From Methanocaldococcus sp. FS406-22 (GTDB lineage Archaea > AGJL01 > Methanococci > Methanococcales > Methanocaldococcaceae): a stretch of 64,000 nucleotides of DNA. A program made the translations under genes and the position numbers. The stretch is taken from positions 196,729-260,728 of the forward strand of contig NC_013887.1 of assembly GCF_000025525.1 (NCBI RefSeq), read 5' to 3'. The notes below the pieces were generated by a model. The model worked only from the letters and a program-made list of their open reading frames with translations, was not told the origin of the DNA and did not search any database. Shown here piece by piece: positions 1 through 64,000 of the stretch. Positions within the stretch are counted from its first letter, which is position 1. Every line of letters starts with the position of its first letter.

Positions 1-608
1 AAATGCACGTCTGCCAACTTTGCAGTATCAGTCTCCCTTGGGTCAACGACAATTAAAGTCCTATCCTCTCTACCCCTCTCTCTGAAAAATCCTCTCGCAA
101 ATACTGAGTATCTACTCATATGCCTTGGGTGAGCGTGCATTGGATTTGAACCCCAATAAATGATTACATCAGCTCTGTTTTTAACCTCCCCCAATGTGCA
201 GATTGGATAACCAACATCTTGCAATGCCCAAACACTCGGTCCATGGCAAACTTCTGCGGTGTTGCTAACAACTCCTCTAACTAACTCAGCTAACTCTATG
301 CCATAGACATGTGCATGACATTCAGTTGCAGAAAAGCCATAGATTAAAGGCAAATCTGCCTCAACTAATATTCTTGCAGTCTCTTCAATGGCAGTGTCAA
401 TATCAACCTTTTTAAAATCATCCTTCTTGTTTTCTCTCATTAATGGCTCTCTCCATCTAACTGCCCCTTCGAAGTGCATAAACTTGGCATGTCCTATTCT
501 ACATGCATTTCTTGTTCCTATAATATGCCCCTCATTATCCACAATAACCACAACATCATCACACAATGTTCCACAGAATGGGCAAACTACATTTTTTATC
601 TCTCTCAT
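1..608 (-). CDS. fwdB: Tungsten-type formylmethanofuran dehydrogenase subunit B (partial, C-terminus outside window)
   Basis: This is the catalytic, molybdopterin-binding subunit of formylmethanofuran dehydrogenase, which reduces CO2 to formylmethanofuran in the first step of methanogenesis. About 202 N-terminal residues are in the window and the frame runs off the left edge. The N-terminus shows an iron-sulfur motif (CPFCGTLCDD). The metal-ligand region reads GFSATECHAH at about residue 97, with the Cys encoded by TGT at 318-320; from memory, M. jannaschii FwdB has selenocysteine here. The start ATG at 606-608 follows the ribosome binding site GGGTGAT. It lies 24 bases after hdrA, so the two are probably cotranscribed. 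The neighbouring Cys-type genes suggest this is the selenium-free isoform. Confidence 0.9.
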   Translation of the reverse strand, partial: MREIKNVVCPFCGTLCDDVVVIVDNEGHIIGTRNACRIGHAKFMHFEGAVRWREPLMRENKKDDFKKVDIDTAIEETARILVEADLPLIYGFSATECHAHVYGIELAELVRGVVSNTAEVCHGPSVWALQDVGYPICTLGEVKNRADVIIYWGSNPMHAHPRHMSRYSVFARGFFRERGREDRTLIVVDPRETDTAKLADVH

Positions 609-632
609 GCTATCACCCTATAAAAAAATAAT

Positions 633-2597
633 TTAGGCAGGGTCTCTGAATGCTCCTTCAATTTGTTTATATAGTTGAATTGTTTTGAAGTGGTTCTGCT
701 CCAATGCTCCACTTGGACATCCAGCGGCACATGTTCCGCATCCTTTGCATAACGCGGCAATAACTTCACAAACCAATCTACCATCTTTCTCGACTAATCT
801 TGGAGCTCCATATGGGCATTGTTTTACACAAACTCCACAACCTCCACAGATTTCTTCATTTACTGTTGCTACAATTGGCTCAACCTCAACCTCTCCTTTG
901 GCTAATGGAATAGCAGCCCTTGCAGCAGCTGCAGAACCTTGAGCTACTGATGCTGGAATATCTTTAGGCCCTTGACAGGCTCCAGCTAAATAAACTCCAT
1001 CTGTTGCTGTATCAACAGGTCTCAATTTTGGATGAGCTTCCATGAAGAATTGGTCTGGTGTTCTTGAAATTCCCAAAATTCTTTGAATTTCATCAGCTGA
1101 TTTTGTTGGCACCATTCCAACTGATAAAACAACTAAATCATACTCCTTCTCAATAATCTCTCCTAATAACGTGTCTTCTGCTCTAATGATTAGGTTCTTG
1201 GTTTTTGGGTCTTCTAAGATTTGGGCTGGTCTTCCTCTTATGAAGTTAATGCCATACTGCTTTGCACTTCTTTCGTAAAATTCTTCATATCCCTTGCTGA
1301 ATGCCCTAATATCCATGTAGTAGATATCTATCTCTGTATCTGGAGATTTTTCTTTGATTAACTGGGAGTTTTTCATTGCATACATACAGCACACATTGGA
1401 ACAGTATTTATTTCCAACTTTAGCATCCCTTGAACCAACACATTGAATAAATGCAATTCTTTTTGGTTTTTTGCCATCGCTTAGCCTAATAACCTTTCCT
1501 CCTGTTGGGCCAGAGGCGTTAATCATCCTCTCTAACTCAAGGGCAGTTATAACGTTGTCATAAATTCCATAGCCATATTCTTCTCTAACTGTTGGGTCAA
1601 ATGGGTCATAACCAATGGCACAAATTATTGTTCCAACCTCAACCTCAATGAACTCTGGTTTTTGATTGAAATCTATAGCTTTGGGGCCACAAACCTTGGC
1701 ACATAAGCCACATTCTATGCAATGCTCTTTATCAATTGTATATTTTGATGGAACTGCCTGTGGGAATGGTTTATAGATAGCTTTTCTCATCCCTAAGCCC
1801 ATATCAAACTCATTTGGTACTTCTATTGGGCAGACTTCAGCACATTGCCCACAACCTGTGCATTTTGTTTCATCAACATATCTTGGCTTTTTCATGATCT
1901 TGACTTTAAAATTCCCAATGTATCCTTGGACATCTACAACCTCTGAATATGCATAGAGCTTTACGTTTGGATGCTTTGCAACATCAACCATCTTTGGAGC
2001 TAATATACAGATAGAACAGTCATTAGTTGGGAAAGTTTTATCTAATTGAGCCATCCTTCCTCCAACAGAAGGAGATTTTTCAACCAATATTGTCTCAAAT
2101 CCCATATCTGCTAAATCTAAAGCAGCTTGAATTCCAGCAACCCCTCCTCCAATAACCAAAGCCCTCTTTGTAACTCCAACTTTGATAAACTCTAATGGCT
2201 CTAACAACCTTGCCTTTGCAACAGCCATTCTAACCAAATCTTTTGCCTTTTCTGTAGCTTTCTCTGGTTCATGCATGTGAACCCATGAACAATGCTCCCT
2301 TATGTTTGCAAACTCAAATAAGAATGGATTTAATCCAGCTTCAGCAACACATCTTCTAAATGTTGGTTCATGCAATCTTGGAGAGCAAGCTGCAACAACA
2401 ACTCTGTTTAGGTTGTATTCTTTAATATCCTTCTTAATCATCTCTTGCCCCGGGTCGGCACACATATACTTGTAGTCCCTTGCAACAACAACGTTTTTTA
2501 ATGTTTTAGCAAATTCTGCCACTGCTTTGCAATCAACAACTCCTCCAATATTTACCCCACAATGGCACACATAAACACCAATTCTTGGCTCTTCCAT
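633..2597 (-). CDS. hdrA: CoB-CoM heterodisulfide reductase subunit A, cysteine form
   Basis: HdrA is the FAD-bearing, electron-bifurcating subunit of the cytoplasmic Hdr/hydrogenase complex that couples H2 oxidation to ferredoxin and CoM-S-S-CoB reduction. The 654 residues fit the family. An N-terminal Cys-rich segment ([12 protein letters not shown]) is followed by a FAD-binding GGGVAG motif near residue 151. Four ferredoxin-type clusters follow, two in the middle ([24 protein letters not shown]) and two near the C-terminus ([24 protein letters not shown]). The segment [12 protein letters not shown] near residues 191-202 has Cys where HdrA of M. jannaschii and M. maripaludis carries selenocysteine. 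The gene lies 81 bases after vhcB with its own candidate promoter and a palindromic operator at 2619-2633, and it continues into fwdB. Confidence 0.96.
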
Positions 2598-2618
2598 ATT
2601 ACCACCCTCGATATGGCA

Positions 2619-2633
2619 ATTAGATTTTCTAAT
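2619..2633. promoter_or_regulatory. 15-bp palindromic operator upstream of hdrA
   Basis: The sequence ATTAGATTTTCTAAT is a perfect inverted repeat around a 3-base centre. Read on the coding strand it is ATTAGAAAATCTAAT, identical to the copies before vhcD and before the 8107 operon. It contains the T-N11-A core typical of LysR-type regulators. It lies 21 bases upstream of the hdrA start and just downstream of an AT-rich TATA-like stretch (about 2645-2660), where a repressor would block transcription. Confidence 0.65.
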
Positions 2634-2678
2634 AGGTTAAGGAATAATATTATAACGATACATTTTAATACACAAAAT

Positions 2679-3848
2679 TTACTTCAATGCTAAAACCTTC
2701 TTCTCTTTCTCAGCTACACTTAAGCAGAGTAAGCACATTACGCAGTAGCCTTTTAGTGGTAGTTTGCCTCTTGATAGTCTTAAAGTCTTCATTGGGCAGA
2801 CTTCTACACATTTTCCGCATTTGTCACATAAGTATGGGCTGAATTCGATTCTGTTATACTCTTTACCGTTATGTTCTATCTTACCTAATTTTAAAGCTCC
2901 GGTTGGGCAGGCTACAGTACAAGCTCCGCAGACGATGCACATTCTGACTTCTTTTTTATCCTCATCGACTACTATTGCCTCAGTTGGGCAGACTGAGGCA
3001 CATTTTTTCAAAACCTCATAGTCCTCTTCTACGATGACTAAACCTTCATCGGTTATTGGGTGTGGTGAGCTTAACTTAACCTCTAACTCTAATGCATTGA
3101 CTGGGCAGGTGTTTACACAGAGTTTACAAGCTGGACATGATTTTGGTGGGATGACAATCATATTTTCTTTATCAACCTTAATCATATTCCCTGGACAGAC
3201 TTCGACACACTTTAGACAGTAGATACACTTCTCTGCATTGACTTCGAACTTCTTAACCTCCTTCCTCCTCTTCTTAGGTATCTTACCAGCTACGAATATG
3301 GCATTCCATGGACATGTTTGAGCACAAATACTACAGTAAATACACTTACTCTTATCAATAACTGCCTTCCCATCCTCTAAGGTTATTGCACTTACAGGAC
3401 ACTCAGGAACACAAATTCCACAACCAACACAAGCCTCTGTAACTACAATCGGTTCCTTCGGAGCCTTAACCTCCCTCTTAGGCTTATCAATAACTCCAGG
3501 CAAGGAGATGATTTCAATCGGACAAACTTCAATACATTTTTGGCAAAGGACACAATGTCCTTTTGAGTAAGGGAAGTCATCATCAACCTTCTTTATCCCA
3601 ATAGGACAAGCCTCAGCACAGTTACCGCATTTCTCACACTTATGAGCCAAATAACTAACCCTCTTCAACTTCTTTCCGTTGATTTCTATTTCTTCCTCAA
3701 CCAAAGCCCCAGTCGGACAAGCCTTAACACACTCCATACACAAGTTACACACGTTAAAATTATCTATATCTATTGCTTTGGTTGGACACTCCGCCTGACA
3801 CGCATAACACACCAAACAAGCATCCCTCTGAATTGTTATCCCATTCAT
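2679..3848 (-). CDS. vhcB: Polyferredoxin of the F420-non-reducing hydrogenase
   Basis: This is a multi-cluster electron carrier associated with Vhu/Vhc hydrogenase. Its 389 residues contain at least ten CxxCxxCxxxCP motifs (for example [48 protein letters not shown]), enough for about ten [4Fe-4S] clusters arranged as tandem two-cluster units. The last motif near the C-terminus ([10 protein letters not shown]) is incomplete. The gene begins 2 bases after the vhcA stop and is the fourth gene of vhcDGAB. The name vhc rather than vhu is chosen because the operon encodes only Cys-type proteins. Confidence 0.93.
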
Positions 3849-3850
3849 GG

Positions 3851-5269
3851 CTATCCCATTATTTTCTTTGATAATCTATTTCCTTGAAAGATTTCTAAGG
3901 TTAAATGACCTTCATTACCAATTATGTGAGTTGCACATGATAGGCATGGGTCGTAGGCTCTGATAACCATCTCCATGTAGTTTAAAACTTGAGGAGTTGC
4001 ATCTTCTGGAGATTTTATGTATTTTTCAGCAACTTTTCTAACTCCAATGTCCATAGCTGGGTTGTTTTGCACTGTTGCAACAATCAAATTAGCTTCGGTT
4101 ATTATTCCATCTTCATCTGTTTTGAAGTGATGAATTAAAGTTCCTCTCGGAGCTTCAACACATCCAACTCCTTCTCCCACAATATCTTCTGGCTCTGCTC
4201 TAATATCAGTATCAACAATCTTATCGTTCTCTAAAAGCTCTTTTACCTTTTCAGCACTTGATAAAAGCTCTATCAACCTTGCATAGTGGAAGAGCATTGG
4301 GTAGTGGCATGGTTTTCCAAATTCTTTAATAAATTCTTCATAATACTTCTGTGCCAATGGTGTTGCCATCTTATCAGCAACATTTAATCTCGAGAGAGTA
4401 TTTACCCTATAAATTCCTTCTTCAGGGCCTTTATCTTTAAGATATGGGAATTTCAAATAAGAGTAGGGCTTAACACCCTCAGCTATATAGTTTAAATACT
4501 CTGATGGCTCAAATTCATACTCAACTTTTCCTTTTGGATTTATTACTCTTAATGTTCCATCATAGAGTTCATGAACTCCATCATTTACCATTCCTAAATG
4601 ATATGACTCAAAGTAGCCAATATCTAACAAATCATTCTCTTTTAAGTTTTCAAGGAGTTTTTTACCAATTTCAATAGATTTTTCTGACAACTCTATAGCT
4701 CTTTCAGATAGTTTTAATAACTCATCTCTTTCCTCTTCTTTCAACGGCTTTGACTGCCCCCCAACAACTGCCGTAACTGGATGTATTGCCCTTCCTCCAA
4801 CAACTTTAACAATTGTCTGCCCTATCTTCCTCAACTCTATAGCCTCTTTAACAATCTCTGGATGTTCTTTAGCTATGCCTAAGATATTTCTTCTTAAAAC
4901 ATCATCTGTTGTTGGAAACATTAAATCTGGAGCAGCTAAGAAGTAAAAGTGTAAAGCATGGCTGTGGATTGTTGCTCCTTGATGCATTAAATTTCTTAAA
5001 AGCTCTGCTGTTTCTGGGATTTTTACTCCAAACACTTCATCAACAGCCTTAGCACTTGCTAAATGGTGGGCTACTTGGCAGATACCGCAGATTCTTGGTG
5101 TGTAGATTGGAGCATCCTCTATATACCTTCCTTCTAAAAATTTTTCAAACCCTCTAACCTCAACAACATGAAAATGAACCTTATCCAAATTTCCATTTTC
5201 ATCAAAGGATATGGTTATTTTTCCATGCCCTTCAACCCTTGTAACCGGCTCAACTGATAATTTTACCAT
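3851..5269 (-). CDS. vhcA: F420-non-reducing [NiFe] hydrogenase large subunit, unsplit cysteine form
   Basis: This is the nickel-binding subunit that oxidises H2 for the Hdr complex. Its 472 residues carry both Ni ligand motifs: [11 protein letters not shown] near the N-terminus and DPCLSCATH near the C-terminus. A tail of about 24 residues after that His would be removed by a maturation protease. In selenium-type Vhu operons the second motif sits on a separate selenopolypeptide (VhuU). Here it is fused in-frame and has Cys, which defines the Vhc class. The gene starts 13 bases downstream of vhcG and runs into vhcB. The RBS on the coding strand is AGGTGG. Confidence 0.95.
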
Positions 5270-5282
5270 TTTACCACCTAAG

Positions 5283-6179
5283 TTATCTTAATTTTCCTGG
5301 AATTAAGGCACTTGGAAGGGTAAATTTATAAAAACTTCCAATCTTATCTTTTATTGATTTAGGTAGGGCAGTTGGGTCTGTTTCTTTATCTTTGTCTATT
5401 CCAAAGTCAGAGCATAGGGCGGAAATCATCTTAGCCCCTTGGTCTATAACCGCATCTGTCGGCCCATTACAGCCACTACATGGCACGCCAGCTCTTGGGC
5501 AGAGTGCTCCACAGCCAGCCCTTGTTACTATACCGAGACAGAGATAGCCCTGCTCTAAGAGACATCTTTCTGGGTCTGGTTTCCCTTCAAATTTTCTTTT
5601 TATTTTACCTATAGAGATTCCATTAGTGCTTTTCTTCCTTGGACATTCATCACATAGGTTTTTCTTTGGCAATTCTGGTTTTTTTCCTTCTAATAGTGCT
5701 TTTAACACTTTAGCTATCATCTCTGGATTTGGTGGGCATCCTGGGATGAAGTAATCGACATCAATAATCTCAGAGAGTGGTTTAACCCTTGAAGTTAATG
5801 GAGGAACTTCTTCACTTGGAATAATGCCCTCATCATTCTTTGTTGATAGAGTTGTCTTATAAACTTTCTCTAAAATCTCTTCTTTTGAGTATAAGTTTCC
5901 TAAGCCAGGGACTCCTCCAAAAGTGGCACACGTTCCAAAAGCAATAACTATTTTGGCTTTATTTCTCATTTCTTTAGCTATTTCTTCATTTTCTTTATTC
6001 CTAATTCCACCTTCAATTAATGCAATGTCTATTTCATCAGGAATCTCCTTAACATCCATTAATACAGGGCAATGGATAAGTTCAACATTCTCCAACAAGT
6101 TTAAAAGCTCTTCATGCAAATCTAACAAGCTTATATGGCATCCAGAACAGCAACACAACCAAGTAGTTGCTATTACCAT
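5283..6179 (-). CDS. vhcG: F420-non-reducing [NiFe] hydrogenase small subunit
   Basis: This is the iron-sulfur small subunit that carries electrons from the NiFe site to VhcD and HdrA. The 298 residues show the N-terminal proximal-cluster motif (WLCCCSGCH), the GTCATFGG motif near residue 103, PGCPPNPE near residue 168, and several further Cys in the C-terminal half (CDECPRK, CSGCNGP). There is no Tat signal, consistent with a cytoplasmic complex. It starts 9 bases after vhcD and precedes vhcA in the usual D-G-A-B order. Confidence 0.94.
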
Positions 6180-6188
6180 TAAATCACC

Positions 6189-6608
6189 TTATTCTTTTAA
6201 TTTTTCATTTAGTTTTAATGGACCTAATGCTTTTATTGTGTTATAGAACTCTATCATTGTCTTTTGGAATTTTTCTCCTTCAGATGCAGAAATCCACTCA
6301 AATCTAAATCTCTCTGGCTCAATGCCAAATTCTGGAAGCAATTGCTTTAAAAAGATAGCCCTTCTTTGCCATTTGTAGTTTCCAGAATCATAGTGGCAGT
6401 CTCCCAAGTGGCAGCCTCCAACAAAAACCCCATCTGCTCCCTCTCTAAACGCCTTTAAAATTAGGGATGGCTCAATTCTTCCAGAACACATAACTCTAAT
6501 TATTCTTATGCTTGGAGGATACTGCATCCTTCCAACTCCTGCTGTATCTGCTCCTCCGTAAGTGCACCAGTTGCAACAAAAACCAATGATCTTTGGCTCC
6601 CATTCCAT
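6189..6608 (-). CDS. vhcD: F420-non-reducing hydrogenase iron-sulfur subunit D, cysteine form
   Basis: This protein links the hydrogenase to HdrA and binds a [2Fe-2S] cluster. The 139 residues contain [11 protein letters not shown] near the N-terminus, VMCSGRI, and [10 protein letters not shown] at about residues 84-93. From memory, the VhuD form in related species has selenocysteine in the last motif; here it is Cys. The start ATG at 6606-6608 follows AGGTGAGAGG. It is the first gene of vhcDGAB, and a palindromic operator directly precedes its RBS. Confidence 0.94.
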
Positions 6609-6618
6609 CCTCTCACCT

Positions 6619-6633
6619 ATTAGAAAATCTAAT
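6619..6633. promoter_or_regulatory. 15-bp palindromic operator upstream of vhcD
   Basis: ATTAGAAAATCTAAT is a perfect palindrome with a T-N11-A core, extended by TATGCA exactly as at 8047. It sits between a TATA-like stretch (about 6668-6685 on the minus strand) and the vhcD RBS, 10 bases from the start codon. A repressor position is inferred. Confidence 0.65.
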
Positions 6634-6720
6634 ATGCATATTGCTTTATCTGATATTTGGTTGGCACAACCAATATTTAAAGCATGCTATTAAACTCAAA
6701 TAGAAAATTTTATAAAGGAT

Positions 6721-6735
6721 ATTAGAAAATTCTAT
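6721..6735. promoter_or_regulatory. Degenerate copy of the palindromic operator
   Basis: ATTAGAAAATTCTAT differs from the 15-bp operator in its right half but keeps the inverted TAGAA...TTCTA core. It lies in the shared region between divergent vhcD and the gene at 6884, so it may help bind a multimeric regulator. Confidence 0.4.
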
Positions 6736-6784
6736 ATCATAGATTTAAATATATAGTATTAGTTTTTTTAATATCTATTAGGTA

Positions 6785-6797
6785 ATTAGAAATTCTA
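6785..6797. promoter_or_regulatory. Second degenerate copy of the palindromic operator
   Basis: ATTAGAAATTCTA is a shortened inverted repeat (TAGAA-A-TTCTA) related to the operator. It is one of four such sites in the 275-base divergent region between vhcD and the dehydratase-like gene. Confidence 0.35.
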
Positions 6798-6862
6798 CAG
6801 ATAAGGTTATTAACTCCAAAATACATTTTTTAAAGAGAAATAATGGTAAATATTGAAAATAT

Positions 6863-6877
6863 ATTAGAAAACCTAAT
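6863..6877. promoter_or_regulatory. Operator copy upstream of the 2-hydroxyacyl-CoA-dehydratase-like gene
   Basis: ATTAGAAAACCTAAT matches the 15-bp operator at 14 of 15 positions. It ends 6 bases before the first possible ATG of the downstream gene, or about 30 bases before a better-supported internal start. Confidence 0.55.
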
Positions 6878-6883
6878 AACTAA

Positions 6884-8026
6884 ATGGCTATTAAGTTTGG
6901 TGATATGATGCAATTAAAGGCAATTGAGAAGTTGATGCAAAAGTTTGCAAGTAGAAAAGAACAACTCTACAAGCAAAAAGAAGAAGGCAAAAAAGTCTTT
7001 GGAATGTTCTGTGCCTATGTTCCGATAGAGATTATCTTAGCTGCAGATGCAATTCCAGTTGGTTTGTGTGGAGGGAAGAATGATACAATCCCAATAGCAG
7101 AGGAGGATTTACCAAGAAACCTCTGCCCCTTAATAAAATCATCCTATGGATTTAAGAAGGCAAAAACTTGTCCATACTTTGAGGCATCAGATATAGTTAT
7201 TGGAGAAACCACCTGCGAAGGAAAGAAGAAGATGTTTGAGTTGATGGAGAGATTAGTACCTATGCATATTATGCATCTCCCTCATATGAAAGATGATGCC
7301 TCCCTAAACATATGGATTAATGAAGTTAAGAAACTAAAGGAATTGGTTGAAAAAGAAACTGGAAATAAAATAACAGAAGAGAAATTAAAAGAGACAGTTG
7401 ATAAGGTAAATAAAGTTAGAGAGTTGTTTTATAAACTCTATGAGTTGAGGAAGAATAAACCAACTCCAATTAGAGGTTTAGATGTTTTAAAGCTCTTCCA
7501 ATTTGCTTATTTATTGGATATTGATGATACTATAGAGATTTTGGAGGATTTAATTAAAGAGTTGGAGGAGAGAGTTAAAAAAGGAGAAGGTTATGAAGGT
7601 AAAAGAATTTTAATAACTGGCTGTCCAATGGTTGCTGGAAATAACAAGATTGTTGAGCTTATTGAAGAGGTTGGAGGAGTTGTTGTTGGTGAAGAGAGTT
7701 GTACAGGAACAAGGTTCTTTGAAAACTATGTTGAGGGCTACAGCATAGAAGATATAGCAAAAAGATACTTCAAAATCCCTTGTGCATGCAGATTTAAAAA
7801 TGATGAGAGAATTGAGAATATAAAAAGATTGGTTAAGGAATTGGATGTTGATGGAGTTGTTTATTACACTCTGCAATATTGCCACACATTCAACATAGAG
7901 GGGGCTAAGGTAGAGGAAGCATTAAAAGAGGAAGGTATTCCAGTTATAAGAATTGAAACTGATTACTCTGAAAGTGATAGGGAGCAGTTAAAAACAAGGT
8001 TGGAGGCATTTATTGAGATGATTTAG
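6884..8026 (+). CDS. 2-hydroxyacyl-CoA dehydratase D-family / double-cubane-cluster-like protein
   Basis: This 380-residue protein belongs to the HgdB/BcrC-type 2-hydroxyacyl-CoA dehydratase family. Members bind iron-sulfur clusters and are reduced by an ATP-driven activator to perform low-potential chemistry. Features visible are [13 protein letters not shown] near residue 40, PLIKSSYGF, a [11 protein letters not shown] segment at about 107-117 and GCPMVAG near residue 246; Cys residues are spread as in the family. No CoA-dehydratase partner or activator gene is adjacent, so its substrate is unknown. ATG 6884 lacks a good RBS. GGTGAT at 6899-6904 supports a start at 6905 or 6908. It is divergent from vhcD and shares its operators. 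Confidence 0.85.
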
Positions 8027-8046
8027 ATTTATTCCTTTTTTTAATT

Positions 8047-8061
8047 ATTAGAAAATCTAAT
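8047..8061. promoter_or_regulatory. 15-bp palindromic operator upstream of the 8107 operon
   Basis: ATTAGAAAATCTAAT is identical to the vhcD and hdrA copies and shares the TATGCA extension with the vhcD copy. It is directly upstream of a TATA box (about 8068-8080), so it may activate this operon or block TBP/TFB, unlike the downstream placement at hdrA and vhcD. Confidence 0.6.
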
Positions 8062-8106
8062 ATGCACTTTTATATATTTTAATCTCCTACTATTTTTTGT
8101 GGGAGC

Positions 8107-8754
8107 ATGATAGGCATCTGCATGCGTTCTAAGGAGGGATTTATGTTTAACAACAAGTTAATAGATTGGGGCTTGCACTATAACCCAAAAATTGTAAAAG
8201 ATAACAACATTATCGGCTATCATGCTCCAATTTTGGATTTAGATAAAAAAGAGAGTATTCCAATTTTAAAAAACATAATTAAAGAGATTAGAGGAAAGAG
8301 CTATTTAACAATTCACTTACACAATGGAAAAAACAGAGAGATTGATAAAGAGGCATTAATTGAAAATCTATCGATTGTCAATGAATTTGCTCAAGAAAAT
8401 AGCATAAAATTATGCATAGAGAATTTAAGGCAAGGATTTTCATCAAATCCAAATAATATAATTGAGATAGCGGATGAAATCAACTGCTTTATAACGTTTG
8501 ATATTGGGCATATTCCTTATGATAAGAGAGTAGAGTTCTTAGAAATCTGCTCAGACAGAATTTATAACTCCCACGTTTATGAGATTGAAAAAGATGGAAG
8601 GCATTTACCACCAAAAAATCTCAACAATTTAAAGCCAATACTGGATAGACTCTTAGATGTTAAATGTGAGATGTTTTTAATTGAACTAATGGAGATTAAA
8701 GAAATTTTAGCTACTGAAAGAATGTTGAGAGATTATTTAGAAAAATATTGGTGA
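8107..8754 (+). CDS. Sugar phosphate isomerase/epimerase-like TIM-barrel protein
   Basis: The 215 residues look like a compact xylose-isomerase/AP-endonuclease-2 type TIM barrel. Strand-end motifs carry probable metal or acid/base residues: LTIHLHNG, KLCIENLR, ITFDIGH and YNSHVYE. The usual length of the superfamily is 250-300, so this is a small member. The substrate cannot be read from the sequence. The start ATG at 8107 follows GTGGGAG. It opens a tightly packed operon with genes at 8761, 9599, 10887 and 11466, preceded by the palindromic operator at 8047. Confidence 0.75.
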   Translation: MIGICMRSKEGFMFNNKLIDWGLHYNPKIVKDNNIIGYHAPILDLDKKESIPILKNIIKEIRGKSYLTIHLHNGKNREIDKEALIENLSIVNEFAQENSIKLCIENLRQGFSSNPNNIIEIADEINCFITFDIGHIPYDKRVEFLEICSDRIYNSHVYEIEKDGRHLPPKNLNNLKPILDRLLDVKCEMFLIELMEIKEILATERMLRDYLEKYW

Positions 8755-8760
8755 TGGGCT

Positions 8761-9591
8761 ATGATATTTAACCAAAATATCCCAAATTTCATTGATTTTA
8801 AGAAGTCATTTAAAGAACTAACCTTATCTGATGAAACATTTAAAATAATTGAAGAACGTGGAATAAAGCTAAATGAGATTGCTATTGGTGAGTTTTCGGG
8901 TAGAGATAGCGTAGCGGCAATAATCAAAGCTATGGAAGAAGGTATCGATTTTGTTTTGCCAGTTGTTGCATTTACTGGGACTGATTATGGAAATATAGCA
9001 ATTTTTTACAAAAACTGGGAAATAACAAACAGAAGAATCAAAGAAATTGATAAAGATAAAGTTTTACTGCCTTTGCATTTCATGTTTGAGCCAAAGCTTT
9101 GGAATGCGTTAAATGGGAGATGGGTAGTTTTATTATTCAAAAGATATGGTTATTACAGCCCATGTATTGGATGCCATGCATATTTGAGGATAATTAGAAT
9201 TCCATTAGCAAGGCATTTAGGAAATAAGATAATCAGTGGAGAGAGGCTCTATCACAACGGAGATTTTAAAATTGACCAAATAGAGGAGGTTTTAAATGTT
9301 TATAGCAAAATCTGCAGAGATTTTGATGTTGAGCTAATTTTGCCTATAAGATACATAAAAGAGGGTAAGAAAATCAAGGAAATTATAGGAGAAGAGTGGG
9401 AGCAGGGAGAAAAACAATTTTCATGCGTCTTTAGTGGAAATTATAGGGATAAAGATGGAAAGGTAATTTTTGAAAAAATAGGAATTTTAAAGCTGTTAAA
9501 TGAATTTATCTACCCAGCTTCAATTGAAATTTTAAAAGAAGGCTATAAGGGAAACTTCAACTATCTAAATATTGTTAAAAGAATCATTTAG
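8761..9591 (+). CDS. PP-loop ATP-pyrophosphatase-like protein (adenine nucleotide alpha hydrolase fold)
   Basis: The 276 residues carry a PP-loop-like signature, EFSGRDSVAA, near residues 43-52. This recalls the SGGxDS loop of enzymes that adenylate a substrate before adding sulfur or nitrogen. A Cys pair (CIGCHAYLRI) near residue 135 and a later Cys (QFSCVFSGNY) could bind zinc or iron-sulfur, or carry sulfur. It begins 6 bases after the preceding stop and is probably translationally coupled. The target molecule is not identifiable. Similarity to PAPS-reductase-like enzymes is an inference from the fold only. Confidence 0.75.
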   Translation: MIFNQNIPNFIDFKKSFKELTLSDETFKIIEERGIKLNEIAIGEFSGRDSVAAIIKAMEEGIDFVLPVVAFTGTDYGNIAIFYKNWEITNRRIKEIDKDKVLLPLHFMFEPKLWNALNGRWVVLLFKRYGYYSPCIGCHAYLRIIRIPLARHLGNKIISGERLYHNGDFKIDQIEEVLNVYSKICRDFDVELILPIRYIKEGKKIKEIIGEEWEQGEKQFSCVFSGNYRDKDGKVIFEKIGILKLLNEFIYPASIEILKEGYKGNFNYLNIVKRII

Positions 9592-9598
9592 TGATAGA

Positions 9599-10885
9599 AT
9601 GAGAGCTATTTTAATCCTATTGGATGGTTTAGGAGATAGAGGTTCTGAAATCTTAGATAATAAAACTCCATTACAATTTGCAAACACTCCAAATTTAGAT
9701 AGATTAGCTGAAAATGGAATGTGCGGCTTAATGACAACATATAAAGAAGGCATTCCTCTGGGGACGGAAGTAGCTCACTTTCTACTTTGGGGCTATTCCT
9801 TAGAAGAATTTCCGGGAAGAGGGGTTATTGAGGCTTTAGGAGAGGATGTTGAGATTGAGGAAAATGCCGTTTATCTGAGAGCATCATTGGGTTTTGTTAA
9901 AAAGGATGAAAATGGATTTTTGGTAATAGATAGAAGAACTAAGGATATTAGCAGAGATGAAATTGAAAAATTAATAAGTGATTTCCCTACTTTTGTAGAT
10001 GGATATGAGTTTGAGCTTATCTATTCTTACGATGTTCATTTTATATTAAAAATTAAAGAGAAAAATGGCTGGATTTCAGATAAAATCTCTGATTCAGACC
10101 CATTCTATAAAAATAGACATGTTATGAAAGTTCAAGCAGTAAAAGAGCTTTGTAAAAGTGAGGTAGAGTATAACAAAGCAAAAGACACTGCAAGGGCTTT
10201 AAATAAATATCTTTTAAGTGTATACAAAATCCTACAAAATCATAAAATAAACAGAAAGAGAAGAAAGTTGGAGAAGATGCCAGCTAACTTTTTATTGACA
10301 AAATGGGCTTCAAGATATAAAAAAGTAGAAAGCTTTAAAGAAAGATGGGGAATGAACGCTGTTATCTTAGCAGAAAGCTCACTATTTAGAGGATTAGCCA
10401 AATTCTTAGGCATGGATTTTATAAAGATTGAGAGCTTTGAGGAAGGAATAAATTTAATTTCGGAGTTGGATTATGATTTCATCCATTTACATACGAAAGC
10501 TCCAGATGAAGCCGCACACACTAAAAATCCATTAAATAAGGTTAGAGTTATTGAAAAAATTGATAAACTTATAGGCAATTTAAGGCTAAGGGATGATGAC
10601 TTATTAATAATAACTGCAGACCACTCAACACCCTCTGTTGGAGATTTAATCCATTCTGGTGAGAGTGTTCCAATCCTATTTTACGGCAAAAATGTTAGAA
10701 CTGATAATGTTAGAGAGTTTAATGAAATTGCTTGCTCAAATGGGCATTTGAAGATAAGAGGAGATGAACTAATGCCTCTAATTTTAAACTACACTGATAG
10801 AGCTTTATTATATGGATTGAGAGCTGGAAATAGGTTAAGGCGTTACATTCCAAAAGATGATGACATAGAACTATTGGAGGGATAG
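9599..10885 (+). CDS. apgM: 2,3-bisphosphoglycerate-independent phosphoglycerate mutase, archaeal type
   Basis: This enzyme interconverts 3- and 2-phosphoglycerate in glycolysis and gluconeogenesis and belongs to the alkaline phosphatase superfamily. Starting at ATG 9599 the protein is 428 residues and begins MRAILILLDGLGDR, with the metal-binding Asp in LLDGLGDR. Further family motifs are TPNLDRLAENG, the HLHTKAPDEAAH segment and the ITADHSTPS metal site. The frame could begin at 9572, inside the previous gene, but the RBS (AGTGAT) and the family N-terminus favour 9599. Its place within an operon of otherwise uncharacterised enzymes is notable. Confidence 0.93.
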   Translation: MRAILILLDGLGDRGSEILDNKTPLQFANTPNLDRLAENGMCGLMTTYKEGIPLGTEVAHFLLWGYSLEEFPGRGVIEALGEDVEIEENAVYLRASLGFVKKDENGFLVIDRRTKDISRDEIEKLISDFPTFVDGYEFELIYSYDVHFILKIKEKNGWISDKISDSDPFYKNRHVMKVQAVKELCKSEVEYNKAKDTARALNKYLLSVYKILQNHKINRKRRKLEKMPANFLLTKWASRYKKVESFKERWGMNAVILAESSLFRGLAKFLGMDFIKIESFEEGINLISELDYDFIHLHTKAPDEAAHTKNPLNKVRVIEKIDKLIGNLRLRDDDLLIITADHSTPSVGDLIHSGESVPILFYGKNVRTDNVREFNEIACSNGHLKIRGDELMPLILNYTDRALLYGLRAGNRLRRYIPKDDDIELLEG

Positions 10886-10886
10886 T

Positions 10887-11450
10887 TTGATAGGAAAACT
10901 AAAAAATTTATTTAAATTAAAAAAAGAAACAAAAAAAGAAAAAGAAAGCTTGGAGGGAAAAGGACTAATAATATTTGAAAATACAAAGGATGCCATGAAG
11001 GCTGAAAATATATTAAAAGGCAAATATAAGATTAAGGTTGTTGCTCCACCGGCAGAGATTAGAGAGGGCTGTGATTTGGCAATAGAGTATGAGTTAATAG
11101 ATGAATTTGGGATTAAAAGAGAATTGGAAATTAATGGAATAAAGCCTTTAAAATTTATCTCTTTAAGTGATTATTCTTTAAAACCATTGGAGTTGATAAA
11201 GGTTAAAGAAGTAGATGGCTTTATCTTAGTTAGATGTGGAAATATGAAGATAACCATTGATAAAGAGGGAAATATCGTTAATATCTCTGGTGGTGGCTGT
11301 CCAGACGTGCCTTATTTAGCATTAAAATTAAAGGGAAAGAATATTAAAGAGATTAAAGAGGAAGAAACTCCAAAAAATTTGGGTTTTACTTTGTGTGCAT
11401 ACACATTACATAAAGCTTATGAAAAGGCAAAAGAGTTGGTTAATGAATAA
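10887..11450 (+). CDS. DUF3343 (putative Se/S carrier-like) domain protein with a conserved C-terminal extension
   Basis: The 187 residues start with a charged, Lys-rich leader (1-25). Residues about 27-70 resemble DUF3343 (IIFENTKDAMKAENILK, then PPAEIREGCDLAIEY). That domain is annotated as a putative selenium or sulfur carrier because of one conserved Cys, here in REGCDLA. A second part (about 110-187) contains SGGGCPDVPYLAL and FTLCAYTLHKAYE, two more potentially reactive Cys. The start is TTG at 10887, right after the apgM stop and behind GGAGG at 10876-10880. The biochemical role is unknown; the carrier idea comes from the domain name and context. Confidence 0.7.
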   Translation: MIGKLKNLFKLKKETKKEKESLEGKGLIIFENTKDAMKAENILKGKYKIKVVAPPAEIREGCDLAIEYELIDEFGIKRELEINGIKPLKFISLSDYSLKPLELIKVKEVDGFILVRCGNMKITIDKEGNIVNISGGGCPDVPYLALKLKGKNIKEIKEEETPKNLGFTLCAYTLHKAYEKAKELVNE

Positions 11451-11465
11451 GTTAAAGGGATTATT

Positions 11466-12296
11466 ATGATTATAGCAGGAACTATGCCAATAAAAGGATT
11501 GGATTTGGTTATTGGAAAAGCTACACTAAAAGGGGATAAAATAATAATAAATAACAAAGAGTTTCCAGTGTCCATGGGAACAGGGGCTTTAATAGGGGCA
11601 GTTTTAAAAACATTAGAGTATTTTGGTGAAAAAGATGTTAAGATAATAACTGCTGGAGATATTGGAGAAGGAGATGGAAGCTTAAAGATATATAACGCAT
11701 TGAAGGAGATTGACGATGACTTACTTATAATACATTATATAAAACCAAAGATTTCAAAAATTAAGGAAATTGATTTCTCACCAAAGATTATTGCAGATGC
11801 TGGAGGCATGTATGCGGCAAAAGCAGCAAATATAGGGGATAAATTTTACCTATTTCTTCCAGATGTTGGTGAATTGGCATTTTTAGCAGATGAGAAAGCT
11901 ACACATCCTGCCTATGTGAGAGGATTTATATCTGAGATAGACGATAAAGAAGTACCAAAACTTATTGAAAGAGCTTATAAACTAAAAATGCCTAAATATA
12001 TGGTTGTTAAAGGGGAAACTGACTATATTGTTAAAGAGGGAGAGATAACTAATACTATAAAAGAACCAAAAATAGAAGCAATGGAGTGTATTGGAGGGAC
12101 TGGAGATACTTTAACAGGGATAATATCATCTTTAATAAGTGTTGGTTTTAATGCTGAAGAAGCTATGAGTTTAGGGTGTAAAATAAATAGAAAACTTGGA
12201 GAAGTAGCTAATGCTAAGCCAAATACACAGGTTATAGAGATTATTAGCACTATCCCAAAAGCTTTAGAGATGACATTGAAACAAATAAAACAATAA
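11466..12296 (+). CDS. NAD(P)HX dehydratase / ribokinase-fold protein
   Basis: The 276 residues fit the carbohydrate-kinase-like fold of YjeF C-terminal (ADP-dependent NAD(P)H-hydrate dehydratase) proteins. Supporting segments are PVSMGTGALIGAVLK, IIADAGGMYAAKAA, a GETDYIVKEGE strand and the phosphate-binding CIGGTGDTLTGIIS anion hole near the C-terminus. The YjeF N-terminal epimerase domain is absent. It follows the DUF3343 gene by 15 bases and is probably the last gene of the operon that starts at 8107. A different small-molecule kinase or dehydratase activity is possible. Confidence 0.65.
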   Translation: MIIAGTMPIKGLDLVIGKATLKGDKIIINNKEFPVSMGTGALIGAVLKTLEYFGEKDVKIITAGDIGEGDGSLKIYNALKEIDDDLLIIHYIKPKISKIKEIDFSPKIIADAGGMYAAKAANIGDKFYLFLPDVGELAFLADEKATHPAYVRGFISEIDDKEVPKLIERAYKLKMPKYMVVKGETDYIVKEGEITNTIKEPKIEAMECIGGTGDTLTGIISSLISVGFNAEEAMSLGCKINRKLGEVANAKPNTQVIEIISTIPKALEMTLKQIKQ

Positions 12297-12362
12297 GGTA
12301 TTTATATAATAATCTTCACAAACTTTAATGATGTAAAATGAGAAATATCAAAGGTCGAGAAC

Positions 12363-13391
12363 ATGAAGATATCCGTTTATGGAGCGGGGAATCAAAATCT
12401 ATATATAAATCAATTAAATCTGCCAGAGAAGTTTGGTGGAACTCCTCCTTATGGCGGTTCAAGAATGGCTATTGAGTTTGCACAAGCTGGGCACGATGTT
12501 ATTTTAGCAGAGCCAAATAAAGATATAATGAGCGATGATTTATGGAAGAAAGTTGAAGAAGCTGGAGTTAAAGTAGTTAGTGATGATATTGAGGCAGCAA
12601 AACATGGAGAAATTCATGTATTATTCACACCATTTGGTAAAGCAACGTTTAGGATAGCAAAAACAATTATTGAACATGTCCCAGAGAATGCAGTGATATG
12701 TAACACTTGTACTGTTTCACCTGTAGTTCTATATTATTCCTTGGAACCAATTCTAAGGACAAAGAGAAAAGATGTTGGAATTTCGTCAATGCATCCAGCA
12801 GCTGTCCCAGGAACTCCACAACATGGGCATTATGTTATCGGTGGGAAAACAACTGATGGAAAAGAATTGGCTAATGAGGAGCAGATAAAAAAAGTTGTAG
12901 AACTTGCTAAAAGTGCGGGAAAAGAAGCTTATATTGTTCCTGCTGATGTCTCTTCAGTTGTTGCTGATATGGGAAGTTTAGTTACTGCAGTTGCTTTATC
13001 AGGAGTTTTAGATTACTACACAGTTGGGAGAAAAATCATAAATGCTCCTAAGAAGATGATTGAACAGCAAGTTATTATGACTCTGCAAACAATGGCCTCT
13101 CTTGTAGAGACATCTGGGGTTGAAGGATTGGTTAAAGCATTGAATCCAGAGTTATTAATAAGAAGTGCTTCATCAATGAAGTTATTAGATAAGCAGAAAG
13201 ATTTAGATGCTGCTTTAGAAATCCTCAAAAACTTAGACGAAACTTTGAAAAAAGAAGTAGAAAAAGCAGAAATAAAGCCTACAACACTTGTAGCAGCCCA
13301 GTCATTAGTTAAAGAGATAAAGACTTTAATAGGAGGGGCTGCTGCTGAAGGGGCAATAAAAAGAAGTGCAAGAAAATTGTTCGAGCATTAA
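12363..13391 (+). CDS. hmdII: H2-forming methylene-H4MPT dehydrogenase paralog (HmdII-type)
   Basis: The 342 residues resemble [Fe]-hydrogenase Hmd but fall in the HmdII class, whose members are thought to be involved in FeGP cofactor handling or sensing rather than catalysis. The Rossmann motif VYGAGNQNLY opens the protein. The cofactor-ligand Cys corresponds to C116 in VICNTCTVSP, followed by SSMHPAAVPG with a conserved His. The Hmd catalytic His motif near residue 14 is not seen; the stretch reads QNLYINQ. RBS-like AGGTCGAG precedes the ATG, and a TATA box (TATTTATATAATA) lies near 12298-12310. A GTPase and a roadblock gene follow on the same strand. Confidence 0.88.
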   Translation: MKISVYGAGNQNLYINQLNLPEKFGGTPPYGGSRMAIEFAQAGHDVILAEPNKDIMSDDLWKKVEEAGVKVVSDDIEAAKHGEIHVLFTPFGKATFRIAKTIIEHVPENAVICNTCTVSPVVLYYSLEPILRTKRKDVGISSMHPAAVPGTPQHGHYVIGGKTTDGKELANEEQIKKVVELAKSAGKEAYIVPADVSSVVADMGSLVTAVALSGVLDYYTVGRKIINAPKKMIEQQVIMTLQTMASLVETSGVEGLVKALNPELLIRSASSMKLLDKQKDLDAALEILKNLDETLKKEVEKAEIKPTTLVAAQSLVKEIKTLIGGAAAEGAIKRSARKLFEH

Positions 13392-13444
13392 TATGGGACT
13401 TTTGCAGTTAATTGTATTTTATTATACATTTTTAGGGGAGATTC

Positions 13445-13918
13445 ATGAAAAAAGACGAGATTAAGGTTGTAGTAGTTGGTTCAAGTGATGTGGGGAAAAC
13501 AACATTGATGGAAAATATGATTGGCAAAATTGGAAAAGTTGAATATAAAGGGATTACAACAGCTATTGACTATGGTTCATTAACAATAAACGATAAGAAA
13601 ATTCATTTCTTTGGAACACCTGGGCAAAAAAGATTTGAGTTTATGAGAGAATTGGCATTAAAAGGGACGAATTTGGCTTTAGTGGTGTTGGATGCATCAA
13701 AAGGAGTAACTAAAGAAGATGAAGAAATAGTAAAATTGTTAGAATCTAAAAAAATCCCGTATGGGATTTTTATAAATAAAACGGATGTTGGAGATATTGA
13801 TACATCTGAAGTTTATAACTTCTGCAATCCAAAATTCGTTGTTAAAGGTTGTGCAACAAAAAAAGATGGGCTTGATAAGCTTATAAATGAAATTATAGTT
13901 TTTTGCAGGTCATGTTAA
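13445..13918 (+). CDS. Small Ras-like/MglA-like GTPase
   Basis: The 157 residues carry G1 (VVGSSDVGKTT, residues about 10-20), a G3 region FFGTPGQKRFEF in which the canonical Asp is replaced by Gly, and G4 (INKTD near residue 115). The G5 region is weak. Small archaeal GTPases of this type often sit beside roadblock/LC7 proteins, which act as regulators. The next gene downstream is such a protein. The ATG follows AGGGGAGATTC. Confidence 0.85.
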   Translation: MKKDEIKVVVVGSSDVGKTTLMENMIGKIGKVEYKGITTAIDYGSLTINDKKIHFFGTPGQKRFEFMRELALKGTNLALVVLDASKGVTKEDEEIVKLLESKKIPYGIFINKTDVGDIDTSEVYNFCNPKFVVKGCATKKDGLDKLINEIIVFCRSC

Positions 13919-14098
13919 AATTAAGAAGGAAAATCTGAATACTTTAAAATAGGATAAAATAGGAGATGACCCTATATATATTATTTAATTCCAAGATATT
14001 TTAGCAAAAAACTATATATCTCATACCTCAAAAAATTTAAAAAATTATATATAGCAAAAATGCATAATCTACATAAGCCAGAGCATAAGGGTGAAAAT

Positions 14099-14446
14099 AT
14101 GATTGATAGGGTTTTGTTGGAGTTGAATAAGACTGAGGGTATTAAGGGTTCTATGGTTGTTGGTAAGGATGGTTTGGTTATTGCCTCTCAGTTGCCTGGG
14201 AATGTTGATGCTGAGTTAGTTGGGGCTATGGCTTCAGCAGCATTTGGGGCTGCTGAAAGAACAGCAGCAGAGATTGGCATGGGGGCTTTAGAACAAACAA
14301 TGATTGAAGGAGAACATGGTAAAACCCTAATGGTCGATGCAGGAGAAGGAATCTTAGTAGTCTTAACAGATGCAAAGGTTAACTTAGGATTAATCAGAAT
14401 AACAATGAAAAGAGCCGCAGAAAAAATAAAAGCAATGTTATCATAA
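14099..14446 (+). CDS. Roadblock/LC7 domain protein (MglB-like)
   Basis: The 115 residues form a single roadblock/LC7 domain ([17 protein letters not shown]..., [12 protein letters not shown], then an Ala-rich helix). Such proteins dimerise and usually regulate small GTPases. The start at 14099 is chosen because AAGGGTGAAAAT precedes it; a start at 14060 would add residues with no RBS. It has its own strong TATA box (TTTAAAAAATTATATATAG, about 14034-14052), so it may be expressed more highly than the upstream GTPase. It ends 6 bases inside the convergent gene at 14441. Confidence 0.88.
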
Positions 14447-15379
14447 TATAGATTGTAATGTCACAATGATTTCATTGATGACTTCTTTGTTTAATTCAGA
14501 GACATCAATTTTCTTTGTTTCAAATACAATTCCATTTTTTAAAATCCTCTCGTAGTTCGGGCAGATTGTTGTTATTGATTTTTTGTTGTCTAATTTTATT
14601 AAACTGTTGATTTTTTTAGAGGCATTTTTTGGATTATCACATTCGATAAATACTGATATTCCTTCATATTCTTTGAAATAGGCATTTTCAATTTCATTTT
14701 TAATTATTTTATTTGCCATAACATATTTTTTATATACTTTTTTGGCATTTAATAACTCTTCTTTTAAAAGACCAAAATAATTTACTGTTTTATATGTTTT
14801 AGATAAGATTTTAATATCATTTAAAGCATTGCCGAGTTTTTCTTCAGTTTCTTTACTTATCCCTAAGAAACCACCATATTCACAGTTCAATATCTTTGGG
14901 CTTCCTGTGGAACAAACAACAATATCTCCATATCCACAATCTCCCCCAATTTTTCCTGAAATATCCTCAATAAATAAAACCTCCCTCTCCTCACATAATT
15001 TTTTTATTTCTTTTAATGGCTGTGGAGCTAAATATCCAGCTAAAGATGTTAAAATAAATGATGAGTTTCTTCCTAAATATTTATCTAATTTTTCCACGTC
15101 AATAATTCCCAAATTTGTCTCTACCATATTAGTTTTTAGATTTAATACTTTAGGAAACTTTAAAAATCCCTGCCAACCTCCCATATCTGGGATTAAAATC
15201 TCATTGCTATAAATTTTTGCTATCCACATTGATAAAAACACTGCGGAACTTCCAGAAGGGAGGAAAGTTATTTTATAATCCCTATTTAATAAATCGTTAA
15301 TTATTATTTCAACCTCTTCTTTACTCCCCTCTTTATTCATTAATCCATATATATTTGGTCGTCTATGCCTAAGAATCAT
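14441..15379 (-). CDS. PLP-dependent aminotransferase-fold protein (DegT-like), function unknown
   Basis: The 312 residues resemble the small end of fold-type I PLP enzymes. [16 protein letters not shown] resembles the cofactor phosphate-binding region, [11 protein letters not shown] the Asp that contacts the pyridine nitrogen, and [17 protein letters not shown] has a Lys where the Schiff base would form. It is shorter than typical DegT/DnrJ enzymes (about 370), so either a reduced C-terminal domain or a non-catalytic homolog is possible. The ATG follows GGAGGTAATATAAA. It is convergent with the roadblock gene. The 261 bases upstream (15380-15640) hold its promoter and a GC-rich patch at about 15468-15503. 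Confidence 0.65.
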
Positions 15380-15640
15380 TTTATATTACCTCCACTTTTC
15401 TGTTAAAGGTGGTTCAGATTACCGCCACTAAAATAAAGTAATCATAATGATATAAATTTGCATAATCGAATAGCTCCCGAGATACCTCACTTCCGAACTC
15501 CACAAAATTAGAACTAAGAATATTGATAGAGTAAATTTTAATAAAAATTAAGTTTAAAAAAGAGTTAATATATATTTTCCCCTCCCCAATTGTAGTTTAA
15601 ATTTTTAGTAAAAATTTAAAAAATTATAAGAAGTTTGAAA

Positions 15641-16939
15641 TTAAATAACAGCCTCTTCTGGATAAGCTGGCATCTTGTGCTCTGCCAAGTCCAATCCCAT
15701 TTTCTCTTCTTCTTCACTAACTCTTAATCCACCGAGGAGTATTCCTACAATCTTAGTAAGTATGAATCCTAAACCAGTTCCGTAGATGAAGCAGAATATT
15801 GAAGCAATTATCTGGTCTATTAAACTTACATCACCAGTTCCTCCCAACGCAGTCATTCCAAAGATTCCTGCCCCTATAGCTCCAACAACTCCTGCAGTTC
15901 CATGAACTGGAACGACACCACAGACATCATCTATACCTAATCTTTCTATAAGTCTATATACTATTGGAACCTGTAATCCTGCTGCCAATCCAATTAATAA
16001 TCCACCAATTGGACTTACAATGTCTGTTCCTGAACAGATTGCAACTAAACCTGCAACAATTCCGTTAGCTGTAAAGAGGACATCCTTTCTTGAAGCAATT
16101 AAAGCTCCAATTCCTCCTCCAGCCATTGCTAATGTTGTGGTTGCACAAACAAGTCCTGATATATCTCCTAAAGCCAATGAACTTCCTACGTTAAATCCAT
16201 ACCAACCAATAGCCAATGCAAACGCCCCAAACACAGCCATTGGGATATTGTGCCCCAATATAGGAACTGGCCTACCATCGACAAATCTTCCAATTCTTGG
16301 ACCTAATGCTAAGATTGCCCCTAAAGCCAAGAATCCTCCTAAACCGTGAACAACTAAACTTCCAGCATAATCATGCCATGGAACAATGCTTGCTCCCCAA
16401 GGACCTAAATACACAAATAACGGATACAAGAACGCTGTAATAATCAATGATATCAATACATAAGCACCAAACTTAATTCTCTCCGCAACCCCTCCAGAGA
16501 CGATTGTTGCTGCAGTAGCACAGAAGACAAGACCAAAGAACCAGTTAGCTAACTCTAAACCATTATCAACTAAGAAAGGTGATGCTGAAAATATCTTACT
16601 CCACCAATTAATGAAGTCAGCTGGGTCTATTGAAGTACATAAAATTCCACCAATTAAAAGCCAAGAAACACAACCAATCAACCAATCAACCATGTTTTTC
16701 ATCATAACATTGTTAACGTTTTTCTTCCTAACTTGCCCACCTTCTAACATTGCAAAGCCCCACTGCATCATAAAGACCAAAACTCCCATCACAACAAGGA
16801 AATAAACATCCGAAGCGTTTGCAATTTTTACTAAAGCTTGCACTATGTTAGTGATTCCATCGGTATTTATTCCAACTGAGTGCATTGATGCAATTGTTGC
16901 ATTTACCAAAGTTTGATTTATCAAATCAGCGGTAGCCAT
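15641..16939 (-). CDS. amtB: Ammonium transporter
   Basis: This is an Amt/Rh family ammonium channel with about 11 predicted membrane segments over 432 residues. Signature segments are VVMGVLVFMMQWGFAMLEGG near the N-terminus, DYAGSLVVHGLGG (pore region His) and the conserved VPVHGTAGVVGAIG. The start at ATG 16937-16939 fits AGGTGAAAAAC; an upstream GTG in the same frame overlaps the RBS and is unlikely. It follows glnK by 31 bases, forming the standard glnK-amtB operon, and is presumably controlled by the NrpR operator at 17366. Confidence 0.96.
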   Translation of the reverse strand: MATADLINQTLVNATIASMHSVGINTDGITNIVQALVKIANASDVYFLVVMGVLVFMMQWGFAMLEGGQVRKKNVNNVMMKNMVDWLIGCVSWLLIGGILCTSIDPADFINWWSKIFSASPFLVDNGLELANWFFGLVFCATAATIVSGGVAERIKFGAYVLISLIITAFLYPLFVYLGPWGASIVPWHDYAGSLVVHGLGGFLALGAILALGPRIGRFVDGRPVPILGHNIPMAVFGAFALAIGWYGFNVGSSLALGDISGLVCATTTLAMAGGGIGALIASRKDVLFTANGIVAGLVAICSGTDIVSPIGGLLIGLAAGLQVPIVYRLIERLGIDDVCGVVPVHGTAGVVGAIGAGIFGMTALGGTGDVSLIDQIIASIFCFIYGTGLGFILTKIVGILLGGLRVSEEEEKMGLDLAEHKMPAYPEEAVI

Positions 16940-16970
16940 GTTTTTCACCTCACAATTTTATTTCCCTAAT

Positions 16971-17379
<409 letters not shown>

Positions 17380-17534
17380 TAACTACTCTAAAAAATTGTA
17401 TAAAAACTTTTCGGTAATCTATAAAATAAAATATAAAAATGTAAAATAGATGAATATAGGATTTTCATAATTTTATATATTCTTTAGAAATAAGCAATAA
17501 AAGCGCAAATTCACAAATAGATTATATTTTTAAT

Positions 17535-17600
17535 TTTAGGGCTGAATGGATGAGAGTCTCCGCCCTAAAGAGCGGTGCTTTCTTAGCGACGATTAATGGT
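17535..17600 (+). ncRNA. Candidate structured RNA in the glnK/TPR intergenic region
   Basis: The gap 17310-17749 between glnK and the TPR gene holds the glnK promoter, this GC-rich island and the TPR promoter. TTTAGGGC (17535-17542) pairs perfectly with GCCCTAAA (17562-17569). Inside, GGA and TCC can pair. The competing arms CCGC (17560-17563) and GCGG (17572-17575) would form an alternative hairpin. Local GC islands in this AT-rich genus often mark RNA genes. No C/D or H/ACA box pattern or known riboswitch was recognised, and the strand is uncertain. Confidence 0.35.
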
Positions 17601-17749
17601 AAATACTTAATATTTTATGAGGTTACGAAAAGTTTATATCCTACGCTGAAATTTAATTATAATAATTATAGTATATATTAACGAAATTCATAAAATAAGG
17701 GGACTAAAATCGCACACTATTAAAATTGGGGGAGGGGGCAGGTATGGAA

Positions 17750-18670
17750 ATGAACAATGAAAGCATTTTATGGGATGAATATTTCAATGCACTTGAAAAT
17801 AAGAACTACGAAAAAGCTCTTTATTTAATAGATAAAATCTTAGAGATTAGAAAAGCTCCAGACATCTATGTAAGAAAAGCAAAAATATTAAGAACAATGG
17901 GAAAAAATGACGAAGCATTAGAGTATTTTGATAAAGCATTAAAAATAAAGCCAAAATATATCTTAGCAAATTTCTTAAAAGGAGCTTTATTGGTAAGTTT
18001 AGGTAGATTGGAAGAAGCAAAAGAGATATTTTTAAAATTATATAGATTAAAAAAATCTGATTTATCTGTTAAATATGCAATCGCCTTTATACTAAAAAAA
18101 CTTGGGGAATACGACTCTGCATTAAAAATCCTTGATGAAGTATTAAAAAAGTATCCACAATCAGCTATTGCTTGGGCTGAGAAAGGAGAGATATTATATA
18201 AAGAAGGAAAACTTAAAAAATCTTTAGAATGCTTTGATAACGCTCTAAAAATAAATCCTAATGACTGTCAATCCCTACAATACAAAGGAGAGATATTATT
18301 TAAACTTGGAAGGTATGGGGAGGCATTAAAATGCTTTAAAAAGGTTTTTGAAAGAAATGATAAAGATATACGTGCGTTAATGTATATAATACAGATTTTA
18401 ATTTACCTTGGAAGATTGAGTCAGGCTTTGGAATATACAAAAAAAGCTTTAAAATTGAACCCAGATGATCCATTACTATATTTATATAAAGGAATTATCT
18501 TAAACAAACTTGGAAAGTACAAAGATGCAATAAAATATTTTGACAAAGTATTGGAGATTAACCCAAATTTCCCAGAAGCTTGGAATGGAAAAGCTGTAGC
18601 TCTCGAAAAACTTGGAAAAATCAATGAAGCTATAGAGTGCTACAATAGAGCACTTGATATCTATGAATAA
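17750..18670 (+). CDS. TPR-repeat protein
   Basis: The protein of about 306 residues is built almost entirely of tetratricopeptide repeats of 34 residues. Repeats such as AKILRTMGKNDEALEYFDKA, CFDNALKINPNDCQSLQYKG and AWNGKAVALEKLGKINEAIE give at least seven units. No enzyme domain or signal peptide is seen, so it is probably a cytoplasmic scaffold for protein-protein contacts. ATG 17750 is favoured by AGGT six bases upstream; ATG 17744 and a start at 17726 are also in frame. It sits between glnK-amtB and glnA, hinting at a nitrogen-related role, but no NrpR site was seen in front of it. Confidence 0.85.
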   Translation: MNNESILWDEYFNALENKNYEKALYLIDKILEIRKAPDIYVRKAKILRTMGKNDEALEYFDKALKIKPKYILANFLKGALLVSLGRLEEAKEIFLKLYRLKKSDLSVKYAIAFILKKLGEYDSALKILDEVLKKYPQSAIAWAEKGEILYKEGKLKKSLECFDNALKINPNDCQSLQYKGEILFKLGRYGEALKCFKKVFERNDKDIRALMYIIQILIYLGRLSQALEYTKKALKLNPDDPLLYLYKGIILNKLGKYKDAIKYFDKVLEINPNFPEAWNGKAVALEKLGKINEAIECYNRALDIYE

Positions 18671-18727
18671 ATTCTTATATTTTAATTTAGGTTTAACATT
18701 ACCGTAAATTATATATATATGGAAGTA

Positions 18728-18741
18728 GGAAACTTACTTCC
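18728..18741. promoter_or_regulatory. NrpR-type nitrogen operator at the glnA promoter
   Basis: GGAAACTTACTTCC fits GGAA-N6-TTCC. It is nested at the right end of a larger inverted repeat that starts with GGAAGTA at 18721. The TATA box (AATTATATATATA, about 18708-18720) lies just upstream, so the operator covers the expected transcription start, as in known NrpR-repressed glnA promoters. Confidence 0.82.
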
Positions 18742-18776
18742 AGAATTATTCAATCAAATTGCATCGGGGGATGGAA

Positions 18777-20123
18777 ATGAACGTCGAACAAGCAATAGAA
18801 TATGTAAAGAAGAACAATGTTAAGTTCATAAGATTCCAGTTCGTAGATATCTTAGGATTCCCAAAAAATGTTGCATACCCTGTAAAGTCAGGAGAAAAAG
18901 GAATTGAGGAATTAAGAGAAATATTTGAAAATGGAGTATGGTTTGACGGTTCATCAATTACAGGTTTCGTTGGTATTGAAGAATCAGATATGTTATTAAA
19001 ACCAGACTTATCAACACTCTCTGTTTTACCATGGAGACCAGAAGAGAAAAGTGTTGCAAGAGTTATCTGTGATGTTTATAAGGATGAAAAGACACCATTC
19101 GAAGGAGACCCAAGAAGCAGATTAAAAGCTATTTTAGAAGAATTAAAGAAGGAAATGAATGGAGAATACTTTGTTGGACCAGAGCCAGAGTTTTTCTTGT
19201 TGAAAAGAGACCCACACGACCCACACAAGTGGGTTCCAGTTGATGATGGAGGATACTTTGATGTTGAGCCATTAGATGATGCTCCAGACATTAGAAGAGA
19301 CATCGTCTTAGCTTTAGAAAACCTCGGTTTCCATGTTGAGGCATCCCACCACGAAGTTGCTCCAGGACAGCATGAGGTTGATTTCAAATTCGACAATGCT
19401 TTAAAAACAGCTGACAGTGTTATAACATTCAAGATGACAATTAAAAACATTGCTAAGAAGCACGGTTTAAGAGCTACATTCATGCCAAAACCATTCTTTG
19501 GAATGAACGGAAACGGAATGCACTGCCACCAGAGTGTTTGGTTTAACGGAGAGCCATCATTCTACGATCCAAATGGACCTTACAACGGATTAAGTGAAAT
19601 ATGTTTAAGCTACATTGCTGGAATTTTAGAACACGCTAAGGCATTAGTTGCTATAACAAACCCAACAGTCAACTCATACAAGAGGTTAGTCCCTGGTTAC
19701 GAGGCTCCAGTTAACATTGCATGGGCTAACAAAAACAGAAGTGCTATTATCAGAGTCCCAGCTGCAAGAGGTAAAGCAACAAGAATCGAGTTCAGAGCTC
19801 CAGACCCAACATGCAACCCATACTTGGCATTTGCTTGTATGTTAGCAGCTGGATTAGATGGAATTAAAAGAAAACTAACAGCTCCAGAACCAGTTGAGAG
19901 AAACATCTTCAGAATGTCAGAAGAAGAGAAAAAGCAGTTAGGAATTGAGTCAGTTCCTGCAAACTTAGCTGCTGCATTGGATGAGTTAGAGTGTGATGAG
20001 GTCTTGCAAAAGGCATTAGGTAAGCACATCTACGAAAACTACATGGAGATTAAGAGAGCAGAGTGGGATGATTTCAGAACAGCTGTTACTGACTGGGAGA
20101 CAGGCAAATACTTAATCTACTAA
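18777..20123 (+). CDS. glnA: Glutamine synthetase, type I
   Basis: GlnA makes glutamine from glutamate, ammonia and ATP and is the entry point of nitrogen assimilation. The 448 residues contain the GS signatures FDGSSITGF, GPEPEFFLLKR, the metal site NGNGMHCHQSVW, the ATP/glutamate region NPTVNSYKRLVPGYEAP and NKNRSAIIRVPA. The adenylylation-type C-terminal Tyr loop of bacterial GSI-beta is not seen. ATG 18777 is preferred because GGGGG lies 6 bases upstream; the ATG at 18771 abuts it. A T-rich stretch after the stop (about 20133-20152) is a likely archaeal terminator. Confidence 0.97.
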   Translation: MNVEQAIEYVKKNNVKFIRFQFVDILGFPKNVAYPVKSGEKGIEELREIFENGVWFDGSSITGFVGIEESDMLLKPDLSTLSVLPWRPEEKSVARVICDVYKDEKTPFEGDPRSRLKAILEELKKEMNGEYFVGPEPEFFLLKRDPHDPHKWVPVDDGGYFDVEPLDDAPDIRRDIVLALENLGFHVEASHHEVAPGQHEVDFKFDNALKTADSVITFKMTIKNIAKKHGLRATFMPKPFFGMNGNGMHCHQSVWFNGEPSFYDPNGPYNGLSEICLSYIAGILEHAKALVAITNPTVNSYKRLVPGYEAPVNIAWANKNRSAIIRVPAARGKATRIEFRAPDPTCNPYLAFACMLAAGLDGIKRKLTAPEPVERNIFRMSEEEKKQLGIESVPANLAAALDELECDEVLQKALGKHIYENYMEIKRAEWDDFRTAVTDWETGKYLIY

Positions 20124-20225
20124 GTTCCTAACTCTCTTTATTTTTTTATTTTCAGTAAATTCCAAAGATTCCAATTATTCAATGTAAATTGTTTATAAAC
20201 GATAAAAATTGAAGAGGACGATACT

Positions 20226-20924
20226 ATGAAAGCGATAACTGTTTTAAGTGGGGGATTAGATTCTACAGTAGCTACATTGATAGCTAAGGATTTGGGTTAT
20301 GAGGTTACAGCAATAACATTTAACTATGGACAGAGAGCGGCTAAGAGAGAGATTAACTCAGCAAAAAAGATTTGTGAGATATTAGGGATTGAGCATATCG
20401 TTGTAGATTTGCCATTTGTTAAGCAGTTTGGAAAAAGCTCTTTAGTAACTGAAAAAGAAATCCCTACATTAAAAATGGAGGAATTAGATAGTGAGAAAGC
20501 ATTTGAGACTATGAAAGCAGTATGGGTTCCAGCAAGGAATGTAATAATGTTTGGTATAGCAAGTGGCTTTGCTGAAGCGTTAGATGCAGAAAAGATATTT
20601 ATCGGGATAAATAAAGAGGAGGGTGTTACTTTCCCAGACAACACAATAGAGTTCGTTGAGGCATTTAATAAGGTTTTAGAGTATGGAACATTAAATAAAG
20701 TTAAAATAGAAGCTCCTCTATATGATAAAACAAAGGAGGAGATTGTTAAATTGGGAGCTGAGTTAGAGAAGAAGCTTGGTGTCGAAGTTTTGAAGTATAG
20801 TTACTCATGCTATAGAGATAATGGAGAGGACTTTTTACATTGTGGAAAGTGTGAAAGCTGTATGAGAAGGAAGAGGGCATTTTTAATGGCTGGAGTTGAA
20901 GATAAGACAAAGTATATTGAATAA
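20226..20924 (+). CDS. queC: 7-cyano-7-deazaguanine synthase (preQ0 synthase)
   Basis: QueC converts 7-carboxy-7-deazaguanine to preQ0, the precursor of archaeosine in tRNA. The 232 residues start with the ATP-binding PP-loop VLSGGLDSTVAT (residues 6-17) and end with the zinc-binding Cys cluster CHCG-type arrangement SYSCYRD...CGKCESCMRRK (residues about 195-218). AFNYGQR-like and WVPARNVIM motifs are present. The RBS GAAGAGGACG precedes the ATG. It lies downstream of glnA on the same strand but after a T-rich terminator, so independent transcription is likely. Confidence 0.94.
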   Translation: MKAITVLSGGLDSTVATLIAKDLGYEVTAITFNYGQRAAKREINSAKKICEILGIEHIVVDLPFVKQFGKSSLVTEKEIPTLKMEELDSEKAFETMKAVWVPARNVIMFGIASGFAEALDAEKIFIGINKEEGVTFPDNTIEFVEAFNKVLEYGTLNKVKIEAPLYDKTKEEIVKLGAELEKKLGVEVLKYSYSCYRDNGEDFLHCGKCESCMRRKRAFLMAGVEDKTKYIE

Positions 20925-20969
20925 TTAGTTATTACAAGTTAATTTTTTTGTTAATTAATTTGTGGTATC

Positions 20970-21947
20970 ATGACAAATAACTGGCTAAATTCTTTATACA
21001 AATATTGGCTTAAAGGATGTGAATTTTACAATAAGGGGGATTATGATAAAGCTATAGAGTATTTTAACTTAGTAAATAAGATTTTTAAAGAGAATACCAT
21101 AGAATATGATTATTATGAGCTTAGAGAAGATGCATATAAAGAGATTTTAAACAACAACATTGAGGAAGGGATTAAAAAGTTTGTGTGGTTTGTTGAGGGA
21201 ATTTTAGCAGATAGGGATTATTATGATTTAAGTGGAGAGTTATTGACAATTGCATCAATATTTGCAAAGATTGGGAGATTAGATATTGTCAGATGTTTTT
21301 TAAATAGAGGAGCGGAGTGGATTTATAATGACGATATTAAAAATGCTAATCCAGAGGAGGTTTTAAAAAGTATTTTAACTGATGCATTTAGTGATGATGA
21401 AAGGGAAGAAATATTAAATAAAGAACCAAATTTAAAAAAGCCATTTGAGGATATAACATATTACTTCAATTTAGATTTCTTTGATTTTATGATGAGCTTT
21501 TTTATAGGGGCAGGAAATTGGAAGAGATTTTTGAAGGTCTATGAGGAATTTAAAAATAAAATTAAAAACTGCCAAATATCAGAAGAAACTGCCAATAAAA
21601 TTATTGAAAGATTTGATGAACCAAGAAGTGATTTATTGGCTATTGCCCATTTATTAAAAGGGAACTATGAAAAATGTCTTTATTGTATTGAATTGTTTAA
21701 AAAGTCCTTTAATTTGGATGAATTTGATGAAATTTACAAAGAAGAAATTAATTTCATTGAAAATATTGCAAATAACTTAAAAAATGGAGTTATTAAAAAA
21801 GAAGAATGGTTAAATAGGTTAAATGAGATTTATGCAGATATTTTAAACCAGCCACTACCAAAAACTTATAAAGAGGCTTATCACAATCATTTTTTAGATG
21901 AGATATTAATGTATTGCATTTTAAAGGAATTTATTGAAAAATTATAG
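20970..21947 (+). CDS. Hypothetical protein with an N-terminal TPR-like helix pair
   Basis: I do not recognise a family for this 325-residue protein. Residues about 10-40 ([20 protein letters not shown]) look like a TPR unit, and the rest is predicted helical, rich in Asp, Glu, Lys and Phe/Tyr, without membrane segments. It may be a helical-repeat scaffold. It ends one base before the convergent FrhB-like gene. The ATG at 20970 follows a weak site (TGTGGTATC). Confidence 0.6.
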
Positions 21948-23021
21948 TTAGTCCTTCTTAACTCTCTTTCTTTTCAATTCAGCAAGCTTTTTAACAGCAT
22001 CTAAATCAACGTTCTCATCATAGGTTATATAACCATTATAAACAGCCCTCTTAAAGAATCCTTCTCCCCACTTGTTTCTTATTAAGACAGTTGAATAGCC
22101 CTTTTCAGTCCCTACGTTACCAACTGAAATATCTGACGTTAAGCCAGTGAAATCACCACAAACCTTACAACCATTTCTCATTGCAAATTCAACATCCTTA
22201 AGCTTATATTCCACAGTGTTTCCATTAATTAGGGTTATCTTTAACTTACTAGCCTCAATATCCATCTTTTTAACTTCCCATGGTTCTATACCATCCTCAC
22301 TTAATTTTTTAATCATCTTGCTGTAATCATAGGTTTCAAAACAGAACAGGGCAATTTTTAATCTTATTGCCTCTCTAAATGGTTTTAATAGGTCGTTATC
22401 TGATGATAATATCTGATATATGGCATTTATAACACATGGAGTTCCAACAACAGCTAATTTTCTTAGCTTTTTCTCCATAACAGCAGTTTTTAAAGCCTTT
22501 AATATAGGCCCTTTCCATAAGTATTTGCTACCAGCTGATTTTAAAACATCCTCTTTTGATAATGCCAAATAAGATTCTGGCTCTAAAGTCCATTTATCAT
22601 CAATCATTACAATAGCCCCATCTATCAACCCTTCATCAAATGCATTTGCCAATATAGCTGTTACAACCCCACCATTTTGGGCATTCTTTATCTCTATTGA
22701 TGCCTTAGCTCTAACAGCTTTTAATATATTCCCTAATCCCTTTGGTTTAGGAACAGCAGATTTTTTTATCCTTGGACAGGCATCATAGCAAGCTCCGCAA
22801 GGGACATCATAAACTACTGTCTTACAAAACTCAGCTGAGATTGGATGCTCCACGATATCTGCTGGGACTATAATACAAGAGCATTCATCGCACTCAAACT
22901 TTACCGGACTTTCCTCTCTAAAGTATAGGTTGTTTACTGGACAAACTGCAACACAAGCTCCACAACCACTACATCTATTTGTATCCCAAACTTCCTCTTT
23001 TAGATTCTTGTAAGATTTCAT
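21948..23021 (-). CDS. FrhB-like F420/flavin oxidoreductase subunit, probable glutamate synthase partner
   Basis: The 357 residues combine an N-terminal ferredoxin motif (CSGCGACVAVCP, residues about 17-28), extra Cys (CDECSC, CGACYDACP) and the FrhB/FdhB-type flavin domain with QNGGVVTAILANA and VVGTPCVINA. This family moves electrons between F420H2, FAD and iron-sulfur partners. It lies just downstream of the three glutamate synthase pieces on the same strand, so an F420H2- or ferredoxin-linked electron input to glutamate synthase is a reasonable inference. ATG 23019-23021 follows AGGTGAGATTA; an in-frame ATG nine bases earlier overlaps the RBS. Confidence 0.85.
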   Translation of the reverse strand: MKSYKNLKEEVWDTNRCSGCGACVAVCPVNNLYFREESPVKFECDECSCIIVPADIVEHPISAEFCKTVVYDVPCGACYDACPRIKKSAVPKPKGLGNILKAVRAKASIEIKNAQNGGVVTAILANAFDEGLIDGAIVMIDDKWTLEPESYLALSKEDVLKSAGSKYLWKGPILKALKTAVMEKKLRKLAVVGTPCVINAIYQILSSDNDLLKPFREAIRLKIALFCFETYDYSKMIKKLSEDGIEPWEVKKMDIEASKLKITLINGNTVEYKLKDVEFAMRNGCKVCGDFTGLTSDISVGNVGTEKGYSTVLIRNKWGEGFFKRAVYNGYITYDENVDLDAVKKLAELKRKRVKKD

Positions 23022-23102
23022 TAATCTCACCTAAGACTTATTTTAAGTGTTTCTTCTCAGATAATTTTAAAAAATTAAAAATTGATAAAAATTTGTATTA
23101 AA

Positions 23103-23888
23103 TTACATCAGGTCAGGAGTATAGAGTTTTCCGAACGGTCTCTTTGATATTGGAGCAATCTTTGTCCATTTTGAGTTCAACAACTTGTTTTTAACATCCT
23201 CCGGCAGATTAAACCACTTGCAGAATTCTTCAATGTGTGGCTTTATCTTCTCTAAATCTTCTTCAGTAAATTCTTTTATATCTGCAGCAACTCCTAATTG
23301 GTCTTTATCTATCTCCCCTCTGATATAAATAGCCCCTCCATGGATTCCAGTTCCTATCATTCTGCCTTTAACCTTTCCTAAGTCATTACCCTCTTCATCA
23401 ATGTTTAAAACAATTATAATACCTCCCGCCATATACTCTCCTAAAAAATCCTTTGCTCTTCCTCCAATTACAAGGACTGGGACTTTATCTTTATAAGCTT
23501 TCATGTGAATTCCACTTCTATAACCAACATCCCCTCTAACAAAAACCTTTCCTCCTCTCATTGAATGAGCGGTTACATCTCCACTACTTCCATAGATAAC
23601 TATTGTCCCATCATCCATAGTGTTTCCTGGGGCAAATTCGGCATTTCCATGGACTATTATTGTAGGGCCGCTCATGAACATTCCTAAATCTCCACCAGGA
23701 ATGCCGTAAATCTCTATAGTTAAATCCTTCTTCTGCAATCCATTCCCAATAAATCTCTGTCCTAAAACATTTTTTAAGATAATTTTTTTAACATCTGGAT
23801 TTTCTTTTAAAATTTGATGAATTTTTTCATTTAGCTCTTTATAGTGCATATCCTTTGCATCTATAACAACCTCTTCCATGCCTTTCAC
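23103..23888 (-). CDS. Glutamate synthase, GXGXG (domain 3) protein
   Basis: In bacteria this beta-helical domain is the C-terminal part of the GltB polypeptide; methanogens often encode it separately. The 261 residues are rich in Gly-turn repeats (GIPGGDLGMFMSGPTIIVHG, MRGGKVFVRGDVGYRSG, YMAGGIIIVLN, GMIGTGIHGGAIYIRG). Its role is structural, holding the ammonia tunnel and FMN domain together. It starts 16 bases after the central domain gene and precedes the FrhB-like gene by 81 bases. A slightly different user of the GXGXG fold is FwdC, but the neighbours fix the assignment. Confidence 0.9.
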   Translation of the reverse strand: MKGMEEVVIDAKDMHYKELNEKIHQILKENPDVKKIILKNVLGQRFIGNGLQKKDLTIEIYGIPGGDLGMFMSGPTIIVHGNAEFAPGNTMDDGTIVIYGSSGDVTAHSMRGGKVFVRGDVGYRSGIHMKAYKDKVPVLVIGGRAKDFLGEYMAGGIIIVLNIDEEGNDLGKVKGRMIGTGIHGGAIYIRGEIDKDQLGVAADIKEFTEEDLEKIKPHIEEFCKWFNLPEDVKNKLLNSKWTKIAPISKRPFGKLYTPDLM

Positions 23889-23904
23889 CTTTAAAAATTA
23901 AAAA

Positions 23905-25437
23905 TTATTCTCCAGCAGCCTTTATTCCTAAGACTCTTAACTCAACTTCATTTAATCCAACTCCCCTCAATCTATCTCTGTTTCCTCTTAAGCTTTCAAT
24001 TGAGTTAATTCCAGCAGCTCCTAAGAGTTCTTTAATCTCATGTGTCCATGCTTTTATTAGGTTAGCTACCCTCCTTGCCCCAACTTCTGGGTCTAATCTT
24101 TTAACTAACTCTGGTCTTTGGGTAGCTATACCCCAAGCACACAATCCAGTGTAGCATCTTCCACAAACTCTACAGCCAAGAGCAACCATTGCTGCAGTTC
24201 CAATATATACAGCATCTGCCCCTAAAGCTATAGCCTTAAATACATCAGCCGCACATCTAATTCCTCCACTTGCTATAATGCTTATCTCATTTCTCAATCC
24301 TTCCTCTCTCAATCTTTGGTCTACAGCTGCAATAGCCATTTCTATTGGAATTCCAACGTGGTCTCTAAACACTTTTGGAGCTGCTCCAGTTCCTCCCTTG
24401 TATCCATCAATAACAACCGCATCTGCATCACTTGTTGCAATTCCTACTGCAATAGCTGGAGCATTATGCACTGCTGCAATTTTAACAAACACTGGCTTTT
24501 TCCATCTTGTAGCCTCTTTCAAACTTCTAACTAATTGAGCTAAGTCCTCAATTGAGTAAATGTCATGATGAGGAGCTGGTGAGATAGCATCACTTCCCTC
24601 AGGAATCATTCTTGTTGCTGATATCTCTGCTGTAACTTTCTCTCCAGGTAAATGCCCACCAATTCCAGGCTTAGCCCCTTGTCCTATCTTAATCTCTATT
24701 GCAGCCCCTTTCATCAAATACTCTTCATTAACTCCAAATCTTCCACTTGCAACTTGAGTGATTATATGGTCAGCATATGGGTAGAGAGCCTTTGGCAATC
24801 CTCCTTCTCCAGTTCCCATGAATGTTCCACATTCTTTTACTGCCTTAGCAAATGATAAATGGGCATTTAAAGATAAAGCTCCATAAGACATGTGGGCAAT
24901 CATTATTGGTGTATCCAACTTCAAGTTTGGAGCAATCTTTGTTTTTAACTTAGCTTTTTTAATCTTCTTACCATCAATCTCTTCTTCAACAAATTCAAAC
25001 TCTAACTGTTTTGGCTTTTTACCTATATAGGTTCTTAATTCCATTGGCTCTCTCAATGGGTCGATAGATGGGTTTGTAACTTGACATGCATCTAAAACAA
25101 TCTTATCAAAATAGATTGGATGTTCTTTAGCATTACCCATCCCACTTAGTAAAATACAGCCGGTTTTTGCTTGATTGTAGATATCAACCCTTGCATCAAT
25201 ATCCCATAATGGGTGGGTTCTCCAAGATATTGCATTTTCTTTGATTGTAATGGCATCCCTTGGACACATTACAACACATCTGTGGCAAGCTCCACATCTG
25301 TTTGAGTAGCTGATTATTCTATCTCCTTCTCTTCTATGAACTCCCCATGAACATTCTACTGTGCATCTCTCGCATAGCATGCATCTGTTTGGGTCTACCT
25401 CAACCTTATACTTTGGTGGAACATAGCTGGGAATCAT
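23905..25437 (-). CDS. gltB: Glutamate synthase, central FMN/ferredoxin domain protein (archaeal type)
   Basis: The 510 residues carry two N-terminal ferredoxin motifs (CMLCERCTVECSWG and CGACHRCVVMCP) followed by the FMN-binding synthase barrel: MSYGALSLNAHLSFAKA, GEGGLPKALYPYA, KIGQGAKPGIGGHLPG, GGTGAAPKVFRDHVGIP. A Cys cluster CRVCGRCYTGLCAWG near the end binds an iron-sulfur centre. The enzyme transfers ammonia from glutamine to 2-oxoglutarate. The glutaminase and GXGXG domains are encoded by the flanking genes, so the complete enzyme is a three-polypeptide assembly. Confidence 0.95.
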   Translation of the reverse strand: MIPSYVPPKYKVEVDPNRCMLCERCTVECSWGVHRREGDRIISYSNRCGACHRCVVMCPRDAITIKENAISWRTHPLWDIDARVDIYNQAKTGCILLSGMGNAKEHPIYFDKIVLDACQVTNPSIDPLREPMELRTYIGKKPKQLEFEFVEEEIDGKKIKKAKLKTKIAPNLKLDTPIMIAHMSYGALSLNAHLSFAKAVKECGTFMGTGEGGLPKALYPYADHIITQVASGRFGVNEEYLMKGAAIEIKIGQGAKPGIGGHLPGEKVTAEISATRMIPEGSDAISPAPHHDIYSIEDLAQLVRSLKEATRWKKPVFVKIAAVHNAPAIAVGIATSDADAVVIDGYKGGTGAAPKVFRDHVGIPIEMAIAAVDQRLREEGLRNEISIIASGGIRCAADVFKAIALGADAVYIGTAAMVALGCRVCGRCYTGLCAWGIATQRPELVKRLDPEVGARRVANLIKAWTHEIKELLGAAGINSIESLRGNRDRLRGVGLNEVELRVLGIKAAGE

Positions 25438-25466
25438 GATTTCACTTCCTCAGTTTTTTGTTTTAT

Positions 25467-26555
25467 TTACTTCCAAGGTCTTGCTATAACTGGAACTCCA
25501 GCATCAGGCATCCAAACTCTGTCTAAGTCAGGACAGATTCTTCTTATAGCAGATTCCTCACTTGAAACAAATATCATATCATCCTTTTCAGCAGCAATTA
25601 ATGGTCTCAACTTAATCCTATCTGTTAGACCGAACATGGTTGTTTCTTTTTCAATATCTCCATTCATAAAGATTAAACCTTGAGGGGTTCCAACTGCAAT
25701 AGCAAATGGCCCATTGAGCATAGCTCCTCCATAGGTTAATCTTATTGCAGTATGCAATTCTCTCTCTTCTTCTGGCATCTTATCTATTTCATCCCAGAAT
25801 CTTGGAGCTAAGGCAGACAATGCATATTCAACAGGGATTTTGTGCTTCCTCATTAGCAAATCCAATATATAGGCAACTACTTCAGTATCAGTTAATAATC
25901 TACACTTATAACCAAACATCTCTACAAACCTTTTATTTGTTCCATAGCTTGTTATCTCTCCATTATGCACTACACTCCAATTTAATAAATTGAATGGGTG
26001 AGCTCCTCCCCACCATGCTCTTGTGTTTGTTGGGTATCTTGCATGAGCTAGCCACATATAGCCCTCATATTTATCTATTCTATAAAACTCAGCAACTTCA
26101 TTTGGCCATCCAACGGCTTTAAAAACACCCAAATCTTTTCCACTTGATATAACAAAAGCTCCATCAATCTTGTCATTTATTTCCATAACTATATCTACAA
26201 CAACATCTTCCTCTCTATCGGCAAATTTTTCATCAACTTCATAGAAGTATCTCCAAGGTATTTGTGTTTTTTCTATAATTCCATCTTCTGTTGGTATTTC
26301 CTCATCTTTAACTATAGTTCCATACTGCTCTAAAACATTCTCAACTTCTACCTTTATCTTTTCAAACTTTGGTGTGTTGTCAATTAAAATATGGAAGGCA
26401 TAACAATCTTTATACTTTGTTGGATATATTCCATAACCAACATAACCAGAACCCTTTCCGTTTCCTCTCTCTTTTAGGCTATCTAATGCTAAAGCTATCT
26501 TATCCCCTTTTATCATTCTTTTTTTTCTACTCATAAAACCGATAATTCCACACAT
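25467..26555 (-). CDS. Glutamate synthase, class II glutamine amidotransferase subunit
   Basis: This subunit releases ammonia from glutamine. Class II amidotransferases need Cys as the first residue after Met removal. That fixes the start at ATG 26555, giving [11 protein letters not shown], behind GGAGGGTTGTTT; an upstream TTG in frame would bury the Cys. Other signatures are [31 protein letters not shown] and [12 protein letters not shown]. The 363 residues match the archaeal stand-alone form. It is the first gene of the cluster running down to the FrhB-like protein. No NrpR site was found upstream. Confidence 0.94.
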
Positions 26556-26891
26556 AAACAACCCTCCGTAGAGATATAAAAGAGATAGTTTTCTGGGTTT
26601 TCTAAATATTGGTTGAAGTTATATTTAAATAATTATGGTTTGAGACTTATGTTTTGGAATATTGTAATAGTTGAATATTATGTAGTTTTGAAAATAGAAC
26701 TAAAGTATAAAGTATGGTGTTTTCAAAAGTAATTAAAATTTTAATGGAATTTTAATATAAACCTAATTTATGGGCTTATAAATACCTTGTTTCTTCATTT
26801 AAGTTTTGAAAAATACTATATAAAAATACTACGGTGTCCCAAAATTTTGTTATTGTATATTGACAACCAAAATTAATGTATAAACTGCAAA
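26556..26891. other. 336-base intergenic region between glutamate synthase and nadE
   Basis: The region is very AT-rich with no coding frame or GC-rich island. It contains the RBS and probable promoter of the amidotransferase gene (TATA-like stretches such as TATTTAAATAATTAT near 26620-26635) and the 3' end of nadE. No NrpR-type GGAA-N6-TTCC, no tRNA and no stable hairpin was seen. Confidence 0.6.
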
Positions 26892-27653
26892 TTAAATCTC
26901 TGGTGTTGGGGGCAAAGTTCTTTTATGCTCATTCTTTTTAATTAAATCAAATACATACTCAATAGTTTCCAATGGAATGTTTGTCTCTTTATGAATCTCC
27001 TCTGGAGTTTTACCCTTCTCATAAAGCTTTAATATCTCATCCAATGTCTCATATTTGATACCAAGCTCTCCTTCATCTGTCTGCCCTTCCCATAATCCAG
27101 CTGATGGTGGTTTTTCAATAATCTCTTTAGGAACCCCTAAATATTTAGCAAGCTCTCTAACCTCTGTTTTAAACAAATTACCTATAGGTCTTATATCGCA
27201 TGCAATATCTCCATGTTTTGTCCCATACCCAACATAAATCTCTGATTTATTGGAAGTTCCAGCCACTAATAGGTTGTATTTATTTGCAAAGTAGTAGAGG
27301 AGGCACATTCTAATCCTTGCCTTTAAATTTCCGTCAGCCATCTTGTCAAACTCTTTTGTAGGAACATAGCCACCAGCACCAAAGGCTTTTAGAATATCTG
27401 TTATATCTGATATGATATATTTTATTCCTAAATTTTCTGCAACCATCTTTGCATGCTCAATATCCCTTGGATTTGTGTGCTTTTCTGGCATTATTAAGCC
27501 GAGAACTTTATCTTTCCCAAGGGCTTTAACGCATAGGTAAGCAGTGACAGAAGAATCAATCCCCCCACTTAATCCAACAACAACACCGTTAGCTTTTGCT
27601 TCTTCAACATTCTCTTTGATAAATTTTGTAATCTTATTAACAATCTCTTCCAT
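26892..27653 (-). CDS. nadE: NH3-dependent NAD+ synthetase
   Basis: NadE converts deamido-NAD to NAD using ATP and free ammonia. The 253 residues hold the PP-loop VGLSGGIDSSVTAYL (residues about 26-40), the GTSNKSEIYVGYGTKHGD motif near residue 133 and the C-terminal HKRTLPPTPEI typical of the family. There is no glutaminase domain, so ammonia must be taken directly from the cell pool. The RBS GAGGTGAGAGT precedes the ATG. A nitrogen operator overlaps the predicted transcription start. Confidence 0.95.
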   Translation of the reverse strand: MEEIVNKITKFIKENVEEAKANGVVVGLSGGIDSSVTAYLCVKALGKDKVLGLIMPEKHTNPRDIEHAKMVAENLGIKYIISDITDILKAFGAGGYVPTKEFDKMADGNLKARIRMCLLYYFANKYNLLVAGTSNKSEIYVGYGTKHGDIACDIRPIGNLFKTEVRELAKYLGVPKEIIEKPPSAGLWEGQTDEGELGIKYETLDEILKLYEKGKTPEEIHKETNIPLETIEYVFDLIKKNEHKRTLPPTPEI

Positions 27654-27673
27654 ACTCTCACCTCATAATATTA

Positions 27674-27687
27674 GGAAATATCTTTCC
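27674..27687. promoter_or_regulatory. NrpR-type nitrogen operator at the nadE promoter
   Basis: GGAAATATCTTTCC fits GGAA-N6-TTCC. On the minus strand it lies directly downstream of a TATA box (TTTTTATATATC, about 27696-27708) and 20 bases before the nadE ATG, the same layout as at glnA and glnK. This would place NAD synthesis under nitrogen control. Confidence 0.65.
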
Positions 27688-27789
27688 TTTTTTGATATAT
27701 AAAAATAGCCATTAATGTATTGCAATATAATAGATCCATATATTTAAAATAGTTAGAGTAACTTGATATTAAATAAAAAATAAAAAGAT

Positions 27790-28929
27790 TTACTCTTCAC
27801 CAGTGAATAAAGGAGGCATTCTGTTGTCGATTCCTGGAATATAGCCAAAAGTATCTCTAACTTTTAATTGCATTCTGTGGAAGATATAAGCTAGGGGGAT
27901 GTCCATTGGGCATGCATCCTCACATTGCCCACAGTTTATACAACTCTGTCCGATATGACTTAACCTAACCCCTTGGAATATTAATGGATTTGGTGGGATT
28001 TTGCCTTTCTCGTCAATATAATCTTTTTCTAACCTACATTCAACACAGAAGCAGAGTGGGCAGTTATCTCTACAACCGTAGCATTTTATGCATCGGTTCC
28101 AATACTTCTCCCATTCTTCTAAACTTGGATACTCTGCCTCTAAGTGCTTCTTCTGGAATTTTTTAGCTAGTTTTATCATTATATTTTCAATCTTTTCTCT
28201 AATTTGTATAGCCTTCTCTGAGGGTTGTTTGATTTTGATATATCCCTCTTTTTCGGCATCTTCAACAAGCTTTCTCCCCTTCTCTGAACAAATCTCAACA
28301 AAAGTCCAGCCCTTCTCAGCCCCCCAGTTCCCACAGGCTAAATCAGCCATTCTCGGAACCATTACCTCACATCTCTGACAATTCTTCCTCCTACCAAAGC
28401 CTTTTTCCTCCAACTCATCTATTTTGATAGCTTTATGCTCCCCACTCTTTAATTCGATAATAAACTTCCCCTTATCAATCTCCTCCTTAACAACATCTAA
28501 TGGATTGACTTCATAAAATAGTTCAATCATTTTCATAGCCGTAATCGGGCTAATAGTCCCCCCACAATTCAAACCAATCATATAAACGTTATCTAAGTTA
28601 ATCTGGTTTAACTTAGCTAACTCCCTAATTGCCATTGCATCACACGGTTTTGTTGGAACGGCTATTTTTTTATCAGCTAAGTATTTTGCTATCAACTTTC
28701 CAAAGTTTACAGGAGCACAGTGTAAAGACCCAGCAGTTTCTATTAACTCATCAGAATTCGTTATAAACACTGGAATACCATCATAAACGTCCTCACCCCT
28801 CTTCAAAGCTAAAACACCATCAACAAGCTTTTTATCTAATAAGTATTTAAATAAAGCAGTAACAGCCCCACCACACTCAGCCTTCTTCAAAATCTTACTA
28901 TCCGTAGATTGGATTAAAGCGTATTTCAT
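27790..28929 (-). CDS. fdhB: Formate dehydrogenase beta subunit
   Basis: FdhB carries FAD and iron-sulfur clusters and passes electrons from formate to coenzyme F420 or to the Hdr complex. The 379 residues show the FrhB/FdhB domain (AECGGAVTALFKYLL, VPTKPCDAMAIREL, GLNCGGTISP) with Cys-rich segments CQRC, CIKCYGCRDNCPLCFC and a ferredoxin motif CINCGQCEDACPMDIP near the C-terminus. It begins 28 bases after fdhA in the usual fdhAB order. The coding-strand RBS is AGGTGAT. Confidence 0.95.
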   Translation of the reverse strand: MKYALIQSTDSKILKKAECGGAVTALFKYLLDKKLVDGVLALKRGEDVYDGIPVFITNSDELIETAGSLHCAPVNFGKLIAKYLADKKIAVPTKPCDAMAIRELAKLNQINLDNVYMIGLNCGGTISPITAMKMIELFYEVNPLDVVKEEIDKGKFIIELKSGEHKAIKIDELEEKGFGRRKNCQRCEVMVPRMADLACGNWGAEKGWTFVEICSEKGRKLVEDAEKEGYIKIKQPSEKAIQIREKIENIMIKLAKKFQKKHLEAEYPSLEEWEKYWNRCIKCYGCRDNCPLCFCVECRLEKDYIDEKGKIPPNPLIFQGVRLSHIGQSCINCGQCEDACPMDIPLAYIFHRMQLKVRDTFGYIPGIDNRMPPLFTGEE

Positions 28930-28957
28930 AATATCACCTAAAATTTTAGAATTTTAT

Positions 28958-31033
28958 TTAGGCAGTATGCTTTATAGGATGTTTAGCAGAGGATATTTCG
29001 CCAATCTTTACTTTTTCAATCTTTACAGCACACACTTTAAATTCTGGAATCTTACAGTATGGGTCAAGGGCTGTGTTTGTTAGCATATTTGCTGCAGTTT
29101 CAGCGAAGTGGAATGGCATAAATACCACACCTTCTTTAATATCTTCAGTGATTCTTGCTTTTACAACAACCTCTCCCCTTCTTGAAGCTACTCTAACAAA
29201 CTCCCCATTTCTAATGCCTAATTTTTTAGCATCCTCTGGATTTATCTCAACAAATCCTTCATTTATCTCTTTTATTATGTGCTTACATCTTCTTGTCATC
29301 GTTCCAGTGTGATAGTGGAATATTATCCTCCCAGTGGTTAAGATGAATGGATATTCTTTATCTGGTAATTCTGCTGGCTCTTCATACTCAATTGGAGTTA
29401 TTTTCCCTAAACCATCTGGTGTTGCAAACCTCTTAACATGCAGTATTGGAGTTCCTGGATGATTTCCATCTGGGCAAGGCCATTGTATTCCATCGACTCC
29501 TAATCTATCATAGCTAATGCCAGTATATTGTGGAGTTATCTTCCTAATCTCCTCAAATATATCTCTTGGCGAGTTGTAGTTAAATTTATCTCCATATTCT
29601 ATTTTTTCAGCTAATTTCTTAATTATCAGCCAATCTTCTAAGGCCTCTCCTGGTGGATTAACTGCTTTTCTTATTAATTGAACTCTTCTCTCAGTGTTTG
29701 TAAACGTTCCATCCTTCTCTGCCCAACATGCTGCTGGTAAGACTACATCAGCCAATTGAGCAGTTTCAGTTAGGAAGATATCTTGAACTACCAAAAAGTC
29801 CAATGATTTCAAAGCATGTTCAACATGCCTAATATCTGGGTCTGAGACCATTGGATTCTCTCCCATTATGTAGAGGCATTTTATATCCTTTCCAGCCTTT
29901 TCAATCATTTCTGGAATTGATAAACCAATTTCATGATTTAATTCAACTCTCCAAGCTTCTTCAAATTTTTCATAAGCAACATTTACCTTTTGATATCCTG
30001 GGAATACATCTGGTAGGGCTCCCATATCACAAGCTCCTTGGACATTATTCTGCCCTCTCAATGGATTAACCCCAGTTCCTCTCTTTCCTATATTTCCAGT
30101 AATTAATGCTAAGTTACAGCAAGATTTAACGCTATCCACTCCATGAGTAAATTGTGTAACTCCCATACAGTATAGTATAGAGGCTCTATCTGCACTTCCA
30201 TACATCCTCGCTGCCTCTACAATCAACTCTTTATCAACTTTGCAAATCTTTGAAACATACTCTGCAGTGTATTTTTCAACAACCTTCTTTAGCTCTTCAA
30301 ATCCTTTTGTTCTCTTTTTTATAAACTCCTCGTCAATTAGCCCTTCTTTTATAATCACATGCATCATTGCATTTATTAAAGCTACATTAGTCCCTGGAAC
30401 TATCTGGAGATGTAAATCAGCTTGCTTAGCAGTCATCGTCTTTCTTGGGTCTATAACAATAATCTTAGCTCCCTTCTCTTTAGCTCTAATAACTCTTCTT
30501 GCAATCAATGGGTGTTGTTCAAATGTATTAGAGCCAATTATTAGTATGCAGTCAGCTTCTTCAATATCTTCAATTGAATTTGTCATGGCACCGGACCCAA
30601 AGGCCTCCCCTAAACCTATAACAGTTGCTGAGTGTCAAAGCCTTGCACAGTGGTCTATGTTGTTTGTTTTTATAACAACCCTTGCGAATTTTTGTAGGAT
30701 GTAGTTGTCTTCATTTGTGCATCTTGCTGATGAGAAGAAGCCAATCTCCTCTGGAGCATATTCTTTCAATCTCTCTGCAATTAATGATAATGCCTCATCC
30801 CATGTAGCTTCGACAAACTCTCCATTCTTCTTAATCAGTGGTTTTTTTAACCTATCCTCTCTGTGTATAAACTCATAGCAGTAATTCCCCTTAATACAGA
30901 GTTTCCCCTCATTTACAGGATGTCTTTTGAATGGATAAACTCCAACAACCTTTCCATCCTTTACAACTAAGTTGATACCGCAACCCGTCCCACAGTATGG
31001 GCAGATTGTATGGACAATCTTAAATTCGCTCAT
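28958..31033 (-). CDS. fdhA: Formate dehydrogenase alpha subunit, selenocysteine-containing
   Basis: This is the catalytic Mo/W-bis-pterin subunit that oxidises formate. The frame is interrupted only by TGA at 30635-30637, in the context HCARL-TGA-HSATV, exactly where formate dehydrogenases bind the metal through selenocysteine (residue about 133). Both sides are full-length family sequence, so this is recoding and not a frameshift. The N-terminus has the [4Fe-4S] motif [12 protein letters not shown], and the C-terminus has the molybdopterin dinucleotide domain. Total length is about 691 residues. ATG 31033 fits AGGTGAG slightly better than ATG 31036. A SECIS element lies upstream at 31448-31485. 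Confidence 0.95.
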
Positions 31034-31048
31034 CATCTCACCTTTTCG

Positions 31049-31405
31049 CTATGATGCAATCTTTTGGGCAGAAACTGTAACTTGTGGGAAATCCTTAAGG
31101 TCGATATCCCTATCCCTCGTTAGATTTACCATATTTATTAGAATCTGAGCCATGTTATCTAAGATACACTGCGAGATATCATCTGAGATTGTGGTAATGC
31201 CATTTTCAAACTCTATAGTACCTTCAACGGTAAATGATATGGGAAATTCATTATCAGTTTTTAGTTTGCAGGTGTAGTTTAGTGAGTTGTCATCTATCCT
31301 CTTATATTCAATGCTCCAAGATAGATTTAACTCTAATTTCATATTTTTTGGGTTTTCCTTTGGTCTTTCAAATTTTAGCCTTTCAATGGTTATTTTTATA
31401 TTCAT
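31049..31405 (-). CDS. Small hypothetical protein preceding fdhA
   Basis: The predicted 118-residue protein begins MNIKITIERLKFERPKENP and has alternating hydrophobic residues suggesting a beta-rich fold with a C-terminal helix (CILDNMAQILINMVNL). It resembles SecB-like or other small beta proteins only loosely, and I do not assign a family. ATG 31405 is chosen because AGTGAT precedes it; the frame is open back to 31453 but that would overlap the SECIS hairpin. It ends 12-15 bases before fdhA and is probably cotranscribed with fdhAB. Confidence 0.6.
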   Translation of the reverse strand: MNIKITIERLKFERPKENPKNMKLELNLSWSIEYKRIDDNSLNYTCKLKTDNEFPISFTVEGTIEFENGITTISDDISQCILDNMAQILINMVNLTRDRDIDLKDFPQVTVSAQKIAS

Positions 31406-31447
31406 AATTATCACTGCTCTTAGTTGGGAGGCCTTTGGGTCTTTTTT

Positions 31448-31485
31448 CGCCACCTGCTCCCTAAATAAGGGTTCGCAGAATGGCG
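31448..31485 (-). promoter_or_regulatory. Archaeal SECIS element for fdhA (5' leader)
   Basis: Read on the minus strand, the RNA folds as CGCCA/UGGCG, a UU/G internal loop, CUGC/GCAG, then the asymmetric GAA/A internal loop, a CCC/GGG helix and a 7-base apical loop UUAUUUA. The GAA...A loop topped by a short GC helix is the archaeal SECIS signature. Archaeal SECIS elements usually lie in 3' leaders, but the M. jannaschii fdhA element was reported in the 5' leader. Here it lies about 415 bases before the fdhA start, with a small gene in between. Confidence 0.85.
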
Positions 31486-31507
31486 GGTGCCATATGTTGA
31501 AATTTTA

Positions 31508-31517
31508 AGTATAAAGT
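31508..31517 (-). promoter_or_regulatory. TATA box of the SECIS/fdhA transcript
   Basis: The minus strand reads CTTTATACTT here. A TATA element at this point predicts transcription starting near 31485, so the SECIS hairpin would form the very 5' end of the mRNA that carries the small gene, fdhA and fdhB. Confidence 0.5.
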
Positions 31518-31656
31518 TAAACAGGTTGATAATATAAAGTGATATTCAATAAACCGTCCGTCATTTTTTGAATAGTGGATTATATCTGAATTGTAAGTAA
31601 AAAATTTAGGTAATATCAATTTTAGTATCAGCCCATAAGGGCCTCATCCAAATAGC

Positions 31657-32184
31657 TTAATTTAGCTTTTTGACACCTATTCCATAAATTTTTGGTTTCC
31701 AGAGTTTTGGAATACCTATGAATCCAAAGAATTTGTAATGTTTTGTTACGACTCCATAAACTTCGACCCTATCTCCTATTTTAACATTATCTGGGGGAGG
31801 AACAATCAGATTTACATATATGCTACCGGTGTCATCTTTAACCAATATTGTTGGTTTTGGAGATATTCCATAGATAATTTTTTCAATAGTTCCCATTATC
31901 TTAACTCTCTCATTTAATCTATCTTTGGTTATTTCTCCAATTTTTAGTAGAGGAGCTTCTTTTTGATAAATTGGAATCAAAGTTTTTGAAAGATTTTTAT
32001 TTATTATTGAGATTTTGTATGGAATATACACCAATCCCAAGAGAAATGGAATTGAAAGAACTGCTATCCAAAAGTTTTTTGAGATTAGGGTTGCAAATAC
32101 TACCATCCCTCCCCAAAAGATTAAAGATATTGTTGCTGAGGGCATAGATCTTGCAAACTTAACTAACTCCTTTATTTTAGACAT
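31657..32184 (-). CDS. Membrane-anchored OB-fold protein
   Basis: The roughly 175-residue protein has two adjacent hydrophobic segments near residues 20-55 (SLIFWGGMVVFATLI and FWIAVLSIPFLLGLVYIPY). A C-terminal OB-fold-like domain follows (VKIMGTIEKI, TILVKDDTGSIYVNLI, IGDRVEVYGVV). OB folds bind nucleic acids, but NfeD-like membrane proteins use them structurally; no function is assigned. It overlaps the end of fdhC, so translation is coupled. Starts at 32199 and 32193 are also possible. After the stop, GCCC-ATAA-GGGC (31631-31642) can form a small hairpin. Confidence 0.65.
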   Translation of the reverse strand: MSKIKELVKFARSMPSATISLIFWGGMVVFATLISKNFWIAVLSIPFLLGLVYIPYKISIINKNLSKTLIPIYQKEAPLLKIGEITKDRLNERVKIMGTIEKIIYGISPKPTILVKDDTGSIYVNLIVPPPDNVKIGDRVEVYGVVTKHYKFFGFIGIPKLWKPKIYGIGVKKLN

Positions 32185-32992
32185 CTTTACCATAGGCATA
32201 CCAATACACCATTGCCACGAATATCACTGCCCCAATGATATTTCCAATTGTAGCTGGAAGTTCGTTCCAAAGCCACCAATCGACTGCAGTTACCTTAGCA
32301 CCCAACAACATTCCTGCTGGGATGAAATACATGTTCGCCACACAGTGTTCAAACCCTGAAGCAACGAATGTCATGATTGGGAACCAAATCATGAAGAACT
32401 TTCCAATAACGCTCGATGCCGCGAATGAACCCATGACTGCAAGATTAACGAGCCAGTTACAGCCAATACCTTTGATTAGACATGAAAGCCAACCCATAGC
32501 CCCTCCAGATATGTATGGGAGGACTTTTACCTCGGCAATCTTAATTGCCGTCTGTCCAAATGAATTAACGACCCACTCTCCATTTTTAAATGTTCTTAGA
32601 GGCCCATAAGCCATGATTAGTGCGTATATTAGAGAGCCAACCAAGTTTCCAATATACACCCAGAACCAGACCTTTAGCAGTTGAGCAAATGTTGCTTTTC
32701 TTTTCAATATTGCCAATGGCAGTAGCATCATATCTCCAGTAACAAGCTCCATTCCAGTTAAGATAATTAGAATCAGTCCAACTGGGAAGACAGCTCCTCC
32801 AATGAGCTTTGCCACTCCAACACCCAAAGTTTGAGCCACTCCAGTTGAACAGACAGTGCATAACCCAGCTCCCATTGCAATATAGGCTCCTCCCATTATC
32901 CCTCTAACAAACAACTGATTCCATGGGAGATTCGCCTTGTATTCTCCAGCATTCGCCGCCATTTCAACAGATTTAGCTGGTGGATTGAACAT
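32177..32992 (-). CDS. fdhC: Formate/nitrite transporter family channel, probable formate transporter
   Basis: FdhC imports formate for FdhAB. The 271 residues from ATG 32992 (MFNPPAKSVEMAANAG) contain six membrane segments with FNT motifs: GAYIAMGAGL, GMELVTGDMM in the pore region, GNLVGSL and the C-terminal VASGFEHCVANMYFIPAG. The start at 32992 lies 7 bases after GGAGGT; in-frame ATGs upstream are closer to or before the RBS. It lies in the same orientation as fdhAB. A 29-bp repeat sits in its leader at 33028-33056. Confidence 0.93.
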   Translation of the reverse strand: MFNPPAKSVEMAANAGEYKANLPWNQLFVRGIMGGAYIAMGAGLCTVCSTGVAQTLGVGVAKLIGGAVFPVGLILIILTGMELVTGDMMLLPLAILKRKATFAQLLKVWFWVYIGNLVGSLIYALIMAYGPLRTFKNGEWVVNSFGQTAIKIAEVKVLPYISGGAMGWLSCLIKGIGCNWLVNLAVMGSFAASSVIGKFFMIWFPIMTFVASGFEHCVANMYFIPAGMLLGAKVTAVDWWLWNELPATIGNIIGAVIFVAMVYWYAYGKDV

Positions 32993-33027
32993 TGCCATTA
33001 CCTCCAATGATATTATTGTTTTGTTGG

Positions 33028-33056
33028 TTGTGGTCTTGTGGGGTTCTAATCTCACA
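33028..33056 (+). repeat. 29-bp inverted repeat, copy 1 (fdhC leader)
   Basis: This copy reads TTGTGGTCTTGTGGGG then TTCTAATCTCACA. It matches the reverse complement of 33500-33528 at 27 of 29 positions. It ends about 36 bases upstream of the fdhC start and lies in the opposite orientation, relative to its gene, to the second copy. Confidence 0.8.
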
Positions 33057-33210
33057 TATGTAATTTGTCATTATAAATAATTAACGATTTATCCTAAACA
33101 AAAAAGAATAAATATCAAATTACCATGGAAGAGAAAGCTTATCTATTGAGATTAACATAAATGCAATGAAAGTAACCAAAAATAATTACAAAAAGTGACA
33201 AAAAAATAAA

Positions 33211-33236
33211 TATATTAATCTTTATAGATTAATATA
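33211..33236 (-). terminator. Hairpin terminator after the YbjQ-like gene
   Basis: TATATTAATCT (33211-33221) pairs with AGATTAATATA (33226-33236) around a 4-base loop. On the minus strand it starts at the gene's own stop codon and is followed by a T-rich run (33210 down to about 33201), giving a Rho-independent-like terminator. Confidence 0.6.
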
Positions 33237-33486
33237 CTGCCCACTGGCTCTTGATAATCTCGAATCCACTTCCATAGCCTATAAGTTTTATCTTCCCCTC
33301 TTCAACAACTGAAACAATCCTAAATCCCAATATTCCATCTAAATTTTTTGCTTTAACTTTTTCTTTCATTTTAGCTATAAGTTCTTCAACGTTTGTTCCT
33401 TCAATAGCTTCAAAAATAACATCTTTTAGGCATATCTCTATTCCTGGGATTTCGTGTGTTGTTGTTATGATTATTTCTTTGCTCAT
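33229..33486 (-). CDS. YbjQ/UPF0145-like small protein
   Basis: The 85 residues from ATG 33486 (MSKEIIITTTHEIPG) form a single small alpha/beta domain of the YbjQ or heavy-metal-binding-like type, which assembles into pentamers in solved homologs. Typical features are TTTHEIPG near the start and GILGFRIVSVVEEG in the middle. The usual family Cys is present only in IEICLKD. The function of the family is not established. GGGGTGTTAGT acts as the RBS. Upstream is the second copy of the 29-bp repeat. The 167-base gap to fdhC (33061-33228) is AT-rich and holds the fdhC promoter and this gene's terminator. Confidence 0.7.
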   Translation of the reverse strand: MSKEIIITTTHEIPGIEICLKDVIFEAIEGTNVEELIAKMKEKVKAKNLDGILGFRIVSVVEEGKIKLIGYGSGFEIIKSQWAVY

Positions 33487-33499
33487 ACTAACACCCCTT

Positions 33500-33528
33500 T
33501 GTGAGGTTCGAACCCCACAAGACCACAA
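33500..33528 (-). repeat. 29-bp inverted repeat, copy 2 (YbjQ-like gene leader)
   Basis: On the plus strand this begins TGTGAGGTTCGAACCCCACA and continues AGACCACAA. Its core GTGAGGTTCGAACCCCAC is a near-perfect 18-bp palindrome. It lies 14 bases upstream of the YbjQ-like start. Together with copy 1 it brackets the 0.45-kb segment holding that gene. Confidence 0.8.
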
Positions 33529-33562
33529 ATATAATATTAAATTTGGTGATATATATAATTTG

Positions 33563-35458
33563 TTATTCCATAGGGAGGAGTATGTGGAAAGCACTTCCTT
33601 TTCCTAATTCACTCTCAACCCATATTTTTCCTCCGTGGGCTTCAATAATGCTCTTACATATTGCCAATCCTAAACCAGCACCATCTCTCTTTATCTTTGG
33701 GAAATTCACTTGATAGAATTTGTCAAATATCCTCTCCAAGTCTTTCTTGGGAATTCCAGGGCCGTAGTCTTTTATAATTATATGGGCATAGTTTTTATCT
33801 CTAAAAGCATGTATCTCAATAACTCCCTTTACTGGAGAGAACTTTATGGCATTCTCAATTAGATTTATTAAAACTTGGATAATTCTATCCTTATCAACCT
33901 TTGCAGTTAAATTATCTTCAATATCACATTTCACTTCAATGTTTTTCTCCTTTGTTAATGGTTGTAAGGAGTTTAAGACCTCATTTATCATGTCTTTAAC
34001 CTTTATATCTTTGATGTCAAATTTTATAGCTCCACTCTCTATCTTCGAGAGGTCGAGCATGTTGTCAATTAATCTTTTCAACCTATCAATGTTATTTTTT
34101 GCTATCTCAAGACACCTTCTCTGATTTTCATTTAGCTCTCCCATTAAGCCATCTAAGACGAGTTCTACATATCCCTTTATTGAGGTTAGAGGAGTTCTTA
34201 GCTCGTGAGACACTATTGAGATAATCTCAGACTTCAACCTATCAACTTCCTTTAGCTTTTCATAGGATTCCTCAAGCTCTTTTGCATGCTTCTTAAGAGC
34301 TTCATGAGATTTCCTTACATCCTCAGCCATTTTGTTAAATGCCTTGGCAAGCTCTCCAATCTCGTCATTGCTATTCACATTCACATAGATATTATAATCT
34401 CCAGAGCTAATCTTCTCCGCAGCACTCTTTAGCTTTTTTATTGGGCTTATTATGGTTTCACTCAAAACAAAAGAGACAATCAACGCCAAAAGTATGCTTA
34501 AAAATCCAATGAGAATTGTGTGGGATTTAATGTTTTGCTGTAACTCTATGAATGGCTGTTCTGGCGTTCCTACGAATAGCATTCCAATAATCTCTCCATC
34601 TGAGTTGTATATTGGCTTGTATGAAGTTAGGTACCACTTATCCACAACAAATGCCCTTCCTTGATAAATCTCTCCCTGCCTAACTACCTTGTTATAAACC
34701 TCCTTAGATACAAGAGTCCCTACAGCCCTTGTCCCATTTTCGTTTTTTACATTTGTAGATACTCTAATACCATCTAAAAATATGGTAACAACGTCTCCAG
34801 AATGTTTGCTAATCTCATCTACAAGCTTATAGTCTTTATTTAACACATCACAAACTAATATCCCACCTATAACGTTGCCGTTTTCATCAAGTATGGGTTT
34901 TGCAGACACCAAACCCAAAGCCCGGGTTTCAATGGTTTTATTAACCTCTATTGAATGCTCAGTAATGGTTATTGGAATAACGGTTTTGTTAAATAAATTT
35001 TCGTTTTTTAGGGTAGTTTCATCAATAATTTCAATGCTATTTATCTCTCCCCCAGATAGAACTTTTTTAATTATATGTTTAAGGTCTATATACCCAGTTT
35101 TATTGTTGTTTGAGCTTGCCAATACTTTACCATCTTTATCAAATATTATCACAAAGTCAGAGTTTGTCGTGTTTTTCAAATTCAATGCAATGGTTTTTAA
35201 ATCACTTAAGTTTTTGCTTTTGATTGATAAAGCAATGTTATCAGATACCAACTCCAAAGATTTGGATAAAAAATTTAATCTTTGATTTAAAATGTACTCT
35301 GCAATTTGAAGATCGGTGTTTATCTTCTTTTGAGCCTCTTCATCCATAGTTTGTATGGTATTTTCTACAGAAACAGCTCCCAAGATTGCTACTGGGATAA
35401 TTGAGATTATAATGGATAGTATTAATAATTTTCCTCTAAGTTTGAGCTTTTTCACCAT
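33563..35458 (-). CDS. Membrane-bound sensor histidine kinase
   Basis: The protein, about 631 residues, has a transmembrane helix (residues about 13-32) and an extracellular double-Cache-like sensor to about 310. A second membrane helix (about 317-337) is followed by HAMP (about 340-390), a coiled coil, and the HisKA dimerisation domain with the phospho-His in SIVSHELRTPLTSIKGY (about residue 421). The HATPase has an N box (LINLIENAIKFS), G1 (IKDYGPGIP) and G2 (GAGLGLAICKS). All catalytic motifs are intact. It follows the response regulator with a slight overlap, so the two form one operon. Its likely start is ATG 35458. The ligand is unknown; Cache domains usually sense small extracellular molecules. 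Confidence 0.92.
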   Translation of the reverse strand: MVKKLKLRGKLLILSIIISIIPVAILGAVSVENTIQTMDEEAQKKINTDLQIAEYILNQRLNFLSKSLELVSDNIALSIKSKNLSDLKTIALNLKNTTNSDFVIIFDKDGKVLASSNNNKTGYIDLKHIIKKVLSGGEINSIEIIDETTLKNENLFNKTVIPITITEHSIEVNKTIETRALGLVSAKPILDENGNVIGGILVCDVLNKDYKLVDEISKHSGDVVTIFLDGIRVSTNVKNENGTRAVGTLVSKEVYNKVVRQGEIYQGRAFVVDKWYLTSYKPIYNSDGEIIGMLFVGTPEQPFIELQQNIKSHTILIGFLSILLALIVSFVLSETIISPIKKLKSAAEKISSGDYNIYVNVNSNDEIGELAKAFNKMAEDVRKSHEALKKHAKELEESYEKLKEVDRLKSEIISIVSHELRTPLTSIKGYVELVLDGLMGELNENQRRCLEIAKNNIDRLKRLIDNMLDLSKIESGAIKFDIKDIKVKDMINEVLNSLQPLTKEKNIEVKCDIEDNLTAKVDKDRIIQVLINLIENAIKFSPVKGVIEIHAFRDKNYAHIIIKDYGPGIPKKDLERIFDKFYQVNFPKIKRDGAGLGLAICKSIIEAHGGKIWVESELGKGSAFHILLPME

Positions 35459-35463
35459 ATCTA

Positions 35464-35829
35464 TCACTTAATAATATAGTTAATTTCTCTTATCAACTCC
35501 TCCCTTGAAAACGGCTTTGCAATGTAGCTTTCAACGCCCATCTCCTTAGCTTTCTCAATGTCGCTCACTTGTGTATATGCAGTTAATACAATAACTGGGA
35601 TGTCTTTCCATTTATCATTATTTTTAATTATCTCTAAAAACTCCCAACCGTTCATATTTGGCATCTTAATGTCTAATATTATTAAAGATATATCGTCATT
35701 GTCTTCCAATGCCTTAATCCCTTCCTCTCCATCCTTAGTCAATATCGTTGAATGTCCCTCCATGTCTAAGATTATTTTAATGAGATTTAATATATCCTCT
35801 TCGTCCTCAACAACCAGAATTTTCGCCAT
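35464..35829 (-). CDS. Single-domain response regulator (receiver only)
   Basis: The 121 residues from ATG 35829 (MAKILVVEDEEDILNL) form one CheY-like receiver. The acidic pair is in VEDEED, the phosphorylated Asp in IILDIKMPNMNGWEFL, the Thr in VLTAYTQ, and the Lys in YIAKPFSREEL. No output domain is attached, so signalling must go through another protein. GGTGGG lies 6 bases before the chosen start; upstream in-frame starts reach 35883. It is the first gene of an operon with the kinase and is divergent from the FIST-domain regulator. Confidence 0.92.
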   Translation of the reverse strand: MAKILVVEDEEDILNLIKIILDMEGHSTILTKDGEEGIKALEDNDDISLIILDIKMPNMNGWEFLEIIKNNDKWKDIPVIVLTAYTQVSDIEKAKEMGVESYIAKPFSREELIREINYIIK

Positions 35830-35942
35830 ATTCATCCCACCGTAAGACTTAATAATAATTAAGTTTAAACCTAATCTACACATCTAATCTAATACTTTTA
35901 TACCAATAAATGTTTTTAATATTTTCCATGTGAGTGGTTAAT

Positions 35943-37355
35943 ATGAGGTTTATAGAGTTTGGGTGGGGGTATTCTAATGACGACAATCCATTAAAATCTG
36001 GGGCATATGCGGTTACAGAGGCGTTAAAAAATATTGAAAATACCAAATATATAAATTTAGCGTTTTTATTTTCATCTCCAGATTATGAGCCGGAGGAAGT
36101 TTTAAATGGCGTTAAGCTAATATTGGGCAACAATATTCCCATTGTTGGAGGGAGTGCAAGATACTCAATAATTAACGATGAACTACATAGTGGAGTGTCT
36201 GTTGGTATCATATCATCCAAGTATATAGATATTGGGATTGGTGTAGGTTTAGGAGTGTCTATAAACCCAGAGGAGTGCGGAAAAAAGGCTATAGAAACGG
36301 CTATAAAAGATTTGGGTATGGCTCCGAAGTTAGTTATGGTGTTCATGGACTGTTGTAACTTTGAAGAGGAGGTTTTGGATGGCATTATTAAAAAGCTTGG
36401 GATGAGCGTCCCTATATTTGGGGGGGTAACAAGCGATAACTTTGAGTTTAATAGGGCTTATCAATACTGCAATGATGTCTATGTTGATAGCGTTGTCTGC
36501 GTTGCATTTGGTGGAGATATCGTTCCAAAGATAACTGTGGGTAGGTTTAGTGAAAATGAGTTAAAGAGTAAGAGGATGAAGGGGCGAGTTACTGAAGCTA
36601 ATAAGCGATATGTGAGCAAAATAAACAACATAAATGCCTTAGATTACTACATATCTGTTTTTAACTATGAAAAGTTAGATGAGATAGCAAAGGATAGAGA
36701 GTTTTATTTTACACATCAATTTGGAATTTTAGATTTTAACAATAAAAAGATACACATAAAAGGGCCGGTGGCAATAAAGAATAATGTGCTGGTCTTTGGT
36801 TCTAATATACGTGAAGGAGTTGAGTTGATTGACTATGAAATAGATAAAGACAAAATAAAGCATATTTTTGAAGAGATTAGCAAAAATATATTAGAGACTC
36901 CCCCTTTCTATCCACATGCATTTAGCTTTTTAGCATTACCAGTTTATTTGGCTGAGATTGGAAAAGATAAGGTAAATGAATGGTTAAAAATCTTGGGAGA
37001 TTTATACCCTCTATTTGGATTTTCCTCTTATGGAGAGATAGTGTTTAGTGAATATAACAATTACACTATTGCCCTATGCTCAATTCTCCCAGATTTGGCT
37101 AATATCTGTATAAAAGAAGGTATCTCCATGATTACTAAGTATCCAGCTACAAAAGAGACTATAAAGAAGATTTATGAAATGGGAGGGTCTGTGAAAATAG
37201 AAGAACTTGCTGAAAACTTGGGAATACATAGGAGAACTGCCTATGATAGAGTAGAACCATTATTAAAATATGGATTTGCAAAAAAAGATGGGGCTAAGGT
37301 AGAGTTGACAGAGTTAGGAAAGCTGCTGTTAAAGAAATTTATTTTAAAGTTTTAA
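35943..37355 (+). CDS. FIST-domain sensor protein with C-terminal winged helix
   Basis: The 470 residues combine FIST N and C domains, a predicted small-ligand sensor module, with a C-terminal winged-helix DNA-binding domain (residues about 400-470: GGSVKIEELAENLGIHRRT, YDRVEPLLKYGFAKKDG). FIST features include LAFLFSSPDYEPEEVL, IVGGSARYS, GGVTSDNFEFN and LFGFSSYGEI. FIST domains are often coupled to signal-transduction outputs; here the output is DNA binding. ATG 35943 is preferred over the GTG at 35934. The 113-base divergent region holds a TATA box and a palindrome CTTAAT-AATA-ATTAAG (35848-35863). Confidence 0.85.
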   Translation: MRFIEFGWGYSNDDNPLKSGAYAVTEALKNIENTKYINLAFLFSSPDYEPEEVLNGVKLILGNNIPIVGGSARYSIINDELHSGVSVGIISSKYIDIGIGVGLGVSINPEECGKKAIETAIKDLGMAPKLVMVFMDCCNFEEEVLDGIIKKLGMSVPIFGGVTSDNFEFNRAYQYCNDVYVDSVVCVAFGGDIVPKITVGRFSENELKSKRMKGRVTEANKRYVSKINNINALDYYISVFNYEKLDEIAKDREFYFTHQFGILDFNNKKIHIKGPVAIKNNVLVFGSNIREGVELIDYEIDKDKIKHIFEEISKNILETPPFYPHAFSFLALPVYLAEIGKDKVNEWLKILGDLYPLFGFSSYGEIVFSEYNNYTIALCSILPDLANICIKEGISMITKYPATKETIKKIYEMGGSVKIEELAENLGIHRRTAYDRVEPLLKYGFAKKDGAKVELTELGKLLLKKFILKF

Positions 37356-37486
37356 ATTTACTTTTTTCTTTATCGCTTTCATGAGTCGATATATTTAAAC
37401 ATTTTTAACTCTTCTCATTTTGTAAAATGCAGCAAAATGTATTTAATCTTAATCTATTGTCAAAATAAAATATTATTGAGGTGTCT

Positions 37487-37714
37487 ATGAGCTTGGAGCA
37501 TATATTTTATTGATAGTGGCAATAGTAGGGGGATTTTGTTCTTTAGGCTAACCTACAAAATATTGAGATATTTGGCAGTTAATACAATCGTTGGTTTAAT
37601 TTTGGTAGGGATTTTTAAACCTTCTTGGAGTGGCGCATATTGACTTAAATTTAATAAAGTTGCTAATCATAGCAGTTGGGTATTATTGGAGTTTTTATAT
37701 TGATTTTGCTTTAA
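37487..37714 (+). pseudogene. Decayed BofA-family (pro-sigmaK processing inhibitor-like) small membrane protein
   Basis: The 530-base gap 37356-37885 holds no intact gene, but the remains of one. After GAGGTG and an ATG at 37487, pieces of a BofA-like membrane protein appear in different frames: GAYILLIVAIVGGF, then YLAVNTIVGLILVGIF, LGVAHIDLNLIKLLIIAVG and GIIGVFILILL ending in TAA at 37712-37714. At least three frame changes and a stop separate the pieces. The NTIVGLI signature is typical of this archaeal family of about 80-90 residues. A sequencing error is less likely with so many breaks. Confidence 0.7.
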
Positions 37715-37885
37715 ATCTTGTAAGACTTTTAACTATTTTACAACACATAAATTCAAAAATATAAATTAATTGATTATAGAAAAGTTTTTATAGAACTTCA
37801 TAAACATAAAGAAAGTGAGAACTTTAAGTAATAAAAAATGAATATAAATTAGCAATATTTGAACAAAATGTAGGAGGGGAAATTA

Positions 37886-38317
37886 ATGGACTTTGCCTTA
37901 GTTCTTGGAATTCTTTCGGCAATGGGATTTTTAGTATTTTTAGGGATTGGAGGCCATATCCTTTTAGGGTATGAGATAATAAGAAAGATTAGCAAAGCTT
38001 ATGAAAAAGGGGAAGATGTAAAAGAACTTGAAAGTAAAATAATAAATAAGAGTCACTTAACAAATACATTAGAGAAAATAACAACATTCACACTGACATC
38101 AATATTCCTCTTCGAGATGGAAAAGTACAGATATGTGATTGATGTAGGATACATGGTTTTGTTCCTGGTAACTTTAACATTATACTTAGTACCAAATCTC
38201 AGCCTACTTGTATGGGCTACGTTCTTTGGAGTAACAATTTTTATGATAATGTTGTGGATTTGGAGATTTATGGCTTTGAAAGAATTCAACAAGGCATTTA
38301 TTGAAGAGCTTAAATGA
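37886..38317 (+). CDS. Small multi-pass membrane protein, function unknown
   Basis: The 143 residues have an N-terminal membrane segment (LVLGILSAMGFLVFLGIG), a charged loop (EKGEDVKELESKI) and two or three further hydrophobic segments (YMVLFLVTLTLYLVPNLSLL, WATFFGVTIFMIMLWIW). I recognise no family. The ATG follows AGGAGGGGAAATTA. Downstream is a stem-loop (38341-38377) that may end the transcript. Confidence 0.7.
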   Translation: MDFALVLGILSAMGFLVFLGIGGHILLGYEIIRKISKAYEKGEDVKELESKIINKSHLTNTLEKITTFTLTSIFLFEMEKYRYVIDVGYMVLFLVTLTLYLVPNLSLLVWATFFGVTIFMIMLWIWRFMALKEFNKAFIEELK

Positions 38318-38658
38318 GACTTTGCAGTTATATATTAAATTTGGAACTTTGACGCTAAAAGGCGTTATTGTGTCCAATAAAAATTTATTCCCACGAAAGT
38401 CCTATTAAATAGAAGAACTTTCACAGACAAAAATCTTAAAGGAATAGCAGATTGAATGCACTTATAACTCTAAATAAAGAATCTTTGAAGCTAAAAGCTT
38501 CAATTATTTAATAAAATGTTACTTCTGTATTTTCTGTATTCGACCTGTTAATTGATGCCTAAGGGCATATCTAAGTCATAAAGTAAATATATAAACTGAG
38601 AAAATCCAAATAATAAAACAATAAAATATCCAATATAAAATTGAAATGAGGTGATATA
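38318..38658. other. 341-base intergenic region with three hairpins
   Basis: No coding frame is evident. Three stem-loops with A-rich loops stand out. At 38341-38377, outer TTGGA/TCCAA encloses ACGC-TAAAAG-GCGT. At 38485-38503, TTGAAGC-TAAAA-GCTTCAA has a perfect 7-bp stem. At 38555-38568, ATGCC-TAAG-GGCAT. The first lies 24 bases after the membrane protein stop and may be a terminator or processing signal. The TTG-started DUF505 gene follows AGGTGATATA. Confidence 0.5.
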
Positions 38659-40374
38659 TTGTTCTTAAAAAAGAGACATTTAGAAATATTAAAGAAGATG
38701 AAAGAGACAGAGATGCAGAATGAGATAGAGAAAGCACTACCAGAAGAGTTTAAAACAAGAGCTTTAGAGCTGTTTATCTTAGGATTTGCTGAATTAAAAG
38801 AGAATAAGATAATATTCACTGAAGCTGGTAAAAGATTGATGGAGATTGTTGATAAAATTGATTTAGAGAAAATCCCAGATGTGTTTGTTGATTCTGAGAT
38901 TATAAAAATTATGGAGTTGTTGGAGGAAACTGGAAATGTTCCAGAAGAATGGATGACAATATTAAAAGAGAGATTCTTAGCAGATGAAAATGGATTAACA
39001 GATATTGGAAAAGAGATTTTAAAGATATACAGAGAGACACATCCAGTAGTTTATCTAACTCCAGAGATATTGGCATTTATAAAGGACATGCCAAAGATTG
39101 GAGTCTATGATGAGCTAATAACCTACAAAAACACCAAAAAATATGGAGACAATATAATCAACGCACTCCAAGCTATGAGATTGCTTTTAATTTCACCAAA
39201 AACAGAAAGTGGAAAGGCATTTGCTACAACAAAAGCGTTAAACTATGTTTTAAAAGTAGCTTCATTAGTTCCAAACTTGAGTAGGGCATTGATATTAAGA
39301 AAGGAGGACTTTGAGATTTTAGAGAAAGGAGAAACTACTGAAGAGATGACAGAAAGCGGTTTCTATGCTGAAGGAAAAGTTACTGAATTAGGGCAAGCAA
39401 TGATGGACACATACAAAGAGATGGGTAAAGTTGAGGAAAAAACCCTCCCTATCTACATATTAGATGATGAAATTAAGGTTTTAAAAGCTATTGAAGAAAT
39501 AAAAGAAAAGTATGAAACAAACCCAGAGATTCTGCCAACCTATGATGAAATTAAAAAGAGAACTAATATTGATGATTTAGGAGCTGTATTACACACACTT
39601 GAATCAAAAGAGTTGATAAAGAGGGAGGTTGTTAAAAATAAAGATACATACTGGATGACAGAGTTTGGAGAAAAGGTTAAAGAGTTTGGAGAAGTATCAA
39701 CGGATGGAATGAAGGCTATAACTTATCCAGAAAGTGGAGACGTTCCAATAGCTGAATGGGTAGTTAAGGGTAAAGAGGAGGGAACTGTAAAGAGAGGAAT
39801 GACAGAGAAAGGTAAATACCTCATAAAGTTATCAAAAACAATTAAAAGAAAGCCATACTTAACAAAATATGATATTTCCACATTAATTAAAACTCCAAGA
39901 AAGAAATACATCCACAGAGATGAGTTAGTTAAGTTAATCCAAAGTCATGTTGGTGGAGATGAGAAAGAAATTATTAAAGCTTTAGGTGAGGCAGAATCAA
40001 AAGGATTCATTAAAGAGTTGCAGAACAAGATGATTAAATTAACAGATTTGGGGGAGGATGTTAAAACAGCTATAGAGATGGCAAAGATTCAAGAGCTATT
40101 AGCAACAAAGTTTGCTGTAACCCCAACAACATTCAACATATTAAAAACAATCTACGACCATAAAGAAGAGTTTGATAAAGTCTGGAAAGAGAAAAGTGAG
40201 GGTAAAGAACATAAAGAAAACGAAATTGTATTGTTGGCTAAATATCTATCCTTAACTCCAGAAGAAATTAAAAAGAACTTGGTTATATTAAAGAATGTTG
40301 GATTTATAGGGAAGAAAGGATTAACAGACGCTGGAGTTAAGTTGGTAGAAGCGTATATAACCTTTTATAAATAA
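38659..40374 (+). CDS. DUF505 family protein with repeated winged-helix-like units
   Basis: The 571-residue protein matches what I recall of DUF505, a family largely confined to methanococcal archaea. The sequence repeats a helical unit ending in phrases such as LTDIGKEILKIYRETH, VTELGQAMMDTYKEMGK, MTEKGKYLIKLSKTIKR and LTDLGEDVKTAIEMAK. These look like the wing and last helix of winged-helix domains, so it may bind nucleic acid. It has no membrane segment. The start is TTG at 38659 behind AGGTGATATA. The K+ channel gene lies close by as in related genomes. Confidence 0.75.
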   Translation: MFLKKRHLEILKKMKETEMQNEIEKALPEEFKTRALELFILGFAELKENKIIFTEAGKRLMEIVDKIDLEKIPDVFVDSEIIKIMELLEETGNVPEEWMTILKERFLADENGLTDIGKEILKIYRETHPVVYLTPEILAFIKDMPKIGVYDELITYKNTKKYGDNIINALQAMRLLLISPKTESGKAFATTKALNYVLKVASLVPNLSRALILRKEDFEILEKGETTEEMTESGFYAEGKVTELGQAMMDTYKEMGKVEEKTLPIYILDDEIKVLKAIEEIKEKYETNPEILPTYDEIKKRTNIDDLGAVLHTLESKELIKREVVKNKDTYWMTEFGEKVKEFGEVSTDGMKAITYPESGDVPIAEWVVKGKEEGTVKRGMTEKGKYLIKLSKTIKRKPYLTKYDISTLIKTPRKKYIHRDELVKLIQSHVGGDEKEIIKALGEAESKGFIKELQNKMIKLTDLGEDVKTAIEMAKIQELLATKFAVTPTTFNILKTIYDHKEEFDKVWKEKSEGKEHKENEIVLLAKYLSLTPEEIKKNLVILKNVGFIGKKGLTDAGVKLVEAYITFYK

Positions 40375-40524
40375 TAAAATAACTAAAATAACAAGGTATT
40401 TATACCACCTCTAAATCACTATATTATTTAGAGTAATTAGATAGTTTTTAGGATATTAGGATATATCGTTTTTTATCATTCTTTTATTTTTATTTTTTAT
40501 ATTATTTTATTGGGGGTGGGAAGG

Positions 40525-41094
40525 ATGAATGTAGGTTTTGATGAAATATATAGTGAAGTTATTGAAAATATGCGCCACTTTGCTTCTGAGGAGAAGGATT
40601 TTTCTAAACTAACGCAATATAAGGATATACTAAGCAAAACTATAGATGATGTTGTTAAGGAAGTGTTCGATGATATCTTCTCATACGAAAAAACAAAAAC
40701 ATTATTTGATGAGAGTAAAAGAAATGAACTTGAAGATGAATTCAAGAAGTGGATAAAAAGTTTCTTTGAAATATCCAACAGTGATGATTTAAACGAGTTT
40801 TATAAAGAAATCGTAAGAAGGGGTATTAAATATGTTGAAAAGGATTTTCTACCAGAATATTTAACAGCAATAATTATTAAAATTGAAGATAGATTGAAAA
40901 ATAAATTAAAGGAAGAACTAAAAGAAGATTCTCAAGAAATTATCGACATTTTGGATGACTTGTTGAAGAGAGTTATACTATTAAATGTTGCTGCATATAT
41001 GAACTTTGAGAGTAAGGTCTTAGACTATATTGGAATTAATCAAAACCTAAAAAAGAACACAGTTAAATTAGGAATAAAAAAGATGGGCTTATAA
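40525..41094 (+). CDS. Helical protein, possibly diverged protoglobin fold
   Basis: The 189 residues from ATG 40525 (MNVGFDEIYSEVIENMRHFA) are almost all helical and acidic. The order of helices, including FYKEIVRRGIKYVEKDFLPE and LLKRVILLNVAAYM near the C-terminus, recalls the globin-sensor/protoglobin domain, but the proximal His is not obvious, so this is tentative. GGTGGGAAGG precedes the start. A hairpin CTCTAAAT/ATTTAGAG (40409-40433) lies in its promoter region. It overlaps the convergent channel gene by 6 bases. Confidence 0.6.
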   Translation: MNVGFDEIYSEVIENMRHFASEEKDFSKLTQYKDILSKTIDDVVKEVFDDIFSYEKTKTLFDESKRNELEDEFKKWIKSFFEISNSDDLNEFYKEIVRRGIKYVEKDFLPEYLTAIIIKIEDRLKNKLKEELKEDSQEIIDILDDLLKRVILLNVAAYMNFESKVLDYIGINQNLKKNTVKLGIKKMGL

Positions 41095-42117
41095 CTTTTT
41101 CTTCTTTTTGATAAGATTTTCTAAGTATTTTAAATTTTCTTCAGTTCCAAATGCATATATTATATCCCCAGCTTTAATGATAAGTTCTGGACTTGGATTT
41201 ATATAAAACTCATTGCCCCTCTTTATCCCCAAGATAGTAGCCCCAGTCCTTCCCCTTATGTTTGCATCTTTTAAACTTTTATACTCAAGCTCAGACCCCT
41301 TTTCAACAACAAATTTTTTTAAATCTACATCCTCCTTATATTCATCCTTTGCTATTTTTATAAAGGTGGTAATAAAATCCAAAATTCCAGGCCTAACGGA
41401 GACCTCAGCCATTCTTAATCCACCAATTAAGTATGGGGAAACAACCCTATCAGCTCCAGCAATTTTTAATTTTTTTATTGCATCTTTTTCATCCGCCTTA
41501 GCGGTAATTAAAATATTTGGATTTAGTTCTCTCGCTGTTAAAGTTAAAAACACATTATCCGCATCAGAAGGAAGCGTAGCAATTAAACCCTTTGCCTTAT
41601 CAATTTTTGCTTTCTTTAATACCTCATCCTTCTTAGCATCCCCTACAATGTATAAAAACTTATCCGGATATTTTTCGTACTCTTCCTTTAGAACTTCTTC
41701 ATTAATATCTATAGCAATAAATGGGATATCTTCCTCAATAAATTTTTCACCTACAACCCTCCCTAATCTTCCATAACCACAAATAATATAATGGTCTTTT
41801 AAGTTTTTAATTTTATTTTTCATCTTTTTCAGCCTCACAAATTCTTCAAACTTCCCTTCAACAATAAACTCCGCTATTAAGCTAAATAGATACATCACTA
41901 TACCAACACCAATACATAGATAAACTACAGTTAATGCCCTCCCCAAAAATGTTTTTGGAGTAAAATCTCCATATCCAGTTGTTGTTATTGTAACAACACT
42001 AAAATATAAGGCGGTGAAATAATCAACTCCCTCAATTATGCTTATCAAATAGGCATAAGTTAAAATTAATGTAATTGAAAGGACTGCAACAATAACCAAC
42101 TTTTTTGATGTTTCCAT
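41089..42117 (-). CDS. Potassium channel with TrkA/RCK domains (MthK-like)
   Basis: This ion channel opens on ligand binding to cytoplasmic RCK domains. The 342 residues have TM1 (about 8-27), a pore loop with the selectivity filter TITTTGYGDFTP (about residues 43-54) and TM2 (about 63-87). An RCK N domain follows (Rossmann start HYIICGYGRLGRVVGEKF near residue 112), then a TrkA-C domain (about 245-335). This is the full architecture of a two-TM K+ channel monomer, which functions as a tetramer. Confidence 0.95.
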   Translation of the reverse strand: METSKKLVIVAVLSITLILTYAYLISIIEGVDYFTALYFSVVTITTTGYGDFTPKTFLGRALTVVYLCIGVGIVMYLFSLIAEFIVEGKFEEFVRLKKMKNKIKNLKDHYIICGYGRLGRVVGEKFIEEDIPFIAIDINEEVLKEEYEKYPDKFLYIVGDAKKDEVLKKAKIDKAKGLIATLPSDADNVFLTLTARELNPNILITAKADEKDAIKKLKIAGADRVVSPYLIGGLRMAEVSVRPGILDFITTFIKIAKDEYKEDVDLKKFVVEKGSELEYKSLKDANIRGRTGATILGIKRGNEFYINPSPELIIKAGDIIYAFGTEENLKYLENLIKKKKKL

Positions 42118-42180
42118 AGTTTCACATAGGGCAGTCAGTATTATTATAAAAATTATATTATAAAATTTTAATTATTCAAC

Positions 42181-44607
42181 CTATTTAGGATTTTCTATTT
42201 TTTCTTTTAATTCTTTAACTTTTTCAGCATACCTCTTATTAAATATCCTTGCTATCCTCTCTATAGCGTCTAAGAGATTCAATAACTGTTCTAAGTAGTA
42301 GTAAATATCCCCAGAGTATGTTTGTATCTTAAACTCCTCATATAAAGTCTTTGATATCTGTCCAGGAGTTTTTCCTGAAATTCTTAGATTAATAATCATC
42401 TCTAAAATTTTCTCCTCAACTTCAACCCCCTCAAATTCCATAATAATTAAAGTCAAATCCTCTTTTAATTTTTTGTCTCTAATTTTTTCCATTCCCTCCT
42501 TAATAACCTCTAAAGCATCAAAGAACCTTGAAGGAACATTTATATTCAAAATTTTTGAAAGCTTTATTTTTAAATTGTTTGAAAGATAGACGTTTTCAAA
42601 AGGCATAATTTCAGTGATTAATTTAATGAGTTCTTTGTTCTCAATAATTCCCTCCTTAATTTTTTCGGCAATCTTTGGATATAAGAATGAGATAGCAACT
42701 GCACTTCCATAATTTGTTAGTTTTATTTCATTCTGGGGTTTTATCATTCCATAATTCTCTAAATTACCTAAAATTTTGTTTAAAGAAAAAGCCCTTCCAA
42801 TATATGGGACTCTATCTATATCCTGCCTTTTATTTATTCCAGCTGAAATTGTGGCTAATATCTGCTCCTCCTCCTCATCTTCACTATACTCAACTCTAAC
42901 ATCTTCAGGAACTGCATTCAATAGTTTAAAGGCAATCTCATCCTCGGTATTTTCCATCTTTGCATGATACTTTTTCCCAATCTCTACTAAAAGATAAACT
43001 TTCCCAATTTCATGCATTCCCTTTCTTCCAGCTCTTCCACACATCTGCTGGAATTCTGCTGGATTTAACCAGTCACCGCCCATAGCTAAGCTCTCTAAGA
43101 TAACTGTTGAAGCAGGAAAATCAACACCAGCAGATAAAGCGGCAGTTGTAACAATACATTGGATTTTTTGATTTGCAAAATCATCCTCAACTTTCCTTCT
43201 TCTTATATACTCCATTCCTCCATGGTAAAACTCTGCTTTAATTCCCTTTGCTTTCAAAGATTTAGCTAAATGCTCAGCTCTCTTTCTTGAATATGTGAAG
43301 ATTAAGCACTGCCCTCTATATCCAAATTTTGAAATGTTCTGCCATTCTCTTTTAACAATTTCTTTAATGATATTTAATTTAGCAAAGTCATTCTTGCAGA
43401 AAATTATATGTCTTTCTAATGGGACAGGTCTTCCATTGTATAAAACTAATTTAGCTCCCAATTGTTTAGCTAATTCCTTTGGATTTCCAATTGTCGCTGA
43501 TAAATATATTTTTTGAGTATCTTTAAATAAAAATCTTAATCTACCAATTAAACCATCCAATCTTGCCCCTCTTTCCTCTAAATTTAAAGAGTGGATTTCA
43601 TCAATAACTACCGTTCCAATATCCTTTAATCTTTTAGTTCTAATTAAATAATCAATTCCCTCGTAAGTTCCAACTATGATATCTGCGTCTAATGATGTTT
43701 CAACATCAACTTTTTTTCCAATCCTCCCTAATCCAACTCTTAGACTAACTTTAAAACCTAATTTTTCATATCTTTCTTTAAATTCTAAGTATTTTTGATT
43801 TGCTAAAGCAACTAAAGGAACTAAAAATAGAAACTTCTTCCCAGTTTCAACTAAATTTTTAATACCTGCTAACTCTCCAATTAACGTCTTTCCAGATGAG
43901 GTTGCTGAAACAATTAGTAAATCCTCTCCTTTTAACAAACCTGCCTTAACTGATAGTGTTTGAACAGGTAAAAGCTCATTAATGCCTCTACTCTTTATTA
44001 TCTCTTTAAGTTCTTTTGGAATATCTAATTCATCTATTTTGTAATTTTCAATCTTATCTTCTTCACTACCTGTTATAATATCATATCTTGTTAATTCCGG
44101 TTTATCTAATGGATTTTTTATTCTTAATAAAGAGAGAACTTTATCAACATCTTTAAATCTTCTCAAAAATTTCTCTATAAATTCTTCACTAATTTTTACT
44201 TCCTCTTTAATTTCATTAACTCCACAACTTATGCAGATTTCCAAATTTCCATACTTACATCTATTATTTCTTGTTAATCTTTTGTAAATGTTTTTTAATA
44301 AGCAAAAGGGACAAAGCTCTATGTATTCAAACTTTAAATTGTATGATTTTAAAATCTCCTCTATATCTCCCTCATTTTCTTTTAATATATATATTTTGTC
44401 AGATTTTAACAACTCCAAAACCTTAGAGGGCTGAATTAACTTATCCCCTACTCTACATCTATATAATTTGTATTTATCTCCAACTTTTTTGTAATTTGCA
44501 AATATCTTTTGGTTATTTTTAATCTCTATTCCATCCTCTATTTTTCCATCTACTTTAACAATTTCAATTTCATCCTTTTTCTTTTTTGGCTTCCTAACTA
44601 TAAGCAT
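42181..44607 (-). CDS. Ski2-like DEAD/DEAH-box helicase with N-terminal zinc-binding region
   Basis: The 808 residues contain the superfamily 2 motifs in order: SATSSGKTLIGELAG (Walker A), VIDEIHSLNLEERG (DEIH box), IYLSATIGNPKELA (motif III), FTYSRKRAEHLA (IV), TAALSAGVDFPA (V) and QMCGRAGRKGMHEIG (VI). Before the helicase core are four Cys (CPFC near residue 99 and CISCG near 131) that probably bind zinc, and a C-terminal helical domain resembles Hel308 relatives. Such enzymes unwind branched DNA or RNA; the precise substrate is unknown. Confidence 0.92.
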   Translation of the reverse strand: MLIVRKPKKKKDEIEIVKVDGKIEDGIEIKNNQKIFANYKKVGDKYKLYRCRVGDKLIQPSKVLELLKSDKIYILKENEGDIEEILKSYNLKFEYIELCPFCLLKNIYKRLTRNNRCKYGNLEICISCGVNEIKEEVKISEEFIEKFLRRFKDVDKVLSLLRIKNPLDKPELTRYDIITGSEEDKIENYKIDELDIPKELKEIIKSRGINELLPVQTLSVKAGLLKGEDLLIVSATSSGKTLIGELAGIKNLVETGKKFLFLVPLVALANQKYLEFKERYEKLGFKVSLRVGLGRIGKKVDVETSLDADIIVGTYEGIDYLIRTKRLKDIGTVVIDEIHSLNLEERGARLDGLIGRLRFLFKDTQKIYLSATIGNPKELAKQLGAKLVLYNGRPVPLERHIIFCKNDFAKLNIIKEIVKREWQNISKFGYRGQCLIFTYSRKRAEHLAKSLKAKGIKAEFYHGGMEYIRRRKVEDDFANQKIQCIVTTAALSAGVDFPASTVILESLAMGGDWLNPAEFQQMCGRAGRKGMHEIGKVYLLVEIGKKYHAKMENTEDEIAFKLLNAVPEDVRVEYSEDEEEEQILATISAGINKRQDIDRVPYIGRAFSLNKILGNLENYGMIKPQNEIKLTNYGSAVAISFLYPKIAEKIKEGIIENKELIKLITEIMPFENVYLSNNLKIKLSKILNINVPSRFFDALEVIKEGMEKIRDKKLKEDLTLIIMEFEGVEVEEKILEMIINLRISGKTPGQISKTLYEEFKIQTYSGDIYYYLEQLLNLLDAIERIARIFNKRYAEKVKELKEKIENPK

Positions 44608-44708
44608 TATAAACCACCATCCAAATTAAGGTTATGAGTAAAAGAAGTTATAAATAATTATGAGTTTATAATAAATATAATAAATTTAGTAAAATCTTTG
44701 GGGATAAA

Positions 44709-44900
44709 ATGATATCTATAAAATCCAATAAAGGGCAGATATCTCTTGAGTTTTCTTTATTGGTCATGGTTGTTGTCTTATCAGCCATAATTGTTTCTTA
44801 TTACTTAATAAAAACAGCTATCGAAACCAGAGATGCAAATATGGAAGTTATAAATGAAAGTTATACTACCGCTAAAAACGCTCTAAGTAATGTAACATAA
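44709..44900 (+). CDS. Class III signal peptide (DUF361) pilin-like protein
   Basis: This 63-residue protein has a short charged leader (MISIKSNKG) followed by QISLEFSLLVMVVVLSAIIV. This fits the QxSxE-type class III signal peptide that methanococcal prepilin peptidase EppA cuts before Gln10. The mature protein would be a small type IV pilin-like subunit with a hydrophobic N-terminal helix and a short outer domain. The ATG follows GGGGATAAA. It sits at the edge of the surface-protein region. Confidence 0.88.
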   Translation: MISIKSNKGQISLEFSLLVMVVVLSAIIVSYYLIKTAIETRDANMEVINESYTTAKNALSNVT

Positions 44901-44939
44901 TATATCTATATAACTTAAAACTTTTTATAAGGGAAAAGT

Positions 44940-45533
44940 ATGTTGCTGATAGGGATTACAGGAATGCCGGGGGCTGGAAAAAGTTCTATTTATGAGGTTG
45001 CTAAAAAATACAATCTGCCAGTAGTTTCCATGGGAGATGTTGTTAGATATGAAACAAAAAAAAGAGGTTTTGAATTAACTCCTGAAAATGTTGGAAATAC
45101 TGCTATAAAGCTGAGGGAGGAATTTGGAAATGAGGCAATTGCAGTTGCATGTCTAAAATATATTGAGGAAAATTTAAAAGATAAAGAAATAGTCATTGTT
45201 GAGGGCATAAGGAGCTTATATGAAGTCAACTATTTTAGAAAACACAAACCATTGGTTTTAATAGCCATCCATTCCTCTCCATTAACAAGATTTGAGAGAT
45301 TGAAAAAAAGAGGAAGAGAGGATGATTCAGCAAGCTGGGAAATATTTGTGGAAAGGGATTTGAGAGAGTTAGGATTTAGTATTGGACATGCTATTGCATT
45401 AGCTGATTTTGTAGTGGTTAATGAAAAAAGCTTTGAAGATTGTTTAAATCAGTTAGATAATATTTTGAAGGAAATTTTAAGTAATTTGGAAAAATATAAA
45501 AAGTATAATTTTATTTATGAAACTTTAAGATAG
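44940..45533 (+). CDS. UPF0200 family nucleoside/nucleotide kinase-like protein
   Basis: The 197 residues start with the Walker A loop [17 protein letters not shown] (residues 5-21), followed by VVSMGDVVR, a Walker B-like [12 protein letters not shown] and the lid region [14 protein letters not shown]. This matches the archaeal UPF0200 group, similar to dephospho-CoA or adenylate kinases. The substrate is unknown. It follows the class III signal peptide gene by 39 bases and overlaps the convergent gene at 45511 by 23 bases. Confidence 0.85.
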
Positions 45534-46665
45534 ATTCGTTTATATAATACACTACTCTATTTCCTTCTTCTCTGGCTTTCACAATTCCAAGATTCTCAAG
45601 CTTTTTTAAATTGTATCTTACAGTTTCAACATTTAAATTTAAATCTTTAGCAATCTTTCTTAAGTGTGCTGAATTCTTTGATAAATACTCAAATATGCTT
45701 TTTTGTGTTTCATTTTTTAAATATAACAATGGTAAATCCCTTACATCCATATTCGCAGGATAGTAGATTAATTTATTGCCTAATTTTTTGCTTTTAACTA
45801 AGTTGGCTTTTTCCAAGATTCTTAAATGCCATGTAAGTGTTGATACGGATTTATTTAAGTTTTTAGAGAGCTCTCTTAAATGGCATCCGGGATTATCTAA
45901 GATGTAGTTATAAATCTCCCTCCTTGTATCGTTTAAAAGAACTTTCTCCTCATCAAGAATATTTACACGAGAAAGGATAAATACTTTTACTGATGCTAAC
46001 GCAGATATTAAATCTAAAAACTTCTTTTTTAGAGTTTCTTGGAAAGTTAGCATTAAAGATACAAGAGTTAGGATAACAGTAAAGAGTATGTAGGGTAGAG
46101 GATTTGATGTTCTCTTAACTATATGCACATAAATAAGATTGGCTAAAACTTCTTCATTTGGTTTAAAACCAACATATATCTTATTATTTATCTTTATTGC
46201 TGCTGGTTTTCCGTTTTTGTACCTCGCTATGACTTTTCCCTTTTCTGGCAATGTATATAATGCCTCAACCTCCGACTGCTTTAATTTGAGAGGGTCGTTT
46301 GTCCAGATAACTGTCTCATTGCCATAAATTCTTTTTGAACCGTTTATTGGAGCAAAAATAATTGCCATTTTGTCTGTATTTACATCTTTCTTAGTGATAA
46401 TCAGATTATAGGTTTCATTATCTATTTTAAATCCTAATTTTTTAATTAGAGGAGCTATATCATTATCAACTTTTATATATGGAGGGATAATTACAAACTC
46501 CTTTTTTTCTCCAACATAGAAACAAGGAATGCCATTCTCATAAGAAAGATAAACAGTGTCTGTATAGAGATATTGGCTAATATTTTCTAAGCTGACATTA
46601 ATACCATAAACATGAACAAAATAAAATAAAATTAAAGTTATAAGCAATAAGGTAGCCTTTTTCAT
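45511..46665 (-). CDS. Membrane-anchored protein with tandem winged-helix DNA-binding domains
   Basis: The 384 residues begin with a signal-like segment ([19 protein letters not shown]) and an outer domain to about 185. A membrane helix ([20 protein letters not shown]) follows, then two ArsR-like winged helices: [20 protein letters not shown] with [17 protein letters not shown], and [20 protein letters not shown] with [17 protein letters not shown]. This topology puts a DNA-binding output on the inner face of the membrane, so it can act as a one-component membrane regulator. It lies at the end of the surface-protein gene cluster, 8 bases after the gene at 46673. Confidence 0.85.
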
Positions 46666-46672
46666 AGTTTCA

Positions 46673-46921
46673 CTAATCTATAGCTATAGGTGGAAGATGA
46701 ATAATTAAATAAAGCCCTATGAACAGAAAAATCAGTGAAATGAACAATAATAACAATCCAACACTTATATCTACTTCAAACACTCCAGTAAATACAAACA
46801 CTGAAATTTCAGACATTATTATAGATGTAGATACCAAAAATGAACCAATGAGTATCCTCTTTCTTCGTATTTCTCTAATTTTTTTTAATTTTATTAATAT
46901 TTCTTTATCTTCCTCTACCAT
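46673..46921 (-). CDS. Small two-TM membrane protein
   Basis: The 82 residues from ATG 46921 (MVEEDKEILIKLKKIREI) have a charged N-terminal helix and two hydrophobic segments (ILIGSFLVSTSIIMSEISVF and VGLLLLFISLIFLFIGLYLI). No family is recognised. GAGGTGAAGTAT precedes the start. It lies between the PIN-like surface protein (overlap or close spacing) and the membrane winged-helix gene, so all three are probably cotranscribed. Confidence 0.7.
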   Translation of the reverse strand: MVEEDKEILIKLKKIREIRRKRILIGSFLVSTSIIMSEISVFVFTGVFEVDISVGLLLLFISLIFLFIGLYLIIHLPPIAID

Positions 46922-46926
46922 ATACT

Positions 46927-48435
46927 TCACCTCTTCTCTTTAAAAAGATATGCTTCAAGTCCTATTTTAATTGCCAGTCTCCATGCTTTTTTATTACTTA
47001 AAAATACTCTACCTCCATATCTAACACCCAATACAATAGCTTTTGCTGAATTTAGAGGGATGTCGTAAATTTCATGCAAATCTCTCGCAAGTTCCTTCTC
47101 TGCATCAGTGAGTTTAATGATAGTTATGCCTCCAGGCAATATCTTCCCCAATTTACAACCTTCTGGAATATACACTGTGCTATTTAACATCTTAAGTTCT
47201 TCTATAGTGAAAACTCCTTTATCAGCTATATCTGGACGTCTTCTAAATATTGGGGGCACTAACATTAAAGTTAGTGAAGTAGTTGTAATGGTGGCTACTG
47301 TAGCAGCAACCACTTTTTTTATTTTTTCCTCATCTTTTTCTTTAATTATTACAGGATACTTTCTTTCTTCCTGCTGTTCATATCCCTCATTTTTAAAAGA
47401 TTCTTTCTTATTCTTTGATTGTGGAGTCTCTTCTCTCTCTTCTTCCTGTTTTTGTATTTGTTCTGTAATTTTAGATGATTTTTCTTTTCCTGTTTTTTCA
47501 TTCCATTTTTCTTTCTTTTCTCCTTTTTTATTTTCTTTTTCTTCTTCGTTTTTTTCAACATAAGGTATGTTAAAACTCAGCCCATCCACTTTTCCTATAC
47601 CGATAATATACGAATTTCCTACCTTAAGTGCAGGCTTTATTTTTATGTTTTCATAAATATCCCTCCATGCATAAAATCTAAGATAAAAAATAGGAACATC
47701 ATCTGAAATAAGCTTAAATGACTGTGTGATATTTTCATTAGGACTTAAAGTGTAGGAATAATTCCCAAAATTAATTTTTTTATTATTTATGACAGCCCAA
47801 TAGCTAACATTTACATTTAAAGGGACAGTCTTATCGTTTTTAATAATATATGTAGCTGTCCATTCAATTGAACCATTATCTAAAATTCTATTTGACTTGA
47901 TTATAGAAAATGGTATAGGTAAGGAATATCTTATTTTAACTGTTGCAGGAACATCAAAACTTACATTACTTTCTCCAAAATATAAAGTATCCGAATTCAG
48001 TGTTTTTGACAGAGTTATTATTTTATAAGAGTTAGCTGGAACCAAAATTGACGTATTTTTTATACTAAACCCATTTGGGAAAGAAACATTAAATAAAATG
48101 TTATAAGGGTAGTTGTTATTTATTTTATAATATACTTCCCAATCACTTTTACTAATCCTACTTGCAGATATAGTTATAGCTATTTTAAATTCTTGAGGAG
48201 GTAAATCAACAGTTATATTTTTTGGATATGGAAGATAAATAGTAGCGTTTTTATAGAATATATAAATACTGAAAGAATTCGTATTATTATAATCAACATA
48301 AAGTTTGGATATATCAACGGTCTGAGAGCCATTTGGATAAAATACAACCCCCCTGTACTCATAAATATTACCATAAGTCAAAGAAAAAAATGCAAAAAAT
48401 ATTATTATTAAAAATATTAAATATACCGACCTCAT
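46927..48435 (-). CDS. Surface protein with a cytoplasmic PIN-like domain
   Basis: The 502 residues have a signal peptide (about 1-22) and an Asn-glycosylation-rich outer domain to about 290. A highly charged Lys/Glu linker spans about 292-372, a membrane helix about 374-394, then a basic stop (FRRRPD) and a C-terminal domain of about 100 residues. That domain (KLTDAEKELARDLHEIYDIP, NSAKAIVLGVRYGGRVFLSN, KKAWRLAIKIGLEAY) resembles the C-terminal half of PIN-type nucleases (acidic helix, AIxLA, xSND/N, KAARxAxxxG). Catalytic acids are not fully evident, so nuclease activity is uncertain. Confidence 0.7.
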   Translation of the reverse strand: MRSVYLIFLIIIFFAFFSLTYGNIYEYRGVVFYPNGSQTVDISKLYVDYNNTNSFSIYIFYKNATIYLPYPKNITVDLPPQEFKIAITISASRISKSDWEVYYKINNNYPYNILFNVSFPNGFSIKNTSILVPANSYKIITLSKTLNSDTLYFGESNVSFDVPATVKIRYSLPIPFSIIKSNRILDNGSIEWTATYIIKNDKTVPLNVNVSYWAVINNKKINFGNYSYTLSPNENITQSFKLISDDVPIFYLRFYAWRDIYENIKIKPALKVGNSYIIGIGKVDGLSFNIPYVEKNEEEKENKKGEKKEKWNEKTGKEKSSKITEQIQKQEEEREETPQSKNKKESFKNEGYEQQEERKYPVIIKEKDEEKIKKVVAATVATITTTSLTLMLVPPIFRRRPDIADKGVFTIEELKMLNSTVYIPEGCKLGKILPGGITIIKLTDAEKELARDLHEIYDIPLNSAKAIVLGVRYGGRVFLSNKKAWRLAIKIGLEAYLFKEKR

Positions 48436-48461
48436 GCTCTCTATATAAGTTTTATTTGTTA

Positions 48462-48484
48462 AAGTATTTAAGATTTGTAGAACA
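48462..48484 (-). promoter_or_regulatory. Shared surface-gene promoter motif, copy 1
   Basis: On the minus strand TGTTCTACAAATCTTAAATA then CTT. It matches 57299-57321 with two changes. It lies 27 bases before the 48435 start, with the TTAAATA part as a probable TATA box. Confidence 0.45.
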
Positions 48485-48507
48485 ATTTTTTGACAAATAC
48501 AAACTTT

Positions 48508-51500
48508 TTATTTTGGGTCTATGCCTATAATAAGGCCTTCAATTGTCGTTGTATTAGTTGTTATTGAAATCTTTTTTACTTCATTTGCATTTATTATATT
48601 AAACTTGAACCAGTATGTGTTTCCATTTGTTCCATTTTCGTTATAATCTCCTGAAATGTTTATAACTCCAATATCATTTGGCTTATACCAATAAACATAA
48701 ACATCTCTTGTTGTGTTGTACGACTTTATTGTTATATTGTAGCCGTTTGGAAGCATTGTTATACTTCCAGTTATATTGAAAAACTTTTTAATTAAGAGGT
48801 AGTTTCTCCCAAATTCAGAAGTTCCATAACCATTTATTGTAGCTGTTGCAGTTAATATAGAGTCATAATCAACACCTTTTCCAGAGACATTTAAGGTTCC
48901 ATTGAAAAAGCCATTACTATCAGCTATTAAACTTCCTAAATAAATCCATCCTTCTCCATAGGTGTCGTCTAATGTTGTTCCGTCTGAAGAAATATTATTT
49001 CCTATTAAGTTGTCTCCACCAGTTGAATTTTTAACTAAGAAAATCTCAACTATTGCATTTGCAAAGTTTGAACTACCCGTTCCATTTCCAATGTATCCCC
49101 TAATTGTTAAGTTATCCCCAACTAATTCAGCATAAGTAATTATTGGATAATCAATACCATAATTTGCCTCATTTGGATTAATTAGACCATCATTTAATGT
49201 TACATTATCATCATTTAAGTCAATTCCCAACATGGAGTTGTTGTAAATTGAATTCTTAGATATTATTATGTTATGAGGAGCAGAATCATAAGTTGGAAGG
49301 GTTATTCCCTTTTCATTGTTGTATATTGTGTTATTAACTATATTGATGTCTTTACTTGCTGCTACTGAGATTCCATAGGCAGAATTATTTGCTATTATAT
49401 TGTTGGTTATATTGAACTCTAAGTTAATCCAACTCTCATTTAATCCATAAATCTCAATTCCTCCAACTTTTCCACCATAACTTGGGTTTGGGCAGAGATT
49501 GTTGTTTATTATTTTGTTATTTTTAATTATTATGTAACCATCATCTTGGTTGTAGTTTCCATAAGCTCCAATAGTTATTCCTGCCGTTACATTTCCTGCC
49601 TCAACCGTTAAACCGTTGTATTGAATTGTGTTATTATCTATTGTTATATTCGTCCCAATCCATGCCCATGTTGCCCATCCATTTGGTTCTTGAATTAAAA
49701 TTGCCTGAGCATCACTGTACTGCATAATATTGTTTTTAACTAAAACATTCTCTACTCTTCCTCCAATAAAGAGGGCGTTTCCAGCATTTGCCTCAATTCC
49801 ATTGTTTGATAAATAGTTATTTTCAATTGTTACATTTCTCAAATAATTTCCATAATAATCTTCTACATCAATCCCATTTCCTCCATTGTTTGAACAGTTG
49901 TTGTTTTCTATAGTTACATTAGCAGTGTTGTAGCCAATAACTTTAATTCCTGCTCCTGCTGGGTCTCCTCCGATTAATCCATTATTGGTAATGTTGTTAT
50001 TTAAAATCTCTATATCATTAACTCCAAATATTAAAATTCCATCTCTAAATGAAGCATTTATGAAATTGCCTGAAATATTTAAATTAGAGCTATCTCCTAA
50101 TGAATAGACATATAAGCCATACTCTCCACTATTCAATATTTTTGAATCCAATATTGTTAAGTTATTTAATACTGAATTTGAAGGCACTTCAATATCTAAA
50201 CTTTTATTTGTTGAGTTTTCAAATGAAGTGTTGTAGATGAAAACATTAGTGAGATTTCCGTATGATAAGAAAGAGTAATTGTTGTTATAAATTCTGTTAT
50301 TTGTTATTGTTAAATTATCTCCATTAAATACTGCAATTCCATCGATTGAGTTATTGAATATTTCTGATGAGTTCATTAATATCTTAGAGGAATTAACTAC
50401 TTCAACACCATAGTTGTTATAAAATATTCTCGACAAACTTATCTTATTGTTCCCAAAACCTTTAATATAAATTCCAATGCTGTTATTTGATACACTCAAA
50501 TTATATGTTGTTATATTTGAATTCTCTACATAAATTCCTTCAAATCTATTATTAAATACTGTTGAATTTTCCACACTAATGGAGGAGTTATTCGAAAATA
50601 TTCCAATAGAGTTGTTAATTATGGAAGTATTTAGTATTGATATGTTATTGGAATCTATTATGTAAATCCCTTCATATGCAGAGTTTTCAATTTTTGAGTT
50701 AATTATGCTTGCAATATTTCCATTTTTGTAGAAGTAAATTCCATGATTACACTCCTTTATACTTATATTTTCCATTGTTAAGTTTCCATAACCTCCAGCC
50801 CAATTTGCCCAATATACTCCAATACCATTGTGCATCTCTATCAATGAATCTTCAAATATTAACCATATCCTATTTAGCATTTCAATTCCATACGCATCTG
50901 AAGAATTTATATGTATATTAGTCATATAGGCTGGATACTCCTGCATATTCCAATTATAGTCGAGCAACTCAATACCTGCTTTTAGAATGTTTCCAAAGAC
51001 ACTAACATTCGTAATTTTTAAGTAGTTCAATCCACTTTCGTTTCCGAGGATTGCTACAGATACATTTTCAAAATTGATGTTTGATATCGTTGTATTATAT
51101 GCTAAATTATTTATTACAGGATTTTTAGAAATTGCATCTAAATTTAGCAATTCATTCCCGTTTTTTGCGTATGTTGGTTTGATGTATTGTAGGTTTTTTG
51201 CTCCTCCTGTTCCTCCTGTGAATCCGAAGTATGCGGTGGTTCCAAGTATTTGTGTTATGTCTTTGTTCCAGGTTAATACTTGGCTTCCGTCAAAGTATAC
51301 GGTTAATTGTTTTGTTGTGGCATTCCATACAATTTTAACTTTATGTTCTGTCCCATCCTCTACATTTCCTAAGTCGTAAGGGTTTGGGGTTAGGAATGTT
51401 ATGTTGTTGTATGTGTGATTAACGATTCCATCAACGTCTATGGCAATGTGGTCGGTAGTTGCTGGGTAGTCAAAGTCATTAAGCCAAGTGTCTATCTCAA

Positions 51501-54500
51501 CTGCCACACTCGGAGTTATTCCTGCATATCCTAAACCTCCTCCAGCCCCACCCCATTCACTTAACCCATTCGGTTGCAATGTGAAAGTTACACCATCCGC
51601 ACCATCTGGATTATCCCCCAAATAAGCATAATACTCAATAACAAAATCCTCCGACAAATTAACCGGCTCATAATACCAAACACTACCCACCTGATTATAA
51701 TCATCAGGAGTTATAATTAAAGTTAAATTTTCAGAGTTGTTTATGTATGAGTCCCCATTAGCAATCCACTGCGATCCAGATAACAATACATCTCCATCTA
51801 CCTGTGTGCTTCCATTGATTACAGTTAAATTATCCACAATGCTGTTATTGTTTGTATATATTACGTAATATTTTCCATGTAGTTCTGTCTTTGGAATTTT
51901 AAAGTAGGCTTTATCTTCACCAACAATAGCATTAGCATTTTTTATAAACTGAGCGAAACTTCCTTGCCCTACAGGATTTGTGTTGGTTATGACGTCAAAG
52001 CTAAATCCAAAGGTTATATTCTCTCCATGATAGTTATTTAAATCAACTGTGCAGTAATGCTCATAATCTCCAGTATTCCAATCATCACTTTTGCCAGGAT
52101 TTCTTCCACCAAACATTGAGACAATACTATAGGTTGGCTTTATTATGTAGGAATTCCCGTTTTTTGCGTATGTTGGTTTGATGTATTGTAGGTTTTTTGC
52201 TCCTCCTGTTCCTCCTGTGAATCCGAAGTATGCGGTGGTTCCAAGTATTTGTGTTATGTCTTTGTTCCAGGTTAATACTTGGCTTCCGTCAAAGTATACG
52301 GTTAATTGTTTTGTTGTGGCATTCCATACAATTTTAACTTTATGTTCTGTCCCATCCTCTACATTTCCTAAGTCGTAAGGGTTTGGGGTTAGGAATGTTA
52401 TGTTGTTGTATGTGTGATTAACGATTCCATCAACGTCTATGGCAATGTGGTCGGTAGTTGCTGGGTAGTCAAAGTCATTAAGCCAAGTGTCTATCTCAAC
52501 TGCCACACTCGGAGTTATTCCTGCATATCCCAAACCTCCTCCAGCCCCACCCCATTCACTTAACCCATTCGGTTGCAATGTGAAAGTTACACCATCCGCA
52601 CCATCTGGATTATCCCCCAAATAAGCATAATACTCAATAACAAAATCCTCCGACAAATTAACCGGCTCATAATACCAAACACTACCCACCTGATTATAAT
52701 CATCAGGAGTTAGTAGGAGTTTGTTTGTTGATACAGTTGCATTCCCATTTGCAATCCATTGTGATGTATTTATTGGAGCATATAATGTTTGATATGTTTC
52801 TTCTGCCCAAACATCATTTATGTTGTATCCTTGGTTATATCCTCTTGTTGGAGAAATAGTCTTTGAATTTACTGCTACAAAGTAAGTTTTTGATGTGTTA
52901 TAGACCAAAAACTTGTAATATCCAAATACATCTGTTGTTGTAGAGTTTATCATTTTATCGTTTTTATCAAGAACACCGTTGTTGTTGCTATCTTCAAATA
53001 GAGAAACATTCACATCATAAACTCCTTTATCTGAACTGTCTTCAACCCCTAATGTTCCAAAATCCTCTTTAACATATCCTTGAATCTCATAACCCACACA
53101 TAAAACATAATCTTTTTTATAGATAACTCCATTAGATTCTATTCCTGTTATTGTGATATTGTAGTTTCCAGAGACTGGAACTTTAAATGAGTAATTAAAT
53201 AATTTCCAAAGTGATGGAGTGTTTGCATCGACCTCTTGCAGATTCATAGAATCATTAATATATAGGGTGCCGTTTGGATAATAAACAGCTATATTTGCCC
53301 CTTTTATGTCATAGCTTCCAATTGGGTCTGTAATGTTTACAAATACTGTAGCAGTGTCTCCAGGAATATAAACATCTTTGTCAGCGTATATATTCTGAAC
53401 TTCTACGTAGGTTGTTGTATTTAGCGTTATGTTTGATACATAAGTGGAATCATGATAGATGTTTATTGAATTTGTTGATTGAAGGTTTTCCACTCTTAAA
53501 ATTAAGTAGTAATCCTTTGGTATTGTAACTATTGAATTTAAAGGAATATTGAAAGTGTATGGACGTGTTGTGCTATATAGGTTTAAATCTTCTGTATCAC
53601 TTCCTAAAGTAATTGAATTAACTCCATTAGTGGCTATTAGTGAAACTACTATTTTATGAGTTTCAAATCCTCCCAAAACATCTGGGTCGCTCATATACAG
53701 TAAGATGGATATATTACCAACAACAGTAAAGTCGTCTGCAAATCTTGGAATCTGTGTCCATGAAGCTAATGAATTTCCAGTAATTGTTGTATAATTATCT
53801 ATCTCTGTAGGAATAGATGTGTTTAAAGTTCTTGAAGAATCTCCATGCAAGTAGAAAGTTTTTTGAACTGATGGAGGGAATGGTGTTGATGTTTGGAATG
53901 ATGCAATATCATATATCGATGGATTATTTGTATTAACAAATTTCAAAGTTGTTAAATCAATCTCTCCTAATGGAGTTGTAGGTGGAATTACCTTTGAAAC
54001 TGTTAAATTTAATTCTCCATGTGGTACATAAATATCTGGCAAATTATTTGCATTTAAATCATAGTTTGGACTTATATAGTCCCAAATTCCATCTCCATTG
54101 GTATCTTCAGCTATTAGAGTGGAGTTATTATATATGCATGTTGTCCAGCCCTTTGTTGAGTTTGTTATATTTATATCAAATCTTTCTCCAGAGCCAAAGT
54201 TATATAGAGTTATATTGTAGAATATTTCCTCACCAGCATTTCCAGTTTTTTCTTGATATTCTGGTTCTATTGAGAATGGAGAAATATAAATTATAATGCT
54301 TTTTTCATCATTTGATGTATTTTGGTCATTTGGAAGATTTGTTTTTATTGTTATATTGTAAGCTCCATAAGGCATGTTTGAGATATTTATTGGGAAAGAT
54401 ATGGTTTTTTCCTCTTCATAAGGGACTGATAGGTTTATTAGAGTTGAGTTTGTATAAGTGTAAGTCCCATTAATTTGAGTCACATTAATTGAAACATTTA

Positions 54501-57213
54501 AATTGTATGCATCTACCAACCCATACAAAGCTATTGTTGAATTTACATATATTATTGGTTGAAGATTTGGATTAAATACATCCCCATTATTTGGATAGTT
54601 TATAGTTTTAACCCCAGTATCGTATAATTGACTTAATCCCATGTTTATTTCATTCATCATGTCAGTAAAATTATATCCTAATCCCCAAATTATTGGAACT
54701 ACCCAAATTTCTCCTGGTTTTAATGAGCTCTTAGTCCATGCTAATGCAACTCCCGCGTCCCCATTATATGACGAATAGTTATTTAAATTATCATATTTGA
54801 TATCGTCCCACATACGCCAATAAGGATTAACATCATGCTCATAACTTGGAAGAATTGATTTAAAACCACCATATTGTATATCTCCCGACGGAGCGTCAGA
54901 GTCATACCCATATACAACATCGTTGGCATTGTTGTAATATGCATTGTCCTTCTGATAACTTCCTCTGAAATTCCAATCCATCCCCTGAAAGAACTTTAAA
55001 TTTGTGTATGTTTTTGTTGTTGGGTTTTTTATGTAGTATATGGTAGCAAACCACTTATTATTTCCTCTAATGATTACTTTTTGAGTAATATTTAACTCAT
55101 TGTTAGTCCATGGAGCATACATATTCGTTATAATCACGCTTTCTAAAACTCCATTTGGAACAGTATTTAAAGGAACGTCTGTTCTATTTATCTCAGATAA
55201 GTAAAACGATGCAGTTTCATAATAGTCTCCACCATTTCCATACTGCCTTGTTCGTATTCCGCTTGTATATTTTATTGCTATCTTAGAACCTGCATCGGCA
55301 TCAATATTATTTGCATAATCGTAATCTCCAGTTCTCCCTGCATGGTCGTATGTTTCAATTGTTGATATGTTATCTCCTTCACTGTATGGAAATACAATTG
55401 CAGATATTTGCCCACATCCACCATTATCTTGCCCATCATAAGACAATTCAACAGCGATTGAATTATTTGGAGCTGGTGGAATTAAAGATATATCATATCC
55501 ATAAATTGGGTCGTCATAGAAGTATAGTGTGTTGTTTTCAATATACCATCTTACTTCTCCAACAACTTCTCCAGTTAATCTGTTTATTGAAATATTATTT
55601 TTTATTATTCTACCATCATCTCCTACAATTTCTTTAACCCTATAACCTTTTGGAATCTTACAGCTAAATCTATACCAAATACCATCTAATTTGTTATTAA
55701 CTTCAACCCTAATTTTATTATTACTTATTTTCTTTATAGTTTCAGTAGTTTTTATAACATCTACTGGTAGTCCATAATCTTTTAAAATTTCTTCATCTGC
55801 TTTAACCCTAATCTCTATTGTTGTATGGTTATTAATGTCCATTATTTTTGAAATGTAGTATTTCCCTTTTTTATATTCCTTTAAAATTTTTTCAACATCT
55901 TTTTTATTTCCTTCAATTTTAATAACTACCTCTTTATTAACGGGATCATAAGAAATTAATTTTTTTAGTTTTTCTTTATTTTTAAGTTTGATTTTTATTT
56001 TTTCTTCTGCATTTCCACATATTAAAACTATTTTTTTAATTTTTTCAGGTTTTGATATATTTAACTTATTAACCAAATAATCTAAAGGAATATCAAATGT
56101 TCCATTAATCAATGGAACATCAATCTCTTTTTTATTTGGATAAATAATGAGGGTTAAAAACTTTGGTTCTTTAACATAGTAAGAGACATTTCCAACGATA
56201 AATCTATTGTTTATCAATTTAGCGTTAATTTTATAATAATCAACAGCAAAAGTTTTTTTAATTCCATCAATTACAACTGAATAATTTCCTAATATAACAT
56301 TCTTTTTTAGTTTTGTGGATAAAACATAAAACTTCCCTTTTTTATGAACTTTTAATCGTATTATTTTATTATCGGGAGTTATTATATATGCAGTATTTGG
56401 TTTAAAGTTTGTTTTTACAACTATTTTTTCTGATGGAAAATAAACATCTCTCGTTAATATTGTTTTGTTTGTTAGATTTTCATTTTCACAAGTATAGTTT
56501 AAAAATACTGTTTTATTCAATGTTTCATTTTTGAATTTTGCATAAATGATAATTGTTTTGTTTAAAATTAGAGGATAAACTAAATATTCATATTTTTTAA
56601 TTTTTTTAGTTTTAACTTTTATATTGACATCTAAATATTTAGCATAAGGTTTTCCGTTTGTTTTAACAATCAGCTTAAAATTATCAAATGATACATTTAA
56701 ATAGTGCAATTCCTTTTTTTTCGTTTCTTCATTTTCTTTTTCTGGTTTTGTGTAATTTAAAATAACTGTTTTATGCAATATTTTGTTACCATCAAATTTT
56801 GTGTAAATTTCCATTGGAGTGTTTAAGATTACTGGAGAAATCACATATTTGCTACTATCTATTTTAACAAATTTTAGAGGAGTTCCATTTGCAAACCCAA
56901 AAACCTTTCCGTTAGTTTCTACTATAACTTTATAACCATTAACAATAACATTTAAATAACACTCATTTTCTTCTTCATTAGTTACATTTGTTATATTTAT
57001 CGTTACATTGTTGTCTTTTCCTACACTTTCATTCTTAGTTAAGTTATAGTTTAATGCGTCTATAGAAGAGGGTAGGCTTTTGTTGAATGCCACATCCATA
57101 TTATTTGAATCTAAACTTTCATTTATTGTAGAAATATTTAATCCTAAACTTACATTTGAAACCAATAAAATAGCTAATACAAATATTGAAATATTCTTTA
57201 AATTGAATATCAT
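48508..57213 (-). CDS. Giant secreted surface protein with lectin and beta-helix domains
   Basis: The 2901-residue protein has a signal peptide (about 1-24). Residues about 80-300 hold repeated beta units (VNGYKVIVETNGKVFG; FDNFKLIVKTNGKPYA). A CARDB-like and SdrD-B-like region follows (about 1370-1420: VNVSLFEDSNNNGVLDKNDK). Two nearly identical L-type lectin-like domains lie at about 1501-1687 and 1834-2020 (YAYLGDNPDGADGVTFTLQP; GLGYAGITPSVAVEIDTW). A long right-handed beta-helix covers about 2020-2705, with Asn-rich turns of the NNSIGIY type. No C-terminal membrane anchor is seen, so it is secreted or held by other proteins. Carbohydrate binding and adhesion are inferred from the domains. 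Confidence 0.88.
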   Translation of the reverse strand: MIFNLKNISIFVLAILLVSNVSLGLNISTINESLDSNNMDVAFNKSLPSSIDALNYNLTKNESVGKDNNVTINITNVTNEEENECYLNVIVNGYKVIVETNGKVFGFANGTPLKFVKIDSSKYVISPVILNTPMEIYTKFDGNKILHKTVILNYTKPEKENEETKKKELHYLNVSFDNFKLIVKTNGKPYAKYLDVNIKVKTKKIKKYEYLVYPLILNKTIIIYAKFKNETLNKTVFLNYTCENENLTNKTILTRDVYFPSEKIVVKTNFKPNTAYIITPDNKIIRLKVHKKGKFYVLSTKLKKNVILGNYSVVIDGIKKTFAVDYYKINAKLINNRFIVGNVSYYVKEPKFLTLIIYPNKKEIDVPLINGTFDIPLDYLVNKLNISKPEKIKKIVLICGNAEEKIKIKLKNKEKLKKLISYDPVNKEVVIKIEGNKKDVEKILKEYKKGKYYISKIMDINNHTTIEIRVKADEEILKDYGLPVDVIKTTETIKKISNNKIRVEVNNKLDGIWYRFSCKIPKGYRVKEIVGDDGRIIKNNISINRLTGEVVGEVRWYIENNTLYFYDDPIYGYDISLIPPAPNNSIAVELSYDGQDNGGCGQISAIVFPYSEGDNISTIETYDHAGRTGDYDYANNIDADAGSKIAIKYTSGIRTRQYGNGGDYYETASFYLSEINRTDVPLNTVPNGVLESVIITNMYAPWTNNELNITQKVIIRGNNKWFATIYYIKNPTTKTYTNLKFFQGMDWNFRGSYQKDNAYYNNANDVVYGYDSDAPSGDIQYGGFKSILPSYEHDVNPYWRMWDDIKYDNLNNYSSYNGDAGVALAWTKSSLKPGEIWVVPIIWGLGYNFTDMMNEINMGLSQLYDTGVKTINYPNNGDVFNPNLQPIIYVNSTIALYGLVDAYNLNVSINVTQINGTYTYTNSTLINLSVPYEEEKTISFPINISNMPYGAYNITIKTNLPNDQNTSNDEKSIIIYISPFSIEPEYQEKTGNAGEEIFYNITLYNFGSGERFDINITNSTKGWTTCIYNNSTLIAEDTNGDGIWDYISPNYDLNANNLPDIYVPHGELNLTVSKVIPPTTPLGEIDLTTLKFVNTNNPSIYDIASFQTSTPFPPSVQKTFYLHGDSSRTLNTSIPTEIDNYTTITGNSLASWTQIPRFADDFTVVGNISILLYMSDPDVLGGFETHKIVVSLIATNGVNSITLGSDTEDLNLYSTTRPYTFNIPLNSIVTIPKDYYLILRVENLQSTNSINIYHDSTYVSNITLNTTTYVEVQNIYADKDVYIPGDTATVFVNITDPIGSYDIKGANIAVYYPNGTLYINDSMNLQEVDANTPSLWKLFNYSFKVPVSGNYNITITGIESNGVIYKKDYVLCVGYEIQGYVKEDFGTLGVEDSSDKGVYDVNVSLFEDSNNNGVLDKNDKMINSTTTDVFGYYKFLVYNTSKTYFVAVNSKTISPTRGYNQGYNINDVWAEETYQTLYAPINTSQWIANGNATVSTNKLLLTPDDYNQVGSVWYYEPVNLSEDFVIEYYAYLGDNPDGADGVTFTLQPNGLSEWGGAGGGLGYAGITPSVAVEIDTWLNDFDYPATTDHIAIDVDGIVNHTYNNITFLTPNPYDLGNVEDGTEHKVKIVWNATTKQLTVYFDGSQVLTWNKDITQILGTTAYFGFTGGTGGAKNLQYIKPTYAKNGNSYIIKPTYSIVSMFGGRNPGKSDDWNTGDYEHYCTVDLNNYHGENITFGFSFDVITNTNPVGQGSFAQFIKNANAIVGEDKAYFKIPKTELHGKYYVIYTNNNSIVDNLTVINGSTQVDGDVLLSGSQWIANGDSYINNSENLTLIITPDDYNQVGSVWYYEPVNLSEDFVIEYYAYLGDNPDGADGVTFTLQPNGLSEWGGAGGGLGYAGITPSVAVEIDTWLNDFDYPATTDHIAIDVDGIVNHTYNNITFLTPNPYDLGNVEDGTEHKVKIVWNATTKQLTVYFDGSQVLTWNKDITQILGTTAYFGFTGGTGGAKNLQYIKPTYAKNGNELLNLDAISKNPVINNLAYNTTISNINFENVSVAILGNESGLNYLKITNVSVFGNILKAGIELLDYNWNMQEYPAYMTNIHINSSDAYGIEMLNRIWLIFEDSLIEMHNGIGVYWANWAGGYGNLTMENISIKECNHGIYFYKNGNIASIINSKIENSAYEGIYIIDSNNISILNTSIINNSIGIFSNNSSISVENSTVFNNRFEGIYVENSNITTYNLSVSNNSIGIYIKGFGNNKISLSRIFYNNYGVEVVNSSKILMNSSEIFNNSIDGIAVFNGDNLTITNNRIYNNNYSFLSYGNLTNVFIYNTSFENSTNKSLDIEVPSNSVLNNLTILDSKILNSGEYGLYVYSLGDSSNLNISGNFINASFRDGILIFGVNDIEILNNNITNNGLIGGDPAGAGIKVIGYNTANVTIENNNCSNNGGNGIDVEDYYGNYLRNVTIENNYLSNNGIEANAGNALFIGGRVENVLVKNNIMQYSDAQAILIQEPNGWATWAWIGTNITIDNNTIQYNGLTVEAGNVTAGITIGAYGNYNQDDGYIIIKNNKIINNNLCPNPSYGGKVGGIEIYGLNESWINLEFNITNNIIANNSAYGISVAASKDINIVNNTIYNNEKGITLPTYDSAPHNIIISKNSIYNNSMLGIDLNDDNVTLNDGLINPNEANYGIDYPIITYAELVGDNLTIRGYIGNGTGSSNFANAIVEIFLVKNSTGGDNLIGNNISSDGTTLDDTYGEGWIYLGSLIADSNGFFNGTLNVSGKGVDYDSILTATATINGYGTSEFGRNYLLIKKFFNITGSITMLPNGYNITIKSYNTTRDVYVYWYKPNDIGVINISGDYNENGTNGNTYWFKFNIINANEVKKISITTNTTTIEGLIIGIDPK
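51154..51713 (-). repeat. 560-bp intragenic duplication, copy A (lectin domain)
   Basis: Bases 51154-51713 match 52153-52712 at all but one position, offset by 999. The single difference seen (CTAAA versus CCAAA near 51532 and 52531) is a synonymous Leu codon change. The block encodes the second lectin domain. Confidence 0.92.
52153..52712 (-). repeat. 560-bp intragenic duplication, copy B (lectin domain)
   Basis: Partner of 51154-51713; encodes the first lectin domain (residues about 1501-1687). Flanking sequence diverges sharply at both ends. Confidence 0.92.
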
Positions 57214-57298
57214 AATAATCCCATCAATTTTTATATTTTGTCGTCTTACTTTGAAGAAATAATTTTATTCAACTGTCCAAAAGTAAAGTATGTATTGG

Positions 57299-57321
57299 AA
57301 GTATTTAAAATTTATAGAACA
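57299..57321 (-). promoter_or_regulatory. Shared surface-gene promoter motif, copy 2
   Basis: On the minus strand TGTTCTATAAATTTTAAATA then CTT, 86 bases before the giant gene. The shared TGTTC element extends upstream of a normal TATA box. Confidence 0.45.
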
Positions 57322-57357
57322 GGTCTTAGACAATTTTAGAGATACTTGGATTATTAT

Positions 57358-58092
57358 CTATCCATTATTATCCTTATTTCCTTTATTTCTTCTTCTTAAT
57401 TCCGTATATACGAAGATTATTACTAATACAGACAGTATACTTAACCAAAACAATACATATCCATAAGTTGGCAATTTTGGTAGTGGCAATATCGAAAACT
57501 CTGCCTTTACGATGAATAATGTATTTTTGGGGATTTGGAAACCATTTCCATCTGGTTCTTGATAGGTTAAATGATATGGAGAGATAAAGTTTATATTAAA
57601 CTTCCTTATATTCAAATCACACCCAACTGGAATTGAGACAGTTTTAAATAAAATTCCATTATCAACAATGTCTGCGTCATATTCAATTATCAAAGTTATA
57701 TTTTTTCCACTATCTATTGGATCCCATATTTGATACTCAATAACTGAATACGTATCTTTATAAGAGACACTTACATTCATAGGATATTTTTGATGTCCAA
57801 TTATATAATACCCTTTTAAATTCTCAATCTTTATTGGTTTTTTTTCTCCTGTAAATGGTATTGGGATAAATAGTATTTTTTTTGGCTCTTCTTTCTGTAA
57901 TCTTAATTCTCCAATTCCTGGAACAAGAGGATACTTAACGAGATTTTGAATGGTTATGATATTTGTTATATGTGCAGGATTTTTTGTTAAATCAACGGTC
58001 ATATTGTAGTTTGTTATTTCCTCAACATCCGCAAAAGTTGGAGTTATAAGAGCTAAAAAAACAAAGAATAATGCAAATCTCTTCATCATCAT
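57358..58092 (-). CDS. Signal-peptide membrane protein in the surface cluster
   Basis: The 244 residues have an N-terminal signal (MMMKRFALFFVFLALITPTFA) and a beta-rich outer domain with several Pro/Gly-rich strands (IIGHQKYPMNVSVSYKDTY, GKNITLIIEYDADIV). One C-terminal membrane helix (LFWLSILSVLVIIFVYTEL) ends in a basic, Asn-rich tail (RRRNKGNKDNNG). No family is recognised. It lies 35 bases after the gene at 58128 and 144 bases before the giant gene on the same strand, suggesting a shared surface function. Confidence 0.75.
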   Translation of the reverse strand: MMMKRFALFFVFLALITPTFADVEEITNYNMTVDLTKNPAHITNIITIQNLVKYPLVPGIGELRLQKEEPKKILFIPIPFTGEKKPIKIENLKGYYIIGHQKYPMNVSVSYKDTYSVIEYQIWDPIDSGKNITLIIEYDADIVDNGILFKTVSIPVGCDLNIRKFNINFISPYHLTYQEPDGNGFQIPKNTLFIVKAEFSILPLPKLPTYGYVLFWLSILSVLVIIFVYTELRRRNKGNKDNNG

Positions 58093-58127
58093 TATCCCCC
58101 AAACTTTATTTATTGTTTTCTTACTTT

Positions 58128-61076
58128 TTATATTCTTTTTATTAATATACCTAACCCAAAGATAACATTTATCAGTATTAAAAATGTCTCAAAGTTATTC
58201 TCTATGGTTCCGCTTACTGTGGTTATTTTTGGTGAGGTTGTTGGTAGTAGTGAGTTTGTAGGGTCGATACCGACGATGAATGCGTCACTTGGGTAGAATT
58301 CTCCTGTTCCGTTTAGTTTGTAGTGTATAACTACTGTTTCATTTGCTGATATTTCACTCCAGTCTGTGTAACTACCATCACCATCTGCTCCAGGATATAT
58401 TGCATGTAACGCCCACCACATGCTCAAATTATACCTTGGATTTGTTGTAATCGTATGACTACCACTAGCAATCAACATACTTGATTGATTAACCCACTCA
58501 TCTGAAACAGTAAAGTTCTTTGGCACCAAATCATAAACGTACACATACTCAGGAGTCTTCTCACTACCAATATTCTCAACAACTATGTAAATATCATAAG
58601 TCCCATCATCATTCGGAACAATATGCTTAGTCACCTTAACCAAATAACTACCCACAACATAAATTTCCTCAATAACGATGTATGAATTTCCTATTTGGCT
58701 TGTCTCATTTAGGAGAATATAGTCTTTTTTTGATACTGTAAATGTACAATTTGCCCAAACGATAGGAACTCCGCTAAATGTGAAGTTGTAGGTTTTAGAG
58801 TTCCACACTCCTCCAGGAGGTATATCAATATTTGGAGTTACAGTATAATTACTTCCATCTATCCAGATAGATTCGTTGAACGGATTCCAACAAAACTCAT
58901 AAGCAGATTTATTCACAGCCCATATATTAAGGTTCGTTAAATTGAAGGAATATGATTTTGCATTATTTTTGAAAGTTGCATTTTCTTTCCAAATATTTAT
59001 CTCTCCAGTTGTTCCATGAGATGTTGAAATAGCACAACATCCGGATGCATAAACGCCTTTTATAGATGTGTTTGTATTAGTTCCATTGTAGTTAAATAAT
59101 ATCTTGGCAAATCCATATTTTGCTAATATGTTGTCTCTTTCACTATAGGAGTAACTTCCCAATACATTAAATACTAAAGTAGCTTTGTCATTGCTCCAAT
59201 TTAAAGTGATATTTGACCAATTTATCGCGTTTAGATTTGATGTATTATAATCTTTTTTAAAATAATCCCCATCAAACAACACTGCCACTCCTTCACTTGG
59301 ATTTGCTGATGTTATTTCAAGATATGTCCAGTTTTTATCCCCATAAAAGTCAAAGTTTTTAGAATTCACTTCTAAGTCATCAACATAATAAACATAACCT
59401 CCATGAACAACAACTCTGTCAAATTTTGTGTAGGTATTGTCAGTTGTTGATACAGTTGCTCCTAATGAGCCGTTTTTATAGTAAGTTGAGAATGTTAGTG
59501 TCCCATTTGAATAAATATGAAACTCGAAATAATACCATTCATCTTCTGGAGGATTCCATGGAACTTCAATACTAATTTCTTGAGGATTTCCACCAGTTCT
59601 TCTATCGATTGATATATAGTTGTTATAGTGATCTACCCTAAACGAATATCCATTAAAGTTCTCGTCCTCTAAACCTATTCTATCTATCGGTCCCCCGCCC
59701 CAGTTGCTTGGTCTATATATCCATCCACTTATAACCACATCTCTACCAATTTCTTTTGGAAGTAGTTTAAATCCTCCATTAGGGTCATTATTTAAACTTG
59801 TTGAAACTCCATATTTTTCTAAAGAGTAATTTCCAGAATGGGAATAAGACGATGACCATTGAACTATTCCATTTCTATACTGCTCCCAGCCTGTCCAATT
59901 TTCAAAGTTATCATAAAACTGCCCATTACTCAGATATTTTATAACCTTAACATTTACATTCTCCCCATTAGGAACAAGATTTTTATTTAAATAGACTGTC
60001 AAATTTATAGTCCATTCCGACATTTTATTTGCAGGTATTTTTGTAGCGTCATAGGTTTCATTTACCAATATTGGAAGAGTTTGGGATGCATCGATATCAA
60101 ACTCATATTCAACATAACTATTATTTGGAAGTATTGGGATGTGTATGTATGTTAAACCACTTGGTAATCCAGTATATGCAGGAGCGGAGTCTTTAATGAA
60201 AACTCCTTTTGGGGTTCCATTATAAACTAATCTCAAACCACTCGCATTATTTTTTATATCCACTGCCACCCACACATCATTTAATGTATCTTCCTCATAA
60301 GGGGCGGTATTTTCAATAACTATATGTCCTGTTAAACCAGAGGAATAGTCTGTTTTTCCCGTCCCGTCTACAATAGCAGTTGCGTTGTATTCTTCAATAT
60401 ATCTTACTCTTAGTGGAGGGTATAAATCTGAAATCCTCAAATCATCAACATAGTAATCCTGCCCTCCGTGAACAACAACTCTGTCAAATTTTGTGTAGGT
60501 ATTGTCAGTTGTTGATACTGTTGCTCCCAATGAACCGTTTTCATAATAAACCTCTAACTTCAACGTTCCATTTGAATAAAGATAAAATTTAAAATGATAC
60601 CATTCATTTTCTGGAGGATTCCAGGTGGCTGTTGCTAATGTGCTACTTGCAATTCCTCCTACTCTCGTTTCTATGGCTATTATGTTATAGTCATGCTCTA
60701 TTCTTATAGAGTATCCATTGAAATTTTCATCCTCAATCCCTATCCTATCCCATTTACCACTTACATAAGGTGTAGGCCTATAAATCCAACCTTCAACCAC
60801 AATATTTCTCCCAATTTCTTTCCCAATTAATTTATATCCTCCATTTGGGTCATCATTTAAAAATTTTCTAAGAGAATATGTCCCAGAGTAAGAATAATTA
60901 GAGGATTGTTCTACTGCCCCATTACTATAGTTGTACCACCCACTCCAATTTTCAAAATCGTCGTAGAATATTGTTTTTAATCCAGAAACGCAGTTTAACA
61001 TTAATAAGGGAACTGTTAAAATTAATGTAATCAATACAATACTTGAATTTACAAATCTTAACCTCACATCTGGCAT
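58128..61076 (-). CDS. Large surface protein with duplicated jelly-roll domains and a C-terminal anchor
   Basis: The 982 residues start with a long signal region (about 1-33). Two ConA/LamG-like jelly-roll domains follow, at about 35-215 and about 395-575 (WNPPENEWYHFKFYLYSNG and WNPPEDEWYYFEFHIYSNG; both contain TKFDRVVVHGG and YYVDDL). Between and after them are beta-rich modules shared with the protein at 61229. The C-terminus ends in a hydrophobic anchor (FLILINVIFGLGILIKRI). The last about 160 residues before the anchor are encoded by DNA identical to the neighbour. Carbohydrate or surface binding is likely for the jelly rolls. Confidence 0.82.
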   Translation of the reverse strand: MPDVRLRFVNSSIVLITLILTVPLLMLNCVSGLKTIFYDDFENWSGWYNYSNGAVEQSSNYSYSGTYSLRKFLNDDPNGGYKLIGKEIGRNIVVEGWIYRPTPYVSGKWDRIGIEDENFNGYSIRIEHDYNIIAIETRVGGIASSTLATATWNPPENEWYHFKFYLYSNGTLKLEVYYENGSLGATVSTTDNTYTKFDRVVVHGGQDYYVDDLRISDLYPPLRVRYIEEYNATAIVDGTGKTDYSSGLTGHIVIENTAPYEEDTLNDVWVAVDIKNNASGLRLVYNGTPKGVFIKDSAPAYTGLPSGLTYIHIPILPNNSYVEYEFDIDASQTLPILVNETYDATKIPANKMSEWTINLTVYLNKNLVPNGENVNVKVIKYLSNGQFYDNFENWTGWEQYRNGIVQWSSSYSHSGNYSLEKYGVSTSLNNDPNGGFKLLPKEIGRDVVISGWIYRPSNWGGGPIDRIGLEDENFNGYSFRVDHYNNYISIDRRTGGNPQEISIEVPWNPPEDEWYYFEFHIYSNGTLTFSTYYKNGSLGATVSTTDNTYTKFDRVVVHGGYVYYVDDLEVNSKNFDFYGDKNWTYLEITSANPSEGVAVLFDGDYFKKDYNTSNLNAINWSNITLNWSNDKATLVFNVLGSYSYSERDNILAKYGFAKILFNYNGTNTNTSIKGVYASGCCAISTSHGTTGEINIWKENATFKNNAKSYSFNLTNLNIWAVNKSAYEFCWNPFNESIWIDGSNYTVTPNIDIPPGGVWNSKTYNFTFSGVPIVWANCTFTVSKKDYILLNETSQIGNSYIVIEEIYVVGSYLVKVTKHIVPNDDGTYDIYIVVENIGSEKTPEYVYVYDLVPKNFTVSDEWVNQSSMLIASGSHTITTNPRYNLSMWWALHAIYPGADGDGSYTDWSEISANETVVIHYKLNGTGEFYPSDAFIVGIDPTNSLLPTTSPKITTVSGTIENNFETFLILINVIFGLGILIKRI
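58195..58664 (-). repeat. 470-bp block identical to 61299-61768, copy 1
   Basis: The two blocks are offset by 3104 bases and I saw no mismatch in 470 positions. They encode the shared module just before the C-terminal anchors. Sequence diverges abruptly on both sides. Confidence 0.93.
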
Positions 61077-61228
61077 ACACTACACCACCCAAAAGTACCT
61101 AACACAAATAAAATAATATGTCTAATCCCAAAGGCAAATTAATTTAACAAAATCCGATAAAATAAGTGAATATCCGCAGAAAGCGTAAATTTATAAAGAA
61201 TTAAAAATTAGGAAAAAGGGGTTTAGTC

Positions 61229-63058
61229 TTACATTGCCCTTCGTATTATAATTCCTAATCCAGCTAACACGGTTATTAATGCAAGAATTGGTTCCGAATT
61301 ATTCTCTATGGTTCCGCTTACTGTGGTTATTTTTGGTGAGGTTGTTGGTAGTAGTGAGTTTGTAGGGTCGATACCGACGATGAATGCGTCACTTGGGTAG
61401 AATTCTCCTGTTCCGTTTAGTTTGTAGTGTATAACTACTGTTTCATTTGCTGATATTTCACTCCAGTCTGTGTAACTACCATCACCATCTGCTCCAGGAT
61501 ATATTGCATGTAACGCCCACCACATGCTCAAATTATACCTTGGATTTGTTGTAATCGTATGACTACCACTAGCAATCAACATACTTGATTGATTAACCCA
61601 CTCATCTGAAACAGTAAAGTTCTTTGGCACCAAATCATAAACGTACACATACTCAGGAGTCTTCTCACTACCAATATTCTCAACAACTATGTAAATATCA
61701 TAAGTCCCATCATCATTCGGAACAATATGCTTAGTCACCTTAACCAAATAACTACCCACAACATAAATCTCTTCCACAACTATGTAGGAACTTCCATACT
61801 TTGTTGAGTATTCATGAACGCTCCTATTTATTAAAGTTATGTTAGTATCTGCAACTTTAAATGTGCAGTTTGCCCAAACTACTGGGACTCCATTAAATGT
61901 GAAGTTGAATTTCTCTGAATTCCAAATGTCTCCTGGTGCTAACAGCTTATTTGGTGACAGTGCATTTTTTGAACCAGGGATTATTAATGTTGTATTAAAT
62001 GGATCTACTATTGCTGGATTACTTCCATTTACTGCCCAAATAGTTACATTGGTTAAGTTAAAGTAGTAACTTTCTGCATTGTTTTTAACTGATGCATTTT
62101 CATACCATATTTCATACTTACCGCTTGATACATTTAAGAATGGCCCTTCTTTGGTTGCACTTGGTGCTGCATATCCTGCCGCATAAACTCCTTCAATCTC
62201 TGTTCCAGACATTGTTCCATTGAATTCAAAGAAAATAACTGCAAAACCATATTTCATCAATGTTCCAGTTCTGTTTGCGTAAGTGTTATTTCCTGTTATG
62301 TCGATTGTAATACTTGCATTTTGAGTACTGTTTAATACAACCCCTGTCCAATTTAACGAATCATTTGCAGTTCCTGCAAAATAAGGCCCATTCCAAAGTT
62401 CTGTTGAACCTTGATTAGGAATAGCATCTGTTATATTTAAGAAGTTCCAAGTATCACTTCCATAGTTATTTATGTCGTTACTTAGATACTTTGTCATACT
62501 AACGGAAACTGCTGTATCTGCTGATGGTAGTGCTGAGACATTCCTACTTATGTTCATATAGACACTCCAGTTTGCTAACTTTCTTGAGGGGATTTTTGTA
62601 TCACTATAGGTTTCATTTATTAGTAATGGAACACCTGTTATAGCAGGATTTATTCCGAATGATACAATAACGTAAGTCCCGTTTGGAAGTATTGGGATGT
62701 GTATGTATGTTAAACCACTTGGTAATCCAGTATATGCAGGAGCAGTATTTTCAATAAAAACACCTTTTGGAGTAGTATTTTTTATAACCTTCAATCCTGT
62801 AATGTTGTTTACCACTTTAACAGCAACCCAGACATCTTGTAAAGTGTCGTTTACATCCTTTCCTGTGTTGTTAATTATAATATATCCAGTTATATTGTTT
62901 ATTTTAGCTGATATTGTTCCTTCACCTGTGGCGTTACCTGTTATATTATACTTTTCATAATATGTTACATACAACGGCCCATTGTTTCCATAACCAAATA
63001 GAGTTCCCAAAAATGCTAAGGTTATTAACAAGGTTATCATAAATATTAACTTTCTCAT
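61229..63058 (-). CDS. Surface protein with a C-terminal membrane anchor, paralog of the 982-residue neighbour
   Basis: The 609 residues have a signal peptide (MRKLIFMITLLITLAFLGTL) and beta-rich modules matching the second halves of the 58128 protein (APAYTGLPSGLTYIHIPILP; VVWANCTFKVADTNITL). The shared C-terminal module ends in ILALITVLAGLGIIIRRAM, a membrane anchor. Many Asn-X-Ser/Thr sites suggest N-glycosylation. It lacks the jelly-roll domains of its neighbour. The start follows GAGGTGAGGTT. Confidence 0.82.
   Translation of the reverse strand: MRKLIFMITLLITLAFLGTLFGYGNNGPLYVTYYEKYNITGNATGEGTISAKINNITGYIIINNTGKDVNDTLQDVWVAVKVVNNITGLKVIKNTTPKGVFIENTAPAYTGLPSGLTYIHIPILPNGTYVIVSFGINPAITGVPLLINETYSDTKIPSRKLANWSVYMNISRNVSALPSADTAVSVSMTKYLSNDINNYGSDTWNFLNITDAIPNQGSTELWNGPYFAGTANDSLNWTGVVLNSTQNASITIDITGNNTYANRTGTLMKYGFAVIFFEFNGTMSGTEIEGVYAAGYAAPSATKEGPFLNVSSGKYEIWYENASVKNNAESYYFNLTNVTIWAVNGSNPAIVDPFNTTLIIPGSKNALSPNKLLAPGDIWNSEKFNFTFNGVPVVWANCTFKVADTNITLINRSVHEYSTKYGSSYIVVEEIYVVGSYLVKVTKHIVPNDDGTYDIYIVVENIGSEKTPEYVYVYDLVPKNFTVSDEWVNQSSMLIASGSHTITTNPRYNLSMWWALHAIYPGADGDGSYTDWSEISANETVVIHYKLNGTGEFYPSDAFIVGIDPTNSLLPTTSPKITTVSGTIENNSEPILALITVLAGLGIIIRRAM
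61299..61768 (-). repeat. 470-bp block identical to 58195-58664, copy 2
   Basis: Second copy, in the gene at 61229. A further 62-bp identical stretch pairs 60124-60185 with 62682-62743, showing more than one shared tract between the two genes. Confidence 0.93.
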
Positions 63059-63130
63059 AACCTCACCTCATACACCCCGTGTGAAATAGAGGAACATTTC
63101 TAAGTAGGTAAATAATGTAGTCCCTTCTGT

Positions 63131-63153
63131 CTGTATAAATAATTTATGGAACA
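63131..63153 (-). promoter_or_regulatory. Shared surface-gene promoter motif, copy 3 (weaker)
   Basis: On the minus strand TGTTCCATAAATTATTTATA then CAG, about 73 bases before the 63058 start. It keeps TGTTC-YA-YAAAT and a TATA box. The gap 63059-63309 otherwise shows a short hairpin ACAC-CCC-GTGT near 63073. Confidence 0.35.
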
Positions 63154-63309
63154 TTTTTTGGACATTTTTAATTTTTCAAAAATTTAGAAAAAGAACAAAA
63201 ACTCCAAGATTTCCCAATATGGAGATAATAACAACCAATATATAAACGTTCCGATATTAGAATTACAAATACCCTGAATTAAAATATTTTAATTGGTTAT
63301 GGTAATAAG

Positions 63310-64000
63310 CTAATCTAATAGCATATTGATTCCTTCCATTACTGCATCTACGGAGGCTCTTATTATATCAGCGTCTGATTTTCTAACTTCAACAATTTCA
63401 GTTCCTTTTCTTAATTTAACCACAACCTCTATTAATGCATCAGTTCCACTCCCAATTGCTTCAACCCTGTACTCTACCAGCCTGATATCTGCAACCCCAC
63501 TTATTGCTTTTCTCACCGCATTTATTGCTGCATCTACAGGTCCTACTCCATAAGCGGTTTCTATAAGGGTAATATCCTCTCCTTTATAATGAAGTTTAAC
63601 AGATGCGATTGGAGTTATTTTATTTCCTGAAACTACGGTTAATTCATCTAACTTAATCTTTTCTTCAACTACTCTTCCAGTAACTTCTCTGACTATAGCC
63701 AATAAATCAGCATCTGAAATGTATTTACCTAAATCTCCAAATTCTTTGACTCTTTCATATATTATATTCAATTGGTCTTCGCTGACCTCTATACCCATTA
63801 AATCAAGTTTGTATTTTAAAGCTTTCCTACCAGAATGTTTTCCTAATATTATTCTTCTTCTATTTCCAACCATTTCTGGTTTAATTGGTTCATAGGTTTC
63901 AGTATTTTTTATTAAACCATCGACATGTATCCCTGCTTCATGAGCAAAGGCATTATCTCCAACAATTGCCTTATTTGGGGGAACAGGAATTTTCATTAAT
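63310..64000 (-). CDS. cimA: (R)-citramalate synthase (partial, N-terminus outside window)
   Basis: CimA condenses pyruvate and acetyl-CoA to citramalate, starting the threonine-independent route to isoleucine and 2-oxobutyrate. About 230 C-terminal residues are present. NAFAHEAGIHVDGLIKN is the end of the catalytic barrel. RIILGKHSGRKALKYKL follows, then a complete LeuA-type dimerisation/regulatory domain (IASVKLHYKGEDITLIETAY, YRVEAIGSGTDALIEVVVKL). From memory the sequence is almost identical to M. jannaschii CimA. Isopropylmalate synthase is the main alternative and shares this architecture. The catalytic N-terminus lies beyond the right edge. Confidence 0.9.
   Translation of the reverse strand, partial: LMKIPVPPNKAIVGDNAFAHEAGIHVDGLIKNTETYEPIKPEMVGNRRRIILGKHSGRKALKYKLDLMGIEVSEDQLNIIYERVKEFGDLGKYISDADLLAIVREVTGRVVEEKIKLDELTVVSGNKITPIASVKLHYKGEDITLIETAYGVGPVDAAINAVRKAISGVADIRLVEYRVEAIGSGTDALIEVVVKLRKGTEIVEVRKSDADIIRASVDAVMEGINMLLD

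Follow-up and report, generated by a model that had tools for sequence, protein, structure and literature searches.

Gene content of the locus

The analyzed window was a 64,000-nt stretch of the genome of Methanocaldococcus sp. FS406-22, a thermophilic methanogenic archaeon (NC_013887.1, assembly GCF_000025525.1, positions 196,729 to 260,728 of the forward strand), to which all coordinates below refer. An earlier note had placed TIM-barrel, PP-loop, DUF3343, NAD(P)HX-dehydratase-like and HgdB-like genes at 6884–12296, and all the genes reported there were confirmed as real ORFs. Five of the genes in this region form a run at 8107–12296, all on the plus strand and separated by 6, 7, 1 and 15 bp, which bears out the earlier picture of five tightly packed genes behind a common box; the apgM-like gene, a member of the run, was missing from the heading of the note, and the HgdB-like gene turned out to be a separate unit. 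On the minus strand lie vhcDGAB (2679–6608), encoding an F420-non-reducing hydrogenase with Cys replacing Sec, and the Cys form of hdrA together with the start of fwdB (3–2597), both preceded by the same box as the five-gene operon.

The HgdB-like gene (6884–8026, plus strand) encodes a DCCP/HGD-D protein, i.e., a double-cubane-cluster anaerobic reductase, which scores 503.5 bits against NF040772 (equivalog cut-off 350) and can therefore be counted among the known double-cubane cluster proteins (DCCP), the cluster being predicted from sequence. As DCCP has a box of its own and is followed by 80 bp of intergenic DNA before the TIM gene, it is treated as an adjoining transcription unit, outside the five-gene operon. 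Activase genes adjoin DCCP in related genomes; what is new for this family is the predicted selenium-type control.

The first gene of the operon (8107–8754, plus strand) encodes a 215-aa TIM-barrel protein (PF01261; AP_endonuc_2/xylose isomerase-like), with H/E/D residues invariant across phyla and CbiR, below its cut-off, as the nearest named relative. The product of the third gene (9599–10885, plus strand), an apgM-like binuclear metalloenzyme of the archaeal phosphoglycerate mutase family, scores 351.6 bits against TIGR00306 (cut-off 320), and one bacterial counterpart 310 bits. It shares family and invariant metal-ligand-type residues with the archaeal apgM enzymes of the MJ0010/MJ1612 type, but differs in that it pairs with the PP-loop gene across phyla and in most members carries GTE where GSD is expected, at what is presumably the position of the nucleophile. 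Enzymes of the apgM family can be ordinary phosphoglycerate mutases.

The fourth gene (10887–11450, plus strand) encodes a DUF3343/Se_S_carrier protein (PF11823, 61.8 bits against a gathering score of 25) with an additional C-terminal part; Cys62, Cys138 and Cys170 are invariant in the alignment, and in other genomes DUF3343 clusters with YedE. Since its predicted model reached a pTM of only 0.52 and had no significant match in PDB, no claim is made for the C-terminal part. The last gene (11466–12296, plus strand) encodes a YjeF/NNRD-like protein with a kinase fold, belonging to a subfamily linked to selenium. With 40.8 bits against yjeF_cterm (NCBIfam cut-off 129.85) it falls short of the NAD(P)HX dehydratase family and, judged by its sequence, is a distant NNRD/YjeF relative and not a member. 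Its ortholog is located 39 bp from selD in one Clostridia genome, the only one among 293 in which this family was found, which is too rare for statistics.

A new family of PP-loop enzymes

The second gene (8761–9591, plus strand) encodes a protein for which no Pfam match at E ≤ 0.1 and no NCBIfam family match were obtained, and whose comparison with PDB sequences gave nothing better than E 0.69 and no PP-loop enzyme. Its AF2 model (pLDDT 86.6, pTM 0.89) was searched against known folds and matched best YcfA, MnmA and TtuA (E 3e-6 to 5e-4), with NcsA also close. Together with the motif GEFSGRDS, in which SGRDS is of the SGGxDS type and G47, D49 and S50 are invariant, the predicted fold places the protein in the PP-loop ATP pyrophosphatase superfamily, and the fold that the earlier note had read by eye was in this way borne out. 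We consider it a new family of PP-loop enzymes, with a predicted fold of the sulfur-transfer type.

Three cysteines, i.e., C135 (9163–9165), C138 (9172–9174) and C222 (9424–9426), are invariant in 52 sequences of the family. The model is unreliable at residues 220–227, C222 included, and the pattern of C135-x2-C138 plus C222 is the one seen in the sequence. Members of the superfamily that hold Fe-S clusters carry the same Cys-x2-Cys ... Cys pattern, and the three cysteines may hold a [4Fe-4S] cluster. No sequence relationship to the solved members of the Fe-S thiolase group (TtuA/NcsA/TtcA) was detected. More generally, the protein resembles the PP-loop sulfur transferases YcfA, MnmA, TtuA/NcsA and ThiI in its predicted fold and PP-loop motif, but differs from them in having neither a detected sequence relationship nor a recognised RNA-binding domain, and in being surrounded by selenium genes and not tRNA genes. 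The role in adding or removing sulfur or selenium that the earlier note proposed for it is consistent with the predicted fold and the three invariant cysteines.

A shared operator and the predicted selenium-starvation regulon

The box TATTAGAAAATCTAATA precedes the five-gene operon (8046–8062) as well as vhcD (6618–6634), TATTAGAAAACCTAATA precedes DCCP (6862–6878), and TATTAGAAAATCTAA precedes the Cys-form hdrA (2620–2634, minus strand). The common palindrome of the earlier note proved to be real: within the whole 1.77 Mb genome there are three exact TATTAGAAAATCTAA sites, at 2620, 6618 and 8046 of the window, and a one-mismatch copy is located at 6862. Another 17-bp palindrome, TTGGTTGGCACAACCAA at 6657, was considered as a control site and rejected, as other vhc promoters do not keep it.

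The palindrome may be written as TATTAG-N5-CTAATA. Across Methanococcales it is kept ahead of DCCP, the TIM-PP-apgM unit and the selenium-transporter gene yedE, and in the FS406-22 genome also ahead of vhc, hdrA and selD, the strongest boxes of this genome being those of hdrA, vhcD, TIM, DCCP, yedE and selD. A matrix trained on the DCCP sites, with a background of 460 upstream regions (intergenic only), matched TIM (p = 1e-8), yedE (4e-8), vhcD (1e-7), frcA (5e-4) and hdrA (8e-4), and gave no match against this background ahead of PP, apgM, DUF3343 or YjeF. Likewise, no box was found ahead of fwdB, DUF3343 and YjeF, as expected of genes internal to operons; within the region of interest the box stands ahead of DCCP and TIM only, and a splitting of the operon by unrelated promoters was not seen. 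As the genome-wide number of 15-mers with up to two mismatches was not above that of the reversed control, weight was given to close matches only. Some exact copies precede genes without an obvious selenium role (psmA), and in Methanococcus the operator is partly degenerate.

In 13 genomes the exact 17-mer is found no more than about 90 bp upstream of a LysR_Sec-type (HrsM-type) gene, in 12 it stands ahead of DCCP, and it also precedes tusA-dsrE, hmd and the gene of a ModA-like binding protein. In Methanococcus maripaludis, selenium depletion was described to induce TusAD, hmd, a molybdate-binding protein, YedE and the PgtC/PhnU ABC operon (PMC11097638), so that the operator is common to the TIM operon and to homologs of selenium-responsive genes. 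The selenium regulon of HrsM (LysR_Sec), as portrayed in the available text of the same work, involves the same kind of regulator and includes the Cys-form vhc/frc, yedE, tus and hmd among its selenium-responsive genes. Relative to that text, what is added here is a proposed operator sequence, order-wide and present also in the promoter of the LysR gene itself, with DCCP and TIM-PP-apgM as further predicted members; our literature search found no paper reporting the HrsM operator sequence or these genes as members of the regulon. Judging from the sequences, the HrsM/LysR_Sec regulator very probably binds TATTAG-N5-CTAATA, and the selenium-status role put forward in the earlier note is supported by an operator common to the Cys-form hydrogenase genes, selD, yedE and the LysR_Sec gene.

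Association with SelD and the proposed role

Outside the methanogens, SelD above the cut-off was found in 27 of the 28 bacterial genomes carrying PP, nearly all with an in-frame TGA, compared to 71 of 293 Clostridia taken as background; PP was clearly present in three of these Clostridia, all SelD-positive. The co-occurrence suggested as a check in the earlier note was in this way found, and the distribution is not that of orthologs scattered over genomes without selenium traits. The most conserved partner of PP is apgM, which adjoins it at nearly all bacterial loci. The majority of the bacterial PP-apgM pairs are located away from selD, and one Actinomycetota locus brings YedE, DUF3343, YjeF, LysR_Sec, SelD, TIM, PP, apgM and YedF together. 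The association with SelD speaks against assigning TIM-PP-apgM to central or phosphonate metabolism, adjacent to DUF3343-YjeF and the Cys-form hydrogenases by chance. Such an assignment would fit an apgM above the phosphoglycerate mutase cut-off and adjoining PhnS-like ABC binding proteins, but the SelD co-occurrence, the Actinomycetota cluster and the operator kept ahead of TIM in many genomes make it very improbable.

Within Methanococcales, the presence or absence of Sec dependence is uninformative as a test, since SpcS occurs in 36 of 36 genomes. PP occurs in 25 of the 36, which indicates that it is not required for selenocysteine; the 11 Sec-positive genomes without a PP match point to an optional, accessory module, and one further genome has only a decayed copy. 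All 16 genomes with the Cys-form VhcA carry PP (Fisher p = 1.7e-4, kinship uncorrected). This, as well as the box common to the Cys-form vhc and hdrA and the identical box of the tusA-dsrE sulfur relay genes, would agree with a sulfur-based substitute made when selenium is absent, e.g., a thio-compound replacing a seleno-compound in the way that Cys isoenzymes replace selenoproteins. We regard it as unlikely, as the bacterial PP-apgM pair tracks SelD, needless for such a substitute, and DUF3343 and YjeF occur in clusters that include YedE and SelD.

The run with the PP enzyme is very likely an undescribed selenium-handling module, a reading based on the control site common to low-selenium genes and on neighbours that in an unrelated bacterium are core selenium genes. 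The regulatory and genomic link to selenium is strong, and taken by itself we hold this link to be highly probable; the reaction is what we infer. In the proposed explanation, the operon and the adjoining DCCP gene are part of a Methanococcales selenium-starvation regulon: as the promoter carries an operator very probably bound by HrsM/LysR_Sec, the operon would be repressed at plentiful selenium and switched on, alongside the Cys-form enzymes, when it is scarce. A selenium compound would be imported by YedE, or in other members by a PhnS/PgtC-type ABC transporter, and its phosphorylated carbon moiety would be the target of the apgM-like enzyme and of TIM, whose place is taken by PHP in Clostridia. 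With ATP and its three cysteines (probably with a [4Fe-4S] cluster), the PP-loop enzyme would form or cleave the bond between carbon and chalcogen, and selenium would then be handed on towards SelD by DUF3343 (through Cys62), with the help of the YjeF-like protein. What the enzyme acts on, which way the reaction runs and in which sequence the steps follow are given here as we would propose them. Most likely the PP enzyme mobilises selenium from an imported compound during starvation; given the selenium link, we put this mechanism at even chances, and the explanation as a whole, joining the regulon with an acquisition and mobilisation module, appears somewhat favoured.

Several observations count against this explanation: M. 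maripaludis deleted for yedE or the PgtC operon was described to retain the use of every selenium source tested (PMC11097638), and the selD-distant bacterial pairs, the partly degenerate operator, its exact copies ahead of genes such as psmA, the low confidence of the PP model around C222, the optional nature of the module and a possibly ordinary apgM weigh in the same direction. The module might instead build a selenium-containing small molecule or cofactor, with PP adenylating a phosphorylated precursor and the selenophosphate of SelD giving selenium, as YcfA, a small-molecule thiolase, does with sulfur for 6-thioguanine. The contiguity with selD and yedF, the closeness of the PP fold to YcfA and the presence of SelD in nearly all PP carriers would suit this, but the operator groups the module with genes on at selenium scarcity, an odd time for consuming selenium, and the module adjoins uptake systems and DCCP, so that we consider this alternative rather unlikely, albeit the least so of the three.

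Compared with the candidate selenium genes YedE/YedF/DUF3343/LysR_Se of Lin et al. 2015 (PMC5322559), which also noted that YedE is split in archaea, the likeness lies in LysR_Se and in DUF3343 near YedF, activase and 2-hydroxyglutaryl-CoA dehydratase-like genes, and the difference in the main text of that work containing no PP-loop, phosphoglycerate mutase or TIM-barrel protein, nor a YjeF-like gene among its four candidates. A literature search combining PP-loop, selD and phosphoglycerate mutase found no report of such a link. It may tentatively be asked whether TIM-PP-apgM-DUF3343-YjeF represents a further selenium pathway beside selenocysteine, selenouridine and the labile Se cofactor, one that methanogens share with at least three phyla of bacteria. 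Its PP-loop Fe-S enzyme would then act on a phosphorylated small molecule, forming or cleaving a C-Se bond; we see this as possible, though doubtful.

The results bear on selenium scavenging and trafficking upstream of SelD and on the targets of HrsM, for which they yield a concrete operator and an order-wide predicted selenium-starvation regulon. They also put the enigmatic DCCP into a physiological context and introduce a new family of enzymes that is linked to SelD across several phyla. With the selenium reporter strain and deletion tools of M. maripaludis, these predictions would be testable if its TIM-PP-apgM genes sit where gene order suggests.

Gene layout and the two modules

In this 1.77 Mb genome, whose relatives include Methanocaldococcus sp. 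SG1, the Cys-form fwdB, hdrA and vhcBAGD genes are located on the minus strand of the window. The double-cubane-cluster protein gene (DCCP, 6884-8026) lies on the plus strand and is followed by a nearly gapless plus-strand operon (8107-12296) encoding, in this order, TIM barrel, PP-loop (PP), apgM-like, DUF3343 and YjeF-like proteins, with an Hmd-related gene (TIGR01724, 12363-13391, plus strand) directly 3' of it. The gene list of the earlier note stands, save that its title lacks the apgM-like gene; DCCP has its own box upstream and is separated from TIM by 80 bp, and thus does not belong to the five-gene operon.

A tblastn comparison of the window genes with regions of 24 other genomes revealed a stable TIM-PP-apgM core; DCCP, DUF3343 and YjeF adjoin it in only part of the congeneric genomes. 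In other loci, DUF3343 and YjeF stand behind the two halves of the selenium transporter YedE (each half matches TIGR04112 with a score under the cut-off for the full length); therefore, the window operon combines two modules, TIM-PP-apgM and (YedE)-DUF3343-YjeF. Elsewhere, DCCP has an activase and a putative desulfidase (CD3072-type, TudS-related) in its vicinity. The triplet has decayed in genomes G002 and G011; decayed copies were found in loci L081 and L330, the latter of which has kept its operator. In locus L062 (12671-13813), a short FdhA-like gene with Cys replacing Sec diverges from DCCP across a common operator.

The operator and the selenium response

The palindrome TATTAGAAAATCTAA has three exact copies genome-wide, all inside 5.4 kb of the window, before hdrA, vhcD and TIM. 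With at most one mismatch there are nine sites, which additionally include those of DCCP, yedE and selD, two inside ORFs, and one before genes of unclear role. A matrix trained on DCCP sites (background: intergenic regions) recovered the TIM, yedE, vhcD, frcA and hdrA promoters, reverse training also worked, and operon-internal genes scored at background level. Among 36 genomes, the symmetric 17-mer TATTAG-N5-CTAATA was about twice as common as its reversed control. A separate perfect palindrome, TTGGTTGGCACAACCAA (6657-6673), lies between vhcD and DCCP and was found in none of the other vhc promoters compared. About 85 bp upstream of this genome's Sec-containing selD (L004, 349-1518) lies a near-exact copy of the operator, common to a divergent nucleotidyltransferase-like gene, whereas sps of M. 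maripaludis was reported not to be regulated by selenium.

Autoregulation via T-N11-A sites is common among LysR proteins, and the 17-mer stands just upstream of the single LysR_Sec-like gene in 13/36 genomes. As HrsM is moreover the known selenium repressor of vhc/frc (PMC11097638), it is the likely operator-binding protein. Further exact sites precede tusA-dsrE, hmd (G018 and G019; L323, L324), mtd (near it in L313, L314 and L329) and a ModA-like binding protein gene. On selenium depletion of M. maripaludis, TusAD, hmd, a molybdate-binding protein and YedE are reported up and mtd down (PMC11097638). These changes link the operator to measured selenium responses, with orthology assigned by family and context rather than by a tree. 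Because mtd falls, the regulator could act as an activator as well; alternatively, the site may serve the divergent transporter-like gene. Several genomes (L317, L318, L319, L328) also have an exact operator upstream of the gene for the proteasome alpha subunit, which has no evident link to selenium.

The PP-loop protein and its distribution

The PP protein (8761-9591) has no family match in Pfam or NCBIfam and no sequence relative among PDB entries. Its predicted fold (pLDDT 86.6; weak around C222) is closest to YcfA, then to MnmA, TtuA, ThiI and NcsA, and 52 sequences without exception have C135, C138 and C222. The PP proteins of G018-G020 (L082-L084) have two additional inserts and a total length of 384-417 aa.

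When 84,980 species genomes were scanned with the PP alignment, non-exhaustively because the scan rested on two short conserved patterns (one containing the third cysteine), 30 PP loci beyond Methanococcales emerged; they belong to Bacillota, Actinomycetota, Thermodesulfobacteriota and a single genome classed as Myxococcota. With few exceptions, apgM is beside PP in these loci; TIM is found in those of Actinomycetota and Thermodesulfobacteriota, while Bacillota often have a gene with a PHP domain. Methanococcales form a single clade beside Bacillota in a tree. With kinship ignored, SelD exceeded its cut-off in 27 of the 28 PP-bearing genomes outside Methanococcales, nearly always with an in-frame TGA. 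Among 293 Clostridia genomes (kinship likewise ignored), 71 had SelD and three a clear PP, all three with SelD. Within Methanococcales, all 16 carriers of Cys-form VhcA have PP (p=1.7e-4, kinship ignored), which may partly reflect ancestry; where a genome is fragmentary, its PP gene may have been lost in assembly. All 36 genomes of the phylum sample contain SpcS, the archaeal gene for selenocysteine.

Locus L251 (Actinomycetota) combines YedE, DUF3343, YjeF-like, LysR_Sec (opposite strand), SelD with TGA, TIM, PP, apgM and YedF, with LysR_Sec, SelD, YedE and YedF all above NCBIfam cut-offs; L248 (Clostridia) holds YedE, YedF/TusA-like, DUF3343, YjeF-like and SelD, with an adjoining LysR_Sec gene. 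Their gene content is the strongest evidence that the window genes constitute a selenium set.

Transporter neighbours and the putative role

In Methanococcaceae, the vicinity of TIM-PP-apgM holds genes for a binding protein resembling PhnS/PgtC, a permease and an ATPase, with operator boxes of 0-2 mismatches; similar genes occur near PP-apgM in Clostridia. The four-gene layout of L077, M. maripaludis-like as judged from gene order, corresponds to that of MMJJ_09760-09790, whose induction under selenium depletion is reported to reach 5.9 log2 (PMC11097638).

The gene set, its association with selenium genes, the operator, the predicted fold and the invariant residues are observations; binding by the regulator, induction of the operon, the cofactor, the substrate and the direction of the reaction are inferred. 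It is possible that the module performs cofactor synthesis or provides a sulfur substitute. Because the common operator marks starvation genes, and the neighbours are uptake systems and DCCP, the favoured role of the module would be selenium acquisition or mobilisation.

Follow-up and report, generated by a model that had tools for sequence, protein, structure and literature searches.

An upstream SECIS of fdhA in Methanocaldococcus sp. FS406-22, separated from fdhA by a gene and flanked by complements of the fdhA reading frame

Gene order at the fdhA locus and the SECIS hairpin

In the window (the whole stretch of DNA analysed here, 64,000 nucleotides of Methanocaldococcus sp. FS406-22), the order of features on the minus strand, to which all coordinates below refer, is fdhC, an OB-fold-like gene, a leader with a hairpin, a gene of 118 codons, fdhA and an fdhB-like gene. 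The formate transporter gene fdhC (32177..33055; PF01226, E 6e-81) has an uncertain start codon. Between it and the SECIS leader lies a gene for an OB-fold-like membrane protein (31657..32184), which matches PF13567 weakly and has a homologue upstream of the SECIS in G034, a genome of another genus, probably Methanotorris formicicus. The conserved 118-codon gene (31049..31405) runs from ATG at 31405 to TAG at 31049 and is separated by a 12-nt intergenic gap from fdhA (28958..31036), the Sec-containing formate dehydrogenase alpha subunit gene (TIGR01591, 968.6 bits against a cut-off of 666.25). fdhA has one in-frame UGA (30637-30635), the Sec codon in HCARL-U-HSATV; this position is a UGA in each of the 31 fdhA rows compared. 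Downstream of fdhA is the fdhB-like F420-reducing subunit gene (27790..28929), recognized by frhB/FpoF-type models. A search of a plasmid collection returned no similar DNA.

The leader hairpin (31448..31485) is a textbook archaeal SECIS. Its 5' arm consists of CGCCA (31485-31481) and CTGC (31478-31475), GAA (31474-31472) faces an opposing A (31458), the apical stem is CCC/GGG and the 3' arm ends at G31448; the GAA/A internal loop lies between two short helices with GC pairs on either side. A preliminary description of this DNA had reported the hairpin with its GAA/A loop and GC helix at exactly these coordinates, and both the fold and the covariance search that it had proposed bear this out. 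The 66-nt SECIS segment folds at -21 kcal/mol (z -3.2), and in 18 relatives the helices covary: 93% of the cells are paired, 8 of 12 pairs have two-sided changes, and the covariation score was reached by none of 500 shuffles. A covariance model of the fdhA SECIS, made of 18 sequences with the window's own copy among them, scores the window element at 51.9 bits (E 4.9e-17). No SECIS family was matched by the hairpin in Rfam cmscan at gathering or relaxed thresholds, and a genome-wide search with a loose IUPAC SECIS pattern was of no use, returning hundreds of chance matches.

From the hairpin end to the fdhA ATG (31036) there are 411 nt, and to the UGA (30637) 811 nt, in agreement with the earlier estimate of more than 400 and about 800 bases; the SECIS starts 449 nt ahead of the fdhA start codon, and GAA to UGA is 837 nt. 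A second SECIS next to fdhA, the possibility raised against this assignment in the preliminary description, was not found by the covariance model at 26000-34000 on both strands, where the next best score was 10.9 bits. Over the remaining genome, the model detected SECIS elements 3' of selD and 3' of fwuB, a less sure one in a hydrogenase gene cluster, and a weak chance match inside a coding sequence. Since the other recognizable SECIS elements of the genome lie 3' of their own genes, less surely so for the hydrogenase cluster, fdhA would otherwise be left without one. The assignment of the hairpin as the cis-acting SECIS of fdhA is thus supported, and the corresponding fdhA1 element of M. maripaludis directs Sec insertion in a reporter (PMC11881835). 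We also considered a SECIS serving an upstream gene and rejected it: fdhC and the OB-fold-like gene stop at UAA and have no in-frame UGA inside. Another hairpin, GATGAGGCCCTTATGGGCTGATA (31626-31648), has a kink-turn-like GA/GA arrangement; allowing at most two mismatches, it occurs in only 2 of 14 family genomes, here and in G002, in both shortly upstream of the fdhA SECIS.

Where the transcript begins is a separate matter. The preliminary description had placed the SECIS at the 5' end of the fdhA transcript, with a TATA box at 31508-31517. That the element belongs to fdhA and lies upstream of it with another gene between holds; its position at the transcript end is putative, given the co-directional fdhC and OB-fold-like genes directly upstream. 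The TATA-like stretch (31508..31517) does exist, as one of several in AT-rich DNA with a better match about 25 nt further upstream; it is a candidate promoter element, and a comparison of 21 loci found no TATA position ahead of the flanks that is conserved. In M. maripaludis, a 10.2-kb formate-use region was reported to be co-transcribed (PMC11097638); the text of another M. maripaludis transcript paper (PMC10450193) does not mention fdhA. Because two genes in the same direction lie directly upstream and the M. maripaludis region is co-transcribed, the SECIS may lie between two cistrons and not at the 5' end. By the same analogy, together with the 12-nt gap, SECIS and fdhA would share one mRNA.

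Flanks complementary to the fdhA reading frame

A 5' SECIS for archaeal FdhA was noted earlier (PMC2933860). In Methanococcales, the SECIS was more recently described with flanks that are complementary to the fdhA ORF, are longer in thermophiles and project the SECIS 43 nt past the UGA (PMC11881835, 2025). The preliminary description missed both this prior work and the two flanks. In the window, the 3' flank GACCCAAAGGCCTCCC (31426..31441) is a perfect 16-bp complement of 30609-30594, so that its target (30594..30609) spans offsets +28 to +43 from the U of the UGA, and the 5' flank TATGGCACC (31486..31494), which covaries in relatives, pairs with 30592-30584 over 9 bp including one G-U, its target (30584..30592) spanning +45 to +53. 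Both flanks complement, in register, the part of the ORF immediately downstream of the UGA. The 16-bp match exceeds that of all 5000 target shuffles, in which the longest complement was 11. Such pairing would put the SECIS about 43-44 nt 3' of the UGA and leave about 25 unpaired nt between UGA and duplex.

Both flank duplexes and the SECIS are in the minimum free energy structure predicted by RNAfold for 961 nt of the mRNA at 37 C. At 85 C, for which the energies are extrapolated to high temperature and ribosomes are ignored, the predicted pairing probabilities are 0.76 for the 5' flank, 0.95 for the 3' flank and 0.88 for the SECIS.

The pairing is kept by compensating changes. Across 20 fdhA loci of the order, 89% of the flank/ORF cells at +28 to +53 are paired, and 11 of 25 pairs have two-sided changes, with 43 such cells against a mean of 10.7 in shuffles that leave relatedness in place. 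When the register was slid by 1-3 nt, a control that also keeps relatedness, pairing fell to 27-49%. The two-sided changes are spread over several separate clades. As an example, the ORF of the G001/G004 lineage changes from GGGAGGCC to GTGCATGC, altering the residues GEAFGSGAM to SACFGSGAM, and the flank mirrors it by changing from GGCCTCCC to GCATGCAC. Covariation across the order, together with the conservation of the docking flanks in both loci in which a gene is interposed (the window and G034), is independent evolutionary evidence, drawn from comparison of sequences, that flank-ORF pairing has been selected for. This controlled covariation test and the gene between SECIS and fdhA are what is new here.

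The intervening gene and layouts among relatives

The open frame of 118 codons that the preliminary description had noted between hairpin and fdhA is, judged by its conservation, a real gene under purifying selection: it is 66% identical to the copy in G034 (pN 0.185, pS 0.72). Its stop is UAG in the window and UAA in G034, so that no competing UGA stop lies inside the loop that flank pairing would form. Of 36 genomes of the class, 12 contain the family. Six other loci, in G034 (contig C31), G035, G033, G010, G013 and G007, have a member immediately upstream of a short FdhA-like gene (about 370-420 codons). In the order, the family gene occurs repeatedly in a cassette with a short FdhA-like and an fdhB-like gene (L121, L122, L123, L126, L127, L131), and several copies sit after a formylmethanofuran dehydrogenase B gene. 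From the family's place before short FdhA-like genes, the 118-codon gene seems to encode a partner of FdhA-like proteins and to have been taken into the fdhA operon.

In the AlphaFold model of the 118-aa protein (pLDDT 76), a helix comes after four strands. In structural comparison the model is matched best by SecB and the SecB-like Rv1957 (Z 6.1-7.1, about 7 over 97 residues); the Foldseek E is above 0.001, and a Z below 8 may reflect only a common arrangement. The likeness to SecB and Rv1957 thus lies in the predicted strand-strand-strand-strand-helix fold, whereas no sequence family supports it: the SecB family was matched by none of 14 homologues in Pfam, nor by the window protein in NCBIfam. 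Membership in SecB is therefore not claimed, and that the product might be a chaperone for FdhA is a guess.

In the SECIS-bearing fdhA loci measured in the order, the distance from GAA to UGA is 463-521 nt in all but two: 837 nt in the window and 816 nt in G034 (contig C30). Both exceptions have the 118-codon gene between SECIS and fdhA, and so depart from the usual layout, which is not function-defining, of a SECIS directly upstream of fdhA with no gene between. The comparison with related species that the preliminary description had suggested accordingly finds the small gene in this place in two loci only; the FdhA tree is compatible both with an extra gene that was ancestral and then lost and with spread by transfer. 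The SECIS-fdhA interval of G002 (L090) contains a possible 3'-end remnant of the small gene, CAAAAAGCTTCATCATTAG, which might mean that the gene was once there and then deleted; the remnant test gave p 0.012 with the ribosome-binding stretch and 0.10 without it, and is suggestive only. Since a 300-nt leader was assumed for mRNA folding in PMC11881835 and the window SECIS starts at 449 nt, its authors may have missed the window layout. Annotators who assume such a leader, or who restrict the SECIS search to gene-adjacent DNA, would miss this element as well.

Several other fdhA loci are peculiar. Some of them (L143-L151: fdhA of G018-G020 and second fdhA copies of G014-G016) have an in-frame UGA, and the covariance model found no SECIS within about 1.5 kb on either side of fdhA; L143-L145 have a different leader hairpin in common, AAGATGTTAGCGGTGGCATCTT. 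In G012 (L096), the fdhA stop is UGA and the frame stays open into the fdhB-like gene; read-through on this SECIS-bearing mRNA could yield an FdhA-FdhB fusion. The C-terminal end of fdhA in G035 (L133) looks frame-shifted or deleted, and its SECIS and docking flanks are intact.

Proposed docking at the Sec codon, its rivals and known systems

We consider the best explanation of the window locus, with a probability of roughly three in four, to be an upstream cis-acting SECIS of fdhA on a polycistronic mRNA, docked by its flanks onto the ORF past the UGA. The mRNA would carry the SECIS, the 118-aa gene, fdhA and fdhB, and the two flanks (9 and 16 nt) would pair with the fdhA ORF at +28 to +53. 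The loop so closed, about 820 nt long, would enclose the entire intervening gene together with the UGA. Standing out from the duplex, the SECIS would come to lie about 43 nt beyond the UGA, on its 3' side like other archaeal SECIS elements, where a putative archaeal SECIS-binding factor and SelB-GTP-Sec-tRNA could act for a ribosome that has paused at this codon. Such a ribosome would still have about 25 unpaired nt in front and would not need to melt the duplex until read-through. Because docking would fix the position of the SECIS, a whole gene could intervene while the SECIS keeps its spatial place beside the UGA. This account builds on sequence, covariation and predicted stability; from these we infer the single mRNA, the docking in the cell and the effect on Sec insertion. 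For the full picture, in which a recoding signal an entire translated gene away is docked through two flanks at the Sec codon as a three-way junction closing the loop, we see the odds as about even.

In the main rival, which we regard as unlikely, the SECIS serves the fdhA UGA undocked, and the flank complementarity is for mRNA decay, protection or something similar. Methanopyrus kandleri reportedly has a 5' SECIS without complementary flanks, which fits such a reading. So do reporter data, which allow it: archaeal SECIS elements tolerate long distances, 520-679 nt being functional in a 3' UTR reporter (PMC9622424), and in the beta-lactamase reporter in which the fdhA1 5' SECIS works, ORF-complementary flanks were unnecessary, as non-complementary ones gave the same activity, whereas complementary ones lowered the mRNA about threefold and raised the specific activity per mRNA about twofold (PMC11881835). 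That test, however, used a mesophile and a foreign gene, and a signal for decay would have no need of a constant offset beside the Sec codon, at which covariation holds the pairing across several genera, the two gene-interrupted loci included.

The flank pairing could instead be mainly a regulatory switch that sets docking against translation, either of the 118-aa gene or of fdhA, and ties expression to selenium supply. In the window, the 3' flank ends 21 nt ahead of the small-gene ATG, and in G034 about 13 nt ahead of it, beside a ribosome-binding-like GTGAT stretch, so that docking and initiation could interfere; the pairing is nevertheless equally conserved where the small gene is absent, and in M. 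maripaludis fdhA transcripts stay constantly high without selenium (PMC11097638), which makes a switch quite improbable. Hardly credible is a promoter inside the 118-codon gene that would leave the SECIS off the fdhA mRNA, with Sec inserted through an unrecognized signal. TATA-like stretches are indeed everywhere in this AT-rich DNA, but the 8 kb searched hold no second SECIS, and it is difficult to see why flank-ORF complementarity would be conserved if the two were on separate RNAs.

If docking is true, the site of action of an archaeal SECIS would depend on its position in space rather than on its distance along the mRNA, and the loop would stay closed until a ribosome had read through the UGA. 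The 2025 reporter work left the role of the docking flanks undecided (PMC11881835); the two natural gene-interrupted loci are ready-made constructs for testing docking at different distances.

Among known elements, the SECIS of selD and fwuB in the same genome have in common with the fdhA SECIS a GAA/A kink-turn-like loop between short GC helices, and differ from it in lying 3' of their genes, in the 3' UTR, with no docking flanks described for them. The 5' SECIS of Methanococcales fdhA1 (PMC11881835) is like that of the window in SECIS structure, gene, flanks and a predicted projection of about 43 nt 3' of the UGA; of the pair, the window alone has the 118-codon gene between SECIS and fdhA, at 837 nt compared with 463-521 nt.
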